Origin: Mucilaginibacter sp.
GTDB taxonomy: Bacteria > Bacteroidota > Bacteroidia > Sphingobacteriales > Sphingobacteriaceae
NCBI RefSeq assembly: GCF_028288205.1
Contig: NZ_JAQBOD010000035.1
Span: 1 to 64,000 of the forward strand
Reading direction: 5' to 3'
DNA length: 64,000 bases
The notes below the pieces were generated by a model. It had not been told where the DNA came from. It saw only the letters and a program-made list of their open reading frames with translations, and did not search any database. Both the position numbers and the translations under genes were made by a program. Positions 1 to 64,000 of this stretch are shown here, in pieces (within the stretch, counting starts at the first letter, position 1; every line of letters begins with the position of its first letter).

Positions 1-2
1 CA

Positions 3-173
3 TTTGCTAAAACTACAAGCGAAAAAAACAACCTGGGTACTGCTGACAGAACTACTACTGAGAAAAACAATTTAGGCACTGCTGACAGAAACGGCGAAAA
101 AAACAATTTAGGTACTGCTGACAGAAACGGCGAAAAAAACAATTTAGGTACTGCTGACAGATTCTTATCTTAA
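3..173 (+). CDS. C-terminal fragment of a small protein with four tandem EKNNLGTADR repeats (5' end outside the window)
   Basis: Frame 3 open from the window edge to TAA at 171-173: FAKTTSEKNNLGTADRTTTEKNNLGTADRNGEKNNLGTADRNGEKNNLGTADRFLS*. Not in the ORF track (too short/partial). Confidence 0.5.
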   Translation, partial: FAKTTSEKNNLGTADRTTTEKNNLGTADRNGEKNNLGTADRNGEKNNLGTADRFLS

Positions 174-200
174 CTATATAACTTAAATAAAATTAACACC

Positions 201-368
201 ATGAAAAAAATAGTAATAATAACCGGGATAGTTTTAACAACAGGATTAACTGCATTTTCATTAACCAGGAAAGAAAATAAAACAGAAGAAGTAAAAGTGA
301 AAGTAGAAAATCTGGATAACAAAGCAACTACTCAAAGCGCCAATGTAATATTAGCTACTGCTGATTAA
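201..368 (+). CDS. Small exported peptide (55 aa) ending in LATAD
   Basis: ATG 201 to TAA 366-368: MKKIVIITGIVLTTGLTAFSLTRKENKTEEVKVKVENLDNKATTQSANVILATAD*. Signal-peptide-like N-terminus. Not in the ORF track (<60 aa). Confidence 0.5.
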   Translation: MKKIVIITGIVLTTGLTAFSLTRKENKTEEVKVKVENLDNKATTQSANVILATAD

Positions 369-1319
369 TTACCGGGTAACTATCATTTTCTTGCTCAATA
401 ACTGCCCGCCAACCTGCATACTATATATATATATACCCGGATCAAGATTATTTAAAGAGACACTAATGGTTCTATAACCGGCATTTTGATAAGAATCATA
501 TATATTCTTAATAAGCCTCCCGGTCATATTATACAAATTTATCTGCACACGCCCCGCCTGCGATAAACTGAACCCGATAGTAGTACGGTCGATAGAAGGA
601 TTAGGGTAATTTTGGTTAAGGCCTATAACCAACAATTTATCATCAATTGCACGATTAATTGCATCAAACCACACATAACTTATTAATTTATATCCCGCAG
701 CATTAGGATGCACATAATCCTGGTACAAGGTAAAATCACGGCCCAACGCCCGGTTTATATCTGCAAGGTAAACATGATACTCGTCCACCAATCTTTTATA
801 TAAGGCATTTATTTGGTTTACATATAAATTTGCCGTTTTATAGGTTTGATTATTTTTATCATTAAAAAACTGTATGGTACCTATTATAGGTATAAGGTTA
901 TGCTTTAATGATGTTTCTATATAATACCGCATATTCTTTTCGGTATCGCTAATTTTAAATTTCTTAGCAGCCAAACCCAACGCGTCATTCGATCCCATTA
1001 ATATCAGTACAAACCCCGTACGTCCGGCAATGGCTCCCGGAAACCTTGCTAAACCCTGTGTTGTTGTTTCGCCAGCAATACCGTTTGTGGTAACACTAAC
1101 AATTTCACCGGTATAACATGACTCAATATTGTTCAGTAAATCTGTCTGGAAAGAAAAACCACCTACGCCGGCTACCGTACTCGCTCCGAAAGTAGTTACA
1201 TTAATACTATCCTTACCATAAAATTTAGCAGCAGCACTACAACTAGGAATTTGTGCGTAACCGGAGAAAAACAAAATGGAAAGAATAAATGAAAGAAAAA
1301 TTATCTTACGATAACTCAT
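369..1319 (-). CDS. SGNH/GDSL-type hydrolase with C-terminal T9SS type A sorting domain
   Basis: Signal peptide; GASTVAG block, GSND and DYVHPNAAGY motifs; C-terminal NYPNPSIDRTTIGFSL...GRLI...GIYIYSMQVGGQLLSKKMIV typical of Por/T9SS type A. Confidence 0.85.
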   Translation of the reverse strand: MSYRKIIFLSFILSILFFSGYAQIPSCSAAAKFYGKDSINVTTFGASTVAGVGGFSFQTDLLNNIESCYTGEIVSVTTNGIAGETTTQGLARFPGAIAGRTGFVLILMGSNDALGLAAKKFKISDTEKNMRYYIETSLKHNLIPIIGTIQFFNDKNNQTYKTANLYVNQINALYKRLVDEYHVYLADINRALGRDFTLYQDYVHPNAAGYKLISYVWFDAINRAIDDKLLVIGLNQNYPNPSIDRTTIGFSLSQAGRVQINLYNMTGRLIKNIYDSYQNAGYRTISVSLNNLDPGIYIYSMQVGGQLLSKKMIVTR

Positions 1320-1496
1320 TTATTACAATTAAAATCAACGTGTAAATATATATAAACGTTCAATCAAATACATTAACCTACGCTAAGTATTTATTAACCA
1401 AATGTATAATTGCAAAAACCTGACTTATAAGTCTAAATATCAATATCCTCCTGTTCTTATATAAACATGAGTTATATTTGTTCAAAATTGACAGCA

Positions 1497-2867
1497 ATGC
1501 AGGATATAAAACAATATATAGAGCAACACAAACAACGTTTGTTAGATGAACTTTTTGAACTATTGCGTTTCCCATCGGTTAGTGCCGACCCCAAATATAA
1601 ACCTGACGTATTAAAAACTGCCGATTATGTAGCAAAAAAACTAAGCGAAGCGGGTGCAGACCATGTTGAAATTTGCCAAACTGCAGGCTATCCTATTGTT
1701 TATGGCGAAAAAATAATTAACCCATCCAAACCAACGGTTTTAGTTTACGGTCATTATGATGTGCAGCCACCAGATCCGTTGGAACTATGGAAAACACCGC
1801 CGTTTGAACCAACAATACGCGATGGTAAAATATATGCGCGTGGTGCATGTGATGATAAGGGTCAGTTTTATATGCATGTAAAAGCTTTTGAGTTGATGAT
1901 GCAAAACGGCTCACTACCTTGTAATATCAAATTTATGATAGAAGGCGAAGAGGAAGTTGGATCTAACAACCTGGGTATATTTGTAAAAGCTAATAAAGAA
2001 AAGTTGAAAGCTGATGTGGTACTGATATCTGATACCTCGATGATCAGCATGGAACACCCGTCGCTTGAAACCGGTTTGCGTGGCTTATCCTATCTCGAAG
2101 TTGAAGTTACCGGCCCTAACCGCGATCTGCATTCGGGTGTATACGGGGGGGCGGTAGCCAACCCCGCTACTATATTGGCTAAAATGATTGCTTCTTTGCA
2201 TGATGAGAATAACCATGTTGCAATACCCGGCTTTTATGATGAGGTAATTGCATTGACAGATGCCGAGCGTAAAGAAATAAACGCCGCACCGTATAACGAA
2301 GAAGAATATAAAAAAGACCTTGGTGTTGCCGAGCTATGGGGCGAAAAAGGCTATACCACTTTTGAGCGCACCGGCACCCGCCCTACTTTGGAAGTGAACG
2401 GAATTTGGGGAGGATATATTGGCGAAGGTGCAAAAACCGTGTTACCATCAAAAGCCAATGCAAAAATTTCTATGCGTTTAGTACCTAACCAGGGTTCTGA
2501 GAAAATTACACAGCTTTTTACCGATCATTTTTTAAAGATAGCCCCGCCATCAGTAAAAGTAAAAGTTACACCGCACCATGGCGGCGAACCCGCTGTAACA
2601 CCTACCGATAGTATTGCCTACCGTGCCGCGCAATTAGCTATAACAGAATCATTTGGTAAAACGCCAATACCTACACGAGGTGGCGGCAGCATACCTATTG
2701 TTTCTTTATTTGAAGCAGAATTAGGTATAAAAACTGTATTAATGGGTTTTGGATTAGATAGCGATGCACTGCATTCGCCTAACGAGAAGTATGATATTTT
2801 TAATTATTACAAAGGGATAGAAACCATACCGTTGTTTCATAAATATTTTGCGGAATTGAGCAAATAA
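1497..2867 (+). CDS. M20 family dipeptidase
   Basis: VLVYGHYDVQPPDP, IEGEEEVGS, RGGGSIPIV motifs. Track start 1467; MQDIKQ at 1497 preferred because a TATATTTG box lies at 1473-1480. Confidence 0.9.
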   Translation: MQDIKQYIEQHKQRLLDELFELLRFPSVSADPKYKPDVLKTADYVAKKLSEAGADHVEICQTAGYPIVYGEKIINPSKPTVLVYGHYDVQPPDPLELWKTPPFEPTIRDGKIYARGACDDKGQFYMHVKAFELMMQNGSLPCNIKFMIEGEEEVGSNNLGIFVKANKEKLKADVVLISDTSMISMEHPSLETGLRGLSYLEVEVTGPNRDLHSGVYGGAVANPATILAKMIASLHDENNHVAIPGFYDEVIALTDAERKEINAAPYNEEEYKKDLGVAELWGEKGYTTFERTGTRPTLEVNGIWGGYIGEGAKTVLPSKANAKISMRLVPNQGSEKITQLFTDHFLKIAPPSVKVKVTPHHGGEPAVTPTDSIAYRAAQLAITESFGKTPIPTRGGGSIPIVSLFEAELGIKTVLMGFGLDSDALHSPNEKYDIFNYYKGIETIPLFHKYFAELSK

Positions 2868-2940
2868 AGATTAGTTATTAGAGATTAAAGATTAGGTGCA
2901 TATTGGAAACTAATCTTTAATCTCTATTCTTCAATCTTTA
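2865..2940. terminator. Long bidirectional hairpin between convergent genes
   Basis: 17-bp perfect stem TAGAGATTAAAGATTAG (2879-2895) / CTAATCTTTAATCTCTA (2910-2926), partly extended outward by TAAAGATT. Confidence 0.75.
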
Positions 2941-4047
2941 AATCACAAATTTTTCACATTTCTCTAAAAACTTATCATCTGCGTCTGCTCCTATTCCCGG
3001 AGTATCTGCAATGTTTAAGAAATACCCATCATAAGTAGCTCCACCAACACATGGGTCTACCAAGTGGCCCAGCATGCAGGTATCCATATCATAAAATTTA
3101 ATATTGGGACTACTGTAAACAAAATGCAGTTTTGAGCTTAGCGCGATACGGCTTTCCAGCATCCCCCCCATCATGCAGGGGATTCCGTTAACTGCCGCCA
3201 GGTCATGTATTTGTTTTGCTTCATATATGCCACCCGCTTTGGCCATTTTTATATTAACGTAATGGCACGAGCCACTTTCTATCTGCTTACGGGCATCATG
3301 GTGATTATAAACGCTTTCATCAGCCATAATTTTAACCGGCGACAGTTTCATCAGCTCCGGCAATTTATCATCATACCAGGTACGCATGGGTTGTTCGCAA
3401 AACTCTATATTGTATTTCACCAAAGTTTGCAGCGCAAAAACCGCATCTCCAAAGCTCCAGCCCTGGTTAGCATCAATGCGTATCTTTATTTCATCACCTA
3501 CCGCTTCGCGTATTTGTTTAATGCGTTCTACATCCTCCACCGCATTTTTGCCCAATTTTACCTTTAATATAGTAGCACCGGATTTTTTAAAAAAAATCGC
3601 CTTTTCGGCCATTACTTCTGGCCTACCTATTCCAATGGTTATATCGGTCTCCACTTCGCGCTTCTCTCCGCCTAAAAATTTATAAAGTGGCAGTCCTGCA
3701 TTTTTAGCGGCAATATCATAAAGTGCCATATCAAACGCACTCTTTATGGTACCGTTACCGGCAACAGCATCATGCAATTGTTGTAAGCGTTCGGGAATAT
3801 TCAGCGCATCCTTACCTTTCCATAATTTAGCAAAATCTTTAGCTATAACCAGGCAGGTATCCTGTGTTTCGCCAACAATCATCGGGAAGGCAGAACACTC
3901 GCCTACCCCGTAAAACCCGGCATCGGTATGTACCCTTATAAAAGTATTTTGCGCATGATTCATCGTACCAGTAGCTATGGTAAATGGCTCCATAGGGATA
4001 CTGAAACGGTATATATCTATATGTGTAATGGTTATTTGTTCTTTCAA
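2938..4047 (-). CDS. Dipeptide epimerase (enolase superfamily, mandelate racemase/muconate lactonizing enzyme group)
   Basis: KVKLG, RIDANQGW, ADESVYN and NIKMAKAGG motifs; convergent with an M20 dipeptidase. Confidence 0.85.
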   Translation of the reverse strand: MKEQITITHIDIYRFSIPMEPFTIATGTMNHAQNTFIRVHTDAGFYGVGECSAFPMIVGETQDTCLVIAKDFAKLWKGKDALNIPERLQQLHDAVAGNGTIKSAFDMALYDIAAKNAGLPLYKFLGGEKREVETDITIGIGRPEVMAEKAIFFKKSGATILKVKLGKNAVEDVERIKQIREAVGDEIKIRIDANQGWSFGDAVFALQTLVKYNIEFCEQPMRTWYDDKLPELMKLSPVKIMADESVYNHHDARKQIESGSCHYVNIKMAKAGGIYEAKQIHDLAAVNGIPCMMGGMLESRIALSSKLHFVYSSPNIKFYDMDTCMLGHLVDPCVGGATYDGYFLNIADTPGIGADADDKFLEKCEKFVI

Positions 4048-4125
4048 AGCATTAAATTTATTTTTTTAATAGTACGAATAAAGTAACAATATACGTTAGT
4101 AGTTGACACATTCATACTATTGCAC

Positions 4126-4133
4126 TATATTTG
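4126..4133 (+). promoter_or_regulatory. Bacteroidetes-type promoter -7 box TATATTTG with upstream TTG (4103-4105)
   Basis: TTG-N20-TATATTTG upstream of 4235, close to the known -33 TTG / -7 TAnnTTTG consensus. Confidence 0.45.
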
Positions 4134-4234
4134 CTGTACCCAAATATATAATATTCAATTTTAGCCGCCTTTATCCTAAACATTACAGGTAAAAGTTGCC
4201 TGGCTAACTTAAAACTTTCTAAAAAAACAATGAC

Positions 4235-4978
4235 ATGGCTCTAGAAAACACGCCTGCAAATTTTGATTATAACTCGACCAGGAACAAGCTTATCCTGTCT
4301 GAATATGGCCGCAACGTACAAAATATGGTTAAATATATTGTAGCGCTACCCACAAAAGAAGAACGCAACCGCTACGCACAGGTGGTAATAGACCTGATGG
4401 GCTTTTTAAACCCGCACCTGCGCGATGTTGCCGATTTTAAACATAAGCTATGGGATCATCTGCACATTATATCTAACTTCCAGATTGATGTAGATTCGCC
4501 CTACCCTAAACCAACCGAAGAGGCTATACATATTAAGCCCGAGCCATTAAGATATCCAAACCAGCGTATCCGCTATAAACACTACGGTAAAACTATCGAA
4601 ATGATGATAGAAAAAGCCAAAAGCATTGAAGAGCCCGAACGCCGTAAACACATGGTACAGGCTATTGCCAACTTCATGAAAATGGCCTATGTGCAATGGA
4701 ACAAGGATTCGGTAGCTGATGAAACTATCCTGGCCGATTTGGTTGCACTGTCAAAAGGAGAATTGAAAGTTGATGAAACCATTAATTTGAACAAAGTTGA
4801 ATATCGCCCGCAAACACATACACAAAACAATAATAACAATCGTGGCGGACGCACCAGCAACCAAAGCAACCGTGGTGGCAGCGGCGGTGGCGGCGGACGT
4901 ACCAACAACAATCCGCGTAATAATAACAACCAAAATAACCGTAACCGTAACAGCGGTGGAGGCGGCAAAAAATATTAA
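4235..4978 (+). CDS. DUF4290-like protein with N/G/R-rich low-complexity C-terminus
   Basis: MALENTPANFDYNSTRNKLILSEYGRNVQNMV..., ending GGRTSNQSNRGGSGGGGGRTNNNPRNNNNQNNRNRNSGGGGKKY. Confidence 0.8.
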   Translation: MALENTPANFDYNSTRNKLILSEYGRNVQNMVKYIVALPTKEERNRYAQVVIDLMGFLNPHLRDVADFKHKLWDHLHIISNFQIDVDSPYPKPTEEAIHIKPEPLRYPNQRIRYKHYGKTIEMMIEKAKSIEEPERRKHMVQAIANFMKMAYVQWNKDSVADETILADLVALSKGELKVDETINLNKVEYRPQTHTQNNNNNRGGRTSNQSNRGGSGGGGGRTNNNPRNNNNQNNRNRNSGGGGKKY

Positions 4979-5131
4979 TAATTAAATTTATGCATAGATC
5001 ATAGTTAATGGGCTCTATCTATGCACTATTAGCCTATTATTATAAACCGATCATCCTAATCATAAATTTATTTATAATCTTTGTTCAGTTCAGGATCATC
5101 CCGTGAACTATGAACCATTAACTATCAACCT

Positions 5132-6439
5132 ATGACTCACGCTTTCGAAATACAGGGTGGCAAACGTTTAAAAGGCGAAATAACTCCTCAGGGTGCAAAA
5201 AACGAAGCTTTACAGATTTTGTCGGCAGTGTTGCTAACGGATCAAAAAATAACTGTCAGCAATATTCCGGATATAAAAGACGTAAATAAACTGATAGAGC
5301 TTTTAGGTGATATGGGCGTTAAAGTTGATCGTCTTGCTGAAGATACTTACACCTTTGAAGCTACTAATATAGACCAGGATTTTTTTTTGTCTGATGCTTT
5401 TAAAGCTCAGGGCGGTGGTCTGCGTGGCTCTATAATGATAGTTGGGCCGTTGCTGGCACGTTTTGGCAGGGCATCCATACCGAAACCCGGTGGCGACAAA
5501 ATTGGCCGCAGGCGTTTGGATACCCACTTTTTAGGTTTTGAAAAGCTGGGCGCACAGTTTAACTACAACCCCGAAAATGGCTTTTTTAATGTAGACGCGT
5601 CAAATTTGAAAGGCACCTATATTTTATTAGACGAAGCTTCGGTAACCGGTACGGCCAATATTGTAATGGCGGCTGTTTTGGCTAAAGGTATCACCACAAT
5701 TTATAATGCAGCCTGCGAACCTTATTTACAGCAATTATGTAAAATGCTTAACCGCATGGGTGCCAAAATAAGCGGCATTGGCTCTAATCTGTTAACTATT
5801 GAAGGTGTAACCAAATTGGGCGGCACAGAACATAGAATGTTACCCGATATGATTGAGATCGGCTCATTCATCGGCCTTGCTGCCATGACCGGATCTGAGA
5901 TCACCATAAAAAATGTACACTACCCGGAATTAGGTATGATACCCGATGTGTTTAGGCGACTGGGCATCAAATTAGAGCTTAGGGGCGATGATATATATAT
6001 ACCCGCACAAGACCACTACGAGATAGAAACCTTTATTGACGGCTCTATCATGACCATTGCTGATGCACCATGGCCGGGCTTTACTCCTGATCTGTTAAGC
6101 ATTGTATTGGTAGTTGCCATACAGGCCAAAGGTTCGGTACTGATACATCAAAAAATGTTCGAAAGCCGGCTGTTCTTTGTGGATAAATTGCTGGATATGG
6201 GCGCGCAAATTATTCTATGCGATCCGCACCGTGCTACGGTTATTGGCCTGGATAAGCAGGTTCAGTTGCGCGGCATATCCATGACCTCGCCTGATATTCG
6301 CGCTGGGGTATCCTTGTTAATCGCAGCATTATCAGCACAAGGAAAATCAACCATCTATAACATTGAGCAAATTGAACGCGGCTATCAGCATATAGATAAA
6401 AGATTACAGGCTTTAGGCGCTGATATAAAGAGAATATAA
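5132..6439 (+). CDS. murA: UDP-N-acetylglucosamine 1-carboxyvinyltransferase
   Basis: EPSP-synthase fold; PQGAKNEALQILSAVLL, RRLDTHFLGFEKLGA, PDMIEIGSFIGLAAMTG. Confidence 0.95.
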   Translation: MTHAFEIQGGKRLKGEITPQGAKNEALQILSAVLLTDQKITVSNIPDIKDVNKLIELLGDMGVKVDRLAEDTYTFEATNIDQDFFLSDAFKAQGGGLRGSIMIVGPLLARFGRASIPKPGGDKIGRRRLDTHFLGFEKLGAQFNYNPENGFFNVDASNLKGTYILLDEASVTGTANIVMAAVLAKGITTIYNAACEPYLQQLCKMLNRMGAKISGIGSNLLTIEGVTKLGGTEHRMLPDMIEIGSFIGLAAMTGSEITIKNVHYPELGMIPDVFRRLGIKLELRGDDIYIPAQDHYEIETFIDGSIMTIADAPWPGFTPDLLSIVLVVAIQAKGSVLIHQKMFESRLFFVDKLLDMGAQIILCDPHRATVIGLDKQVQLRGISMTSPDIRAGVSLLIAALSAQGKSTIYNIEQIERGYQHIDKRLQALGADIKRI

Positions 6440-6640
6440 TTTTTTTGAGGCTTGAAGGTTAAAGGCAAAAGGTTAAAGGTTGGCATATTGCAGTATCTTT
6501 AGCCTTTTCGCTTTTATCTACATGCGAATAACATCATATCAGAAGAAAAAGCCTTTTTACCTCCTAACCTTTCACCTCAAATTTCACCTTTCTACTTTTA
6601 CCTCAATTTACTATCTTTATAAAAACCTATTATAAACTGC

Positions 6641-8197
6641 ATGCCTTATCAGAACCGCAGATCAACCTATACCACTTTTATACTGGTATTTGTAGTTATT
6701 AAAGTAGTATTAAATCTTTTCGCAATTTCTCATTTCGGGTTTCAACGCGATGAGCTTTTGCACCTTGCTTTGGGCGATCATTTAGATTGGGGTTACAAAG
6801 AAGTACCGCCATTTATAGCGGTGCTGGCTAAGGTCACTACCGTAGTATTTGGTAGCTCGGTTTTTGCGGCGCGCATATTCAGTACCATATGCGCGGGCCT
6901 TATTGTTTGGTTAGTTGGCTTAGTAACGGTTGAGCTTGGCGGCAAAATGTTTGCTATTACGCTGGCTTGCTTAAGTTTCATTTTCGCCCCAGCATTTGTT
7001 GCCAGCGATTACTTGTTCCAGCCGGTGGTATTCGACCAATTATGGTGGATTTTAGCCGTATGGCTTATCATCAAATACATTAATCACCACTCTGTAAAAT
7101 ACCTTTATATATTAGGCGTGGTAATTGGCATTGGCCTGCTCACCAAATATACAATGGGCTTTTTTACTATTGCATTAATACTTGGGCTATTGCTTACCAA
7201 ACAACGTAAACTATTGTTGAACCGCCATGTGTTAGGCGCAGCTGCAGTTGCTTTTTTAATATTCCTGCCCAACCTTATATGGCAATTTCAGCATCACTTG
7301 CCGATAATAACCCATATGAAAACGCTGCAAAAAAACCAGTTAAACTATATCAAGCCCGCTGATTTTATTATGCAACAAATAAGCGTTAATGGCATTGCTT
7401 TATTTTTATGGTTAATTGGGTTTGGCTTTTTGTTGTTTTCCTTCAAGCTGCGTAAATTTCAATTCCTGGCGTTTGCTTATGTGCTGATATTTATTTTCCT
7501 TATGGAAATGAGTGGTAAAAACTATTACATATTTGGCGCGTATCCTATGCTTTTTGCTGCTGGCGCTTATGCTTTTGAGCGCTGGATAAATGTTAAGCAT
7601 ACGGCCTTGCGTGCATTGGTAGTATGTTTATTTACTCTACCAAACTTAGTAATGTTTCCCATGCTATTACCGGTATTGCCGTTAAAGCCAACTTTATCTT
7701 TTTTTGATTTTGTTAATAAGCATACTCATTTTATGAAATTTATAACTGTTTGGGAAGATCGGAAAAACCATGCCACCAGCCAGGATTACGGCGATATGTT
7801 TGGTTGGGACGAGCTAACTCAAAAAGTAGCCAAGGTGTATTACAGTTTAACGCCCGAACAACGCAAAAACACCCAAATATTTGCAGATAATTATGGCGAA
7901 GCAGGTGCCTTACATCATTTTGGGAAACAATATAATTTACCCGAAACAGCATCATTAGGAAGCAGTTTTACTTTATGGGCGCCTGATAATTTGGATGCAA
8001 AATATATTATTTATGTAGATGACTGGGGCGGTAAAAATATAGCACGTTTAGCGCCGGTATTGGTTAGCTATAAAAAGGTAGACGAAATTGAAAATCCATT
8101 AGCCGTAGAAAAAGGCACAGGCATTTATTTTATTGAAACCAAACCCCAACTAAATATTGGTTATAAAAAGGAGCTGGCCCAGAAACGAATGGAATAA
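6641..8197 (+). CDS. Glycosyltransferase family 39 / ArnT-like membrane protein
   Basis: Multi-TM protein; N-terminal FQRDELLHLALGDHLDWGYKEVPPF typical of GT39. Confidence 0.8.
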   Translation: MPYQNRRSTYTTFILVFVVIKVVLNLFAISHFGFQRDELLHLALGDHLDWGYKEVPPFIAVLAKVTTVVFGSSVFAARIFSTICAGLIVWLVGLVTVELGGKMFAITLACLSFIFAPAFVASDYLFQPVVFDQLWWILAVWLIIKYINHHSVKYLYILGVVIGIGLLTKYTMGFFTIALILGLLLTKQRKLLLNRHVLGAAAVAFLIFLPNLIWQFQHHLPIITHMKTLQKNQLNYIKPADFIMQQISVNGIALFLWLIGFGFLLFSFKLRKFQFLAFAYVLIFIFLMEMSGKNYYIFGAYPMLFAAGAYAFERWINVKHTALRALVVCLFTLPNLVMFPMLLPVLPLKPTLSFFDFVNKHTHFMKFITVWEDRKNHATSQDYGDMFGWDELTQKVAKVYYSLTPEQRKNTQIFADNYGEAGALHHFGKQYNLPETASLGSSFTLWAPDNLDAKYIIYVDDWGGKNIARLAPVLVSYKKVDEIENPLAVEKGTGIYFIETKPQLNIGYKKELAQKRME

Positions 8198-8266
8198 ATT
8201 TGCGCATATGCAAATTTGCTGATGTGCAGACAATTTTCATTTATTTTTGCGTTTTAACTTTAATAC

Positions 8267-8638
8267 ATGCGCGGCTTAAAAACAATCCTCTTCCTCATCA
8301 TATCAAACACCTTCATGACCTTTGCCTGGTACGGGCATTTAAAATTTAAAGATTACGAGTGGGGTAAAAACCTGGGGCTGATATCTGTTATCCTTATCAG
8401 CTGGGGACTGGCGTTTTTTGAATATATGTTCCAGGTACCGGCAAACCGCGCGGGTTTTAAGGGCGAGGGCGGACCCTACACCCTGGTACAGCTAAAAACC
8501 ATACAGGAAGCTATAACCTTAATAGTTTTCATGCTCTTTTCCATTCTGTTCTTCAAAACAGAAAAGTTTGCCTGGAACCATTTGGTTGGTTTCGGACTAA
8601 TAGTTTTGGCAGTGTTTGTGATATTTAAGAAGTGGTAG
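8267..8638 (+). CDS. DMT family protein (DUF486-like)
   Basis: Four TM segments; TFAWYGHLKFK, ISWGLAFFEYMFQVPANR, YTLVQLKTIQEAITL. Confidence 0.85.
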   Translation: MRGLKTILFLIISNTFMTFAWYGHLKFKDYEWGKNLGLISVILISWGLAFFEYMFQVPANRAGFKGEGGPYTLVQLKTIQEAITLIVFMLFSILFFKTEKFAWNHLVGFGLIVLAVFVIFKKW

Positions 8639-8721
8639 TGAATGTGTGGATTTGCAAATATGTAGATGTGCGGATGAATTGTTATATTGCTTATAATTAG
8701 TGTTACCTAAACTTATTCATT

Positions 8722-9882
8722 ATGAGCCGCTTATTTTATTTGTTAATTCTTTGCTTATTTCTTTCCTCATGTATTGATAAACAAAAGCAGTTAGAGAATA
8801 AGAAATATATATTAGGTGATTGGATCAAAGTTAAGGCTATATCTAAACCTATAACACGTATTCAAGATAATGCTATCATTCTTATATCCCCTTCTCTCGA
8901 ATTTATTACCTCTGGTTACTCATTTAATTTAGACAATACTTTTGAAAACAAAACAGGCTACTTTAAAGATAATGGCTGGAAATTTCTTTTAGGGACAAAA
9001 TCTACATTTAAAATTACAGATGATAGCTTAAGTTTATTCAACTTAGACAATAAAAACTGGTATAGTTTTAAGCTCCTTAAATTATCGGCTGATTCATTGA
9101 AAATGGGAAGAGGGGAGGAATATTTCAATTTTGTACATCCACATGTTACAAGAGATCACATGCCAGATTTTGACAAAATAATTATATCTACATCCGGCTG
9201 TTTTGGCACATGTCAAATATCAAATACCATTATTCAATCTAATGGTGCAGTATTATTTGATGGCAAACACCATACAACTAAAATTGGGCTGTACAGGGGT
9301 TTGATATCTAAAGAACAGTATACAGAGATTCTTAATAATTTCAAAAAAGCTGCAATTGATTCATTGAAAACTCGCTATGAGGCAGGACATACCGACGATC
9401 AAACTATTACGGTTACTTTTGAAAAGAATGGCAAAATTTATAAAACTATTTCTGATTATGGCCGTAGTGCACCAACTCAATTTGTATGGGCATATTTACC
9501 TTTAGAATTTTTATATCAAACTATTTCTCTTAAACCACTCAAATTTCCTGAATTTTCTCAGGATACTACTTTAATAATGTCTCCCGTATTTAGCAAAGGA
9601 AAAATGGAGTTTGGTCTAACACAATCAGAAAATTTCTTACTCTATAACTATTTATTAGAAGGCAAACTATCTAATAAAGCTTTCCTGCCTCTATATAAAA
9701 TAGAGGTGTTCTATCATCGTAATTCAATATTTAAACCCAATTCGTCTTATAACGCAATTACCGATGGCAGGTATTATAAATTCATTATTAAAGGGAAACC
9801 AATAACCATTGATATCGGGCTTAATTTTTATGAAGTGAATGCTACAAACATGCATTGGCGAGAAACAGAAAAGGAAAAATAA
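8722..9882 (+). CDS. Lipoprotein with DUF6438-like domain
   Basis: Lipobox LFLSSC; IIISTSGCFGTCQISNTIIQSNGAVLFDG. Confidence 0.6.
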   Translation: MSRLFYLLILCLFLSSCIDKQKQLENKKYILGDWIKVKAISKPITRIQDNAIILISPSLEFITSGYSFNLDNTFENKTGYFKDNGWKFLLGTKSTFKITDDSLSLFNLDNKNWYSFKLLKLSADSLKMGRGEEYFNFVHPHVTRDHMPDFDKIIISTSGCFGTCQISNTIIQSNGAVLFDGKHHTTKIGLYRGLISKEQYTEILNNFKKAAIDSLKTRYEAGHTDDQTITVTFEKNGKIYKTISDYGRSAPTQFVWAYLPLEFLYQTISLKPLKFPEFSQDTTLIMSPVFSKGKMEFGLTQSENFLLYNYLLEGKLSNKAFLPLYKIEVFYHRNSIFKPNSSYNAITDGRYYKFIIKGKPITIDIGLNFYEVNATNMHWRETEKEK

Positions 9883-9935
9883 TTAAAAGACGCTACAACA
9901 CCTTTTACCTTTATCCTTTTACCTTAAAACCTCGA

Positions 9936-11294
9936 TCAAGCCGATATCGCGTTAATAATATCGTACTGTGTAATGATCCCAATCTTCCCGTTATCTTCAA
10001 CTAATACAGCAATATTATCATTATTTATCATGGCTGATATTCTATCTATTGATGTATTCAGATCAACAAACGGGAACGGCGCTGTAGTAATATTTTTTAA
10101 TGGCTGAGATTTTAGCGATGGGTTTTCTAACAGCGCGTTCAATATATCACTCTCAGTTATTTTGCCGATAACCATACCCGCTTGTGTAACCGGTATCTGT
10201 GATATGTTTAGCGATTTTATGGTGTTGATAGCTTCCAAAACAGATTTTTCGCTATCAATAGTAACTATCTCCTGGCTTTCTTTTTTGGTGATGATATCGC
10301 GGGCGGTTAATTTCTCGTCTTTTAAGAAACCACGATCGCGCAGCCAATCGTCATTATACATCTTACCTAAATAACGTGTACCATGATCCGGGAAAATAAT
10401 AACTACCACATCACCTTCTTTAAATCTATCTTTCATCTGCAATAAACCCGCAACTGCCGATCCGGTTGAATTACCTGCAAAAATACCTTCTTTACGGGCT
10501 ATCTCACGAGTCATTAAAGCGGCATCTTTATCGGTCACTTTTTCAAAATGATCAATCAGGCTAAAATCTACGTTTGCAGGTAAAAAGTCCTCACCTATAC
10601 CTTCGGTGATGTAAGGATATATCTCATTTTTATCGAACTCGCCTGTTTCTTTATATTTTTTAAATACCGAACCATAAGTATCAATACCTAATACCTGTAT
10701 TTTCGGATTCTGCTCTTTTAAAAATTTCGCGACACCTGATATGGTACCACCTGTACCCACCCCTACAATTAAATGCGTTATTTTACCTTCGGTCTGCTCC
10801 CAAATTTCCGGGCCGGTTGATTCATAGTGCGCCTGTGTATTAGCAAGGTTATCATACTGGTTAGGTTTCCATGAATTCGGCACTTCCCGCTCCAATCGCG
10901 ATGAAACCGAATAATAAGAACGCGGATCTTCCGGGTCTACATTTGTAGGGCAAACAATAACCTCGGCACCAAATGCACGCAGCGCGTCAAATTTTTCTTT
11001 TGATTGCTTATCTGTGCTGGTAAAAATACATTTGTAGCCTTTTATAACCGCGGCAATAGCCAAACCCATACCGGTATTGCCTGATGTGCCTTCTATAATA
11101 GTACCACCGGGTTTAAGCTTTCCGCTTTTTTCGGCATCCTCAATCATTTTAAGGGCCATACGGTCCTTTATAGAGTTGCCGGGATTAGTGGTTTCTATTT
11201 TAGCTAAAACCGTTGCCGGTATATCCTTTGCTACTTTGTTTAACTTAACCATGGGCGTATTGCCAATGGTTTCTAATATATTATTGTACCACAT
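9936..11294 (-). CDS. PLP-dependent cysteine synthase / cystathionine beta-synthase with C-terminal CBS domain pair
   Basis: ETIGNTPMVKLNK, NPGNSIKDRMAL, EGTSGNTGMGLA, VGVGTGGTISGVAKFLKE plus two CBS motifs. Track start 11348; MWYNNILETIGNTP at 11294 preferred. Confidence 0.9.
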   Translation of the reverse strand: MWYNNILETIGNTPMVKLNKVAKDIPATVLAKIETTNPGNSIKDRMALKMIEDAEKSGKLKPGGTIIEGTSGNTGMGLAIAAVIKGYKCIFTSTDKQSKEKFDALRAFGAEVIVCPTNVDPEDPRSYYSVSSRLEREVPNSWKPNQYDNLANTQAHYESTGPEIWEQTEGKITHLIVGVGTGGTISGVAKFLKEQNPKIQVLGIDTYGSVFKKYKETGEFDKNEIYPYITEGIGEDFLPANVDFSLIDHFEKVTDKDAALMTREIARKEGIFAGNSTGSAVAGLLQMKDRFKEGDVVVIIFPDHGTRYLGKMYNDDWLRDRGFLKDEKLTARDIITKKESQEIVTIDSEKSVLEAINTIKSLNISQIPVTQAGMVIGKITESDILNALLENPSLKSQPLKNITTAPFPFVDLNTSIDRISAMINNDNIAVLVEDNGKIGIITQYDIINAISA

Positions 11295-11384
11295 GTGTGT
11301 TGTAGTTGATTGGTGAGTAGTTGATTGTGTGACTAGTTGTCGATGCAAATTTAACTATTTACTTATTCAACCTATCAACTAACC

Positions 11385-12236
11385 TTAAAATCTTAAGTGT
11401 TTAACGGTAAGGCCGCCATTAATTAATTGCTTTAATGATTCTATCCCTATTTTTAAATGTGTTTCTACAAACTGCGAACTCACTTTAGAATCGCTTTCAT
11501 TCGTTTTAACACCTTCCGGTATCATTGGCTGATCAGACACCAATAACAACGCTCCTGTAGGTATTTTATTAGCAAAACCAGTGGTGAAAATGGTAGCCGT
11601 TTCCATATCAACAGCCATTGCACGTAATTCTTTCAAATAGTTTTTAAATTTTTTATCATGCTCCCAAACACGGCGGTTGGTAGTATAGCAGGTACCTGTC
11701 CAGTAGTCCAACGAAAAATCACGTATAGTGGTTGATATAGCTTTCTGTAAAGCAAATGATGGCAATGCAGGCACCTCCGGGGGTAAATAATCATTTGATG
11801 TTCCCTCGCCTCTTATGGCTGCAATAGGTAATATCAGATCGCCTACATTATTTTTACGTTTTAAGCCGCCGCACTTGCCTAAAAATACAACCGCCTTTGG
11901 ATGTATAGCAGTAAGCAGATCCATCACCGTTGCTGCTACCGAGCTGCCCATGCCAAAATTAATAATGGTTATACCATTTGCAGTTACGCTTTGCATTGGT
12001 TTATCCATACCCATAATCGGGGCATTATCATGCCATTCTGAAAATAGCTGGATATATTTTGAAAAATTGGTCAATATAATATAATTGCCAAATTCGTCTA
12101 ACGGCCTACCCGTATAACGCGGCAACCAATTAGCCACAATTGCTTCCTTTGTTTTAAGTCCGGATTTTATGGGGCTTTGTACTTCTTTAACTTTAAGAAC
12201 TGCTCCGTCTTTTTTTATATTTAATTCTTCATTCAT
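11385..12236 (-). CDS. amn: AMP nucleosidase (short form, nucleoside phosphorylase fold)
   Basis: VVFLGKCGGLKRKNNVGDLILPIAAIRGEGTSNDYLPPEVPALPSF, AVDMETATIFTTGF. Confidence 0.85.
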   Translation of the reverse strand: MNEELNIKKDGAVLKVKEVQSPIKSGLKTKEAIVANWLPRYTGRPLDEFGNYIILTNFSKYIQLFSEWHDNAPIMGMDKPMQSVTANGITIINFGMGSSVAATVMDLLTAIHPKAVVFLGKCGGLKRKNNVGDLILPIAAIRGEGTSNDYLPPEVPALPSFALQKAISTTIRDFSLDYWTGTCYTTNRRVWEHDKKFKNYLKELRAMAVDMETATIFTTGFANKIPTGALLLVSDQPMIPEGVKTNESDSKVSSQFVETHLKIGIESLKQLINGGLTVKHLRF

Positions 12237-12239
12237 AAT

Positions 12240-12341
12240 AGCCCCCTCTCAATCTTCCCCGGTAGGGGAGATTTTAATTGTTTAATAGTTTATAAAATAA
12301 GTAAGCCCTCCCTACCAAGGAGGGTTGGGTGAGGCTTTTTA
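12240..12341. repeat. Pair of degenerate inverted intergenic repeats (REP/BIME-like, CTCCCC...GGGGAG core)
   Basis: AGCCCCCTCTCAATCTTCCCCGGTAGGGGAG (12240-12270) and the inverted copy AAGCCCTCCCTACCAAGGAGGGTTGGGTGAGGCTT (12303-12337). Confidence 0.6.
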
Positions 12342-12347
12342 TACAGC

Positions 12348-12372
12348 AAACCCCGGCGTTACACCAGGGTTT
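12348..12372 (-). terminator. Hairpin downstream of clpX
   Basis: Minus strand AAACCCTGG-TGTAACG-CCGGGGTTT: 9-bp stem with one T-G wobble, 7-nt loop; weak T tract. Confidence 0.6.
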
Positions 12373-12416
12373 ACAATCACTTATAACAAATATAGCTATT
12401 AACTATGTAGTTGTTG

Positions 12417-13655
12417 TTAAGCCACCTTTAATTTCTTAATGTCAGATTTTTCGAACTTTTCGTGGGCATAATCTAAAGTAATGTTCAGTTTCTTAACATC
12501 TTTTTTTGATGGGAACTCAAACATAGCATCTATCATTATAGCCTCACAGATTGAACGTAAGCCACGTGCACCTAACTTAAATTCCATTGCCTTATCAACA
12601 ATAAACTCCAGCACATCGTCTTCAAAATCAAGCTTTACGCCTTCGTATTCAAACAGCTTTTTGTATTGTTTTAACAAAGAGTTTTTAGGTTCAGTTAATA
12701 TATTACGGAGGGCTTCCCTATCTAACGGATTTAAATAAGTTAGCACCGGCAAACGGCCTATTAGCTCGGGTATTAAACCAAACGCTTTCAGATCCTGTGG
12801 TGTAATATACTTGTAAAGGTTTTTAAGATCAACCTCGCCATCATTACCCTTTAACTTGTAACCCACTGTTTGGGTACGCAAACGATTGGCTATCTTTTTA
12901 TCAATGCCATCAAAAGCCCCACCACATATAAACAGGATATTGCTGGTATTAACGGTGATCATTTTTTGATCGGGATGTTTACGGCCACCTTGTGGTGGTA
13001 CATTAACCATGGTACCTTCCAGTATTTTTAATAATGCCTGTTGTACCCCCTCGCCTGATACATCACGGGTGATAGAAGCATTATCGCTTTTACGGGCAAT
13101 TTTATCAACCTCATCGATATATACAATGCCTTTTTCGGCAGTAGCTACATCATAATCTGCAGATTGCAATAAACGGGTTAAAATACTTTCCACGTCTTCG
13201 CCCACATAACCTGCTTCTGTAAGCACAGTAGCGTCGCAAATACAAAACGGAACATTTAACACTTTGGCCAGCGTTTTAGCCAGCAAAGTTTTACCTGTGC
13301 CGGTTTCACCTACCATGATGATGTTTGATTTTTCAATTTCCACCTCATCCTTATCTATGCGCTGGTTTAACCTTTTATAATGATTATAAGTAGCAACAGC
13401 TAATATTTTTTTAGCATCATCCTGGCCAATAACATATTGGTCAAGATGGCTCTTTATTTCGTACGGCTTTAATATAGCTGGCGAAGTTGGCGAGGTTTTA
13501 ACCTTACGCACCTTTAACTCTTCGGCAAGTATCTCATTAGCCTGGTTAACACATTTATCACAAATATGTGCATCCAGCCCCGCTATAAGCATAAGGGAAT
13601 CCTGTTTGCCTGCGCCACAGAACGAACACCTTATCTCTTTACTATTTTTATTCAT
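12417..13655 (-). CDS. clpX: ATP-dependent Clp protease ATP-binding subunit ClpX
   Basis: N-terminal Cys4 zinc finger CSFCG...[31 protein letters not shown]. Confidence 0.97.
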
Positions 13656-13768
13656 TGTGATACTACTTGTTAAACAAATTTACTTAATTGGTATGATATA
13701 TACAAAGTCTTAGCTTATAGTCAGTATTGAGACAAAAAATCATATACTTAAGACTTAGAACTACTAAA

Positions 13769-14506
13769 TTACTTCTTTGTTTTATTGCCTCTTAAAATTT
13801 CGTCTATCATCCCAAATTCTTTTGCTTCATCTGCTATCATCCAATGGTCACGATCTGACGCGTCCCAAACTTTTTGGTATGGCGCACCGCTATGATCGGC
13901 AATGATCTGGTACAGCTCTTGTTTAAGCTTAGTGATCTCATGATAAGTGATCTCAATATCAGATTGCTGGCCCTGCGCACCCCCCGATGGCTGATGTATC
14001 ATTACCCTCGCATGTGGCAATGCTGCTCTTTTACCTTCGGCACCGGCACATAATAATACCGCGCCCATTGACGCCGCCATACCTGTACAGATAGTAGCTA
14101 CATCGTTAGATATAAATTGCATAGTATCATAAATACCCAAACCTGCGTAAACTGATCCACCAGGAGAGTTAATATAAATCTGGATATCGCGTTTTGCATC
14201 TGCAGATTGCAGGAATAGTAATTGCGCTTGTATAATGTTGGCAATGTTCTCATAAATAGCGTCGCCTAAAAAGATGATACGGTCCATCATTAAACGCGAG
14301 AACACGTCCATTTGGGCCACGTTAAGCTGACGTTCCTCTATAATATAAGGTGTCATACCGGTTATGCCGCCGGTTGCACCAACAATACCTGTTGGAGCAG
14401 TGCTTCTATTTACGCTGCCAATAAATTTATCTACATAAGTGCTGCTTATACGGTGATGTTTAACAGCGTATTTTCTGAATTCGTTTTTATCTGGATTACT
14501 GTTCAT
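13769..14506 (-). CDS. clpP: ATP-dependent Clp protease proteolytic subunit ClpP
   Basis: GMAASMGAVLL (Ser), HARVMIHQPSGG (His). Confidence 0.97.
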   Translation of the reverse strand: MNSNPDKNEFRKYAVKHHRISSTYVDKFIGSVNRSTAPTGIVGATGGITGMTPYIIEERQLNVAQMDVFSRLMMDRIIFLGDAIYENIANIIQAQLLFLQSADAKRDIQIYINSPGGSVYAGLGIYDTMQFISNDVATICTGMAASMGAVLLCAGAEGKRAALPHARVMIHQPSGGAQGQQSDIEITYHEITKLKQELYQIIADHSGAPYQKVWDASDRDHWMIADEAKEFGMIDEILRGNKTKK

Positions 14507-14636
14507 GTGTATGTATGTTTTATTTCTTGTGATGCAAGGAGTTCCCCGCTATAAATATAGTTTTTAGTTGAATATAATTTTCAATATAAAGTTTGCAAAA
14601 AGTAAAAATATTTGTCTGAAAAGAGTTAATACACCA

Positions 14637-14816
14637 CGTCATTGCGAGTAACGAAGCAATCTTTTCACTGACAGGTATTGGCGTTTACTTTTGTTATGGC
14701 TCTTTACAACATTTTGGTGTTTCATTTGCATATGTAGAGATTATTAATGCTATAATTTTTTTTAATGGAATTAATGAACTTCCTATGGTCGGTTGTCTTC
14801 GTTCCTCGCAATGACG
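14637..14816. repeat. Inverted pair of CGTCATTGCGAGKAACGAAG repeats
   Basis: CGTCATTGCGAGTAACGAAGCAATC (14637-14661) and, inverted, GTTGTCTTCGTTCCTCGCAATGACG (14792-14816). Confidence 0.75.
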
Positions 14817-14846
14817 CGCCGGAGGGTGATAAAGGCTATATAAAAC

Positions 14847-14873
14847 AAAAGCATCCGTATCCAGGATGCTTTT
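14847..14873 (-). terminator. Intrinsic terminator of tig
   Basis: Perfect 10-bp stem AAAAGCATCC / GGATGCTTTT with a 7-nt loop, 24 nt past the tig stop. Confidence 0.85.
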
Positions 14874-14896
14874 GATAAAAATATTTTAAAGATTAC

Positions 14897-16246
14897 TTAT
14901 TTCACCAACTCTTTAAATTCGTTGTAAAATATGTCTTTCTTATCTAAAGCAACTACACTCTTAATATAATCTAATGTTTTAAGGGCCTTTACTTCGTCAA
15001 ATACTTTATTAGCATTCTCTTTATTTTGCAGGTATTGTACCGCATATTGCGAAAGCTGCTCATCACCGATAGGCTGCGGGCTGTACATTCTGAATTGCTG
15101 ATCTAAACTTTGTTTTGCTGCCGCGAAAATTTCCTCGTATTTAATATCGATGTTATTTTCTTTTATGATCTTGTTTTCGATCAAGGTCCATTTAAGGTTT
15201 TGCGCAAAATCTTTATAGCCGCCTTCTAATTCCTCTTCGGTCAGTTTTTCATTAGTAGCCTTTAACCAACGTTTTAAAAATTCATCAGGTAAATTAAACT
15301 GAACTTTGTCTATGCTATAGTTATAGATATCGTTCTGCAATTTACGGTCAGAATCCTGGTTCATCATGGTCTCAATTTCCTCAGTAATTTTAGCTCTGAA
15401 ACCTGCTTCGTCGGTTACTGCACTTTCACCAAATAATTTGTCAAAGAACTCCTGGTTTAAATCGCCTTCTTCTAAACGGTTAACGTTTTTAACGGTTAAG
15501 CGGAAGTTTGATTTTAAATCAGCTGCTATATCTTCATCAACACCTAATATGGCCGCTATTTTTGCCGCATCATTATTATATGCTTTTTGAATATCCAGTG
15601 TTAATTCATCATCTTTTTTTAAACCGATAAGAGACTTTTTAATTTTCTCATCCTGTACCTGGTCTAAACGAACCGATGTTGTATTCACAATGCCATCATC
15701 AAAAACAGAACCATCCGGCGAAAGCTGCGTTAATTGCGCATAAAGCACATCATCGTCTGCCGATACGTCAGGATTTGTCATTTTGCCATAGCTTCTGCGG
15801 ATATTTTTAATACGCGAGGCTAAGGTTTCTTCATCTATCTTGATGTTATATTGAGTTATTTTATCTTTTGATGAAAAATCAATAGCAAACTCAGGAGCCA
15901 AACCAATTTCGTAGTTAAACTCAAAATTATCGGCAAAATCCCAGTTGTATTCTTGCTTATTATCAACCTTGGGTAATGGTTGCCCCAATACTTCCAGTTT
16001 TTGCTCGGTGATGTAATTGTTTAAGGTATCTGATAATAAAGTGTTCACTTCATCAACCAAAATACTTTTACCATACATCCTTTTTATATGTGCCGGAGGA
16101 ACCATTCCCGGACGGAAGCCCGGCATTTTTGCTTTTTTAGCATGTTCCTTTATAGCTTTATCAACACGCGCCTGGTAATCTGCCGGGTCAATATTAATTT
16201 TTACAACTGCATTCAGGTTATCGATCTTTTCCTGTGTAATATTCAT
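14897..16246 (-). CDS. tig: Trigger factor
   Basis: KMPGFRPGMVPPAHIKRMYGKSILVDEVN; upstream of clpP/clpX. Confidence 0.92.
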   Translation of the reverse strand: MNITQEKIDNLNAVVKINIDPADYQARVDKAIKEHAKKAKMPGFRPGMVPPAHIKRMYGKSILVDEVNTLLSDTLNNYITEQKLEVLGQPLPKVDNKQEYNWDFADNFEFNYEIGLAPEFAIDFSSKDKITQYNIKIDEETLASRIKNIRRSYGKMTNPDVSADDDVLYAQLTQLSPDGSVFDDGIVNTTSVRLDQVQDEKIKKSLIGLKKDDELTLDIQKAYNNDAAKIAAILGVDEDIAADLKSNFRLTVKNVNRLEEGDLNQEFFDKLFGESAVTDEAGFRAKITEEIETMMNQDSDRKLQNDIYNYSIDKVQFNLPDEFLKRWLKATNEKLTEEELEGGYKDFAQNLKWTLIENKIIKENNIDIKYEEIFAAAKQSLDQQFRMYSPQPIGDEQLSQYAVQYLQNKENANKVFDEVKALKTLDYIKSVVALDKKDIFYNEFKELVK

Positions 16247-16333
16247 CTTTTTAATGGGTATTTTAATTTAAGTGCCTCGAAATATATGGCATAGCTCCCA
16301 TAAATTTCGAGGCGCAAAAATACTAATTTATTT

Positions 16334-17320
16334 TTAATTCGAAGCCGTTAGGTTGGCTTGGAATTTCACTACGCTATTCTTAATAGGTTTTATAGTTTTT
16401 AAATAGGCATAGATAGATGAGAGGTCGCCCTCGCTCATTTGGCTGTATTGCCACCATGGCATTACTGTCTGAAAATCAGACTTCCCAACCTTCTGCGCTT
16501 TGCTTTTATCACTAAACGCTTTAAAGCGTGCTAAAAACACCTGTTTGTTCCAGCTACCTATGCCTGTTGTTGCATCTGAAGTAATATTTGCAGAACGCAC
16601 GCTGCTACCCCCGGTTTTAAATTCCCTGCCACCGGCAAATTCCAGGCCCGGTAATAAAGTTCCTTTATCATCCTGCGAATGGCATTCTTTACATGCGGCC
16701 GACTGTACAAGGTATTCACCATATTTTAAAGTATCCCTGGTATCTGGTTTTTTGCCTAAGGTTGCTTTTTGAGGCATGGTATGTACCAATATGTTCAACG
16801 GAAAATCAAGGGTGGATTTTGGATAATCTGCACTTATAGGTTTTAATGTACGCAGGTATGCAATAATGGAGTAAATATCCTCCCTATCCATTTTTGAATA
16901 ATAAGGCCATGGCATTAGTGGGAATATAGGAGTGCCATCCTTTTTAACACCGGTGGTAACCGCACGGAATATCTCACCATCTGTCCAGCTTTTTAAATTA
17001 TATGGCGTTAAATTAGGTACGCTAACATTACCCGGAAAGCCTGCGCCGGCGTCAAATTTTTCACCGCCCGAGCCTAATTGGTTAGTATCAATAGGTCCGC
17101 CAAATTTTGTCCAATCGTGTGCAGAATGGCAATCCAGGCAGGAAGACACGTTGATAGCCAGGTATTTACCGCGCTCAACTCGTTGCGGAGTTATTTCTAC
17201 TTTAATATTTTCTGGAGCACCTACATTAGGTAAGGCTAAGGTAATGTAAGCTATAGCGGCAATAATAATTACAACCATAGCTATCGCTACATAAGCAATA
17301 AGTTTAGCTATTTTTTTCAT
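16334..17320 (-). CDS. Membrane-anchored diheme cytochrome c
   Basis: Two CxxCH motifs (CLDCH, CKECH) and N-terminal TM; MKKIAKLIAY start at 17320 preferred over track 17368. Confidence 0.85.
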   Translation of the reverse strand: MKKIAKLIAYVAIAMVVIIIAAIAYITLALPNVGAPENIKVEITPQRVERGKYLAINVSSCLDCHSAHDWTKFGGPIDTNQLGSGGEKFDAGAGFPGNVSVPNLTPYNLKSWTDGEIFRAVTTGVKKDGTPIFPLMPWPYYSKMDREDIYSIIAYLRTLKPISADYPKSTLDFPLNILVHTMPQKATLGKKPDTRDTLKYGEYLVQSAACKECHSQDDKGTLLPGLEFAGGREFKTGGSSVRSANITSDATTGIGSWNKQVFLARFKAFSDKSKAQKVGKSDFQTVMPWWQYSQMSEGDLSSIYAYLKTIKPIKNSVVKFQANLTASN

Positions 17321-17387
17321 GGTGTGATTTGGTTTAAAGTTAAGGGAAGGCCTTAAAAAACATTCCACGCAGTATTTATTTGTTTTA

Positions 17388-18110
17388 TTAATCGACTTTA
17401 GTAATTGATGAAACTCCCGATTTATCGTTATTAACGCTGGCTGGGTTGCCTTTATATTTTATTGATGATGCACCGCTGCTGCTTACGTTAAGCTCATGCA
17501 ATACATTGATCTCGTACTCACTTGCGCCTGATGATTCAATGTTATAATTGCCCACCACAAAATCAAATGCGTGGATTTTACCACCACCGCTTAAATTAAT
17601 ATTATGTGAGCTGGCTTGTCCCCTTAAAGTAACGTCTGTAGCGCCGCTGCCTTCGGTACTTACGTTAGCTGCATTAAGTTCCATATTTACTTTGGCAGTG
17701 CCTGACAGATCAAAATGAAAGTTTTTAGTAACTAATTTACCATCAGTCGATATTTCAACCGCGCCTGATGACTTTATCTCTTCTAAATTATGAACCCCAA
17801 TGGTAATAACCATTTCGCCCGCGTTACAAATATTTTTATTACCTGTTGATATATGTAATTTATTACCGCTAACGTTTGTCTTGATGTATTTCATCAGGTT
17901 ATCATCGGCAGATACACTTAAATTTAAAGTGCTATCCTGCTTCAATATTATTTTAAACAAGCCAGATATATCTATTTTGCTAAAATTGTTCACTTTACGT
18001 ATCTCAGAAACTACATGGCCAGAACCTTTTACACACCTGAATTTACATGATGACAGCCCCAATGTAAAGCCGGCAATAGCAATCAATATAAGTAAATAAG
18101 TTTTTTTCAT
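17388..18110 (-). CDS. GIN-domain (DUF2807) head domain protein
   Basis: SSCKFRCVKGSGHVVSEIRKVNNFSKIDISGLFKIILKQ...SADDNLMKYIKT beta-helix-like repeats. Confidence 0.85.
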   Translation of the reverse strand: MKKTYLLILIAIAGFTLGLSSCKFRCVKGSGHVVSEIRKVNNFSKIDISGLFKIILKQDSTLNLSVSADDNLMKYIKTNVSGNKLHISTGNKNICNAGEMVITIGVHNLEEIKSSGAVEISTDGKLVTKNFHFDLSGTAKVNMELNAANVSTEGSGATDVTLRGQASSHNINLSGGGKIHAFDFVVGNYNIESSGASEYEINVLHELNVSSSGASSIKYKGNPASVNNDKSGVSSITKVD

Positions 18111-18189
18111 GATATGAGTTTTATAATGAACGTTTATTTAAATATCTATTTTTTATTTAGACGACCAATATCCATATGAAGTTACATAA

Positions 18190-18229
18190 AAAAAGAGGCT
18201 GTATCATAAATCATGGTCAGCCTCTTTTT
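18190..18229. terminator. Strong bidirectional hairpin, AAAAAGAGGCTG / CAGCCTCTTTTT
   Basis: 12-bp perfect stem with 16-nt loop; T5 tract. Confidence 0.6.
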
Positions 18230-18305
18230 GCGTATCAAGCCAATCTTATACATTCATCAGATATCCAACGATCAACCGCCCCACCGGCCTTTATTATTGG
18301 TGTTC

Positions 18306-18335
18306 GTATAGTTTATTGAGATTAATAAACTATAC
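18306..18335. repeat. Inverted repeat GTATAGTTTATT-GAGATT-AATAAACTATAC
   Basis: 12-bp perfect stem, extends to 17 bp with one mismatch (18301-18340). Confidence 0.8.
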
Positions 18336-18425
18336 AAACAAATATAAAGGAGATGGTGGCTTATATTAAAATTTATTTTTATTAATTAATAACAAGAATA
18401 TTATAATATCCATATTGACAAAGAA

Positions 18426-18454
18426 GCCGGAAAATACCTCGCGTATTTTCCGGC
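18426..18454. repeat. Inverted repeat GCCGGAAAATAC-CTCGC-GTATTTTCCGGC
   Basis: 12-bp perfect stem, 5-nt loop. Confidence 0.8.
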
Positions 18455-18710
18455 CATAATTAACTGTTAACTGTCTTATTATTAGTCGATAATTAATAAC
18501 GCAACATTAATCTATAAACGGCTAAAAAGTATAAATGTTTCAATTTTCATTGCATATTATTCTTAGTGGTTAATTAACTATTTTATAATTGACATAAATA
18601 TGTAAATATGTGAAATTAAATTTCTTAGAATGAAACATTTAGTTGAGTTAATTGATTAAATTTAATATATCATTAATATATTATTATCAATTAACTAATC
18701 TAACTCCTAT

Positions 18711-21700
18711 ATGAAAAGGGTTTTACTATTAAACTTGTGCATTTTAGTATTAGCAGTTCCTCGGCTATATGCACAAAATCATACCGTAACCGGGACAGTT
18801 ACGGCTAAGGATGATGGCATGCCATTAATTGGTGTATCGGTAGTGGTCAAAGGAACTACCATTGGGACACAAACAGACGTACAGGGCAAATATTCACTAA
18901 ATGTGCCCAATGATGCTATATTAGCATTTAGTTCTATAGGCTATATCAGGCAGGAACTTCCGGCGACAGGCAGTGTGGTTAACGTAACTTTAACTCCTTC
19001 AAGTTTAGAACTTGGTGAAGTTGTTGTTACCGGTGCGTTAGGAATAACCCGAACCCGAAATCAACAAAGCTATGCCGCGCAGGAGGTAACGGGAGAGGAA
19101 GTGAGTAAACAGCGTTCGGCCAATTTTATTGATGGCTTATCCGGCAAAGTAGCCGGCCTGGAAATCCGCCAAAATAATACGTTGGGGGGGTCAACCAATG
19201 TGGTGCTTCGTGGTACCAAATCAATAACAGGTAATAACCAGGCTGTTTTTGTAATTGACGGGGTGCCTGTCGGTAACGCAAATACGAATACCAGTATTCA
19301 GCAAACCGGCAGTGATGGGTTAAGCCGGCAGGATTCAGGTAACGGCGGATATGACTACGGCAGCCCGGCTTCGGATATTAATCCGGATGATATTGAAAGT
19401 GTAACGGTTTTAAAAGGTGCAGGAGCATCGGCTTTATACGGTTCGCGTGGCAGTAACGGAGTGATCTTAATCACAACAAAAAAAGCCAAAAAGGGCTTGG
19501 GTATTGTTGTCAACTCAACTGTAAGTGTAGGATCAATAGATAAATCTACGCTCCCTAAATATCAACGGCAGTACGGAGCAGGTTATGCACAATATTTCAA
19601 TACCGGGAATGTTTTTGGTAACCCTAATGCCCAGGTTGCGCCAACCGGCGACGATGCTTCAAACGGCACCGCATTTGATCCAAATTTGATGATTTATCAA
19701 TGGGACGCCTTTGATCCTACATCACCAAATTATGGCAAGGCAACACCGTGGGTTGCCGCCAAAAATGACCCCTCTACATTTTTTTTGAAACCGGTTTCTA
19801 CTATTCAAAGCATAATGATCACCAATGGGGGTGATAATGGCACATTCAAACTGGGCTATACAAAAAGCATTGAAAACGGTATTATACCCAATAATAAGCT
19901 GAATAAAAATTTAGTGGATTTTGCCGCAACCTATAATATCACCCCTAAATTAACCTTGGGTGCTAATATAAATTTTTATAATACAAACGGTACCGGCAGA
20001 GGCGGAACAGGTTATGATGGCACTAACTCTGACAACCGTAACGTAATGGCTGGTTTCAGGCAGTGGTGGCAAACAAACGTAGACGTTCAGGAGCTAAAGG
20101 CAGCTTATGACAGAACGCATCAAAACGTAACCTGGAATATGGCCGACCCTATTAACGGCAACACAAACCCGGCTTTTTGGAACAATCCTTATTGGGTAGT
20201 TAACCATAATTACGAAACCGATACCCGTAACAGGTATTTAGGTAATATAAATTTGAATTATAAGCCTACTACCTGGTTAACCATTACCGGCAGAGTATCA
20301 TTAGATACTTACTCAGAACTTGATGAGGAACGATACGATGTTGGCAGTATAGGGGTTCCTTATTATTCAAGGTTTAACCATAATTATGCTGAGACAAATT
20401 TTGATTTGTTGGCCAATGTAAATAAAGACATTACAAAAGATCTTAATTTAAAAGCGTTATTAGGTACCAATATCAGGAAGGCTAAAGACAATAGTGTTAA
20501 CGCCTCCACCAACGGTGGATTGATAATTCCCGGATTATATTCGCTATCCAATACCTTAAATTCACCGTTATCTCCAATTGAGATCGATTCAAGAAAAGAG
20601 GTTGACGGTATTTTTGCAGGAGCCACGCTTACCTGGAAAAACATGATAACTGCTGACGGAACTATAAGGAGAGATAAATCATCAACCTTGCCCAAAGCAA
20701 ATAATACCTATTATTACCCTTCGGTATCAGTTGGTTTTATTTTTTCAGAACTGTTAAAAAAATATGAATGGCTATCCTACGGAAAAATAAGGGCCAATTA
20801 CGCACAGGTAGGTAGTGATGCACCATTATATAGCGTTAATGACACTTATACAATTGTTCCGCCATTTGGCGCTAATCCGCAAACAGTTTTGAGTACAACT
20901 AAAAATAACCCTGATTTAAAGCCAGAACAAACAAAAAGCAAGGAAATTGGATTAGAATTAGCTTTTTTCAAAAACCGACTGGGATTTGACGGAAGCTATT
21001 ACAGCACCAATACATTTAATGAAATATTGCCCGTTAATGTTTCAGGAGCAACAGGTTATAGTTTTAAATTTTTAAATGCGGGTTCTGTACAAAACAAGGG
21101 TATTGAACTTTCTTTAAATGGTTCACCTATAGTAACCAATAGCTTTAGCTGGAAAATTACATTAAATTTTACCGCTGCTAAAAATAAGGTAACTTCATTA
21201 TATACAGACGCTACTGGCAAGCAAGCCAGCAATTTGCAATTGGCCACTTTCCAGAATGGTGAGACGTTGAATGCTCCACTGGGTGAGCCCTTTGGTACTT
21301 TAAGAGGAACTGATTATGTATATAATGCCAGTGGCCAAAAGATTGTAGGTGCTGATGGGCAATATGAAATATCGCCAAACTCAAACAACAATATAGGCAA
21401 CATCAACCCCAATTGGACCGGCGGTATAAACAACAACTTTACGTATAAGAATTTCACTTTGAGCTTTTTAATTGATATCCGGCACGGCGGTTCATTATTC
21501 TCGAATGACCTGGCTTATGGATTGGCTGATGGCATTTATCCGTTAACCGCTTACACAAATGACCTGGGAAATCCAGTTCGAAATACTTTGGCTAATGGCG
21601 GTGGTTTTATACGCCCCGGTGTTTTAGAAAATGGACAGCCCAATAACATTAGGGTAACCGCTTATAACTACGGTGATTTTGGTGACGGCTCTGGTATATT

Positions 21701-21971
21701 ACCACTAAAAGCATTTGTATACGATGCTAGCTACGTGAAGTTACGAGAAGCCATTATCGGCTATACATTGCCGAAAACTGCCTTGAATAAACTGGGCCCT
21801 GTTAAAGAGGTTACTTTTCAGCTTATTGGCAGGAATTTATGGATAATTCATAAAAACCTACCTTATGCCGATCCTGAAGATGGATTATCTTCCGGTAACC
21901 TGCAGGGGATACAAGAAGGTGCTTACCCAACAGTACGCACTATAGCATTTAATTTAAAAGTACGTTTCTAA
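18711..21971 (+). CDS. SusC/RagA family TonB-linked outer membrane protein
   Basis: CarboxypepD_reg-like N-terminus (VTGTVTAKDDGMPLIGVSVVVKGT), plug VLKGAGASALYGSRGSNGVILITTK, C-terminal beta-barrel. Confidence 0.97.
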   Translation: MKRVLLLNLCILVLAVPRLYAQNHTVTGTVTAKDDGMPLIGVSVVVKGTTIGTQTDVQGKYSLNVPNDAILAFSSIGYIRQELPATGSVVNVTLTPSSLELGEVVVTGALGITRTRNQQSYAAQEVTGEEVSKQRSANFIDGLSGKVAGLEIRQNNTLGGSTNVVLRGTKSITGNNQAVFVIDGVPVGNANTNTSIQQTGSDGLSRQDSGNGGYDYGSPASDINPDDIESVTVLKGAGASALYGSRGSNGVILITTKKAKKGLGIVVNSTVSVGSIDKSTLPKYQRQYGAGYAQYFNTGNVFGNPNAQVAPTGDDASNGTAFDPNLMIYQWDAFDPTSPNYGKATPWVAAKNDPSTFFLKPVSTIQSIMITNGGDNGTFKLGYTKSIENGIIPNNKLNKNLVDFAATYNITPKLTLGANINFYNTNGTGRGGTGYDGTNSDNRNVMAGFRQWWQTNVDVQELKAAYDRTHQNVTWNMADPINGNTNPAFWNNPYWVVNHNYETDTRNRYLGNINLNYKPTTWLTITGRVSLDTYSELDEERYDVGSIGVPYYSRFNHNYAETNFDLLANVNKDITKDLNLKALLGTNIRKAKDNSVNASTNGGLIIPGLYSLSNTLNSPLSPIEIDSRKEVDGIFAGATLTWKNMITADGTIRRDKSSTLPKANNTYYYPSVSVGFIFSELLKKYEWLSYGKIRANYAQVGSDAPLYSVNDTYTIVPPFGANPQTVLSTTKNNPDLKPEQTKSKEIGLELAFFKNRLGFDGSYYSTNTFNEILPVNVSGATGYSFKFLNAGSVQNKGIELSLNGSPIVTNSFSWKITLNFTAAKNKVTSLYTDATGKQASNLQLATFQNGETLNAPLGEPFGTLRGTDYVYNASGQKIVGADGQYEISPNSNNNIGNINPNWTGGINNNFTYKNFTLSFLIDIRHGGSLFSNDLAYGLADGIYPLTAYTNDLGNPVRNTLANGGGFIRPGVLENGQPNNIRVTAYNYGDFGDGSGILPLKAFVYDASYVKLREAIIGYTLPKTALNKLGPVKEVTFQLIGRNLWIIHKNLPYADPEDGLSSGNLQGIQEGAYPTVRTIAFNLKVRF

Positions 21972-21982
21972 TCAAAGCAGTT

Positions 21983-23455
21983 ATGAAAAAGATAGCATTA
22001 ATTTTTGTACTCGTATCGATATTACCGGCCTGTACAAAAGATCTGACCAAACTGAACGTCGATCCTAAAAACCCATCAGTCGTACCATCATATAGCTTAT
22101 TTACTAACGCTGAAAGGGCGTTAACTAATACGGTAACCTCATCAAGCGTGAACTTAAATATTTTTCGTTTAATTGAACAGCAATTTACCGAAACTACCTA
22201 TTTAAATGAAACGCAATATCAGCTCACTTTCCGTAACCAGCCAGATGCTATGTGGACCGCCCTGTATAGTGGCGCTTTGGGAAATTTCCAACAGGCAAAA
22301 ACATTTATGGCAAAGGATGTTACTGATCCTGGCAAACAAAAAAACGATATTGCTATTACAGATATTCTGCAGGTTTACACTTATTACTACCTGATAACAA
22401 CCTTTGGAAATGTACCTTATTCAGAAGCGTTGGATATAAACCAACCATTTCCAAAGTACGATGATGCAAAAACCGCTTACTATAATTTATTAACCCGGCT
22501 GGATGCTGATATTGCGGCATTGGATGTAGGGTCAGGTAGCCTGGGAAGCGCCGATGTAATTTATAATGGTGATCCTGCGAGCTGGAAGAAATTTGCCAAT
22601 ACGCTCAAACTAAAAATGGGTATCACTATATCTGATTTTGATAATACAAAGGCAAAAGCTACTGTTGAATCAGCCGTTACTTCGGGGGTATTTACTTCAA
22701 ATAGTGATAATGCACTGTTTCAATATGTTGCCACGCCGCCAAATACCAACCCCGTTTGGGTTGATTTGGTACAAAGTCAAAGGCACGATTTTGTAGGCAC
22801 CAGCCAATTCATTACCCTCTTAAATCCTGGTACTCCCGCCCAAGACCCGAGGCTGCCTTACTATTTTGCTCAAAACTCGCAAGGGGTATATGTGGGTGCC
22901 AGTAATGGCTCAGGTAATGGAGGTCTTGTTTATAGCCAGTATTCATTACCTTCAGGCCCGCTAATTACACCAGGATCAATTGGAAAAGTAACCAATCCGG
23001 ATTTTCCGGGTTTATTATTAGACTATGCCGAAACGGAATTTAACCTGGCAGAGGCTGTACAACGAGGTTATAGCGTTGGCGGCACCGTTCAGTCGCATTA
23101 CAATGCCGGCGTAACTGCTTCAGTAGCTTATTGGACAGGATCAGCAACTGCCGCTGCTGCTTATCTGCTGTTACCTAATGTTGCTTTTGCCACTGCCCCA
23201 GGCACAACTCCACTCCAAAAAATTGCCGGCCAGGAATATTTGGCACTATATAACAGGGGATGGGATGCCTGGATAGTAAACAGGAGGCTTGATTACCCCG
23301 CATTGGTTCCGCCGCCTAATGCATTTAGCGCATTTCCGGTTAGGTTCACCTATCCTATCAGCGAACAAAATGTAAATGTTGTGAATTACAACCAGGCCGC
23401 TACCGCAATAGGTGGAGACTTGGTGACAACCAAGCTTTTCTTTGATGTATTTTAA
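21983..23455 (+). CDS. SusD/RagB family lipoprotein
   Basis: Lipobox SILPACTKDL; TTFGNVPYSEAL; directly follows SusC. Confidence 0.93.
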   Translation: MKKIALIFVLVSILPACTKDLTKLNVDPKNPSVVPSYSLFTNAERALTNTVTSSSVNLNIFRLIEQQFTETTYLNETQYQLTFRNQPDAMWTALYSGALGNFQQAKTFMAKDVTDPGKQKNDIAITDILQVYTYYYLITTFGNVPYSEALDINQPFPKYDDAKTAYYNLLTRLDADIAALDVGSGSLGSADVIYNGDPASWKKFANTLKLKMGITISDFDNTKAKATVESAVTSGVFTSNSDNALFQYVATPPNTNPVWVDLVQSQRHDFVGTSQFITLLNPGTPAQDPRLPYYFAQNSQGVYVGASNGSGNGGLVYSQYSLPSGPLITPGSIGKVTNPDFPGLLLDYAETEFNLAEAVQRGYSVGGTVQSHYNAGVTASVAYWTGSATAAAAYLLLPNVAFATAPGTTPLQKIAGQEYLALYNRGWDAWIVNRRLDYPALVPPPNAFSAFPVRFTYPISEQNVNVVNYNQAATAIGGDLVTTKLFFDVF

Positions 23456-23476
23456 CTATTTGAAAGTTAAAACAAG

Positions 23477-23512
23477 AGGCCGTATCATAAAACAAATGAT
23501 GCGGCCTTTTTT
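23477..23512 (+). terminator. Intrinsic terminator of the susCD pair
   Basis: AGGCCGTATCAT-AAAACAA-ATGATGCGGCCT (12 bp, one wobble) followed by T6. Confidence 0.85.
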
Positions 23513-23547
23513 AAAATATAATGAACTTTTGCAAAAGTGCGTGCTGA

Positions 23548-24159
23548 TTACAGGCTTGCCATGTCATCAGCTGCCGTTGGACGGGCAGCATATTTGGTTG
23601 TTAATTTTTCGATGCGGTTAACTGCTGTTAAGTCGGTTTTATTTACAGTTGATGATTGGCTGTAGTTTAATTCGTAATCATTTACTGTTCCGCTTAAATC
23701 AGCTTTTGCACGGTCATTTACTGTGATGTTAGCAGCAAAAGCATTTAACTTTAATTGTGCAGAAGCATTGTTGTTTAACTTAACATCCAACGCAACGGTT
23801 GAAAATGTTCCGTATGATTTAACAGCAGCATTATCATTTACAGTAATTGAACGCAGATCGCTAACGGTAACTAATACTACCAATTTATCTGCAGTGTATG
23901 ATGATATACGCAATACACCTTCTTTGTCTTGTACTAATGCATTTTGTGCATAGTAGTTGTCATAAACTTTCACCTGGTCCTTATCGCCATTAGTGATATA
24001 AACTTCAACATTACCTGATACTTCTATTTTGTTAATGTTGCTTGATGTTGCTACTACAACGGCTTCGTTATTGTTGTTGTTTACAGAAGCATAGGTTAAA
24101 CTTGTTGTGCTTAATACAATGGCTACCATTGTGATAAGACTTATAATTCTTGTTTTCAT
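23548..24159 (-). CDS. Secreted GIN-domain/DUF2807-like protein
   Basis: Signal peptide MKTRIISLITMVAIVLSTTSLTYA; INKIEVSGNVEVYITNGDKDQVKVYDN. Start at 24159 preferred over track 24261. Confidence 0.75.
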   Translation of the reverse strand: MKTRIISLITMVAIVLSTTSLTYASVNNNNNEAVVVATSSNINKIEVSGNVEVYITNGDKDQVKVYDNYYAQNALVQDKEGVLRISSYTADKLVVLVTVSDLRSITVNDNAAVKSYGTFSTVALDVKLNNNASAQLKLNAFAANITVNDRAKADLSGTVNDYELNYSQSSTVNKTDLTAVNRIEKLTTKYAARPTAADDMASL

Positions 24160-24377
24160 TTTATTAAGTATTTGTGTGATTAACTTTTTTATTATTTTAA
24201 ATACATCAATAAGACGATACCAATTACTAAAGGTTACAGCGAGATAGTGTAAAAACGACACAATGCCTGTTTTACTCGGTGAACTACCTGTATGTGTCGG
24301 TGAAAACCCAATAAAAATTAAAGTGCTATGACACGCAAAACGAGATAAATGGAAGTTTTTATAGTCTAAGTGACGTT

Positions 24378-26270
24378 TTACAGGTAATACTTTTCGCCGT
24401 TAAATTTTATTTTACCGGCATCAAGCAGCAGGCGGATGGTATTGAGCCGCTCTTTTTCTATACCGTTTTTAATGGAAGTGACCAATGAGTCAATATCCAG
24501 CGGCGAATTGCTTAGCAATTCGGCTATTTCATTAGTGATATCATCAAATACTTCAGACGCGTTGAGTTTGCGCTTTTCTTCCAGGCATACATCACAAATA
24601 CCGCACTTGTCACTATTGGGTTCGTCAAAATAAGCCAGCAGCAATTGGCTACGGCATTTTTTATGGGCGCAATAAGCAAACACTGCTTCCATTTTTTTAA
24701 GATAGGTAGCTTTTCGTTGTTCAATGTATTGCTTGTTAATATATACATTGTTGGGGTGCTGCCTTGATTTTAAATAAGTAACCTGCGGCTGATCGTTTTG
24801 GGGAAGATAGCTCAGCACATTATATTCTTGTAACTGTTTTAAACCTTCTATTACCTGTTGCACGCTCATATTGGCGCGTCGCGCTATATCAAATTCCTTT
24901 AGCCGAACGTAATTTTCAAAAGCTCCACCGTATGATCGTAACAGCGTTTTAATAAAAGCATCCCAGCCCTGGTTCTGTATCTGGAAATTATATAACTGCT
25001 CATTTAACACCTCAAATCTAAAACGCGATGGCAAAAACACACTTTCATTGAATGCCAGGTATTCGTCTTGCTCTAAAAACTTTAACGCATTTAAGGTTTT
25101 AATAACATCCAGTTTGTATTGCGCGCAAAAACCACCCAGGTCAAGATCAAAACTTATGCCCGCCCCCGCACCGTAAGCCACGTGGTAATAGTTGGATAAA
25201 CAATGATAAACCAGCTTTATCTCATCCACTGTCGGAAAGCTTAACTCAAATATCTTATGCTGCCGTGCCCTGTCGGCATTATTATATAGTAAAACCGCAT
25301 AAGCTTTTTTTTCATCGCGCCCTGCCCTGCCGGCTTCCTGGTAATAGGCCTCCAGGCTTTCGGGCACATCTTTATGTATTACAAAGCGCACATCCGGTTT
25401 ATCAATACCCATCCCGAAGGCATTGGTAGCTACAATAATTCTTGTTTTATTATTTTTCCAGCTCTCCTGTTTTTTCGAGCGTTCATCAGGCGTTAGGCCC
25501 GCATGATAGTAATCAGCCTTAATTCCGTTATCATTATAAAACTTAGCTATTTCTGCACATTCGCGCCTGCTGCGCACATATATAATACCACTGCCCTTTA
25601 CACCGGTGGCAACATCCAGCATTTTGCGGAACTTATTCTCTTCGTACTGTACCACATAGCTGATATTTTTACGCTCAAAGCTTTTTTGAAAGACGATGCC
25701 TTTTTTAAACTGTAGCTTTTCCTGTATATCAATCCTAACTTCGGCAGTTGCCGTAGCAGTAAGTGCCAGTACAGTCACATCCGGATGCAACTCACGCAAA
25801 TCAGCGATATGTAGATATGATGGCCTGAAATCATATCCCCATTGCGATATACAATGCGCCTCATCAACCGCGATCAGGTTTACCTTCATGTATTTGATAC
25901 GCTCGCGCACCAACTCAGACAATAATCGCTCGGGAGATAAGTATAAAAACTTAACCGTGCCATAAATACAATTATCCAGCGCTATATCAACCTCGCGCTT
26001 GCTCATGCCCGATACTATGGCAACAGCTTCAATGCCTTTTTCCTTTAAATTCTCTACCTGGTCTTTCATCAAAGCGATGAGCGGTGATACTACAATACAT
26101 ATCCCCTCTTTAGCCATAGCCGGCACCTGAAAGCAAACAGACTTACCTCCGCCCGTAGGCAGCAGCGCCAAAGTATCATGCCCCAACAATACAGACTGGA
26201 TGATATCCTCTTGCATTGGACGAAAGGCATCATGGTTCCAGTAAGTTTTTAGTATTTCCTGTATCGTCAT
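24378..26270 (-). CDS. recQ: ATP-dependent DNA helicase RecQ
   Basis: LLPTGGGKSVCFQVPA, DEAHCISQWGYDFRPSY, TNAFGMGIDKPDVRFVIH, Zn-binding Cys cluster. MTIQEILKTYW at 26270 preferred over track 26339. Confidence 0.93.
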   Translation of the reverse strand: MTIQEILKTYWNHDAFRPMQEDIIQSVLLGHDTLALLPTGGGKSVCFQVPAMAKEGICIVVSPLIALMKDQVENLKEKGIEAVAIVSGMSKREVDIALDNCIYGTVKFLYLSPERLLSELVRERIKYMKVNLIAVDEAHCISQWGYDFRPSYLHIADLRELHPDVTVLALTATATAEVRIDIQEKLQFKKGIVFQKSFERKNISYVVQYEENKFRKMLDVATGVKGSGIIYVRSRRECAEIAKFYNDNGIKADYYHAGLTPDERSKKQESWKNNKTRIIVATNAFGMGIDKPDVRFVIHKDVPESLEAYYQEAGRAGRDEKKAYAVLLYNNADRARQHKIFELSFPTVDEIKLVYHCLSNYYHVAYGAGAGISFDLDLGGFCAQYKLDVIKTLNALKFLEQDEYLAFNESVFLPSRFRFEVLNEQLYNFQIQNQGWDAFIKTLLRSYGGAFENYVRLKEFDIARRANMSVQQVIEGLKQLQEYNVLSYLPQNDQPQVTYLKSRQHPNNVYINKQYIEQRKATYLKKMEAVFAYCAHKKCRSQLLLAYFDEPNSDKCGICDVCLEEKRKLNASEVFDDITNEIAELLSNSPLDIDSLVTSIKNGIEKERLNTIRLLLDAGKIKFNGEKYYL

Positions 26271-26447
26271 TGTTATGAGAGTCTCAAAACTATTAAAATT
26301 AACATGATTTATCGATTTGATTAGGATTTTATGGATCAAAGTATTATCTGAAAATTATATAAATCTTAAAATCCATAAAATCTTTAAATCGTGTTCAGAT
26401 TAAAATGCAGCAATAGTTTTATCTTAGCGCCTATAAAGTATTAATTG

Positions 26448-29400
26448 ATGAAGCTCCTTAATATAACGATAATATTTTTAATCATAGTCTGTAATGTACA
26501 AGCCCAAAAATGGAACGTTGATAACCCTCCCGGCCAGGCAAAAAAAGTCACCATAAATACCAACGAGGGTACCTGGATGAATTTAGATGTAAGCCCCGAT
26601 GGTAAAAGCATTGTATTTGATCTGTTAGGCGATATCTATACCATACCTGTTACCGGCGGCAAGGCTACTTTATTAACCGGCGGCAAGGCCTGGGATGTAC
26701 AGCCGCGATACAGTCCTGATGGTAAATTAATATCCTACACCAGCGATAAGGAAGGTGGCGATAATATATGGATAATGAATGCCGATGGCAGCAATAAACA
26801 CGCTATCACCAAAGAAAGCTTTAGATTATTAAACAATGCCAGCTGGACACCCGATGGGCAATATGTTGTAGCACGCAAGCATTTTACCGGTACGCGTTCG
26901 CTTGGCGCCGGCGAAATGTGGCTGTATCATAAAAACGGCGGCGAGGGCGTACAACTAACCAAACGCAAAAACGATCAGCAGGATGCAGGCGAGCCAACAG
27001 TATCGCCTGATGGTAAATTTATTTATTGGAGCGAGGATATTACCCCCGGGCCGAAATTCGAATACAGTAAGGACCCAAATTCCGGCATTTATGCCATCAA
27101 GCGCCTAAACCGCGAAACCGGCGATATTGAAACCGTTACCGGTGGCGCAGGCGGCGCGTGTCGTCCGCAAATATCGCCCGATGGTAAGTTGCTTGCCTTT
27201 GTGAAACGGATCAGGCTTAAATCGGTTTTGTATCTGCGTAGAATTGAAACGGGCGAAGAATGGCCGGTGTATGATGACCTGTCGCACGACCAGCAGGAAA
27301 CATGGGCTATATTTGGTGTATATCCAAATTTTGGCTGGACACCAGATAGCAAGGATCTTATATTTTATGCAAAAGGCAAAATTTGGAACCTGGATATAAA
27401 TACACTCAACCCGGTACAAATTCCTTTCGAAGTTTCGTCGCAGCAAAACATTACCGAAGCGCTGCATTTTCCGCAAAAGGTTTTCCAGGATGAGTTTCCT
27501 GTTAAGATGATACGCCAGCTTACTACATCGCCCGATGGTAAATTTGTAGCCTTTAACGCGGCGGGCTACATCTATATTAAGGAGTTGCCAAAAGGCGAAC
27601 CAATGCGCATAGATACCACCAAAGATTTTGAATACAGCCCCCAATTTAGCCCGGATGGAAAATCGTTGGTTTATGTTGATTGGAGCGACGCTTTAAAAGG
27701 TTCAATAAATAAAATAGATTTGACCACCCATCAGATAACAAGAATTACTACCGAAAAAGGATTTTACTATACCCCAAAATTCAGTAACCATGGCGATAAA
27801 ATAATTTATCGTAAAGGCGAAGGCAATGAGAGCCTGGGATTTGCTTTTGGCACTAATCCCGGTATATATATTATCCCATCAGCAGGTGGCACCGCGCAAA
27901 TGGTTATTAACAATGGCATAAACCCGCGTTTTTCTACAGATGACATTAAAATTTATTACCAAAGCAGCGAGGGCGGTAAGAAAGCCTTTAAGGTAATGGA
28001 TGTTAGCGGTGCTAACCCAAAAACATTATATACCTCTTCCTACACCACTCAATTTGAACCAAGTCCTGATGGTAAATGGCTGGCTTTTACCGAGCTGTTT
28101 AACTGCTACATAACTCCAATGGTGAATACCGGTAACGCTCAGGACTTATCAGCAACTAACAAATCTTTGCCTTTAAGCAAGCTTACCCGTGATGCAGGCA
28201 CCTACCTGCACTGGAGCAAGGATAGTAAAAAACTAATGTGGACGTTAGGGCCAAAGTATTTTTCACGGGATATTCGTAATGCGTTCTCGTTTGCAAAGGG
28301 TGATACTGATAAAACACCTGTTATAGATACCGTTGGTATTGATATGGGCCTGAAACTAAAAACCGATGTACCCGATGGCAAGATAGCCTTCACCAACGTG
28401 CGTATTATTACCATGAAGGGTAATGAGGTTATCGAAAAAGGCACCATTATCATCGACCATAACAAGATAGATGCTATTGGTAAATCTGTCGATATACAGA
28501 TACCGGCAGATGCCAGGGTCTATGACGTTACCGGCAAAACAATTATGCCGGGTATAATAGATGTGCACGCGCATTTACACCCCAGCCCGGATGGTATTTC
28601 GCCGCAACAGGATTGGAGCTATTTTGCCAACCTATCCTACGGTGTAACCACCTCGCATGATCCGTCGAGCAATACCGAAATGGTATTCAGTCAATCGGAA
28701 ATGTTAAAGGCCGGGCGTATGGTCGGCCCGCGGGTGTACTCAACCGGTTCTATATTATATGGTGCCGATGGCGATTTTAAGGTGGTAATTAATAGCCTGG
28801 ATGACGCGCTTTCTAACCTGCGCCGGTTAAAGGCGGTAGGTGCATTCTCTGTGAAAAGTTATGGCCAGCCGCGGCGTGAACAGCGCCAGCAAATTGTTGA
28901 GGCCGCACGCCTATTGCAAATGGAAGTAGTGCCCGAGGGCGGCTCAACCTTTTTTACCAACATGAATATGATCGTGGACGGGCAAACCGGTATTGAACAT
29001 AGCATACCTGTTTGGCCTGTTTATAAAGATGTTAAAAGCTTATGGAACGATAGTAAAACCGGCTATACCCCCACTTTAATTGTTAGCTATGGTACCCAGT
29101 TTGGCGAAAACTACTGGTATGACCGTACCGAAGTTTGGAAGAATGAGCACCTGCTAAACTTCACCCCGCAATATATAGTAGATTCACGTTCGCGGCGCAG
29201 GACTACTTCTGAATATGGAGAATATGGCCATATAGAGATATCCAAATATGTAAAGCAAATTGCCGATGGTGGTACCAAAGTTAACCTGGGCGCCCATGGG
29301 CAATTGCAGGGCCTTGGCGCGCATTGGGAAATGTGGATGCTGGCACAAGGCGGTATGACTCCGCTGCAGGTAATACGCTGTGCAACCATTAATGGTGCAT

Positions 29401-29681
29401 CATATTTAGGCATGGATAAAGAAATAGGTTCGTTAGAGAAAGGCAAGCTGGCAGATCTGATCGTATTGAACCAAAACCCGTTGGACGATATCCGCAACAG
29501 CGATAACATAAAATATGTAATGATAAATGGCAGGCTGTACGATTCGGACAGTATGAACGAGATAGGCAATCACGATAAGCTGCGCATGCGTTTTTGGTGG
29601 CAGCTAAACCGCGGCGACAGCGTGAACCTGCCGGTTGGTAATACCGAGACGTATTTGTTTATGAGTGAACATGGAGATTAG
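26448..29681 (+). CDS. Amidohydrolase fused to N-terminal TolB/PD40 beta-propeller
   Basis: About 12 (S/T)PDGK-type PD40 repeats, then GIIDVHAHLHPS...ADLIVLNQNPLDDI. ATG at 26448 follows the TTG used by the track. Confidence 0.9.
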   Translation: MKLLNITIIFLIIVCNVQAQKWNVDNPPGQAKKVTINTNEGTWMNLDVSPDGKSIVFDLLGDIYTIPVTGGKATLLTGGKAWDVQPRYSPDGKLISYTSDKEGGDNIWIMNADGSNKHAITKESFRLLNNASWTPDGQYVVARKHFTGTRSLGAGEMWLYHKNGGEGVQLTKRKNDQQDAGEPTVSPDGKFIYWSEDITPGPKFEYSKDPNSGIYAIKRLNRETGDIETVTGGAGGACRPQISPDGKLLAFVKRIRLKSVLYLRRIETGEEWPVYDDLSHDQQETWAIFGVYPNFGWTPDSKDLIFYAKGKIWNLDINTLNPVQIPFEVSSQQNITEALHFPQKVFQDEFPVKMIRQLTTSPDGKFVAFNAAGYIYIKELPKGEPMRIDTTKDFEYSPQFSPDGKSLVYVDWSDALKGSINKIDLTTHQITRITTEKGFYYTPKFSNHGDKIIYRKGEGNESLGFAFGTNPGIYIIPSAGGTAQMVINNGINPRFSTDDIKIYYQSSEGGKKAFKVMDVSGANPKTLYTSSYTTQFEPSPDGKWLAFTELFNCYITPMVNTGNAQDLSATNKSLPLSKLTRDAGTYLHWSKDSKKLMWTLGPKYFSRDIRNAFSFAKGDTDKTPVIDTVGIDMGLKLKTDVPDGKIAFTNVRIITMKGNEVIEKGTIIIDHNKIDAIGKSVDIQIPADARVYDVTGKTIMPGIIDVHAHLHPSPDGISPQQDWSYFANLSYGVTTSHDPSSNTEMVFSQSEMLKAGRMVGPRVYSTGSILYGADGDFKVVINSLDDALSNLRRLKAVGAFSVKSYGQPRREQRQQIVEAARLLQMEVVPEGGSTFFTNMNMIVDGQTGIEHSIPVWPVYKDVKSLWNDSKTGYTPTLIVSYGTQFGENYWYDRTEVWKNEHLLNFTPQYIVDSRSRRRTTSEYGEYGHIEISKYVKQIADGGTKVNLGAHGQLQGLGAHWEMWMLAQGGMTPLQVIRCATINGASYLGMDKEIGSLEKGKLADLIVLNQNPLDDIRNSDNIKYVMINGRLYDSDSMNEIGNHDKLRMRFWWQLNRGDSVNLPVGNTETYLFMSEHGD

Positions 29682-29687
29682 CGCATC

Positions 29688-29898
29688 TTGTTACACTCGC
29701 GGTGAAACAAAATGTAACAAGTGAAACAAGATTTTGACTTAAACTATTGATTATAAAATATTTACAAAAAAGTGATGTAACAAAATGTAACAACTTATTC
29801 GTCAGTATTTTTAGGCGTAATTTTAATATTGTTCATTGATAATCAAACAATTACAAATTGCTAATTTTAGGAGTGGTGAAACAAGTTATTTGAAACAG
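29688..29898. repeat. Array of TG[AT]AACA[AG] octamers
   Basis: Copies at 29703, 29713, 29722, 29776, 29786, 29877, 29891, plus an inverted exact TTGTTACA at 29688. Confidence 0.55.
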
Positions 29899-29954
29899 AT
29901 GAAATAAAGTCACCGACAATATAGTACCGCCATTATACCAGTTGCTGCTGCCAG

Positions 29955-30045
29955 TTTAAGCGTCCACGTTTAAATTAAAAATCCTGCCTGCAAGCGTCTA
30001 CGCTTGCAAATGTTAACATTCAAGCGTAGACGCTTGAATGGGCAG
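29955..30045. repeat. Cluster of three AAGCGTCYACGYTT palindromic units, two forming a ~62-bp composite inverted repeat
   Basis: TTTAAGCGTCCACGTTTAAA (29955), TGCAAGCGTCTACGCTTGCA (29989), ATTCAAGCGTAGACGCTTGAAT (30018); outer CTGCC/GGCAG arms. Confidence 0.8.
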
Positions 30046-30066
30046 ATTAATTAATACTAAATAGCA

Positions 30067-30096
30067 AACGCCCAAAGCTTTTCAACTTTGGGCGTT
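30067..30096 (-). terminator. Hairpin downstream of the lipoprotein gene
   Basis: AACGCCCAAAG-8 nt-CTTTGGGCGTT, 11-bp perfect stem. Confidence 0.65.
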
Positions 30097-30119
30097 GCTA
30101 CACATTTAATCTATCACAA

Positions 30120-30872
30120 TTATTTTCTTTCACTCTTCTCACGGTGTGAGAATCCGCCCCAACCTCCGCATAATAGTATATTGTCTTTAATTTTATTATA
30201 AATAGTAGCGTTAACTGTGCTGCTAATTATAATTGCACCATTTGTACGTACGGCGGCATCTAATTGGGCAGCAGCCATTCCGCTTATCAGTTTAGTTAAA
30301 TTTAGTTTGGCTAAAGTCGCAACGTCTGTTTTACCATCAATGGTTATATTTTCGGCTTCCACCTTTATTAAGGCATCATCGTTATAGTCAAGCTCTATAG
30401 GTACAACTACGCCGCCCTGAGTGGTAAAGTTCCCTTTTAAAGTAAGCGGTATAGCCGCTGTTGTGCTTTTTACCAGGAGAACCCGCAATTCAATTTCGGT
30501 ATAAGTGCCGGTATCAATTGCTGCGCTTATTGAAGCAGGGCTAATTGCAAACAGATCAATGTTTGTTAAATTTTTACTGGTGATCTCAATAGCCGTATTT
30601 TTCTTTTTGGCTTCTAATTTAAAGGAAGCGATGTTAGCCGTGCCTGATGTCCAGGTAATACTGGCTGAAGTAGCGTTTGTGCTAACCGAATTGGTTGTCA
30701 TACCGGGTGTTGTAATTGATGCCGGAAGCAAATTACTTGGGTTTGTGGCGCTAAGCGCAAAAGTGACTTGTGTTGCTGATGTAGTAACCGCGCTATTATC
30801 CTTTTTACAAGCGTTTAAGGATAAAATGAATGTTAATACTGCAATGCTTTTAATACAATTTGATAAGTTCAT
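30120..30872 (-). CDS. Putative lipoprotein of unknown function (DUF4382-like architecture possible)
   Basis: Lipobox ILSLNACKKDNS; beta-rich sequence. Confidence 0.6.
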   Translation of the reverse strand: MNLSNCIKSIAVLTFILSLNACKKDNSAVTTSATQVTFALSATNPSNLLPASITTPGMTTNSVSTNATSASITWTSGTANIASFKLEAKKKNTAIEITSKNLTNIDLFAISPASISAAIDTGTYTEIELRVLLVKSTTAAIPLTLKGNFTTQGGVVVPIELDYNDDALIKVEAENITIDGKTDVATLAKLNLTKLISGMAAAQLDAAVRTNGAIIISSTVNATIYNKIKDNILLCGGWGGFSHREKSERK

Positions 30873-31075
30873 TTTTAAATGGGTTTTACTGTAATACGTT
30901 TGTTACAAATAATAGTTTCTTTATTTTTAATAGCGTTTAACTCAAAAACCAAATAAGTGCTGATTATCAATTACTTGAGTAATAATTTATTTTTAAACAA
31001 TAATAAATATTTTCCATTTTGAGTGAGCGGAATAAATGCCTGCTTCATTTTTGTCCACAAAATCCCTCTAACAAA

Positions 31076-31101
31076 AAAGCCCCCGATAAATCGAAGGCTT
31101 T
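31076..31101 (-). terminator. Hairpin downstream of gltA
   Basis: AAAGCC...CGATAAATCG...GGCTTT; flanking T/A tract on the minus strand. Confidence 0.6.
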
Positions 31102-31119
31102 AATATATCTAAAGGTCAA

Positions 31120-32406
31120 CTACCTTTTCGCTATCTCCACATAATCCTTATTAACAGCACCTACATATATTTGGCGCGGGCGGCCTATTGGCTCTTTATT
31201 CTCTTTCATTTCTTTCCATTGTGCTATCCAGCCCGGTAAACGGCCAAGTGCAAACAAAACGGTAAACATATCAGTAGGGAAACCTAACGCGCGGTAGATG
31301 ATACCTGAATAAAAATCAACATTAGGATATAATTTACGCTCAACAAAGTAAGGGTCCTTTAATGCTACTTCTTCCAGTTTCTTAGCAATTTCCAGCACTT
31401 CATCATTAATACCTAATTTCTCTAATATATCATCACAGGCCTTTTTAATGATCTTGGCACGCGGATCGAAATTTTTGTAAACACGATGACCAAAGCCCAT
31501 TAAACGGAAAGGGTCATTTTTATCTTTTGCTTTGTTTATCCATTTATCGGTATCGCCCCCATCTTCTTTAATTTTCTCCAGCATTTCAATTACCGCCTGG
31601 TTGGCGCCACCATGCAGCGGTCCCCATAAGGCAGATATACCTGCAGATACAGAAGCATAAATATTAGACTCGGACGAACCTACTATACGCACCGTAGATG
31701 TTGAGCAGTTTTGCTCATGATCTGCATGCAGTATTAATAAGGTATTCATAGCATTTACTACCACAGGGTCAACCTCAACATCCTCGGTACGCTGACCAAA
31801 GGTCATGTTAAGGAAGTTAGTAACATAATCGTATTTATTTTGAGGATAAATAACGGGATGACCTAATGATTTTTTGTATATCCATGAAACTACAGTAGCC
31901 ATTTTAGCCAGCATTTTAATAATGCTAAGGTTAAGCTCGTCTTTGCTTTGATTAGGTTTTAAAGATTCAGGGTAAAAAGCAGATAATGAACACACCAATG
32001 ACGACAATTGCCCCATTGGATGAGATTTTGACGGAAAACCATCAAAAAACTTCTTCATATCCTCATGCACTAAGGTATGGCGGCTTATTTCATATTGGAA
32101 ATCTTTCAGCTGCTCTGCAGTAGGCAAAGCTCCATATATCAGCAAATAAGCAACCTCTATAAAGGTTGATTGCTCTGCTAATTGTTCAATAGGATAACCA
32201 CGGTATTTAAGTATACCCAGCTCACCATCTAAAAAAGTGATGGCGCTTTGTGTAGCGCCTGTGTTTTTATAACCAACATCAAGGGTTACATAACCGCTTT
32301 GATCTCTCAATTTTGAAATATCAATAGCTTTTTCCCCTTCTGTACCCTCTATTATTGGAAGATCGTATATTTTATCACCTATTTTTAATTGTGCTAAGTC
32401 TGACAT
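31120..32406 (-). CDS. gltA: Citrate synthase
   Basis: LHADHEQNCSTSTVR, GPLHGGANQAVIEML, MGFGHRVYKNFDPRAKII. Confidence 0.97.
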   Translation of the reverse strand: MSDLAQLKIGDKIYDLPIIEGTEGEKAIDISKLRDQSGYVTLDVGYKNTGATQSAITFLDGELGILKYRGYPIEQLAEQSTFIEVAYLLIYGALPTAEQLKDFQYEISRHTLVHEDMKKFFDGFPSKSHPMGQLSSLVCSLSAFYPESLKPNQSKDELNLSIIKMLAKMATVVSWIYKKSLGHPVIYPQNKYDYVTNFLNMTFGQRTEDVEVDPVVVNAMNTLLILHADHEQNCSTSTVRIVGSSESNIYASVSAGISALWGPLHGGANQAVIEMLEKIKEDGGDTDKWINKAKDKNDPFRLMGFGHRVYKNFDPRAKIIKKACDDILEKLGINDEVLEIAKKLEEVALKDPYFVERKLYPNVDFYSGIIYRALGFPTDMFTVLFALGRLPGWIAQWKEMKENKEPIGRPRQIYVGAVNKDYVEIAKR

Positions 32407-32571
32407 AGATAGATTTTTGTATTTGCAACAAATATATGCAAATCTGCGTATAATTTAGCTGTAACTATGGTTGGTCAATTGTAAAAAAGTTGTCTTATAA
32501 AACTTATTTACAATCAAATCTATCCAATTGGTATATTCGTAGTTAAAATCCACTAAAAAATATAATTATTA

Positions 32572-35394
32572 ATGGCAACAAATGGCCCGCCGGTATTGCT
32601 AATTTCTATTTACTATAATATAGGCTTACCGTTAATTGCACTTACGGTTATAGTTTTTTTTATGATTATTACCTATCGGCGCAGCATCAGGAAAGCCGTT
32701 GAGTATTACACTGCCAATTTGCCTAACTCTCCGCACCAGCTTAATGCCCTTATTAACTCTCTTAATGATATTATATTTGAGTTTAATGAAGATAAAGTTT
32801 GCCTGAATGCCTGGTTCAATGAATTTACCGACAGGGTGATTAACCCCAAAGAACTGGTTGGTAAAAAACTGGAAGATATTTTAGGGCATGAACGTGCATT
32901 AAAATTTAATACCGCGCTTGATTATGTTATCAGCACCCGAAAATCGACAGCTGTTGAATATCTTTCTGACCATGGTACAGGCAACTGGCTCATTGCAAAG
33001 CTAACACCGGTATTAGATCGGAGTGGAAATTATATGCATCGTATTTCGGCTTCGGTTACTGATATATCTGAACAGAAAAGATATGCCGATGCTTTAAAAG
33101 AAAACGAGACATTATTACTTGAGGCGCAGGCAATTGCTAAAATAGGCAATTGGTGGTACGATAATAAAACAAAGCACACCTATTGGTCTGCCAGTTTAGT
33201 AGCCATACTGGAAATTAATGGCGTACCCGAGGGTGTTAGCGAGTTTGATTATTATTTAAGCCTTACGCACCCGGATGACAGGGATAATTACCGTGATTTT
33301 TTGATGAACCTCACCGTATCGGGCGAGAAGCAATATGAGCACCGTATAATTACACCAAATGGAAACCTGAAATATATTAAGATTGTAAAAGGGGATATCA
33401 CTTTTGATGAGCACGGAAACATGCTGCGCATATTTGGCATTTTGCAAGATATAACCCAGGCCAGGCTATCAGAAAAAGCGATAAAAAAGGGCCGTACAGA
33501 ATTAATTGAAGCACAAACCATTGCAAAAATAGGTAACTGGAATTGGGATACTTCGTCGCGTAAATTGGCATGGTCTGATGAAATTACCCATATTTTTGAG
33601 GTTGAGCCCCTTTTGTTTGCTCAACCTGGTATAATGCGTTTTCTTTTAAAATTTGTACACACAAACGATAAGTTTATTTTACGGCATTTATTTAAAGGCG
33701 CTACCAATAATGCCAACTACACCTGTGTTTTTCGTATAGTTACCCCTAATGGTACCATTAAATATATAAGCGTAATTGTTAGTACGCTGCTTAAAAACGA
33801 AGATGGCAGCATATGTGAAATTATAGGCACCTTACAGGATGTTACCGACAGGAAACAGGTAGAAATAGACTATAAACGAACCGAAAATAAATATAAGCTG
33901 GTATTAGAAGCTATTAAATTAGCAGCAGTATCATTAGATAACAAGGGCAATATTACTTTTTGTAACCCGCACCTGGCTAATATATTAGGATATACTCCAA
34001 AAGAGATATTGGGCATGAACTGGATGGATCAATTCATTCCGCCTAAATTAAATGAGATGGTTAATAACTGGTTTGTAAGCAACACCATTCCTACACAATA
34101 TATTAATCCGGTAGTATGCCGTAATGGCGAAGAGCGCATTATTAGCTGGCAAAATACAATAAGCTATGATGAGAATGGCTTACTTAAAGAAACTACTGCT
34201 ATTGGCGAGGATATTACCGATCAGCAAAAGGCAACCCGGGAGCTAATATCAGCAAAAGAGATCGCAGAAAGATCATCGCGTTTTAAATCTGATTTCTTAT
34301 CAATAATGAGCCATGAGATAAGAACACCGATGAACGCGGTTATTGGCACCACCAATTTATTGTTAAGCGAGGACCCTAAGCCCGAGCAATTAGATTATTT
34401 GAATATCCTCAAATTCTCTGGCGAGAATTTGCTTGATATTATTAATGACATACTTGATTACAATAAAATTGAGGCTGGTAAATTAGAGCTTAACCACTTA
34501 AAGTTTAATATTCATCACCTTGCTCAAAAAATAAAGCAATCCTTCCAGTCAAAAGCAATAGAAAAGAAATTAACTATTGATTTGCTTATTGATGAGGTTA
34601 TTCCTGAATATATAACCGGCGATCAAACCCGCCTGAGCCAGATTTTAAATAACCTGATAAGCAATGCGGTTAAATTTACTCATAAAGGCATAATATCCAT
34701 CCATTTACAAGCCGAAAAAGCAGATCGTAAGCAGATTACCATTAAGTTTACAGTTGCAGACACCGGCATTGGTATATCACCCGAAAACCTGGGAATTATA
34801 TTTGATCCGTTTACACAAGAGCCAATAATTAATAACAGCAATACCGGCGGTACCGGGTTAGGTCTGGCTATTACCAAACGATTGGTAAATCTTCATAAAA
34901 GTGATATTTCTGTTATAAGCGAGCCTGGTAAAGGCACTTCATTCACTTTTACTATTTCATTTATGCTGCCGCAAAACGAGTTAAATGCACCAACTGATAC
35001 AAACAATTCGCCAATGCTTAACTTATATGGAATGAACGTATTGGTAGTTGACGATAATAAAATGAACCTGCTTATTGCTTCAAGATTCTTAAAAAAATGG
35101 CAGGCAAATGTTGAAGAAGCGATAAATGGACAAATAGCTGTTGACATGGTTAACAATAAAGCTTATGACCTTATTATAATGGACCTGCAAATGCCTGTAA
35201 TGGATGGCTTTGAAGCTACACGGATCATAAAAAGCAGTAATGCCAATATACCAATTATAGCACTTACCGCTGATGCAATGCCCGAAACTTATGCTAAAGC
35301 GTTGGCTGCAGGCATGAGCGATTATTTAACCAAACCATTTGTACCGGCTACATTCTTTGAAAAAGTTTCCCAATATTATAAGCAGGTTATTTGA
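32572..35394 (+). CDS. Hybrid sensor histidine kinase: single TM, several PAS/PAC domains, HisKA, HATPase, REC
   Basis: FLSIMSHEIRTPMNAVIGT H-box, GTGLGLAITKRLV G-box, receiver VLVVDDNKMN...DLIIMDLQMPVMDG. Confidence 0.93.
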   Translation: MATNGPPVLLISIYYNIGLPLIALTVIVFFMIITYRRSIRKAVEYYTANLPNSPHQLNALINSLNDIIFEFNEDKVCLNAWFNEFTDRVINPKELVGKKLEDILGHERALKFNTALDYVISTRKSTAVEYLSDHGTGNWLIAKLTPVLDRSGNYMHRISASVTDISEQKRYADALKENETLLLEAQAIAKIGNWWYDNKTKHTYWSASLVAILEINGVPEGVSEFDYYLSLTHPDDRDNYRDFLMNLTVSGEKQYEHRIITPNGNLKYIKIVKGDITFDEHGNMLRIFGILQDITQARLSEKAIKKGRTELIEAQTIAKIGNWNWDTSSRKLAWSDEITHIFEVEPLLFAQPGIMRFLLKFVHTNDKFILRHLFKGATNNANYTCVFRIVTPNGTIKYISVIVSTLLKNEDGSICEIIGTLQDVTDRKQVEIDYKRTENKYKLVLEAIKLAAVSLDNKGNITFCNPHLANILGYTPKEILGMNWMDQFIPPKLNEMVNNWFVSNTIPTQYINPVVCRNGEERIISWQNTISYDENGLLKETTAIGEDITDQQKATRELISAKEIAERSSRFKSDFLSIMSHEIRTPMNAVIGTTNLLLSEDPKPEQLDYLNILKFSGENLLDIINDILDYNKIEAGKLELNHLKFNIHHLAQKIKQSFQSKAIEKKLTIDLLIDEVIPEYITGDQTRLSQILNNLISNAVKFTHKGIISIHLQAEKADRKQITIKFTVADTGIGISPENLGIIFDPFTQEPIINNSNTGGTGLGLAITKRLVNLHKSDISVISEPGKGTSFTFTISFMLPQNELNAPTDTNNSPMLNLYGMNVLVVDDNKMNLLIASRFLKKWQANVEEAINGQIAVDMVNNKAYDLIIMDLQMPVMDGFEATRIIKSSNANIPIIALTADAMPETYAKALAAGMSDYLTKPFVPATFFEKVSQYYKQVI

Positions 35395-35475
35395 GGGTGA
35401 ATCTTTGATTATTAAAGATTAGGCCTGTCAGGTTATAAATTCACACCCCTGCTTAACGTTATGTATCTTCAATTT

Positions 35476-36723
35476 TCAATTAGATCGTATCGCTTCAACA
35501 GGATCAAGTTTTGATGCAAACCAGGCAGGCACAATACCAGATATTATACCAATACCAACAGACGTACCCAGACCTATAATTATGTTTTTCATGTAAAGCA
35601 CAATAGCAATATCTGCCACCCATTTTACTAAAAATGTGCCGCCATATACCATTAATAATCCTATCAGTCCACCCATGAGGCAAAGAATAATAGCCTCTAT
35701 TAAAAATTGCAATAAGATAAAGTAGTTTTTGGCCCCCAACGATTTTTGAATACCTATAATATTGGTACGCTCTTTTACAGAAACAAACATAATATTAGCT
35801 ATACCGAACCCGCCTACCAGTATAGAGAATAAACCAATTATAAAACCGGCAATGTTAATTACTTTAAATACAATATCTAATTGATCAGAAAGCATGGTGC
35901 TTTCATTTAAGGCAAAATTATCCTCCTGGTTTGATCTTAAGCTGCGAATAGAACGCATTAAGCCTTTTACTTCGCCTTTTACTTCTACTATTGGGATGCC
36001 GCCTTTACCCCTTACAACAATCGAAGGGCGATATTTTTCATTTTGAACATCAATTAAATTATGAGCAAAATTTAGCGGCAGTAAAACTTCTTTATCGGCA
36101 GATATACCCAGCATGTCTTTACCTTCTTTGGCAAACACACCTATAATGGTTACAAACCTGCCCATTACTTTTATTTGCTTACCAACAGCAGTGCCTCCCG
36201 GAAATAAATTTTCGGCAATATCATTTCCTATTATAGTAACAGGGGCACCTGTTTTTGATTCCATTTCTGTAAAATACCGGCCATCCTGAAAATCAAAGTT
36301 CCAGGTTTTATTATGGTCTTGGGTAACCGCGTCAATTTGTGCACCATCAACTGTATTACTTCCGTATTTTATAGTACGGTTATCAATACCAATTTCGTAA
36401 GAGATAGCTTCGGCTGTTTGGCTGCGTCTTTGCAATTCATCAAAATCCTTTAATTTTGATACCGGTCGCTGCATAAACTTCCACCAGGGATATTCGCCAT
36501 CTGATACCCATGGCCATTTTTCAACATAAACACTATTACTACCAAGTTTATTTACACTTGTTTGCAGGTTATCACGCAGCGTATCAACCGCCGAAAAAAC
36601 AGCAATTATGGTAAATATACCTATAGTAACCCCCAATAAAGACAACAGTGTACGCAGCCTGTTTTGTCGCAGGGCATCATAAGCAAACAGAAAGCTTTCT
36701 CTGAAAAGTTTTAAAAATATCAT
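35476..36723 (-). CDS. ABC transporter permease (MacB/FtsX family)
   Basis: MacB periplasmic core and FtsX C-terminal TMs (GGFGIANIMFVSVKERTNIIGIQKSLGAK). Confidence 0.9.
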   Translation of the reverse strand: MIFLKLFRESFLFAYDALRQNRLRTLLSLLGVTIGIFTIIAVFSAVDTLRDNLQTSVNKLGSNSVYVEKWPWVSDGEYPWWKFMQRPVSKLKDFDELQRRSQTAEAISYEIGIDNRTIKYGSNTVDGAQIDAVTQDHNKTWNFDFQDGRYFTEMESKTGAPVTIIGNDIAENLFPGGTAVGKQIKVMGRFVTIIGVFAKEGKDMLGISADKEVLLPLNFAHNLIDVQNEKYRPSIVVRGKGGIPIVEVKGEVKGLMRSIRSLRSNQEDNFALNESTMLSDQLDIVFKVINIAGFIIGLFSILVGGFGIANIMFVSVKERTNIIGIQKSLGAKNYFILLQFLIEAIILCLMGGLIGLLMVYGGTFLVKWVADIAIVLYMKNIIIGLGTSVGIGIISGIVPAWFASKLDPVEAIRSN

Positions 36724-36952
36724 ATATTTGGATTACACCGGTTTTTTATGATTTCACGGATTTTGTAAACCCTATTATAAAAATAGTGTTATACATTAGA
36801 TGATTAGTTTGCTATTAAGTTACATTATTTTTCGGTTAATAAATCTGTAAAATTAAGACAGCCATTAACAATCGATGTAATCAAACAATATAATCAGCGT
36901 AATCCATAATTATATTTGTACATTTGCGCCCTGAAAATTCATATATATAAGC

Positions 36953-38002
36953 ATGAAATTATCTCAATTTAAATTCAATTTACCCGAATCATTAATTGCA
37001 CACACACCCGCCGCTACCCGCGACGAATCGCGTTTAATGGTATTACACCGTGATTCTGGCAAGATTGAGCATAAAGTTTTTAAAGACGTTCTGGATTATT
37101 TTGATGACCAGGATGTTATGATACTTAACAATACAAAAGTATTCCCTGCCCGCATGTACGGCAATAAAGAAAAAACAGGAGCTACTATTGAAGTATTTTT
37201 GTTGAGGGAGCTAAATAAAGAGCTCCGTTTGTGGGATGTTTTAGTTGATCCGGCACGTAAAATACGTGTAGGTAACAAATTATATTTTGGTGATGATGAT
37301 TTGTTAATTGCCGAAGTTGTTGATAACACCACGTCGCGCGGCCGTACTATTAGGTTTTTGTTTGATGGTACCGAAGAAGAGTTTCGCCGTAACGTAGAAA
37401 TATTGGGTGAAACACCGCTTCCTAAATACATAAAACGTAAAGCTACTGCCGAAGATAAGGAACGCTATCAAACCATTTTTGCTAAGCACGAAGGCGCTGT
37501 TGCGGCTCCTACCGCAGGCTTACACTTTAGTCGCGAACTAATGAAACGCCTTGAACTTAAAGGTGTTGAATTTGCCGAAGTTACCCTGCATGTTGGTTTA
37601 GGAACTTTCCGCCAGGTTGAGGTTGAGGATCTGACCAAGCATAAAATGGACTCAGAGCAAATTATCATTGAGCAAAGGCAAGCTGATATAGTAAACCGTG
37701 GTATTGAACGTAAAAAACGTATTTGTGCTGTTGGCACCACCAGTATGCGCGCTATTGAGTCGGCCGTATCTGCAAGCAAGACTTTAAAACCGGTTAATGA
37801 CTGGACCAGCAAATTTATATTTCCGCCATACGAGTTTAGTATAGCAAATTCAATGATCACCAATTTCCACACACCAGAATCAACGTTGTTAATGATGGTA
37901 TCTGCATTTGGCGGTTATGAACATGTTATGAATGCTTATGAAGTGGCTATAAAAGAAAAGTATCGCTTTTATAGTTATGGCGATGCAATGCTGATTATAT
38001 AA
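36953..38002 (+). CDS. queA: tRNA preQ1(34) S-adenosylmethionine ribosyltransferase-isomerase
   Basis: [44 protein letters not shown]. Confidence 0.97.
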
Positions 38003-38024
38003 TTAAGATTTGAGATATTAGATG

Positions 38025-38059
38025 TGGGATTTGAGACAAACTCAAATCCCATTTTTTTT
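38025..38059 (+). terminator. Terminator of queA
   Basis: TGGGATTTGAG-ACAAA-CTCAAATCCCA (11-bp perfect) followed by T8. Confidence 0.85.
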
Positions 38060-38074
38060 ATAATTTAGCTACCC

Positions 38075-38788
38075 ATGAGCAATCCCGATCTCAAGTCTCA
38101 AATCTTAAATCCCAAATCTAACTACGCCATTATAGTAGCCGGTGGTTCGGGTAGCAGGATGCTGTCGGTAGTGCCGAAGCAATTCTTATCGCTTAATGGT
38201 ATTCCGGTTTTGATGCATACCATGTTGGCTTTTTACCAAAGCCAATCACAGCCACAGCTTATCCTGGTACTTCCTGCTGATTTTCATGACTATTGGAAGC
38301 AACTTTGTAAAACCCATAATTTTACTATTCCGCACCAGCTAATAAATGGTGGCGAAACACGTTTTCATTCTGTTAAAAATGGGTTAAAACTGGTGCCGGA
38401 CAACGAGCAGGCGCTTATAGCAGTGCATGACGCAGTAAGGCCACTTACCAATCGCGAGATAATTGATGAGTCATATCAAAGTGCGGCTAAACACGGCAAT
38501 GCCATTACAGCCGTTAAAAGCCGCGATTCGGCAAGGCAATTAAAAGGCGACACTTCTACCCATTTAAACCGCGACGAAATTTACCTGGTACAAACCCCGC
38601 AAACTTTTCAATCGGCCCAACTTAAAAAAGCATATCAACAACCCTATCATACTAAATTTACTGATGACGCAAGTGTGGTTGAAGAAATGGGCGTTAAAAT
38701 AAATTTAATTAACGGCAGCTATCAAAACATTAAAATAACTTTCCCTGAAGATATTGCTATTGCAGAATTATTGTTGAAAAGCAAATAG
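38075..38788 (+). CDS. ispD: 2-C-methyl-D-erythritol 4-phosphate cytidylyltransferase
   Basis: AIIVAGGSGSRM, VHDAVRPL, QTPQTFQ. Confidence 0.93.
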   Translation: MSNPDLKSQILNPKSNYAIIVAGGSGSRMLSVVPKQFLSLNGIPVLMHTMLAFYQSQSQPQLILVLPADFHDYWKQLCKTHNFTIPHQLINGGETRFHSVKNGLKLVPDNEQALIAVHDAVRPLTNREIIDESYQSAAKHGNAITAVKSRDSARQLKGDTSTHLNRDEIYLVQTPQTFQSAQLKKAYQQPYHTKFTDDASVVEEMGVKINLINGSYQNIKITFPEDIAIAELLLKSK

Positions 38789-38800
38789 ACTACAGAAATC

Positions 38801-39283
38801 TTAGCCGTTACCTTTTGGCGTATCATAATAAACTAATTTACCACTTTTATCGCTTATAGCCGCCCACGTATCTATATCAAATTCTATTAATGCCACAGCA
38901 CAGGGAGGTACACTATGTATTTTACCTGTTAAATGGTAAAGCACTTGCCCTATGCCGGGGTTATGGCCAACCAGTCCAATAAAATTATGAGTATCAATTA
39001 ATTGGCTAATTATATCAACAAGATCATCCTGACCGGCCTCATAAATACTGCTAATCTCTTCGGCCGCCGGTATAGATAAATGTTGCGAGAAAACATTGGC
39101 CGTACTAATTGTACGCAAAGATGGGCTTGATACCAGTAGCTGCGGAATATGTGAATGTTGCTTTAACCGCCCGGCCATTATGGCGGCATCTTGTAAACCC
39201 GACGGCTTTAACGGCCGCTCAAAGTCTGGGTATCCGGTTTCGTGGGTGGCTTTAGCATGCCTTATTAATAATAGTTTTTTCAT
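38801..39283 (-). CDS. SixA-type histidine phosphatase
   Basis: MKKLLLIRHAKATHE (RHG motif), LVGHNPGIGQ. Start at 39283 preferred over track 39379. Confidence 0.9.
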   Translation of the reverse strand: MKKLLLIRHAKATHETGYPDFERPLKPSGLQDAAIMAGRLKQHSHIPQLLVSSPSLRTISTANVFSQHLSIPAAEEISSIYEAGQDDLVDIISQLIDTHNFIGLVGHNPGIGQVLYHLTGKIHSVPPCAVALIEFDIDTWAAISDKSGKLVYYDTPKGNG

Positions 39284-39293
39284 AGTAAATTTG

Positions 39294-39920
39294 TTATTTA
39301 AACAGGTAGCCCAAACCAATGGAAAACTCCCTGTTCTTAACAACACTAGTACCCGAATCTTGTTGGGTGGTTGATGCAATATTATTTATCCCCAATGAGT
39401 AAGCCAGGTTAAATGTTAGTTTATTACGAAATTCAAAACCGGTTGAAAAGCCCAATCCGGCATCAAATTTTTGAGCGTCATCCGCTTTACCAAATTTAAC
39501 ATTATCAGATGTACTACTTCCGGGAGTTTCATAACCCAGCTTACCACCTAAACCCATTGCTATATAGCCTCCGGCTCCAATATAGAAAACTCCAAGATCA
39601 GTAAATTTAAACTTCCTTAAAACATTAACCGGTAGCTCCAGATAAGTTAAATGAGTGGTAGTGGTTAACGCATCATTATATACAACAGAACCCTTACCGG
39701 CTATACCTATACCTGCCTCCAGCCAAAATCCATTGTTAACCGGCATTTGTGCTGTCCCCCGTATATTAAATGTTTTTATAGAACCCGCTGCAATAATATA
39801 CGCATTATTAATTTTTTGATAAGCCAACCCACCCGAAATTTTTGCACCATAAGTTATTTGCGCATCTGCATATAAACAGGTTATTAAAAACAGGAAGATA
39901 ATTATTATTGCTTTTTTCAT
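39294..39920 (-). CDS. Outer membrane beta-barrel (porin family) protein
   Basis: Signal peptide; beta-barrel pattern with terminal REFSIGLGYLFK. Confidence 0.8.
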   Translation of the reverse strand: MKKAIIIIFLFLITCLYADAQITYGAKISGGLAYQKINNAYIIAAGSIKTFNIRGTAQMPVNNGFWLEAGIGIAGKGSVVYNDALTTTTHLTYLELPVNVLRKFKFTDLGVFYIGAGGYIAMGLGGKLGYETPGSSTSDNVKFGKADDAQKFDAGLGFSTGFEFRNKLTFNLAYSLGINNIASTTQQDSGTSVVKNREFSIGLGYLFK

Positions 39921-39929
39921 AATGCTAAA

Positions 39930-40895
39930 CTACTTGTTTACAAATTCTGTTATAGCATTTTCATTAATATCATACATACATTTAAAGTGCCCCAGGGGGC
40001 AGGCAGGCAATCCAAATTTAGAGCATGGCCTGCAAGGCAATTCAACATCTGCCACTAAAACTTCTTTCACTTTATAGGGCTGTACACCTAATAATTGGGG
40101 CGCGGTACCTCCCCATACAGATACAATGGGTTTATCAAACGCCTCGGCTATATGGGTTAACCCGGTATCAAAGCCAATAATATTTGTTGCTTTTGATACC
40201 AAAAATACCGATTCATCCAACGAGGTTATACCGCAGGCATTGTAAATTTTAGCACCAAGCATGCCTGCTATTATATCGCCGTTTGCTTTAACATCGTTAC
40301 CACCCAGCAAAACAACGGGGCTATTAATTTCACTGCATATATTAATTATCTTTTCATTAGGCATGCGTTTAGTGAAATGTGTGGCTCCTATTATGAAAAC
40401 TATATATGCTCCCCGGTGCGAAACAGGCAGCAATTTATCCAGCTGATGATCTGCTTTAATGTAATAATCAATAGGTTGCTCATCGTTTTTTACATTTAAA
40501 AACTTTACAGCTTCCATATACCTATCAACCAAATGAACGGGTGGCACCAGATTTAAATTTAGTTTTAAACTTAACCATTTGCGGATGACTTGTTTTTTAT
40601 AAGTTGATGAGCGAATACCTGTTCTGAGCTTAATTAACGCGGTACGCAGGTTATTATGCAGATCTATAATGTAATCATACCGCTCTGCCTTTATATCTTT
40701 TATCGTATCAGACAGATTGGGCTTTAATAAAAGCAGTTTATCTACGTAAGGGTTATTATCGTAAATGTATTTAAAGGCTGGCTTGGTTATAAAATGAACT
40801 TCGGCACCGGCTAATTGCTTTTTAAGGCATCGCACAACAGGCGTTGTGTAAATTATATCGCCCATAGAGCTAAAGCGGATAACCAGTATTTTCAT
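39930..40895 (-). CDS. Glycosyltransferase family 9 (heptosyltransferase-like)
   Basis: KILVIRFSSMGDIIYTTPVVRCLKKQLAGAEVHFI; DTGLTHIAEAFDKPIVSVWGGTAPQ. Confidence 0.92.
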   Translation of the reverse strand: MKILVIRFSSMGDIIYTTPVVRCLKKQLAGAEVHFITKPAFKYIYDNNPYVDKLLLLKPNLSDTIKDIKAERYDYIIDLHNNLRTALIKLRTGIRSSTYKKQVIRKWLSLKLNLNLVPPVHLVDRYMEAVKFLNVKNDEQPIDYYIKADHQLDKLLPVSHRGAYIVFIIGATHFTKRMPNEKIINICSEINSPVVLLGGNDVKANGDIIAGMLGAKIYNACGITSLDESVFLVSKATNIIGFDTGLTHIAEAFDKPIVSVWGGTAPQLLGVQPYKVKEVLVADVELPCRPCSKFGLPACPLGHFKCMYDINENAITEFVNK

Positions 40896-40906
40896 TTTGC
40901 TACAGC

Positions 40907-41410
40907 TTAAGTAACCTGGTTCCTTATTCTTTGAATAATAGACGTTGAGGAATATCCGTCAACAAAATCAATGGTTTTTACTTCTCCTCCGTTAGCTATT
41001 ACTTCTTTAGCGCCAACTATATTATCGATAGTGTAATCGGCGCCTTTTACTAATATGTCCGGCAATAAAGCAGTGATCAAATTAAGTGGTGTATCTTCTT
41101 CAAATACAACAACAGCATCAACAAAAAACAATGCCGCCAATAATGCCGCGCGGTTATTCTGGTCATTTATAGGGCGGCCATCCCCTTTAAGGCGCTTTAC
41201 AGAGCTATCGGCATTCAAGCCTATAATTAGCTTATCGCCCAATTCTGCCGCCTTTGCCATATAGGTTATATGGCCAATATGCAGCAAATCAAATACCCCA
41301 TTTGTAAATACTACCTTTTTACCCTCAAATTTCCAGGCAGCTATACGGTGTTTAAGCGTATGCAGATCGGTAATTTTGTTTAACAGTGTTTTTTCAAGAT
41401 TGATCCTCAT
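40907..41410 (-). CDS. rfaE2: D-glycero-beta-D-manno-heptose 1-phosphate adenylyltransferase
   Basis: VFTNGVFDLLHIGHITYMAKAAELGDKLIIGLNADSSVKRLKG. Confidence 0.93.
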   Translation of the reverse strand: MRINLEKTLLNKITDLHTLKHRIAAWKFEGKKVVFTNGVFDLLHIGHITYMAKAAELGDKLIIGLNADSSVKRLKGDGRPINDQNNRAALLAALFFVDAVVVFEEDTPLNLITALLPDILVKGADYTIDNIVGAKEVIANGGEVKTIDFVDGYSSTSIIQRIRNQVT

Positions 41411-41430
41411 AATGTAAATATAAGCAGCAG

Positions 41431-41985
41431 TTAAAAAAGATCATCTACAGCTTTACACAATATATGCCCTATAAGAATATGCATTTCTTGTATACGTGCA
41501 GTAATAGTTGATGGTATGATGATATTAAGATCGCATAGCCCATTCATCTGGCCACCATCCCTGCCCGAAAGCCCTAATGCGTTACAATTGATAGCTTTTG
41601 CCGTTTTAAAAGCATTTAGTACCCCCTGGCTATTGCCGCTGGTAGATATGCCAATAAACAAGTCGCCCGGCTGGGCCAGCGCCTCCAGCTGGCGCGAAAA
41701 AACGTACTCATAACCATAGTCATTCGCAATGGATGTTAGTGCAGATGTATCGGTGGTTAAGGCAATCCCCGGCAATGCTTTCCTGTCTTTTACAAACCTG
41801 CCACTTAGTTCGGCAGCAATGTGCTGCGCATCTGCAGCGCTGCCGCCATTGCCGGCAATTAAAACCTTATTACCGTTTTTTATTGCAGTAGTTATCATAT
41901 CACAGGCTTTCTCAATATCAGTCGCAAGCGTATCAATTACCTTTTGTATAATATTTTGATGATCCTTAAGTTCTTCAATAACCAT
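41431..41985 (-). CDS. gmhA: SIS-domain phosphoheptose isomerase
   Basis: GNGGSAADAQHIAAELSGRF, GISTSGNSQGVLNA. Confidence 0.92.
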   Translation of the reverse strand: MVIEELKDHQNIIQKVIDTLATDIEKACDMITTAIKNGNKVLIAGNGGSAADAQHIAAELSGRFVKDRKALPGIALTTDTSALTSIANDYGYEYVFSRQLEALAQPGDLFIGISTSGNSQGVLNAFKTAKAINCNALGLSGRDGGQMNGLCDLNIIIPSTITARIQEMHILIGHILCKAVDDLF

Positions 41986-41995
41986 TTTATTAAAT

Positions 41996-43669
41996 TTATT
42001 TTTTCTTCGTTTTAAACACTTGCGTTATTTCCTGCAATGATAAGGCATTCAAACACCTTTCCTTGTACAATCCGCCTTTTCTGGCAACTATTATTCCGTA
42101 ATGCATATCTAAAAATTTTTCAATGCGGTGTGCATCCGGGTTGATTGATAACCAAACACCTTTATCCAATGCGTATTGGTGCCAGCGCCAGTCGAGATCA
42201 AGACGTAACGGATTAGAATTAACTTCTATCACTACATTATTGGCGGCACAGGCATCAATTACCTTTTTATAATTGATAGCATAACCATTGCGGCTTAATA
42301 ATAAACGCCCCGTTGGGTGACCAAGTATAGTGGTATACGGATTCTCAATTGCTTTTATCAATCTTTCGGTTGCCTTTTCTTCGCTCATTTTTAAATTGGA
42401 ATGAACAGAGGCTACTATAAAATCAAACTTCTTCAATATCTCATCCGGGTAATCCAGCGAGCCATCATTTAAAATATCCGATTCAATGCCCTTGAATATA
42501 TGAAAACCATTTAATTTTTTATTCAAATGATCTATCTCTTCCTGTTGTTGCAGCACCCGCTCAATACTTAGGCCTTTGGCGTAAAAAGCGCTTTTGCTAT
42601 GGTCGCACATGCCCAGGTATTCCAGTTTCAGCTCATCGCGGCAATACACGGCCATTTCTTCTATCGAGTTAACACCATCGCTCCAGGTGCTATGGTTATG
42701 CAATGTACCTTTCAGGTCATTGTAAGATATTAGTCGCGGCAATTTATCATTGGCAGCTCTATCAATAAATGTGATGCCTTCACGCAGTTCGGGCTTCATA
42801 AAAACAAGTCCTGCTTTTTGATAGATAAGCTCTTCGTTTTCGGGCTGGTCAGCTTCATCTGCACTGCGCTCTAAAACAACCTTTACATGTTCATCATCGC
42901 CGGTCTTAAGGAATAGTGTTTTAAAAAAATATCTTTTCTCTACTACAAAAATGGTAACCTTTAAACCATTGTCGGTTTCGCCAACCAAACAATTTTCTTT
43001 TATGATTTTATTGTGCAGTATGTCTGAATGTGAAATAGTTTGAAAAGCAATTTCCTGGTCACGGCTGCCCACAATCAAAACAAGTTCTGTAATGATCTCG
43101 CAAAGCCGCCTGTATTCGCCTGCAAACTCTATTAACGCATTCGAAAACATACTTTTTATTTGGTCTGTCAGCTTATCAGCTTCGGGCTCAACCTGCGCAT
43201 ATAAAAATTTACCGCTGCTGGCCATGGTAAATTCAATAACCTTACGTATCTCATCCTGAGTTTTCAGGCCAAAGCCTTTAGCTTCTATCAGGCGGTTTTC
43301 GTTACAGGCATAATACAACTCGCCTATAGTTTCAATACCCATATCATGCCAAATGGTTGATACCTTTTTAGCGCCAATGCCTTTTATATGCATCATTTCT
43401 ACAACACCGGGCGGCGTGGCGGCCAAAAGCTCATCCATCTCTACCATGGTGCCGGTATTTAAAAGTTCTACTATTTTAGCTGCAAGGCTTTTGCCTACTC
43501 CATCTATCTTTTCTAATTCCTCGTAGCTTTTATCCTCAATCTTAAAAGGCAGCTTATCCACCTTAAAAGCAGCGTTAGCTATTGATTTAATTTTGAAAGG
43601 ATTGATATCATGCAGCTCCATTAACTGTGATAACAAACGAAGTTTATGAGCTATGGCTTTGTTTTCCAT
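41996..43669 (-). CDS. PolX-like protein: HhH + degenerate Pol beta-type nucleotidyltransferase + PHP domain
   Basis: HhH IDGVGKSLAAKI, GIGAKKVSTIW; PHP LHNHSTWSDG, GMCDHSKSA, GHPTGRLL, NPDAHRIEKF. Palm motif degenerate. Confidence 0.85.
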   Translation of the reverse strand: MENKAIAHKLRLLSQLMELHDINPFKIKSIANAAFKVDKLPFKIEDKSYEELEKIDGVGKSLAAKIVELLNTGTMVEMDELLAATPPGVVEMMHIKGIGAKKVSTIWHDMGIETIGELYYACNENRLIEAKGFGLKTQDEIRKVIEFTMASSGKFLYAQVEPEADKLTDQIKSMFSNALIEFAGEYRRLCEIITELVLIVGSRDQEIAFQTISHSDILHNKIIKENCLVGETDNGLKVTIFVVEKRYFFKTLFLKTGDDEHVKVVLERSADEADQPENEELIYQKAGLVFMKPELREGITFIDRAANDKLPRLISYNDLKGTLHNHSTWSDGVNSIEEMAVYCRDELKLEYLGMCDHSKSAFYAKGLSIERVLQQQEEIDHLNKKLNGFHIFKGIESDILNDGSLDYPDEILKKFDFIVASVHSNLKMSEEKATERLIKAIENPYTTILGHPTGRLLLSRNGYAINYKKVIDACAANNVVIEVNSNPLRLDLDWRWHQYALDKGVWLSINPDAHRIEKFLDMHYGIIVARKGGLYKERCLNALSLQEITQVFKTKKK

Positions 43670-43688
43670 GGTGGATTTGTAACAAAAG

Positions 43689-43988
43689 CTAAGCGGAGTG
43701 CTTATAATTATAAGGTTGCAAATTAAGCTCCTTAGTTTTCTCGGCGGCTAAATGCAGATTAAATTTGGTCTGCATATTTGCCCAAATATCAGCTGTACCA
43801 CCAAATACTTTTGCAATCCTAAAAGACATTTCAGGAGTAATATCTGATTGTTCATGAATAATTTTATTCAAACTTTGGCGAGAAATACCCAACATTTTGG
43901 CAGCTGCAGTAACAGTCAATTCGTTAGCAGTAATTACTTCTTCTCGCAAAACTTCACCGGGATGTATATGTCTCATTTGTCTTTTCAT
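43689..43988 (-). CDS. higA: HigA-family antitoxin (XRE HTH)
   Basis: HPGEVLREEVI...LTVTAAAKMLGISRQSLNKIIHEQSDITPEMSFRIAKVFGGTADIWANMQ. Start at 43988 preferred. Confidence 0.92.
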   Translation of the reverse strand: MKRQMRHIHPGEVLREEVITANELTVTAAAKMLGISRQSLNKIIHEQSDITPEMSFRIAKVFGGTADIWANMQTKFNLHLAAEKTKELNLQPYNYKHSA

Positions 43989-43995
43989 GGCGTTC

Positions 43996-44280
43996 TTAAT
44001 GATAATCAATGTAATCAAGATCGTATGCATGTTGCCCGTCAAATCGAAATATAATACGGTAATTCTTATTTACCTTAATGCTCCAAAAATCTTTTAGATC
44101 ACCTGAAAGCTTATGGATATTCCAATTCTGAAAGGCTCCAAAATCATCAGGCACTTGTTGGGCACTATCAATAATGTCTAACATTCTTTCGATGCGATTA
44201 GTTTGGTCAGCAGGTAATTTACTACTTTTCCCTTGCTCCCATAGCAGCCGAAGTTCTTTGTGCTTAAAACCTTGGATCAT
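43996..44280 (-). CDS. higB: HigB-family (RelE/ParE superfamily) toxin
   Basis: MIQGFKHKELRLLWEQG...NWNIHKLSGDLKDFWSIKVNKNYRIIFRF. Start at 44280 preferred; 7 nt upstream of higA. Confidence 0.92.
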   Translation of the reverse strand: MIQGFKHKELRLLWEQGKSSKLPADQTNRIERMLDIIDSAQQVPDDFGAFQNWNIHKLSGDLKDFWSIKVNKNYRIIFRFDGQHAYDLDYIDYH

Positions 44281-44283
44281 GCA

Positions 44284-44309
44284 AATTGTAAACTGTAAAT
44301 TTACAATTG
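44284..44309. promoter_or_regulatory. Probable HigA operator palindrome
   Basis: TGTAAATTTACA perfect palindrome (44294-44305) inside AATTGTAAA...TTTACAATT. Confidence 0.5.
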
Positions 44310-44409
44310 TCAATTTTAAAATACAACTTTATAATTAAACATTTGTAAGCCGGACATAATGTTGTTTGGTATTGAAATCCAAATTCACTATGTATTTTAG
44401 GAATTTAGG

Positions 44410-46167
44410 TTATTTCACCACCACATCATATTCCATCCTGGCAAGCGGGGTACGCATCATTGAGGTCATTTTTTTAATTTGCTCATACACACGGTAGTTC
44501 TCGCCAAGCTCTGATTGAAGTATACGGGTTTTCATCTCTACACCAAAGCTTTGTCCCAATTTGTTGAAAACACTTTTTTGTTCGGGATAGGCAACCAGTC
44601 TGTAATCTTTAAGCTTAGCCTTTTTTGCTGCTGATTTCACTGCATCCTCAATATTACCTAAACGATCTACCAAGCCAATATTAACAGCTTGTGCGCCCGT
44701 CCAAACGCGGCCCTGCCCTATTGTATTAATATATGCCTGTGTTTTATGGCGTCCTGCTGCAACTGCTTTTGTAAAATCATCATAACCATGGTTTATTTCG
44801 CTTTGCAGTATGGCTCTTTCTTCGGGTGTTAGCGGACGGGTAGTATTACCCAAATCGGCAAATTTACCGGTTTTAACACCATCAAAAGTTACACCTAACT
44901 TATCATTAAACAGTTTTTGCATATTTGGCAAAATGGCAAAAATGCCTATCGAACCGGTTATGGTATTAGGTTCGGCAAATATAGAATCGGCAGCACACGA
45001 GATATAGTAACCGCCGGATGCCGCGACATCGCCCATAGAAACTATTATAGGCTTTACCTTTTTGGTAAGCATTACCTCACGCCATATCACGTCTGATGCC
45101 AATGAACTGCCCCCCGGTGAGTTTACACGCAATACTACCGCCTTTATCTTTTTATCCAATCTTACCTTGCGCAAAGCTTTTGATATGGCTTCAGAACCAA
45201 TACTATTATCATTACCCTCGCCACCACCAATATCGCCCGAAGCATAAACCACCGCTATACGATTGGTGGAAATCTCTTTCATATCCTCTTCGCTCTTGCT
45301 ATATTCTGCTATATCAACACTTTTTATATTGTCTTTAGCCTTAACGCCTAAACGTTGTTTAAATTCATCTAAAATCTCGTCTTTATACTTTAAACCGTCA
45401 ACCAGTTTATATTTCAAAGCATCTTCGGGTTCTTTAATACGCATCTGATTTGCATAAGCAAATAATGAGTCTTTGCTTATGCCCCTGCTTTTACTAATGC
45501 CGGTTAAAAAATGATCATATAATGATCCCAGGTATGAGGTAACCTGCAAGCGGTTGGCATCACTCATCCTGGTAAGTACCAATGGCTCAACAGCGCTTTT
45601 ATAAGTGCCTACTTTAATTATCTGTGCCTCTATACCCAATTTATCCAAAGCACCTTTTAAGAAAGTGATCTCTGAGTTAAAGCCATTAAATTCCATAATG
45701 CCTTTAGGATTGATATAAACTTTATCTGCAACGGATGCCAAATAGTAAAATCCCTTTGTATAAATCTCAGAGTAAGCAATAATGAATTTGCCTGATCTTT
45801 TAAAGTCTATCAGGGCGTTGCGTATTTCTTCCGTAGTGGCTTCGCCTGATAGCATATAGCTTTCATCTAAAAATATCCCCTTTATTTTATTATCGGCTTT
45901 TGCCTTTTTTATATTGGCTAAAATATCTTTAAGCCCTATTGCTTTATCGCCGTCAAACCCTAAAAAACTTAATGCGGCCAGTGGATTGTTTGCAGTACGC
46001 TCTGTTATAGGATATTTTATAGCTATATGTAAAACCGAGTTAGCATCAACCACTACCGTATTATCACTACCAGCTGCTATAATACCTATAAAAACTAAAA
46101 TTATAATTACGGTGGTTAATATGATGCCAACGAATGTTGCTAATACAAATTTGAAAAATTGCTTCAT
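44410..46167 (-). CDS. sppA: Signal peptide peptidase SppA, 67K type
   Basis: VVLRVNSPGGSSLASDVIWREV, SMGDVAASGGYYISCAAD. Confidence 0.95.
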   Translation of the reverse strand: MKQFFKFVLATFVGIILTTVIIILVFIGIIAAGSDNTVVVDANSVLHIAIKYPITERTANNPLAALSFLGFDGDKAIGLKDILANIKKAKADNKIKGIFLDESYMLSGEATTEEIRNALIDFKRSGKFIIAYSEIYTKGFYYLASVADKVYINPKGIMEFNGFNSEITFLKGALDKLGIEAQIIKVGTYKSAVEPLVLTRMSDANRLQVTSYLGSLYDHFLTGISKSRGISKDSLFAYANQMRIKEPEDALKYKLVDGLKYKDEILDEFKQRLGVKAKDNIKSVDIAEYSKSEEDMKEISTNRIAVVYASGDIGGGEGNDNSIGSEAISKALRKVRLDKKIKAVVLRVNSPGGSSLASDVIWREVMLTKKVKPIIVSMGDVAASGGYYISCAADSIFAEPNTITGSIGIFAILPNMQKLFNDKLGVTFDGVKTGKFADLGNTTRPLTPEERAILQSEINHGYDDFTKAVAAGRHKTQAYINTIGQGRVWTGAQAVNIGLVDRLGNIEDAVKSAAKKAKLKDYRLVAYPEQKSVFNKLGQSFGVEMKTRILQSELGENYRVYEQIKKMTSMMRTPLARMEYDVVVK

Positions 46168-46256
46168 TTACTATTATAAATATTTATATCTATGCAAACT
46201 TAATAAAACCATGCGGTATAATATTAAGAGCCACATCTATAATATTTGTTACAACA

Positions 46257-46736
46257 ATGAATAACGTATTTTTATTATTAGGCAGTAATTTGGGAGATAG
46301 GAAACTATTTTTGCAACAAGCTATAAGGCATATAGAATATGATATTGCTCCAACTATAAAAATATCATCAGTTTATGAAACACAGTCATGGGGAAAAAGT
46401 GATGAACCTGATTATTTAAATCTTGTTATCGAGCTGCAAACCGAACTATCGGCCCAAACCATACTTGAAAAAATATTAGCTATTGAAAATGTGATGGGGA
46501 GAAAGCGGGAAGAGAAATGGGGACCGCGTATTATTGATATTGATATTTTATATTATAACGCGGCTATTATTGATGAACCTGGCTTGCAAGTACCTCACCC
46601 TGAATTACATAACCGCCGGTTTACTTTAGAGCCGCTGGCAGAAATAGCGCCTGATCTTATTCACCCGGTTTTACACAAGAGCAGCTTACAATTGAAAAAA
46701 GATTTGAAAGATAACTTAATTGTAAAAAAATTATAA
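46257..46736 (+). CDS. folK: 2-amino-4-hydroxy-6-hydroxymethyldihydropteridine diphosphokinase
   Basis: LLLGSNLGDRKLFLQQAI, WGPRIIDIDILYYN, VPHPELHNRRFTLEPLAEIAP. Confidence 0.96.
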   Translation: MNNVFLLLGSNLGDRKLFLQQAIRHIEYDIAPTIKISSVYETQSWGKSDEPDYLNLVIELQTELSAQTILEKILAIENVMGRKREEKWGPRIIDIDILYYNAAIIDEPGLQVPHPELHNRRFTLEPLAEIAPDLIHPVLHKSSLQLKKDLKDNLIVKKL

Positions 46737-46760
46737 ATTTGAGTTTATATAACTCCTTAT

Positions 46761-47132
46761 ATGTCAAACACATCACCCGATCTTGATCTTTCCCTATTGC
46801 ATGAAATTGCAGATGGCAGCAATGAATTTATTATTGAGTCGATAGATATGTTTTTACAGCAAACCCCATCCTCATTACAGGATATAAGCAATGCATTAGA
46901 GGAAATGGATTGGGCAACGGCATCATCGGCAGCACATAAGCTAAAAGCTACCCTGGGATTTTTTGGCATGTTAAATAGCCAGGCATTAATTCAACATATT
47001 GAATTAAGCTGCAAAACGGGTGCGCCAAATTCCGCGGATGTATCAACCAAGTTTGACGAGGTGCGGGAATTAATAGCTGCTAATACCATCGCCCTATTAA
47101 AGATAAAAGAAGAAACTGAAGCTAAGCTTTAA
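46761..47132 (+). CDS. Orphan Hpt (histidine phosphotransfer) domain protein
   Basis: AAHKLKATLGFFGM phospho-His motif. Confidence 0.88.
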   Translation: MSNTSPDLDLSLLHEIADGSNEFIIESIDMFLQQTPSSLQDISNALEEMDWATASSAAHKLKATLGFFGMLNSQALIQHIELSCKTGAPNSADVSTKFDEVRELIAANTIALLKIKEETEAKL

Positions 47133-47383
47133 ATCTGCTCTATTGTATAGCTATAGCTCTCCATAATTAAATTAGCCAATAAATTTTTACAGGCCAACTC
47201 AACTTTTTCATGAGCAATTGCTGCGCTATCGGCTTCTATTTGCAGGGAGATGTGCTTGCCAATGCGTATGTTTTGTATTTCGGCCAGGCCCAAATTTTTC
47301 ATACTTCCGGTTACGGCTTTTCCTTGTGGGTCAAGTATTTCTTTTTTGGGCATTACGTCTATTTCAGCCTGGAATGTTGTCAT
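47129..47383 (-). CDS. purS: Phosphoribosylformylglycinamidine synthase subunit PurS
   Basis: AEIDVMPKKEILDPQGKAVTGSMKNLGLAEIQNIRIGKHI. Confidence 0.93.
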   Translation of the reverse strand: MTTFQAEIDVMPKKEILDPQGKAVTGSMKNLGLAEIQNIRIGKHISLQIEADSAAIAHEKVELACKNLLANLIMESYSYTIEQI

Positions 47384-48086
47384 CTGCTATTTTAAATTGA
47401 ATTATGGATAAAGTGATATAGATAAATATAACCACCGGAACTGCAACAAATTTAAAAAATAGTATCAATATTGCCGAAAACAACAGCAGTAAATAGCGAT
47501 ATATATTTTTGTTGAAGTCTTTGTTTTTAAACTTAAGCGACATCAGCGGCAGTTCGGCTACTAACAGCGCGCACATAACCACTACAAATACAGTTAAACC
47601 GTAAGGGTTTAATATATAAACCGCCAAATTGCTGTATTGCTGAATTATTAGCGGAAACGAAGCAATCAATATAGCGTTGGCCGGTGTTGGTAAACCAATA
47701 AATATTTCGGCCTGGCGGCTATCTGTATTAAACTTAGCCAGCCTGAGTGCCGAAAATACGGGTATTAAAAAGGCGCTAAAGTTTAAAAACATACTTACAT
47801 GAGGTATCTGCGGCGCCTGTAAAAACAGCTCGTATAATATAACTGATGGCAAAACGCCGAAACTAACCATATCAGCCAGCGAATCCAGTTCTTTGCCGAT
47901 ACCCGAAAAAGATTGGAGCACACGCGATGCAAAACCATCAAAGAAATCAAAAATAGCTGCTAAAAAAAGCGCGTAGGCTGCAAATATTAAATTTTCCTGG
48001 AATGCAAAAACAATACCAACACACCCGCTAAACAGGTTTGCACAGGTAATGGCATTGGGTAGGTGTTTTTTAACCCGCTTCTTCAT
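47364..48086 (-). CDS. pssA: CDP-diacylglycerol-serine O-phosphatidyltransferase
   Basis: CDP-alcohol motif AIFDFFDGFASRVLQSFSGIGKELDSLADMVSFGVLPS. Confidence 0.94.
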   Translation of the reverse strand: MKKRVKKHLPNAITCANLFSGCVGIVFAFQENLIFAAYALFLAAIFDFFDGFASRVLQSFSGIGKELDSLADMVSFGVLPSVILYELFLQAPQIPHVSMFLNFSAFLIPVFSALRLAKFNTDSRQAEIFIGLPTPANAILIASFPLIIQQYSNLAVYILNPYGLTVFVVVMCALLVAELPLMSLKFKNKDFNKNIYRYLLLLFSAILILFFKFVAVPVVIFIYITLSIIQFKIADDNIPG

Positions 48087-48166
48087 TTCGGTGGGAAGGT
48101 ATCAAACTTATATTAAGTGTTTATTATTTGCAGGTAAATATACCTGCAAATAGCAAACCAAAATTA

Positions 48167-49783
48167 TTAAGAATTCATGGATATTAAGAACTCTTCGTTA
48201 GTTTTTGTACCTCTTATCTGGCTTTGTAAGAATTCCATCGCCTCAATTGAGTTCATATCAGCCAAGTGGTTACGCAGTATCCATATACGTTGTAAGGTTT
48301 CCCTGTCTAACAACAAATCATCACGACGGGTACTTGAAGCAGTAATATCAATAGCCGGGAACACTCGTTTATTTGATAATTTACGATCCAGCTGTAACTC
48401 CATGTTACCTGTACCTTTAAATTCTTCAAATATAACCTCGTCCATTTTTGATCCGGTTTCTGTTAAAGCGGTAGCAATAATGGTTAATGAGCCGCCATCT
48501 TCAATATTACGGGCCGCACCAAAAAAGCGTTTAGGCTTGTGCAACGCGTTAGCATCAACACCACCTGATAATATTTTACCTGATGCAGGTGCCACTGTAT
48601 TATAAGCACGCGCCAAACGGGTTATAGAATCTAATAGTATAACTACGTCATGGCCGCATTCAACCATGCGCTTAGCTTTTTCTAATACAATGTTAGCTAT
48701 CTTCACATGACGCTCTGCTGGCTCATCAAATGTTGATGAAACAACTTCGGCACGTACGCTGCGGGCCATATCGGTAACCTCTTCAGGGCGTTCGTCTATC
48801 AGCAGGATGATCAAATATACTTCAGGGTGGTTCTTGGCGATAGCGTTGGCCACATCCTTTAATAACATTGTTTTACCTGTTTTAGGCTGTGCCACAATTA
48901 AACCACGCTGCCCCTTACCTATCGGCGAGAACAGGTCCATAATACGGGTTGAGTAATTACCCGGATCTGTAAACAAGCTCAGTTTTTCTGATGGGAAAAG
49001 AGGTGTTAAGTGATCAAACGGAACACGGTCACGCACTTCGGCAGGTATACGGCCATTAATGGCTTCTACACGTACCAATGGGAAATATTTTTCACCTTCT
49101 TTTGGCGGGCGTATGCTTCCGCGAACGGTATCGCCGGTTTTAAGGCCGAATAATTTTATTTGTGATTGCGATACGTAAATATCATCAGGAGACGTCAAAT
49201 AGTTGTAATCAGACGAACGCAGGAAACCATAACCATCCGGCATAATTTCCAATACACCTTCGTTTACAATAACATTATCAAAATCAAGATTAATAGCAGG
49301 ATCCTGGCTTTTTTGATTATTAACCCGGCGCTCAAATTTCTGCGGGCGACTATCAGTAGCAGGTTCTTCAGCCATGGCCAACGGCATTCCGCTTTCCTGT
49401 TGCTCTGCATCCGGTTCAGTTACTGCCGCAGTTATCGCTTCTTCGCCTTCATCTGTCTGCGGCTCATCATCCTGCAGGTCAAATAAATTTGTATCATCTA
49501 ACGGCACATCCACCCGCGGCAGATTAGTGTTTTTTATGGTACGTATTCGATTACGTGTTTTCTTTTCGCCGCCTTCTTCTGTATTGGATACAGTAATTTC
49601 GGCGTAGTTATTTTCTACGGTATTTTGTTGTGCTCTTGCAGCATCAATTAATTGCTGCATTTGTACAATATTGGTTATTAGCTCAGGCTTTCTAAGTGCA
49701 TCGGCATCAGCTATACCTAAACTTTTAGCAATTTCGCGCAACTCAGAAACGAGTTTGTCGTTCAATTCGATTTTATCAGACAT
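48167..49783 (-). CDS. rho: Transcription termination factor Rho with ~110-130 aa low-complexity insertion
   Basis: [50 protein letters not shown]. Confidence 0.97.
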
Positions 49784-50097
49784 GATATGAATTATAGTTC
49801 AAAAGGATTTTTATTACGATAGTTATTCGTGAGTCTTAAATGTATTATGCTCAGGTTGTTTTGAAAGAAATTTATTTGCAGCTTGTTTTGCAATGTTTAA
49901 AACCAGTAACCTTATATGATAAATAACGTGGAATTTTAAAATTGTTTCTTTAGTGCAAGAAAAATTCAAAGGATAACACTGCAATTTTAAGCAAATAATT
50001 TAAAATATCAAACTTTTTAAAAAAATATCTTTAAATAAGCCAACAGTTAAAGTAATTTTTAGTTTTTTTGAGCCTACAAAAAATCCAGCACCCTTCC

Positions 50098-50931
50098 ATG
50101 ATTACACGCCCGCAACTGATAGACCAGATCAAACAAAAAAAATCCTTTTTATGCGTAGGGCTGGATACTGATCTTGATAAGATACCCCAATTTTTAAAAC
50201 AATACCCCGACCCTATACTTGAGTTTAATAAACGCATAATTGATGCTACCAAAGACTTGTGTGTGGCTTATAAACCAAACTCGGCTTTTTATGAAAGTTA
50301 TGGTGTTAAAGGGCTGCAAAGCTTGATTGATACCTGGAAATATTTGCCCACCAATTGTTTAAATATAATCGATGCCAAGCGCGGCGATATTGGCAATACC
50401 TCTGATAAATATGCCAAAGCTTTTTTTGATGAAGCAACGTCAGGAATGAGCTTTGATGCCATTACGGTTACGCCTTATATGGGGAACGACAGTGTTACCC
50501 CTTATTTAAAGTATGATGGTAAATGGGTTATTATACTCGCCCTTACCTCATCCGTAGGCAGTAAAGATTTTCAATATTTAGAAACCGGCGATGGCTATCT
50601 GTACGAAGCTGTGATTAAAAAGGCCAATACCTGGGGAGGTGCCGATAGGATAATGTATGTAGTTGGCGCCACAAAAAACACCGAGTTTACCGCTATACGC
50701 AAATATGCTCCCAATAACTTTTTACTGGTACCCGGCGTAGGCGCACAAGGCGGCAGCCTGGAAGATGTATGCAAATATGGCATGACCAAAGATTGCGGCC
50801 TTTTAATAAATGCCTCGCGCTCCATCATCTACGCCGGTAATGGTGAGGACTTTGCAGATGCCGCGCGTGCCGAAGCATTGAAGATGCAGCAGCAAATGCA
50901 GGTGGAGTTGGAGAAAGCGGGAGTGATTTAA
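50098..50931 (+). CDS. pyrF: Orotidine-5'-phosphate decarboxylase (type 2)
   Basis: [36 protein letters not shown] 50098 preferred over TTG 50068. Confidence 0.95.
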
Positions 50932-50975
50932 TAAACTGTTCCCCAGCGTCATTGCAAGGACGTTCGGGGAGGAAA

Positions 50976-52340
50976 TTAGGAAAACTCAACCTTCCTTTGC
51001 GGGAATTTCTCCGCATAATTAGCTACCAGATTTTTAATATAATCATTACCCGGGTATGGCGTAATATAGTTTTTAAGCTGCTGTAAGCTCTCTACATCAA
51101 AATAGTGCGAGATATACCCCATGCCATAAAACTTGCCTTTCTCGACCAGTATACAGCTATGCTCGTCGTCGGTACGGCCCTCATCGCGGATGGCGAAGGT
51201 GGGCAGCGCCTTGTTTAGTTCGGCAATGGCGAGGTCTACTTTTTGGTTATAGCTATCGGCTGTTTCTATTCCGGTGCAGGCGCATTGATCCTGCGCAGTG
51301 CCGGTACACGGTTCTGTATTATTTTGAATGAAGCAAAGCTTAGGGCAAAGCTTAAAGGTATCAATCAATTGGTTCAATATGGCACGGCCCTCCAGTATGG
51401 AGTTGCAGGTATAAATTGCCCCGGTGTATTTACGGTGCTTATCAACCGCCAAACGCATATAGCCACGCTGATCTTCGAACATATATAAGCCATAAGCATG
51501 TTCAAAGCGTTTTAATGAGCGGTTATATTTTGGCCACAGGCGCTTTATCTCTACAGCCTCTAATACAAAAGCTATCAGCTCTGTACCGCAAACCTGGTGA
51601 GTTATCTGATGAATATTGCGCATAAACTCCTGCCGCTGCAGGCCCGGGTTATTGCCCGTAAAATGACTGCTTACCCGTTTCTTTATATTTTTGGCCTTAC
51701 CTACGTATATCACCTTCCCTTTTTGATCATGGAAATAATATACGCCCGGTGTTGACGGCAATTGCTGTACCGCGGTTTTTGGCAAATTCGGCGGCAGTAC
51801 CTGTTCTTTAGAGTCTTGTTTCAGGGCCTGTTTAATATGATCCTCTTTATCGTTACGTAGCAGCAGGCTAAATAATTCGGATGTAGCGTCCGCGTCGCCC
51901 ATGGCGCGGTGACGGCTTTCGTTATCAATACCTAAATGCCGGCAAAGCTTGCCTAAGCTGTAGGATGGTAGTCCCGGTAATATTTTTCGGCCCAGCCTAA
52001 CGGTACATAATTTGTTGCTCTGCAGCTCATACCCTGCCACGGCTAAATGATAGCGCACAAAAGAATAATCGAAATTTACGTTATGGGCAACAAATATTTT
52101 GCCGTGCAGCATATGGTAAATATCGGCAGCCACATCTTCAAACGGCGGGGCTACGGCTACCATTTCGTTGGTAATGCCGGTTAGGGCGCGTATGTAAATA
52201 GGTATGTCCCTGCGGGGATTTACAAGTGTGCTAAAGCGTTTGGTTACTTTTTTACCATCATGTAAGCAAATAGCAATTTCGGTTATACCATTTGCGCTGG
52301 CATGCCCTCCCGTGGTCTCGATATCTACAATTGCATACAT
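50976..52340 (-). CDS. DEDDh exonuclease fused to GIY-YIG (UvrC N-terminal-like) nuclease
   Basis: YAIVDIETTGGHASANGITEIAI and HRAMGDADATSELF (exonuclease); PGVYYFHDQKGKVIYVGKAKNIKKRVSSHF (GIY-YIG). Confidence 0.92.
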   Translation of the reverse strand: MYAIVDIETTGGHASANGITEIAICLHDGKKVTKRFSTLVNPRRDIPIYIRALTGITNEMVAVAPPFEDVAADIYHMLHGKIFVAHNVNFDYSFVRYHLAVAGYELQSNKLCTVRLGRKILPGLPSYSLGKLCRHLGIDNESRHRAMGDADATSELFSLLLRNDKEDHIKQALKQDSKEQVLPPNLPKTAVQQLPSTPGVYYFHDQKGKVIYVGKAKNIKKRVSSHFTGNNPGLQRQEFMRNIHQITHQVCGTELIAFVLEAVEIKRLWPKYNRSLKRFEHAYGLYMFEDQRGYMRLAVDKHRKYTGAIYTCNSILEGRAILNQLIDTFKLCPKLCFIQNNTEPCTGTAQDQCACTGIETADSYNQKVDLAIAELNKALPTFAIRDEGRTDDEHSCILVEKGKFYGMGYISHYFDVESLQQLKNYITPYPGNDYIKNLVANYAEKFPQRKVEFS

Positions 52341-52456
52341 GATGTTAAATTTACTAACAAATTTAGTGATTAGTTAATTAGAGATTGGAGATCAGTTGAA
52401 ATATATATTTTATTTATAGTCAATTCGAACGATAATGAAAAAGAGCGTTGTACCAC

Positions 52457-52485
52457 AAAAAAAGACCCACGATAAATCGCGGGCC
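52457..52485 (-). terminator. Terminator of yidC
   Basis: Minus strand GGCCCGCGAT-TT-ATCGTGGGTC followed by T7 (10-bp stem, two wobbles). Confidence 0.75.
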
Positions 52486-52489
52486 ATAT

Positions 52490-52534
52490 AACTAATCTCT
52501 AATTAACTAATCTCTAATTAACTAATCTCTAATC
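52490..52534. repeat. Tandem repeat 3 x 15 bp (AACTAATCTCTAATT)
   Basis: Units at 52490, 52505, 52520; 19-bp inverted copy GATTAGTTAATTAGAGATT at 52368-52386. Confidence 0.85.
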
Positions 52535-52535
52535 A

Positions 52536-54359
52536 CTACTTCTTTTTCGCCTGCACTTGCTGCTGATTACGCATCATCTCTTCCATTTTGGCACTGAAAC
52601 CTGATTTTTTCTTTTTGTCTTCAGGTTTCTTTTTGTTTTCCTGTATCTGGGCATGTATCTTTTTATCATCAACCATTAAGCGGATAAGATATTGCTGTAA
52701 GAAAGTAAGCATGTTTGCCAGGAAATAATAATAATTCAAACCTGCCGGATAGCCGTTCAATGCGCCAAGGAAAATGATCGGGGTAATGTACCCTATGTAT
52801 TTCATCTGCCCGCTTACGCCCGATATCTGGTTGTTAAAGTAGGTATATATCAGGGTTGATATTGTCATCAGCAAACACATTAAACTTAAGTGATCGCCAA
52901 TAAAAGGTATGCTGAAACCAAAGTTTACTATCGAGTCATAAGTCGATAGGTCATGCATCCATAAAAACCCTTGTCCGCGCAGCTCAAACAAGCCCGGGAA
53001 AAAGCGGAAGAACGCGATAACAATAGGCATTTGTATCAATAGCGGTAAACATCCGCCCAACGGGTTTACGCCTGCTTTTTTGTAAAGCTTTAAGTACTCC
53101 TGTTGTAATAATGTAGGGTTATCTTCGCCAACTTTAGCTTTAATTTCATCCATCTCCGGCTTTAATACCCGCATCTTGGCCATTGATAAATATGACTTGT
53201 AGGTAAGCGGTGATAAAACTAATTTCAGGATGACGGTTAATGCCAGTATTATTAAACCATAGTTCCAGTTAAATTGGGTCAATATGTTAAACACCGGTAT
53301 TACCGCAATACGGTTAACATATTTTAACGGACCCCAGCCCAGGTTAATTTGTTTTTCTAAACCATGACCCTCGGCCTCTAACGTTTTGTAATGATTAGGG
53401 CTGAAATAAAAATCAAACGGGAAAGTACCGTCGGCGCTGCGCGCCGATGTTAAATTAGCTTTAAGCTGTTTAATATCCGCATGGTTAGTAGTATCGGTAC
53501 TTACGGTAAGGCTTGATTTGGTAAACCCTTCTTTAGTTAATAATACACTCGAAAAGAAGTGTTGCTTAAACGATACCCATTGTAATTTTTTATCATTAAT
53601 ATCTTTCTGATTGTCCTTCGTATCACCCAGATCATTATAATCATTCTCTGTATCCAGGTACTGTATCATGGTATACTGGTGGTCAAGCGTAAGGCTTTTT
53701 TCAAGCCTGTGCAGGCTGCTCTCCCAATTTAAAGTAATACTGCTGCTGTTGGCAATTACATTATCTAAACCGGTAGGTTTAATAGTAAAGCCAACTTTAT
53801 AACCATCGCCTTTTAAGGTATATATATAATCAATATACTGCGTTGGGCTATAGCTTAAACGCATGGTTATTGACGACGAATCTTTACCTGTAACCTGCAA
53901 ACCTGCGGCGCTTGGGGTAAAATACCTTTCGTTAGTATTGATATTAGCCACACCTGCTGCAAAACTAAAACCAAACTTGTTTGCATCGCCATCAAATAAT
54001 ATCAGCGGTTTTTTATCAAACGTTTTAAAGTTTTTTAATTCGACCGAGTATATGCGGCCACCAAGTGTGGTTAACTTAATGCGGAGGTCCTTATTCTCTA
54101 AGGTGATCAATTTTTCGCTGCCTTTTAATGTAGCGCCAAACGGGCTTTTTAATGCAGCGGTATCAATTGTTTTAGCAGCCTTTGCAGTATCAATTGTTGC
54201 GGTAACAGGTGTTGTTTTTATACCTGCTCTTTTTAGTGAATCCTGGTGTTGTAGTGCTTTTTCTTTTTTGATCTCAGTGTCGCTCGGTCTTAAAAACCAA
54301 ACTGAACCGGCTATAATGACCATGATCAGGAATAATCCTGTAAATGTATTTCTATCCAT
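52536..54359 (-). CDS. yidC: Membrane protein insertase YidC
   Basis: N-terminal periplasmic domain; YKKAGVNPLGGCLPLLIQMPIVIAFFRFFP. Confidence 0.97.
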   Translation of the reverse strand: MDRNTFTGLFLIMVIIAGSVWFLRPSDTEIKKEKALQHQDSLKRAGIKTTPVTATIDTAKAAKTIDTAALKSPFGATLKGSEKLITLENKDLRIKLTTLGGRIYSVELKNFKTFDKKPLILFDGDANKFGFSFAAGVANINTNERYFTPSAAGLQVTGKDSSSITMRLSYSPTQYIDYIYTLKGDGYKVGFTIKPTGLDNVIANSSSITLNWESSLHRLEKSLTLDHQYTMIQYLDTENDYNDLGDTKDNQKDINDKKLQWVSFKQHFFSSVLLTKEGFTKSSLTVSTDTTNHADIKQLKANLTSARSADGTFPFDFYFSPNHYKTLEAEGHGLEKQINLGWGPLKYVNRIAVIPVFNILTQFNWNYGLIILALTVILKLVLSPLTYKSYLSMAKMRVLKPEMDEIKAKVGEDNPTLLQQEYLKLYKKAGVNPLGGCLPLLIQMPIVIAFFRFFPGLFELRGQGFLWMHDLSTYDSIVNFGFSIPFIGDHLSLMCLLMTISTLIYTYFNNQISGVSGQMKYIGYITPIIFLGALNGYPAGLNYYYFLANMLTFLQQYLIRLMVDDKKIHAQIQENKKKPEDKKKKSGFSAKMEEMMRNQQQVQAKKK

Positions 54360-54385
54360 TATCTATTGTATCGTACTCAAATTAA

Positions 54386-55996
54386 CTATTTCTTGCGGGC
54401 ATAAGCCAGCGAAGCGGCGACAAAGTTAATAAAAAGTGGGTGCGGATTTGCAACTGTTGATTTTAATTCGGGGTGAAACTGTGCACCCACAAAAAACGGG
54501 TGATTTTTTAGCTCAACTATCTCCACCAGATTGTTCTCCGGGTTAAAGCCCGATGGTGTTAATCCGGCAGTTTCATATTGTTTTAAATAGTCGTTATTAA
54601 ACTCATAACGGTGCCTGTGGCGCTCGCTTATATGCTGTTTACCATATATGGCGGCGGCTTTGCTTCCTTTTTTAAGGTCGCAGGCATAAGCGCCTAAACG
54701 CATGGTACCGCCTTTGTTTACCACTTTCTTTTGCTCCTCCATCATGGCAATTACCGGGTTTGGTGTATCCGGGTTCATTTCTGTACTGCTGGCATCTTTT
54801 AGTCCTAAAACATTACGGCCAAATTCAACCACCGCGCATTGCATCCCTAAACAAATACCAAAAAACGGAATATTATTTTCGCGCACATAACGTATGGCTT
54901 CTATTTTACCTTCAAAACCACGCTCACCAAAGCCCGGTGCAACCAGTACACCATGCAGGCCCAGCAACTTATCAATAGCGTTGCCCGGTGTTAATTGTTC
55001 TGATGGGATATATTCTACCCTTACTTTACATTCATTTTTTGCACCCGCGTGGATGAATGACTCGGTGATAGATTTATAAGCATCGGGCAGTTCTACATAT
55101 TTACCAACTAACCCAATACGTACTTCGGATGTTGGATTTTTTAAGCGGCCCAAAAAGTCTTTCCAGTTTTCTAATTGCGGCTCTGTTTTATGAGGCAGCT
55201 TTAATTTTGTTAATACCGTTTTATCCAATTGCTCTTTCAACATCAGTAAAGGCACATCATAAATAGTTGACGCGTCAATTGATTCGACAACTGCATTGAT
55301 GTTAACGTTACAAAATAAAGCGATTTTTTTTCTGATATCCATATTCAGATGATGCTCTGTACGGCAAACCAAAATATCAGGTTGTATACCATATTCCAGC
55401 AACATCTTAACAGAGTGCTGGGTTGGTTTGGTCTTTAATTCGCCGGCTGCTGCAAGGAAAGGTATTAGCGTAAGGTGTATCACTAATGAATTGCCCGAGC
55501 CCACCTCCCATCTAAACTGCCTTACCGCTTCTATGTATGGTAACGATTCAATATCGCCTACGGTACCGCCTAATTCGGTTATTACAATATCATATTTACC
55601 ATCTTCGCCCAGTATACGGATGTTACGTTTTATCTCATCAGTAATATGCGGAACAACCTGTACTGTTTTTCCTAAAAAAGCGCCTTCGCGTTCTTTGTTG
55701 ATTACATTTTGATAGATACGCCCTGTAGTAATGTTGTTGGCTTTGGACGTTGGCGTGTTTAAAAAACGCTCGTAATGGCCAAGGTCAAGGTCGGTTTCGG
55801 CGCCATCTTCGGTAACATAGCATTCCCCATGTTCGTAAGGGTTCAATGTTCCCGGATCGATGTTAATATAAGGATCGAATTTTTGAATGGTTACGCTGTA
55901 TCCGCGCGATTGTAGAAGTTTGGCCAATGAAGCCGATATAATGCCTTTCCCCAACGAAGAGGTCACACCGCCCGTAACAAATATGTATTTAGTCAT
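54386..55996 (-). CDS. pyrG: CTP synthase
   Basis: [32 protein letters not shown]; GATase [18 protein letters not shown]. Start at 55996 preferred. Confidence 0.97.
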
Positions 55997-56195
55997 GATT
56001 TTTTTGAATATTGGCAGCAATTTTAAGCCGCTGCTAATTGTTTGTGTACGGGATACAAAAGTAAGAAATTTTTTGGGGTTTGGTTTACAAAATCACAATT
56101 GTTGAAAAGGTTTAGTTATTTAAAGGTATCCTGGTTTTATTTTTAAACAAAAGAAGAAATAATTTCTTTCTACATAACTATAAGTCGACTACAAC

Positions 56196-56768
56196 ATGAA
56201 AAAAATATTGCTGCTAATAGCATTGCTCTTTATTACCGAAACCAATTACGCGCAGAAAAAACACCGCGACGAGTACCAAAGTTACCTGTACTCGCTAAAT
56301 TTAATATCGAAGCTGTTTTCAAGAGTATTAGACAATGTTGAAATCATAGCTCATCGACCGGATAGGGTCAGCTTTAAAAATTTAGCGGTTGATTTTAATA
56401 AGAAAGTGAATGTGCTGCTGATAAACCAGAACGGTTTAATAAACCTGATAAATAAAGGGGGCTTTAACGATCATCACTTTAATAACTCGTTGCGGATAAT
56501 GGAAAAGAATATTACCGACCTTAAAAAAATACTGATCAATAACCGAGGCTTAATTGATAATTTAAAGATAAAAGACTTTAACACAGCCGAAGTATACGAC
56601 CATTTGGATATGCGGCTCTATGAAAATGATGAACTGTTGCGGGAAATACATAAAAACCGCAGCAGCAAAGCATTTAAACACAAGGTGGTTGATAATTTAA
56701 CCCAGGCGGTAGTGGTGCTGAACGAATGCCATAGCAAGGTGGCAGCGCTGTATAGTAAGGTGAAATAA
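56196..56768 (+). CDS. Secreted hypothetical protein
   Basis: Signal peptide MKKILLLIALLFITETNYA; helical remainder with no recognised family. Confidence 0.6.
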   Translation: MKKILLLIALLFITETNYAQKKHRDEYQSYLYSLNLISKLFSRVLDNVEIIAHRPDRVSFKNLAVDFNKKVNVLLINQNGLINLINKGGFNDHHFNNSLRIMEKNITDLKKILINNRGLIDNLKIKDFNTAEVYDHLDMRLYENDELLREIHKNRSSKAFKHKVVDNLTQAVVVLNECHSKVAALYSKVK

Positions 56769-56779
56769 GCCGAACAAAT

Positions 56780-56835
56780 ACAGTGTATATGGGTGTATAT
56801 GGTGTATACACTACCGTATACATATACACACCTAA
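56780..56835. repeat. GTGTATATGG word repeats, direct and inverted
   Basis: gtgtatatgggtgtatatggtgtatacactaccgtatacatatacacacc in a convergent junction. Confidence 0.65.
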
Positions 56836-56859
56836 GTTACTTAGGTATACTATAAATTA

Positions 56860-57465
56860 TTAATGCGGATAAGCTTGCACCCAACCCTGCTGCCATACCC
56901 CGGTATTATAAAAATGGATAAAGCTTCGGGCCTCATCAAAAGTAAATACCTTATCGTGCGTATAAACATCATAAACATTTTTGTTGTCCATTAACATTTC
57001 TTCAAGCTCGTTTTTAGGTACTTTACCCGGTTTAGCGGGGGCTATTTTAGATCTCTTTAATTCTACTATTTTACCGTTCCATTTGGCTATATACCATACT
57101 GCCTTGTAACTGTCTGTTATGTTATTTGATACCGTATCTTCGTATAAATTTATCTTTCCTGTTTCAAGCGCTTTTAAAAACACCGGCTTTTTTTCATTAG
57201 GCCTGTATACCGACTGGAAATGCGCATTTTTACTGCGGAGATAATATCCCTTTATGTCTTCGGGCCTTAATGGCTGCGGGTCATCATCCATCGGTGTATA
57301 AGTATCTTTACCCAAAAATGGAATGGTTATTACACAAGCTACTGTATCGTCTTTGGGCGTTATCACATAATCAGAAACCCTTTTCCCTTTTTTCTGCGCA
57401 TTTACATCAGTTGCAAATAACACGGCTATGCCGGCAATAAACAAATTTTTAAATAATGCTTTCAT
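56860..57465 (-). CDS. Secreted hypothetical protein
   Basis: Signal peptide; KGKRVSDYVITPKDDTVACVITIPFLGKDTYTPM; no family recognised. Confidence 0.55.
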   Translation of the reverse strand: MKALFKNLFIAGIAVLFATDVNAQKKGKRVSDYVITPKDDTVACVITIPFLGKDTYTPMDDDPQPLRPEDIKGYYLRSKNAHFQSVYRPNEKKPVFLKALETGKINLYEDTVSNNITDSYKAVWYIAKWNGKIVELKRSKIAPAKPGKVPKNELEEMLMDNKNVYDVYTHDKVFTFDEARSFIHFYNTGVWQQGWVQAYPH

Positions 57466-57532
57466 TATGTTCAGGTTAAAGGTGTATAACGGTACAGGTA
57501 TTGTTATAGTGTGGTTGGTACTTTAATTATAA

Positions 57533-58258
57533 TTATTTAAGTAATTCCAGGTCCTCGGGTGTGTCTACAGCGTAAGTTTCCAAATCTGTTTCGGCAACTT
57601 TTATGCGATAGCCATTCTCTATCCAGCGCAGTTGCTCCAGGCTTTCGGCTTTTTCTAAGGCCGATATGGGCAGTTTTGTTATCTGTTGCAAAACATCGGC
57701 CCGGTAACCATAAATGCCTATGTGTTTAAAATAAGGATAAAACTCCAGCCAGTTTTGCGGCTCTTCACCCCTTATATGCGGCAATGCCGAGCGCGAAAAG
57801 TAAACCGCTTCATCCAGCTTGTTTACAATCACTTTAGGAGTATTAGGATTATGCAGTTCCTGCTCTGTTTTAACTCTTTTTACCAAGGTGGCTATTTGTA
57901 CATCGGGCGTGGCAAAGCAAGCGGCCAGTTTTGTTATTTGTTCAGGATCAATATAAGGTTCATCGCCCTGTATGTTTATTACCACATGATATTGCGGATG
58001 CGCCAGTGCAACCTCGGCACAACGGTCGGTTCCGCTATGGTGGTTGGTGCTGGTCATTACCGCCACTCCGCCAAAAGCTGTTACATGATCAAATATGCGG
58101 GCATCATCCGTAGCAACAATAACCTCGGTTAAATGATCGCACTTTTTAGCCTGTTCATAAACCCGCTGTATCATGCTTTTGCCTCCAATATCAACCAACG
58201 GCTTCCCCGGAAACCGTGATGAAGCGTAACGTGCAGGAATAATACCGAGAACCAACAT
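57533..58258 (-). CDS. kdsB: 3-deoxy-manno-octulosonate cytidylyltransferase
   Basis: GIIPARYASSRFPGKPLVDIGGKSMIQRVYEQA. MLVLGIIPARY at 58258 preferred over track 58294. Confidence 0.95.
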   Translation of the reverse strand: MLVLGIIPARYASSRFPGKPLVDIGGKSMIQRVYEQAKKCDHLTEVIVATDDARIFDHVTAFGGVAVMTSTNHHSGTDRCAEVALAHPQYHVVINIQGDEPYIDPEQITKLAACFATPDVQIATLVKRVKTEQELHNPNTPKVIVNKLDEAVYFSRSALPHIRGEEPQNWLEFYPYFKHIGIYGYRADVLQQITKLPISALEKAESLEQLRWIENGYRIKVAETDLETYAVDTPEDLELLK

Positions 58259-58271
58259 ATTTACGATTTGA

Positions 58272-58317
58272 GATTTACGATTTACGATTACCATCAGCTA
58301 ATCGTAAATCGTAAATC
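58272..58317. repeat. 19-bp perfect inverted repeat GATTTACGATTTACGATTA-8 nt-TAATCGTAAATCGTAAATC
   Basis: Read directly; lies between the deoxynucleoside kinase and kdsB genes. Confidence 0.9.
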
Positions 58318-58329
58318 GTACTTCTAAAA

Positions 58330-58944
58330 TTAAAATAAACCGTTTACTTCCCGCTCTACCAATTGAATAATGGACGACATGTCCTCTGTACTATTAGCGA
58401 AATCAAGGTTATCCTTATCCAGTACCAACAACTTACCCAGCTTATAGCCGCTTATCCATTTGTCGTATTTCTCGTTCAATTTAGATAAATAATCAATGCG
58501 GATACCAATTTCATACTCCCTGCCCCGGCGCTGAATATTGTTTACCAATGTTGGCACAGATGCTTTTAAATAAACCAACAGATCGGGCGGCTTAATATAT
58601 TCGGTTATATTGTTGAAGATAGATTCGTAGTTTTCGTAATCGCGGCTGGTCATCAGGCCCATATCATGCAGGTTTTCTGCAAAAATATAGGCATCCTCAT
58701 AAATGGTTCTGTCTTGTATAATGTTGCGCCCACTTTTTTGTATATCGATGATCTGCCTGTAACGGCTGTTCAGAAAATATATCTGCAGGTTAAAGCTCCA
58801 GCGTTTCATGTCGCTATAAAAATCTTCCAGGTACGGATTATTATCTACAGCTTCATATAATGGTTCCCAGCCATAATTTTTGGCCAGTAATTCGGTGAGC
58901 GTAGTTTTACCGGCTCCTATGTTTCCAACAATAGCTATGTGCAT
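58330..58944 (-). CDS. Deoxynucleoside kinase
   Basis: IAIVGNIGAGKTTLTELLAKNYGWEPLYEAVDNNPYL; IIQDRTIYEDAYIFA. Confidence 0.93.
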   Translation of the reverse strand: MHIAIVGNIGAGKTTLTELLAKNYGWEPLYEAVDNNPYLEDFYSDMKRWSFNLQIYFLNSRYRQIIDIQKSGRNIIQDRTIYEDAYIFAENLHDMGLMTSRDYENYESIFNNITEYIKPPDLLVYLKASVPTLVNNIQRRGREYEIGIRIDYLSKLNEKYDKWISGYKLGKLLVLDKDNLDFANSTEDMSSIIQLVEREVNGLF

Positions 58945-58990
58945 ATTTGCTAAGATATAATTTGAATGTTAAAAGTCAAAATGTTTTGGT

Positions 58991-59058
58991 TAGTCCATGG
59001 TCGATAGACCATAGTCCATGGCTAATCTACTATGGACCATCGACTATGGTCTATGGTC
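58991..59058. repeat. TAGTCCATGG/TCGATAGACC word repeats, direct and inverted
   Basis: tagtccatggtcgatagaccatagtccatgg ... ctatggaccatcgactatggtctatgg. Confidence 0.7.
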
Positions 59059-59064
59059 TTAAAA

Positions 59065-60060
59065 TTAAAAACTTTTAAACCCAATAATTTCTCTCACCTC
59101 TTTTATCGTCTTAGAAGCACTTTCTCTTGCCTTTATAGCACCGTAGCGGGCTACCTGGCGCAGGTATGGGGCATCATTGGCAATCTCGTTTATGCGTTCA
59201 CGGATTGGCGTAGTAGCAATGATCATGTCTTCGGCTAATTGTTTTTTTAAATCGCCGTAACGTATTTGTACCGTATTATATAAATTATCAAAATGAGCCA
59301 GTGTATCGGGAGTTGATACTACTTTCATCAGATCGAAAAGGTTTTGTATTTCTTCTGGTTTTGCTTGATTTTCTGTGGTTGGCCCGCTATCTGTTACAGC
59401 ACGCATTACTTTTTTGCGGATCACCTCGGGCGGGTCTGAAAGAAAAATGGCATTCCCCTCTCCTTCTGATTTTCCCATTTTCCCTTTACCGTCAAGCCCC
59501 GGAATTTTAACCAGTTTCTCGCTAAAGTTGAAAGCGTATGGTTCAGGAAAATACTCATTATTGTATAAACGGTTAAACCGGTTGCCAAAGGTGCGGGCCA
59601 TTTCCAGGTGTTGCTCCTGATCTTTGCCTACCGGTACTTTTGTGGCCCGGTGTATCAATATATCTGCCGCCATTAAAACCGGATAGGTTAATAGCCCGGC
59701 GTTAACATTATCCGGGTGAGCACGCACTTTATCTTTAAATGAGGTGCTGCGCTCCAGTTCGCCTAAATAGGCATTCATGTTCAGGTACAGGTATAGCTCG
59801 GCTATTTCCTGTACGTCAGACTGTACATAGATGGTGGCTTTTTCGGGATCGATGCCGGCTGCCAGATACTCAACCAGTACACTTTTTACATTAGTATGCA
59901 GGTTGGCAGGGGTTGGATGCGTGGTTAATGAATGCAGATCAGCAATAAAAAAAAAGCAGTTATACTCATGCTGCATTTTTACAAAGTTTTGTATTGCACC
60001 ATAATAATTACCTAAATGCAGGTTCCCGGTAGACCTGATACCACTAACAACAGTTTCCAT
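59065..60060 (-). CDS. trpS: Tryptophanyl-tRNA synthetase
   Basis: VVSGIRSTGNLHLGNYYGAI, KMGKSEGEGNAIFLSD. Confidence 0.96.
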   Translation of the reverse strand: METVVSGIRSTGNLHLGNYYGAIQNFVKMQHEYNCFFFIADLHSLTTHPTPANLHTNVKSVLVEYLAAGIDPEKATIYVQSDVQEIAELYLYLNMNAYLGELERSTSFKDKVRAHPDNVNAGLLTYPVLMAADILIHRATKVPVGKDQEQHLEMARTFGNRFNRLYNNEYFPEPYAFNFSEKLVKIPGLDGKGKMGKSEGEGNAIFLSDPPEVIRKKVMRAVTDSGPTTENQAKPEEIQNLFDLMKVVSTPDTLAHFDNLYNTVQIRYGDLKKQLAEDMIIATTPIRERINEIANDAPYLRQVARYGAIKARESASKTIKEVREIIGFKSF

Positions 60061-60098
60061 AGCGGCGAAAGTAAGGATTTTTTATATTTTTGGGGACG

Positions 60099-60827
60099 AT
60101 GAAAATAATATTGAAGAAATTGCACTGCTATATTTACAGGTATAGCGTTGCTTTTTTTTACATTTTATTGAGCCCCTTTCTTTATTATTTTTCACGCAAG
60201 CCCCAACGGTATAAGAACATGAATAAGGTTAGGCGCTTATGGGGATTTTTAAGTTCTATAACTGTAGGTATTTTATATAATTTTTCCTTTGAAGAACCTA
60301 TCGACTGGAAAAAAACTTACATTATTTGCCCCAACCATATTTCAAATCTGGATATTACTGCAATGAGCCTGCTGGTAAAAAACAATTTTTGCTTTATGGG
60401 CAAAGAAGAACTAATGGATGAGTTTGTTACCGGTATATTTTTCAGATCAGTTGATATACCGGTTAACCGCGAAAGTAAAATGTCGTCATTCAGAGCATTT
60501 AAGCAGACTGCTGAAAGGTTGACAAACGGAACAACTGTAATTATATTTCCGGAAGGAAAGATCCCCGATGAATATCCTCCACAATTACATGAATTTAAAA
60601 ATGGCCCGTTTCGACTGGCAATTGAATTAAAAATACCCATTATACCTGTAACCTCGTTAAACACCTGGCAAAAATTATGGGATACCGGCCTCGAATATGG
60701 CAGCAAACCGGGTATTTGTAATATATTTGTACATAGGCCCATTGAAACGGCCAATTTAACTTTAGATGATGCTGATGCTTTACGCGATAAAGTATTTGGC
60801 ATAATAAAACAAAAATTTGAAGCATGA
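60099..60827 (+). CDS. 1-acyl-sn-glycerol-3-phosphate acyltransferase
   Basis: PNHISNLDITAM (HX4D-type, NHISNLD), IFPEGKIPDEYP. ATG 60099 preferred over TTG 60090. Confidence 0.9.
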   Translation: MKIILKKLHCYIYRYSVAFFYILLSPFLYYFSRKPQRYKNMNKVRRLWGFLSSITVGILYNFSFEEPIDWKKTYIICPNHISNLDITAMSLLVKNNFCFMGKEELMDEFVTGIFFRSVDIPVNRESKMSSFRAFKQTAERLTNGTTVIIFPEGKIPDEYPPQLHEFKNGPFRLAIELKIPIIPVTSLNTWQKLWDTGLEYGSKPGICNIFVHRPIETANLTLDDADALRDKVFGIIKQKFEA

Positions 60828-61111
60828 ATATTGATAGTGAAACCGTAGATAAAATAGCCCACCTTGCCCGTTTAGAGCTTGCCGAAACCGAAAAGCAGGA
60901 AATGATTGGCGACATGAATAAAATACTGGGTTTTATGGAAAAACTGAACGAGATCAATACATCAGGCGTTGAGCCGTTGATTTACCTGTCAAACGAGGTT
61001 AATGTTTTCCGCGAAGATGTGGTTAAGCAGGAAGTTACTCCTGAAGAAGCTTTACAAAATGCGCCTAAGCATGATGATCAGTACTTTTTAGTGGCGAAGG
61101 TTATAGGGTAG
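60824..61111 (+). CDS. gatC: Asp-tRNA(Asn)/Glu-tRNA(Gln) amidotransferase subunit GatC
   Basis: VDKIAHLARLELAETEKQEMIGDMNKILGFMEKLNEI; 4-nt ATGA overlap with the upstream gene. Confidence 0.95.
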   Translation: MNIDSETVDKIAHLARLELAETEKQEMIGDMNKILGFMEKLNEINTSGVEPLIYLSNEVNVFREDVVKQEVTPEEALQNAPKHDDQYFLVAKVIG

Positions 61112-61186
61112 TTATTAGTTGGAAAGTCGGACTTAAAATAAATCTGTAACAATACACCTAACTCTGCCGTCAAAGCAATAAAAAAC

Positions 61187-61924
61187 ATGAAGCCATTAAT
61201 TACCATTAAAGATATAGGACGTAAATACATTATAGGCACAGAAGTTATTCATGCGCTTAAATCTGTATCGCTAACTATTAATAAGGGTGAATTTGTGGCT
61301 TTGATGGGTCCGTCAGGTTCAGGCAAATCAACCTTAATGAATATTTTGGGTTGTTTGGATACGCCGACCAAAGGCGAGTATATTCTAAATGGCATTAATG
61401 TTAGCCACATGACCGACAATGAGTTGGCCGAAGTGCGTAACTCCGAGATCGGCTTCGTGTTTCAGACATTTAACCTGTTACCGCGAAATACTGCTTTAGA
61501 TAATGTGGCACTCCCATTAGTTTATGCCGGTATCAGCAAAGAAAACAGGCAGGAACGCGCTAAAAAAGCTTTAGAAAACGTGGGCCTGGGTAATCGTACA
61601 GATCACCGGCCCAATGAGCTTTCGGGCGGGCAGCGCCAACGTGTGGCAGTTGCTCGTGCTTTAATAAACGACCCATCCATTATTTTGGCCGATGAGCCTA
61701 CAGGTAACCTTGATACCAAAACATCTATCGAAATTATGGGCCTTTTGGAAGATATCCACACCAAAGGCAACACCATTATATTAGTAACGCACGAAGAAGA
61801 CATTGCCCTGCATGCCCACCGTATTGTACGTATGCGCGATGGTTTAATAGAGAATGACTATGCTAATCCTAATATACACACGATAGATAGAAATGTGGAT
61901 AGTACTGCGAAGGCTGTTTTATAA
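61187..61924 (+). CDS. ABC transporter ATP-binding protein (LolD/MacB type)
   Basis: [45 protein letters not shown]. Confidence 0.95.
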
Positions 61925-61927
61925 ACG

Positions 61928-62545
61928 CTAACACAACGAAGCTATCCGCTCCACAAACTCTGCTAAATGTGTTGATTTTTCGGCTATAATAGGGTCATAA
62001 TTACCTATAATGAGGGTATGCTCTACAATCTCTATCATAAAGTCGTTATCCCTTATATCCATAACCGCGTTCCTGAAATTACGATCCATGCACGTGCTTG
62101 CTTTTGCATGATCATTAACCACCACATAAAAGGTATTGCTGAAGGCTTTATCCTCTTTAAAATCGAGCTCTAAGGGGTGTATTAATTCTAATATTTTGTC
62201 GGTAAGCGTTTCACGACGTATGATTACGCGGCCGAAATTATTTTTTAAATAAGTAAGCCCCCAAACCTGGTGTTCCTGATGATCTGATACATGTTTTACA
62301 CCGTTAAGGTTATAATGTACCTCCACAAATAAAATATACGAATCACCGCAATCCTGTTTGATCACAAACGATCCTCTTAAATTAACGCTCAGGCAGTTTC
62401 TAAATACTTCAAACTGCTCCAGGTTAAAATCAATATGCCCTGTGGGCAGGATATTAAATTCTGCTTTAAGTGCTTTGTAAGTATCGTTATACCTATCTAT
62501 TGTTTCTGTAGTTAGTCCGGTGGTATCAAAAGGATAATTTTCCAT
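61928..62545 (-). CDS. Hypothetical cytosolic protein
   Basis: Long ORF with coding character; no confident family. Confidence 0.6.
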   Translation of the reverse strand: MENYPFDTTGLTTETIDRYNDTYKALKAEFNILPTGHIDFNLEQFEVFRNCLSVNLRGSFVIKQDCGDSYILFVEVHYNLNGVKHVSDHQEHQVWGLTYLKNNFGRVIIRRETLTDKILELIHPLELDFKEDKAFSNTFYVVVNDHAKASTCMDRNFRNAVMDIRDNDFMIEIVEHTLIIGNYDPIIAEKSTHLAEFVERIASLC

Positions 62546-62581
62546 AACAAGGTTAGCGTTTGTTAAAAGTACATAATCCAG

Positions 62582-62651
62582 ACACGATTTTTAAGATTTA
62601 TTAGATTTTAAAGATTTAATTGTTCAATCTACTAAATCCTAAAAATTGTGT
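62582..62651. repeat. ~25-bp imperfect inverted repeat CACGATTTTTAAGATTTATTAGATT / AATCTACTAAATCCTAAAAATTGTG
   Basis: Arms match with about 3-4 substitutions. Confidence 0.75.
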
Positions 62652-62656
62652 TAAGA

Positions 62657-63643
62657 TCAATATGGTTTCATCTTCCCACAACTGCAAACACAGTTCGGGT
62701 CACTTGCGCCCAGCTTGGCTAAAAAGTGCTTGTAAAAAGCAATACGGTCTTGCATGCCTTGTACGTTATCGCCCTTGTTACATTCAACCCCGCCGTTAAT
62801 AATATCTATCACCATCCCAAAACCCGGAATACGGCCTGCTGCTTTATCACCTGCATTTTGTTTCCATTTACCAATCATTACATCGTGTGCAGATGGTTTG
62901 TGTGTTTGTGGTGTCATCCAAAAATAAATAGCTGCTTTAAACGCCACTACCGGGTCGGTCATAACCAAATCCGGATTGTTCAACAATATTCTATGATCGC
63001 CAAAAATACAATCAGACGCATAGCCGTAATTACCATTATAGCTTAATTGCATAGGGCCGCGGCCATAATATTTTTTGCCTTTAACCGGTGGGTATTCGTC
63101 GCTATCGCTAAAATAATCTAATGAGGTATTACTTTCGTGGGTAAGCATCAGTCCGTCGGTGTAGCTACCATTAAGGCCGTGGCGGGTTTCGTGTGCAATA
63201 TTTGCAAAAAACGCGGCCAACTCCTTTTTATTGGTAAGTATATTACTTTCGGTACAAAAACTTCCGTAATCAACAGTGTAGGTGCTGTCGGGTTTTACTT
63301 TTGCCCAGTGTTCGTTCCAGTATACGTCCTGCCTTACAGTGGTTGTTTTACCTGTGCTTTTGTCGGTACGTATAAACTGGTAAACAGATACTGCGCGGCG
63401 CGTAATTTGTATTTTAATCAAACCCAATTCTTTTACCGCCCTTATAAATGCGCTATAGGTGTAAAAAGGGTTACGTTGCGGAAAAAGATCATTAAATTGT
63501 TTCTCTGTAATTAAATTAAAAGCTACTGCCGGTTTAGGTTTAGCTTCTGTTTTATTTGCGGTACTGCTGCATTTAAAACTCGATAGTAATAATGCCGAAG
63601 CCAGTATTAATATAAATTTGGTTGACAATATGATGAATCTCAT
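62657..63643 (-). CDS. GH19 chitinase-like secreted/lipoprotein
   Basis: AAFFANIAHETRHG, YYGRGPMQLSYNGNYG, INGGVECNKG. Confidence 0.88.
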   Translation of the reverse strand: MRFIILSTKFILILASALLLSSFKCSSTANKTEAKPKPAVAFNLITEKQFNDLFPQRNPFYTYSAFIRAVKELGLIKIQITRRAVSVYQFIRTDKSTGKTTTVRQDVYWNEHWAKVKPDSTYTVDYGSFCTESNILTNKKELAAFFANIAHETRHGLNGSYTDGLMLTHESNTSLDYFSDSDEYPPVKGKKYYGRGPMQLSYNGNYGYASDCIFGDHRILLNNPDLVMTDPVVAFKAAIYFWMTPQTHKPSAHDVMIGKWKQNAGDKAAGRIPGFGMVIDIINGGVECNKGDNVQGMQDRIAFYKHFLAKLGASDPNCVCSCGKMKPY

Positions 63644-63766
63644 GGCGTATAGTTATGCGTGAACTATTAATAACGGTAAATATAAAAGCAAGTTTGAAGT
63701 AACCCATAAATATTGTTTAATTATTAACTATGTTTAAATCAATATTTATAAATTGCCGCGTCCCTT

Positions 63767-64000
63767 ATGAAGATATATACCAAAACAGGCGATAAAGGTT
63801 TTACTTCCCTTATAGGCGGTACACGCGTGCCTAAACATCACTTGCGTATTGAAAGCTATGGAACAGTGGATGAGCTAAACAGCTACATAGGGTTGATACG
63901 CGACCAGGAGATTACATTACATGACAAAGATTTTTTAAAACAAATACAGGATAGACTGTTTACTATTGGATCGTCATTAGCTGCCGATCCTGAAAAATCA
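63767..64000 (+). CDS. Cob(I)yrinic acid a,c-diamide adenosyltransferase (PduO type), truncated by the window end
   Basis: ATG 63767: MKIYTKTGDKGFTSLIGGTRVPKHHLRIESYGTVDELNSYIGLIRDQE...; open to the edge. Confidence 0.92.
   Translation, partial: MKIYTKTGDKGFTSLIGGTRVPKHHLRIESYGTVDELNSYIGLIRDQEITLHDKDFLKQIQDRLFTIGSSLAADPEKS

Follow-up and report, generated by a model that had tools for sequence, protein, structure and literature searches.

A multi-copy peptide gene array linked to a TPR receptor-like protein in Mucilaginibacter, with short-peptide counterparts in related genera

What are two tiny open reading frames (ORFs) with a common L[GA]TAD ending doing at the edge of a Mucilaginibacter contig, and do they belong to something larger? 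The window analysed here, the whole 64,000-nt stretch at positions 1-64000 of contig C49, opens in frame 3 at base 3 with FAKTTS, runs through four EKNNLGTADR units separated by TTT, NG and NG, and closes with FLS and a stop codon at 171-173. The preliminary description had reported four such copies, spaced by 13, 12 and 12 aa and ending in FLS, with a 55-aa ORF ending in NVILATAD 27 nt past the first; re-reading the frame reproduces the former exactly, and the second ORF is real. Because the window begins at the contig edge, the left ORF is truncated by the assembly break and has no real gene start. Its FAKTTS, which resembles the SFA.. end found in such genes, most likely closes a signal-peptide region, and therefore the four copies of this gene are probably complete. 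The 3.9-Mb genome contains GCNACNGCNGAY-TAA just three times, at the peptide locus in every case, and the reversed control not at all, which is more than chance would give.

A search of the same genome placed the EKNNLGTADR repeat in one other position only, the extreme end of contig C1 (locus L004) of the same assembly. The gene order there is a PcrA/UvrD-type helicase, an XRE regulator, a 97-aa protein, a convergent gene for a 475-aa protein and divergent peptide ORFs (Table 1). The nine EKNNLGTADR units known from the genome have the same protein sequence, differing at synonymous positions only. A close relative (L057) shows the complete layout, with two single-copy genes, two multi-copy genes and then the homologous last gene; because of this, and because both contigs end in the same repeat, the array of this strain most simply comprises five genes, two of them multi-copy, although the join between C1 and C49 is inferred rather than sequenced. 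Extending the locus leftward, as had been advised, hence yields the receptor gene and the anticipated tandem paralogues (two single-copy genes and a second multi-copy gene), but only across that inferred join. The left ORF is not the tail of a large unrelated protein, one of the conditions that would have refuted the first proposal. The first observation of two tiny ORFs is therefore correct, but understates the locus, and such an array is easily missed by gene callers, while its repeats break short-read assemblies.

Table 1. Coordinates of the peptide array, the TPR gene and neighbouring genes on locus L004 (contig C1) and in the window (contig C49).
Feature	Sequence	Position	Strand	Remarks
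XRE regulator	L004	6437-6805	+	convergent with the TPR gene
97-aa protein	L004	7011-7304	+	not assigned to any known family; convergent with the TPR gene
TPR-TM-HisKA protein, 475 aa	L004	7308-8735	-	divergent from the peptide array
48-aa ORF	L004	9121-9267	+	lipobox; ends MLATAD*
47-aa ORF	L004	9328-9471	+	ends IILATAD*
Second multi-copy gene	L004	9548-9805	+	MKKIIIAIAIIFSTSITTSFANTLSG-(EKNNLGTADR..)n; at least 5 units; runs off the contig
Multi-copy propeptide gene, 3' part	window	3-173	+	FAKTTS, four EKNNLGTADR units, FLS, stop; 5' end absent at the contig edge
EKNNLGTADR repeat unit 1	window	21-50	+	
EKNNLGTADR repeat unit 2	window	60-89	+	
EKNNLGTADR repeat unit 3	window	96-125	+	
EKNNLGTADR repeat unit 4	window	132-161	+	
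Last array gene, 55-aa single-copy exported peptide	window	201-368	+	MKKIVIITGIVLTTGLTAFSL...NVILATAD*; LATAD codons 351-365; homologous last gene in L057, L060 and L062
GDSL-like lipase	window	369-1319	-	C-terminal Por_Secre_tail sorting domain for type IX secretion; immediately follows the array
M20-type dipeptidase	window	1467-2867	+	borders the array in most loci, in related genera too

The 475-aa protein served as bait in named genomes, and the loci recovered come from Mucilaginibacter, Daejeonella, Hufsiella, Pedobacter and related MAGs; this set overlaps with the G-numbered genomes, and counts from the two are never summed. Signal-like small ORFs, with signal peptides called by hydropathy and without SignalP, lie divergent from the TPR gene in all 73 of the 73 orthologue loci that have at least 700 nt upstream, which removes the objection that the small ORFs might not be conserved in relatives. 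An exact Asp end is present in 233 of the 319 complete signal-like small ORFs upstream of the TPR gene, and in those ending otherwise the motif mostly sits just inside the end or appears as internal copies. On the opposite side of the TPR gene, an equal ORF criterion returned 127 ORFs, none Asp-ended and none with the motif. Of 150 genomes of the genus, 34 matched a longer pattern for KD[LIV]GTAD; matches numbered up to 33 in one genome and clustered on one strand, and controls gave 0 or 1. The idea that the small exported peptides are paralogues with a common C-terminal L[GA]TAD, and that one of them grew by tandem duplication, holds across this genus of soil bacteria.

The receptor was detected in 84 of the 251 sampled genomes of the order, many of them Mucilaginibacter, with some members of a further seven genera in the family; among those listed, the genomes without it belong to other genera. 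It was absent from plasmid and phage records at the thresholds used. Related genera have one to seven short, mostly lipoprotein-like peptides at the homologous position, with ends such as LGSFD, IGTWD, VGTWD, LGSYD, SGWD, TQWD, LASWD, LGMGD and IGTGD; most finish in ..TWD, ..SFD, ..SYD or ..SWD, with a few exceptions (e.g. ..SSHCD, ..KYD and ..TYGE). As these other genera carry few single-copy peptides, the state before amplification was probably one to few single-copy peptides, later amplified in Mucilaginibacter. Two genes of a deep Mucilaginibacter clade have a short tail past the motif (LGTGDGG.. and LGTADGGI), RF, GK or FMA follows in some lineages, and most long repeat genes lack a terminal Asp. 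One genome (G089, locus L196) has the TPR gene with no recognisable peptides.

The peptides had originally been described as possibly pheromone-like, adhesive or substrates of a processing enzyme. The first of these options is now favoured, because the array almost always adjoins one gene for a TPR membrane receptor-like protein, although function has not been demonstrated. We think it reasonably probable that the locus encodes a secreted multi-copy peptide pheromone and a TPR membrane receptor; its gene structure, conservation, linkage, purifying selection and domain layout are directly established, and processing, binding and output are inferred. Each small gene would specify a Sec-exported precursor, in some cases a lipoprotein, in which a short peptide with an acidic end is present once or up to dozens of times. 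Once exported, the precursors would be cut by proteases beyond the inner membrane into short peptides, probably of 5-8 residues ending in Asp. The 475-aa protein, as receptor, would bind these in the concave groove of its periplasmic TPR superhelix, and binding would shift the state of its HisKA-like helices on the cytoplasmic side of the membrane. The signal dose would rise with the number of copies per gene and of genes per array, and joint divergence of the receptor ectodomain and the peptide would give species-specific signalling. Against the pheromone reading, there are no binding, processing or phenotype data, and the output of the receptor is unexplained without a kinase ATPase domain. 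The residues that follow the Asp in some lineages, the lipobox-bearing members and the peptide-less G089 locus also count against it.

The layout of the 475-aa protein is a signal peptide, TPRs predicted to be periplasmic (TPR_12 match, 4e-16), one transmembrane (TM) helix and a HisKA-like helix pair, after which it ends. The HisKA match (1.5e-5) scores 25.4 bits, just under the curated cut-off of 26.9, and His419 of this module is invariant in 47/47 aligned orthologues. No HATPase domain was detected in the two proteins scanned, and all 47 aligned orthologues stop after the DHp helices. With the catalytic domain missing, identification as a complete two-component sensor histidine kinase was rejected; and because the invariant His is present without an ATPase domain, the HisKA-like (DHp) module would need another protein for catalysis, a kinase or a response regulator on which or with which it would act. 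The protein is single-copy in this genome, where the next TPR kinases are approximately 27% identical and full-length. Separately, another HisKA-like sensor of approximately 390 aa, with an N-terminal part that appears GAF/PAS-like by eye, also ends without a HATPase domain (L145; G000 contig C51, about 6967-7152), so that DHp outputs lacking a kinase domain may recur more widely in this genome. Other paralogues were seen in passing: G003 has three TPR paralogue genes at contig ends, where the contigs break, and in related genera a distant receptor paralogue that keeps a kinase-like C terminus adjoins a likely response regulator gene, with peptides absent nearby (L179 4144-7076 and L183 4852-7726).

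The AlphaFold2 model (mean pLDDT 85) predicts a TPR superhelix, most blocks of which score above 90 in confidence, followed by a long helix through the membrane and a DHp hairpin. Its neighbours in the PDB, which include 8rtc and 4gyo, are peptide-bound LGN/Pins TPR domains, Rap proteins with pheromones and BtubC, and profile searches matched consensus TPRs, LGN, RapI, HOP TPR2A, RapF and NprR; Rap (by profile and fold) and NprR (by profile) rank behind generic TPR proteins such as LGN. The A helices lining the groove are more conserved than the B helices (1.32 versus 1.69 bits), and R76 is invariant (47/47). A conserved Asn ladder in the groove was considered as a sign of a particular ligand and dropped, because the generic TPR consensus has it too.

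Across 72 Mucilaginibacter receptors, mean identity is 51% in the ectodomain and 85% in the cytoplasmic part. The latter evolves slowly, as do the neighbouring helicase (86%) and M20 dipeptidase (87%), whereas the ectodomain evolves fast. Motif distance correlates with ectodomain distance after removal of helicase distance (partial Mantel test, partial r 0.245, p 0.002), reaching 0.284 for the C-terminal half of the ectodomain, and has no partial correlation with the cytoplasmic part (-0.02), the XRE regulator (0.05) or the 95-aa protein (0.03). Among pairs with near-identical helicases, ectodomains are 90% identical where the motif is the same (23 pairs), and 79 to 62% identical where it differs by one to three changes (10 pairs). 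The M20 dipeptidase retains a residual partial r of 0.166 (p 0.02), weaker than that of the ectodomain; because of this background, the comparison of sequences is only suggestive of receptor ectodomain and peptide motif evolving together.

The same parts could instead be read as envelope-resident ligands and not as diffusible signals: small tethers, periplasmic or lipoprotein, that load or inhibit the TPR protein of the same cell with their tails. The locus would then sense envelope stress or assembly, with a threshold fixed by the amount of peptide. This is unlikely. A Cys lies in the lipobox region of 53 of the 150 single-copy members, approximately one third, and lipobox-bearing members may stay membrane-anchored; the short, lipoprotein-like form of most outgroup members and the predicted periplasmic location of the TPR ectodomain point the same way. 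However, most Mucilaginibacter members have no lipobox, and expansion to 38 copies per polypeptide, along with the fast divergence of both motif and ectodomain between species, is what diversifying extracellular signals typically show, unlike conserved envelope physiology.

Conservation is concentrated in the motif. The consensus tail is [KR][KR]D[LIV][GAS][TS]AD, represented in this genome by KNNLGTAD and LATAD. In 150 single-copy Asp-ended peptides, entropy per position exceeds 2.8 bits through the linker and drops only over the last eight residues, of which the last four were used in selecting the set and positions -5 to -8 are independent; the second position of the octamer is [KR] or variable. 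Across 110 multi-copy genes, pS is 0.71 and pN 0.016 (pN/pS 0.02) for the four residues that precede GTAD, which played no part in unit selection, and pN/pS is 0.41 for the three-residue spacer after the Asp. The frame is thus under purifying selection, contrary to the possibility of frame-breaking substitutions that would have undermined the original proposal. Units of multi-copy genes agree within a species, and the octamer varies between species (KNNLATAD, KRDLGSAD, KKDVGSAD, KQDLGQAD, RTALGTAD, KNNTGSGD and others). Genes carry between one and 38 copies, the maximum being a single ORF with 38 motif copies (L086), and the largest array has 12 genes (L130). Long tandem repeat proteins bearing signal peptides could also be repeat-rich surface or matrix proteins, adhesive or surface-binding, that spread by slippage; this is improbable, as the same motif terminates 150 non-repetitive peptides of 40-66 aa, the octamer is conserved while repeat number is not and spacers are much freer, and the linkage is strictly to one TPR protein.

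Pfam and NCBIfam contain no family for the peptides, with sub-threshold lipoprotein matches reflecting the signal sequences. Multi-copy core peptides are known among RiPPs, a precedent that would admit a multi-core RiPP or bacteriocin precursor family, as would a very weak NCBIfam match of outgroups to a chryseobasin-related precursor (E 0.012-0.014, below the cut-off). That identity is highly improbable: the peptides have ordinary Sec-like signals and a small, polar core without Cys, and nothing nearby could be identified as a conserved gene for a modifying enzyme, a transporter or immunity, although not every flanking ORF was scanned. The neighbours are the helicase, the XRE regulator, the 95-aa protein, the GDSL lipase and the M20 dipeptidase, none of them a modifying enzyme. 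Finally, selfish or neutral slippage, with small ORFs kept by chance beside the TPR gene, would suit the volatile copy number and the arrays that break assemblies, but is scarcely tenable: the selection data (an octamer pN/pS of 0.02) already refute it, and conservation across genera of one family and the 73/73 linkage speak against it too.

The arrangement favoured here, pheromone and receptor, is accompanied by candidate control elements and a variable set of neighbours. A Bacteroidota-type promoter, TTTG-N18-TATATTTG, is aimed at the array at L004 8847-8876 and is kept in close relatives; TTTG-N17-21-TAnnTTTG has a match in 22 of the 73 leaders but in only 1.4% of shuffled leaders; for the palindrome TTAACTA-N-TAGTTAA, allowing up to two mismatches, the figures are 15 of 73 and 2.2%. 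An imperfect palindrome, ATTAACTA-N-TAGTTAAT, lies upstream of the first peptide gene at about L004 9055-9075 and in homologous leaders, and is possibly an operator. No RNA known to Rfam was found in the array leader or the window. The XRE regulator is present in nearly all Mucilaginibacter loci (L104 being the sole absence in the set) and in no outgroup except L134, and the 95-aa protein is found in most Mucilaginibacter loci and in no outgroup; being largely absent from outgroups, both fall outside the minimal pair. A similar small XRE gene was observed near a second, shorter TPR paralogue in G010 (L184). A close homologue of the GDSL lipase is beside the array in just 7 of 82 loci tested, with more distant homologues elsewhere. 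Further along the window, at 52489-52533, is a perfect 15-bp tandem repeat of TAACTAATCTCTAAT in three copies.

In Bacillota, TPR receptors are known that respond to linear peptide pheromones. As in the Rap-Phr/RRNPP (RRNPPA) systems of that phylum, a TPR receptor of 250-500 aa, here 475 aa, stands beside a small Sec-exported precursor, with a short peptide at or near the precursor C terminus that is more conserved than the rest; the TPR part also resembles Rap proteins in structure. Tandem identical or near-identical copies are likewise shared, Phr3T and Phr105 having duplicated pheromones. Multi-copy Phr precursors have up to 8 copies, and in duplicated Phr pheromones the copies are conserved and the remaining precursor is not (PMC11343458), just as repeat units in this array are conserved and its spacers freer. 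However, this is a system of Bacteroidota rather than Bacillota, with many precursor genes per receptor and up to 38 copies per gene, and its receptor carries its own signal peptide, crosses the membrane by a TM helix and ends in a HisKA-like output, so that the TPRs are predicted to be periplasmic instead of cytoplasmic. Because that receptor is predicted to be membrane-bound and lacks an HTH or the Rap three-helix bundle as output, membership of RRNPP/RRNPPA was rejected, although the inferred mode of action is like that of Rap-Phr.

The receptor also resembles Bacteroidota TPR sensor histidine kinases such as FimS of Porphyromonas (NF053520) in its periplasmic TPRs, TM helix and DHp pair, and the NCBIfam model matches its TPR region (E 1.8e-15) but scores far short of the family cut-off; it differs in having no HATPase domain, no paired response regulator at the locus and an adjacent peptide array. 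In fungal Kex2-processed and alpha-factor type precursors, basic residues often precede each copy. These too work as secreted multi-copy precursors (for Kex2-processed repeat proteins, PMC7329392); the array is bacterial and has no homology to them. HOP TPR2A, which binds the C-terminal EEVD of Hsp70/Hsp90, likewise pairs a TPR groove with an Asp-ended ligand, but clamp residues are not established in this receptor and the Asp is not terminal in all lineages. An EEVD-type carboxylate clamp was accordingly demoted, because residues follow the Asp in some lineages, where recognition of a free C-terminal carboxylate would require cleavage after the Asp and cannot otherwise be general.

No description of this system was found in curated libraries or the open-access literature, most subscription journals being outside the scope of the search, and the locus has the appearance of a Gram-negative peptide signalling system that had not been described before. 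Whether it amounts to a new class of Gram-negative peptide quorum sensing, in which amplified, species-specific, Asp-ended pheromones would be read by an extracytoplasmic TPR receptor and passed by a kinase-less DHp module through a partner kinase, with coevolution across the Sphingobacteriaceae, is a more tentative proposal, whose chances we place a little short of even. If the anatomy reflects function, Bacteroidota have a peptide communication system with an unusually high pheromone copy number. If true, these arrays would supply ready-made receptor-ligand pairs for studying the evolution of signalling specificity.
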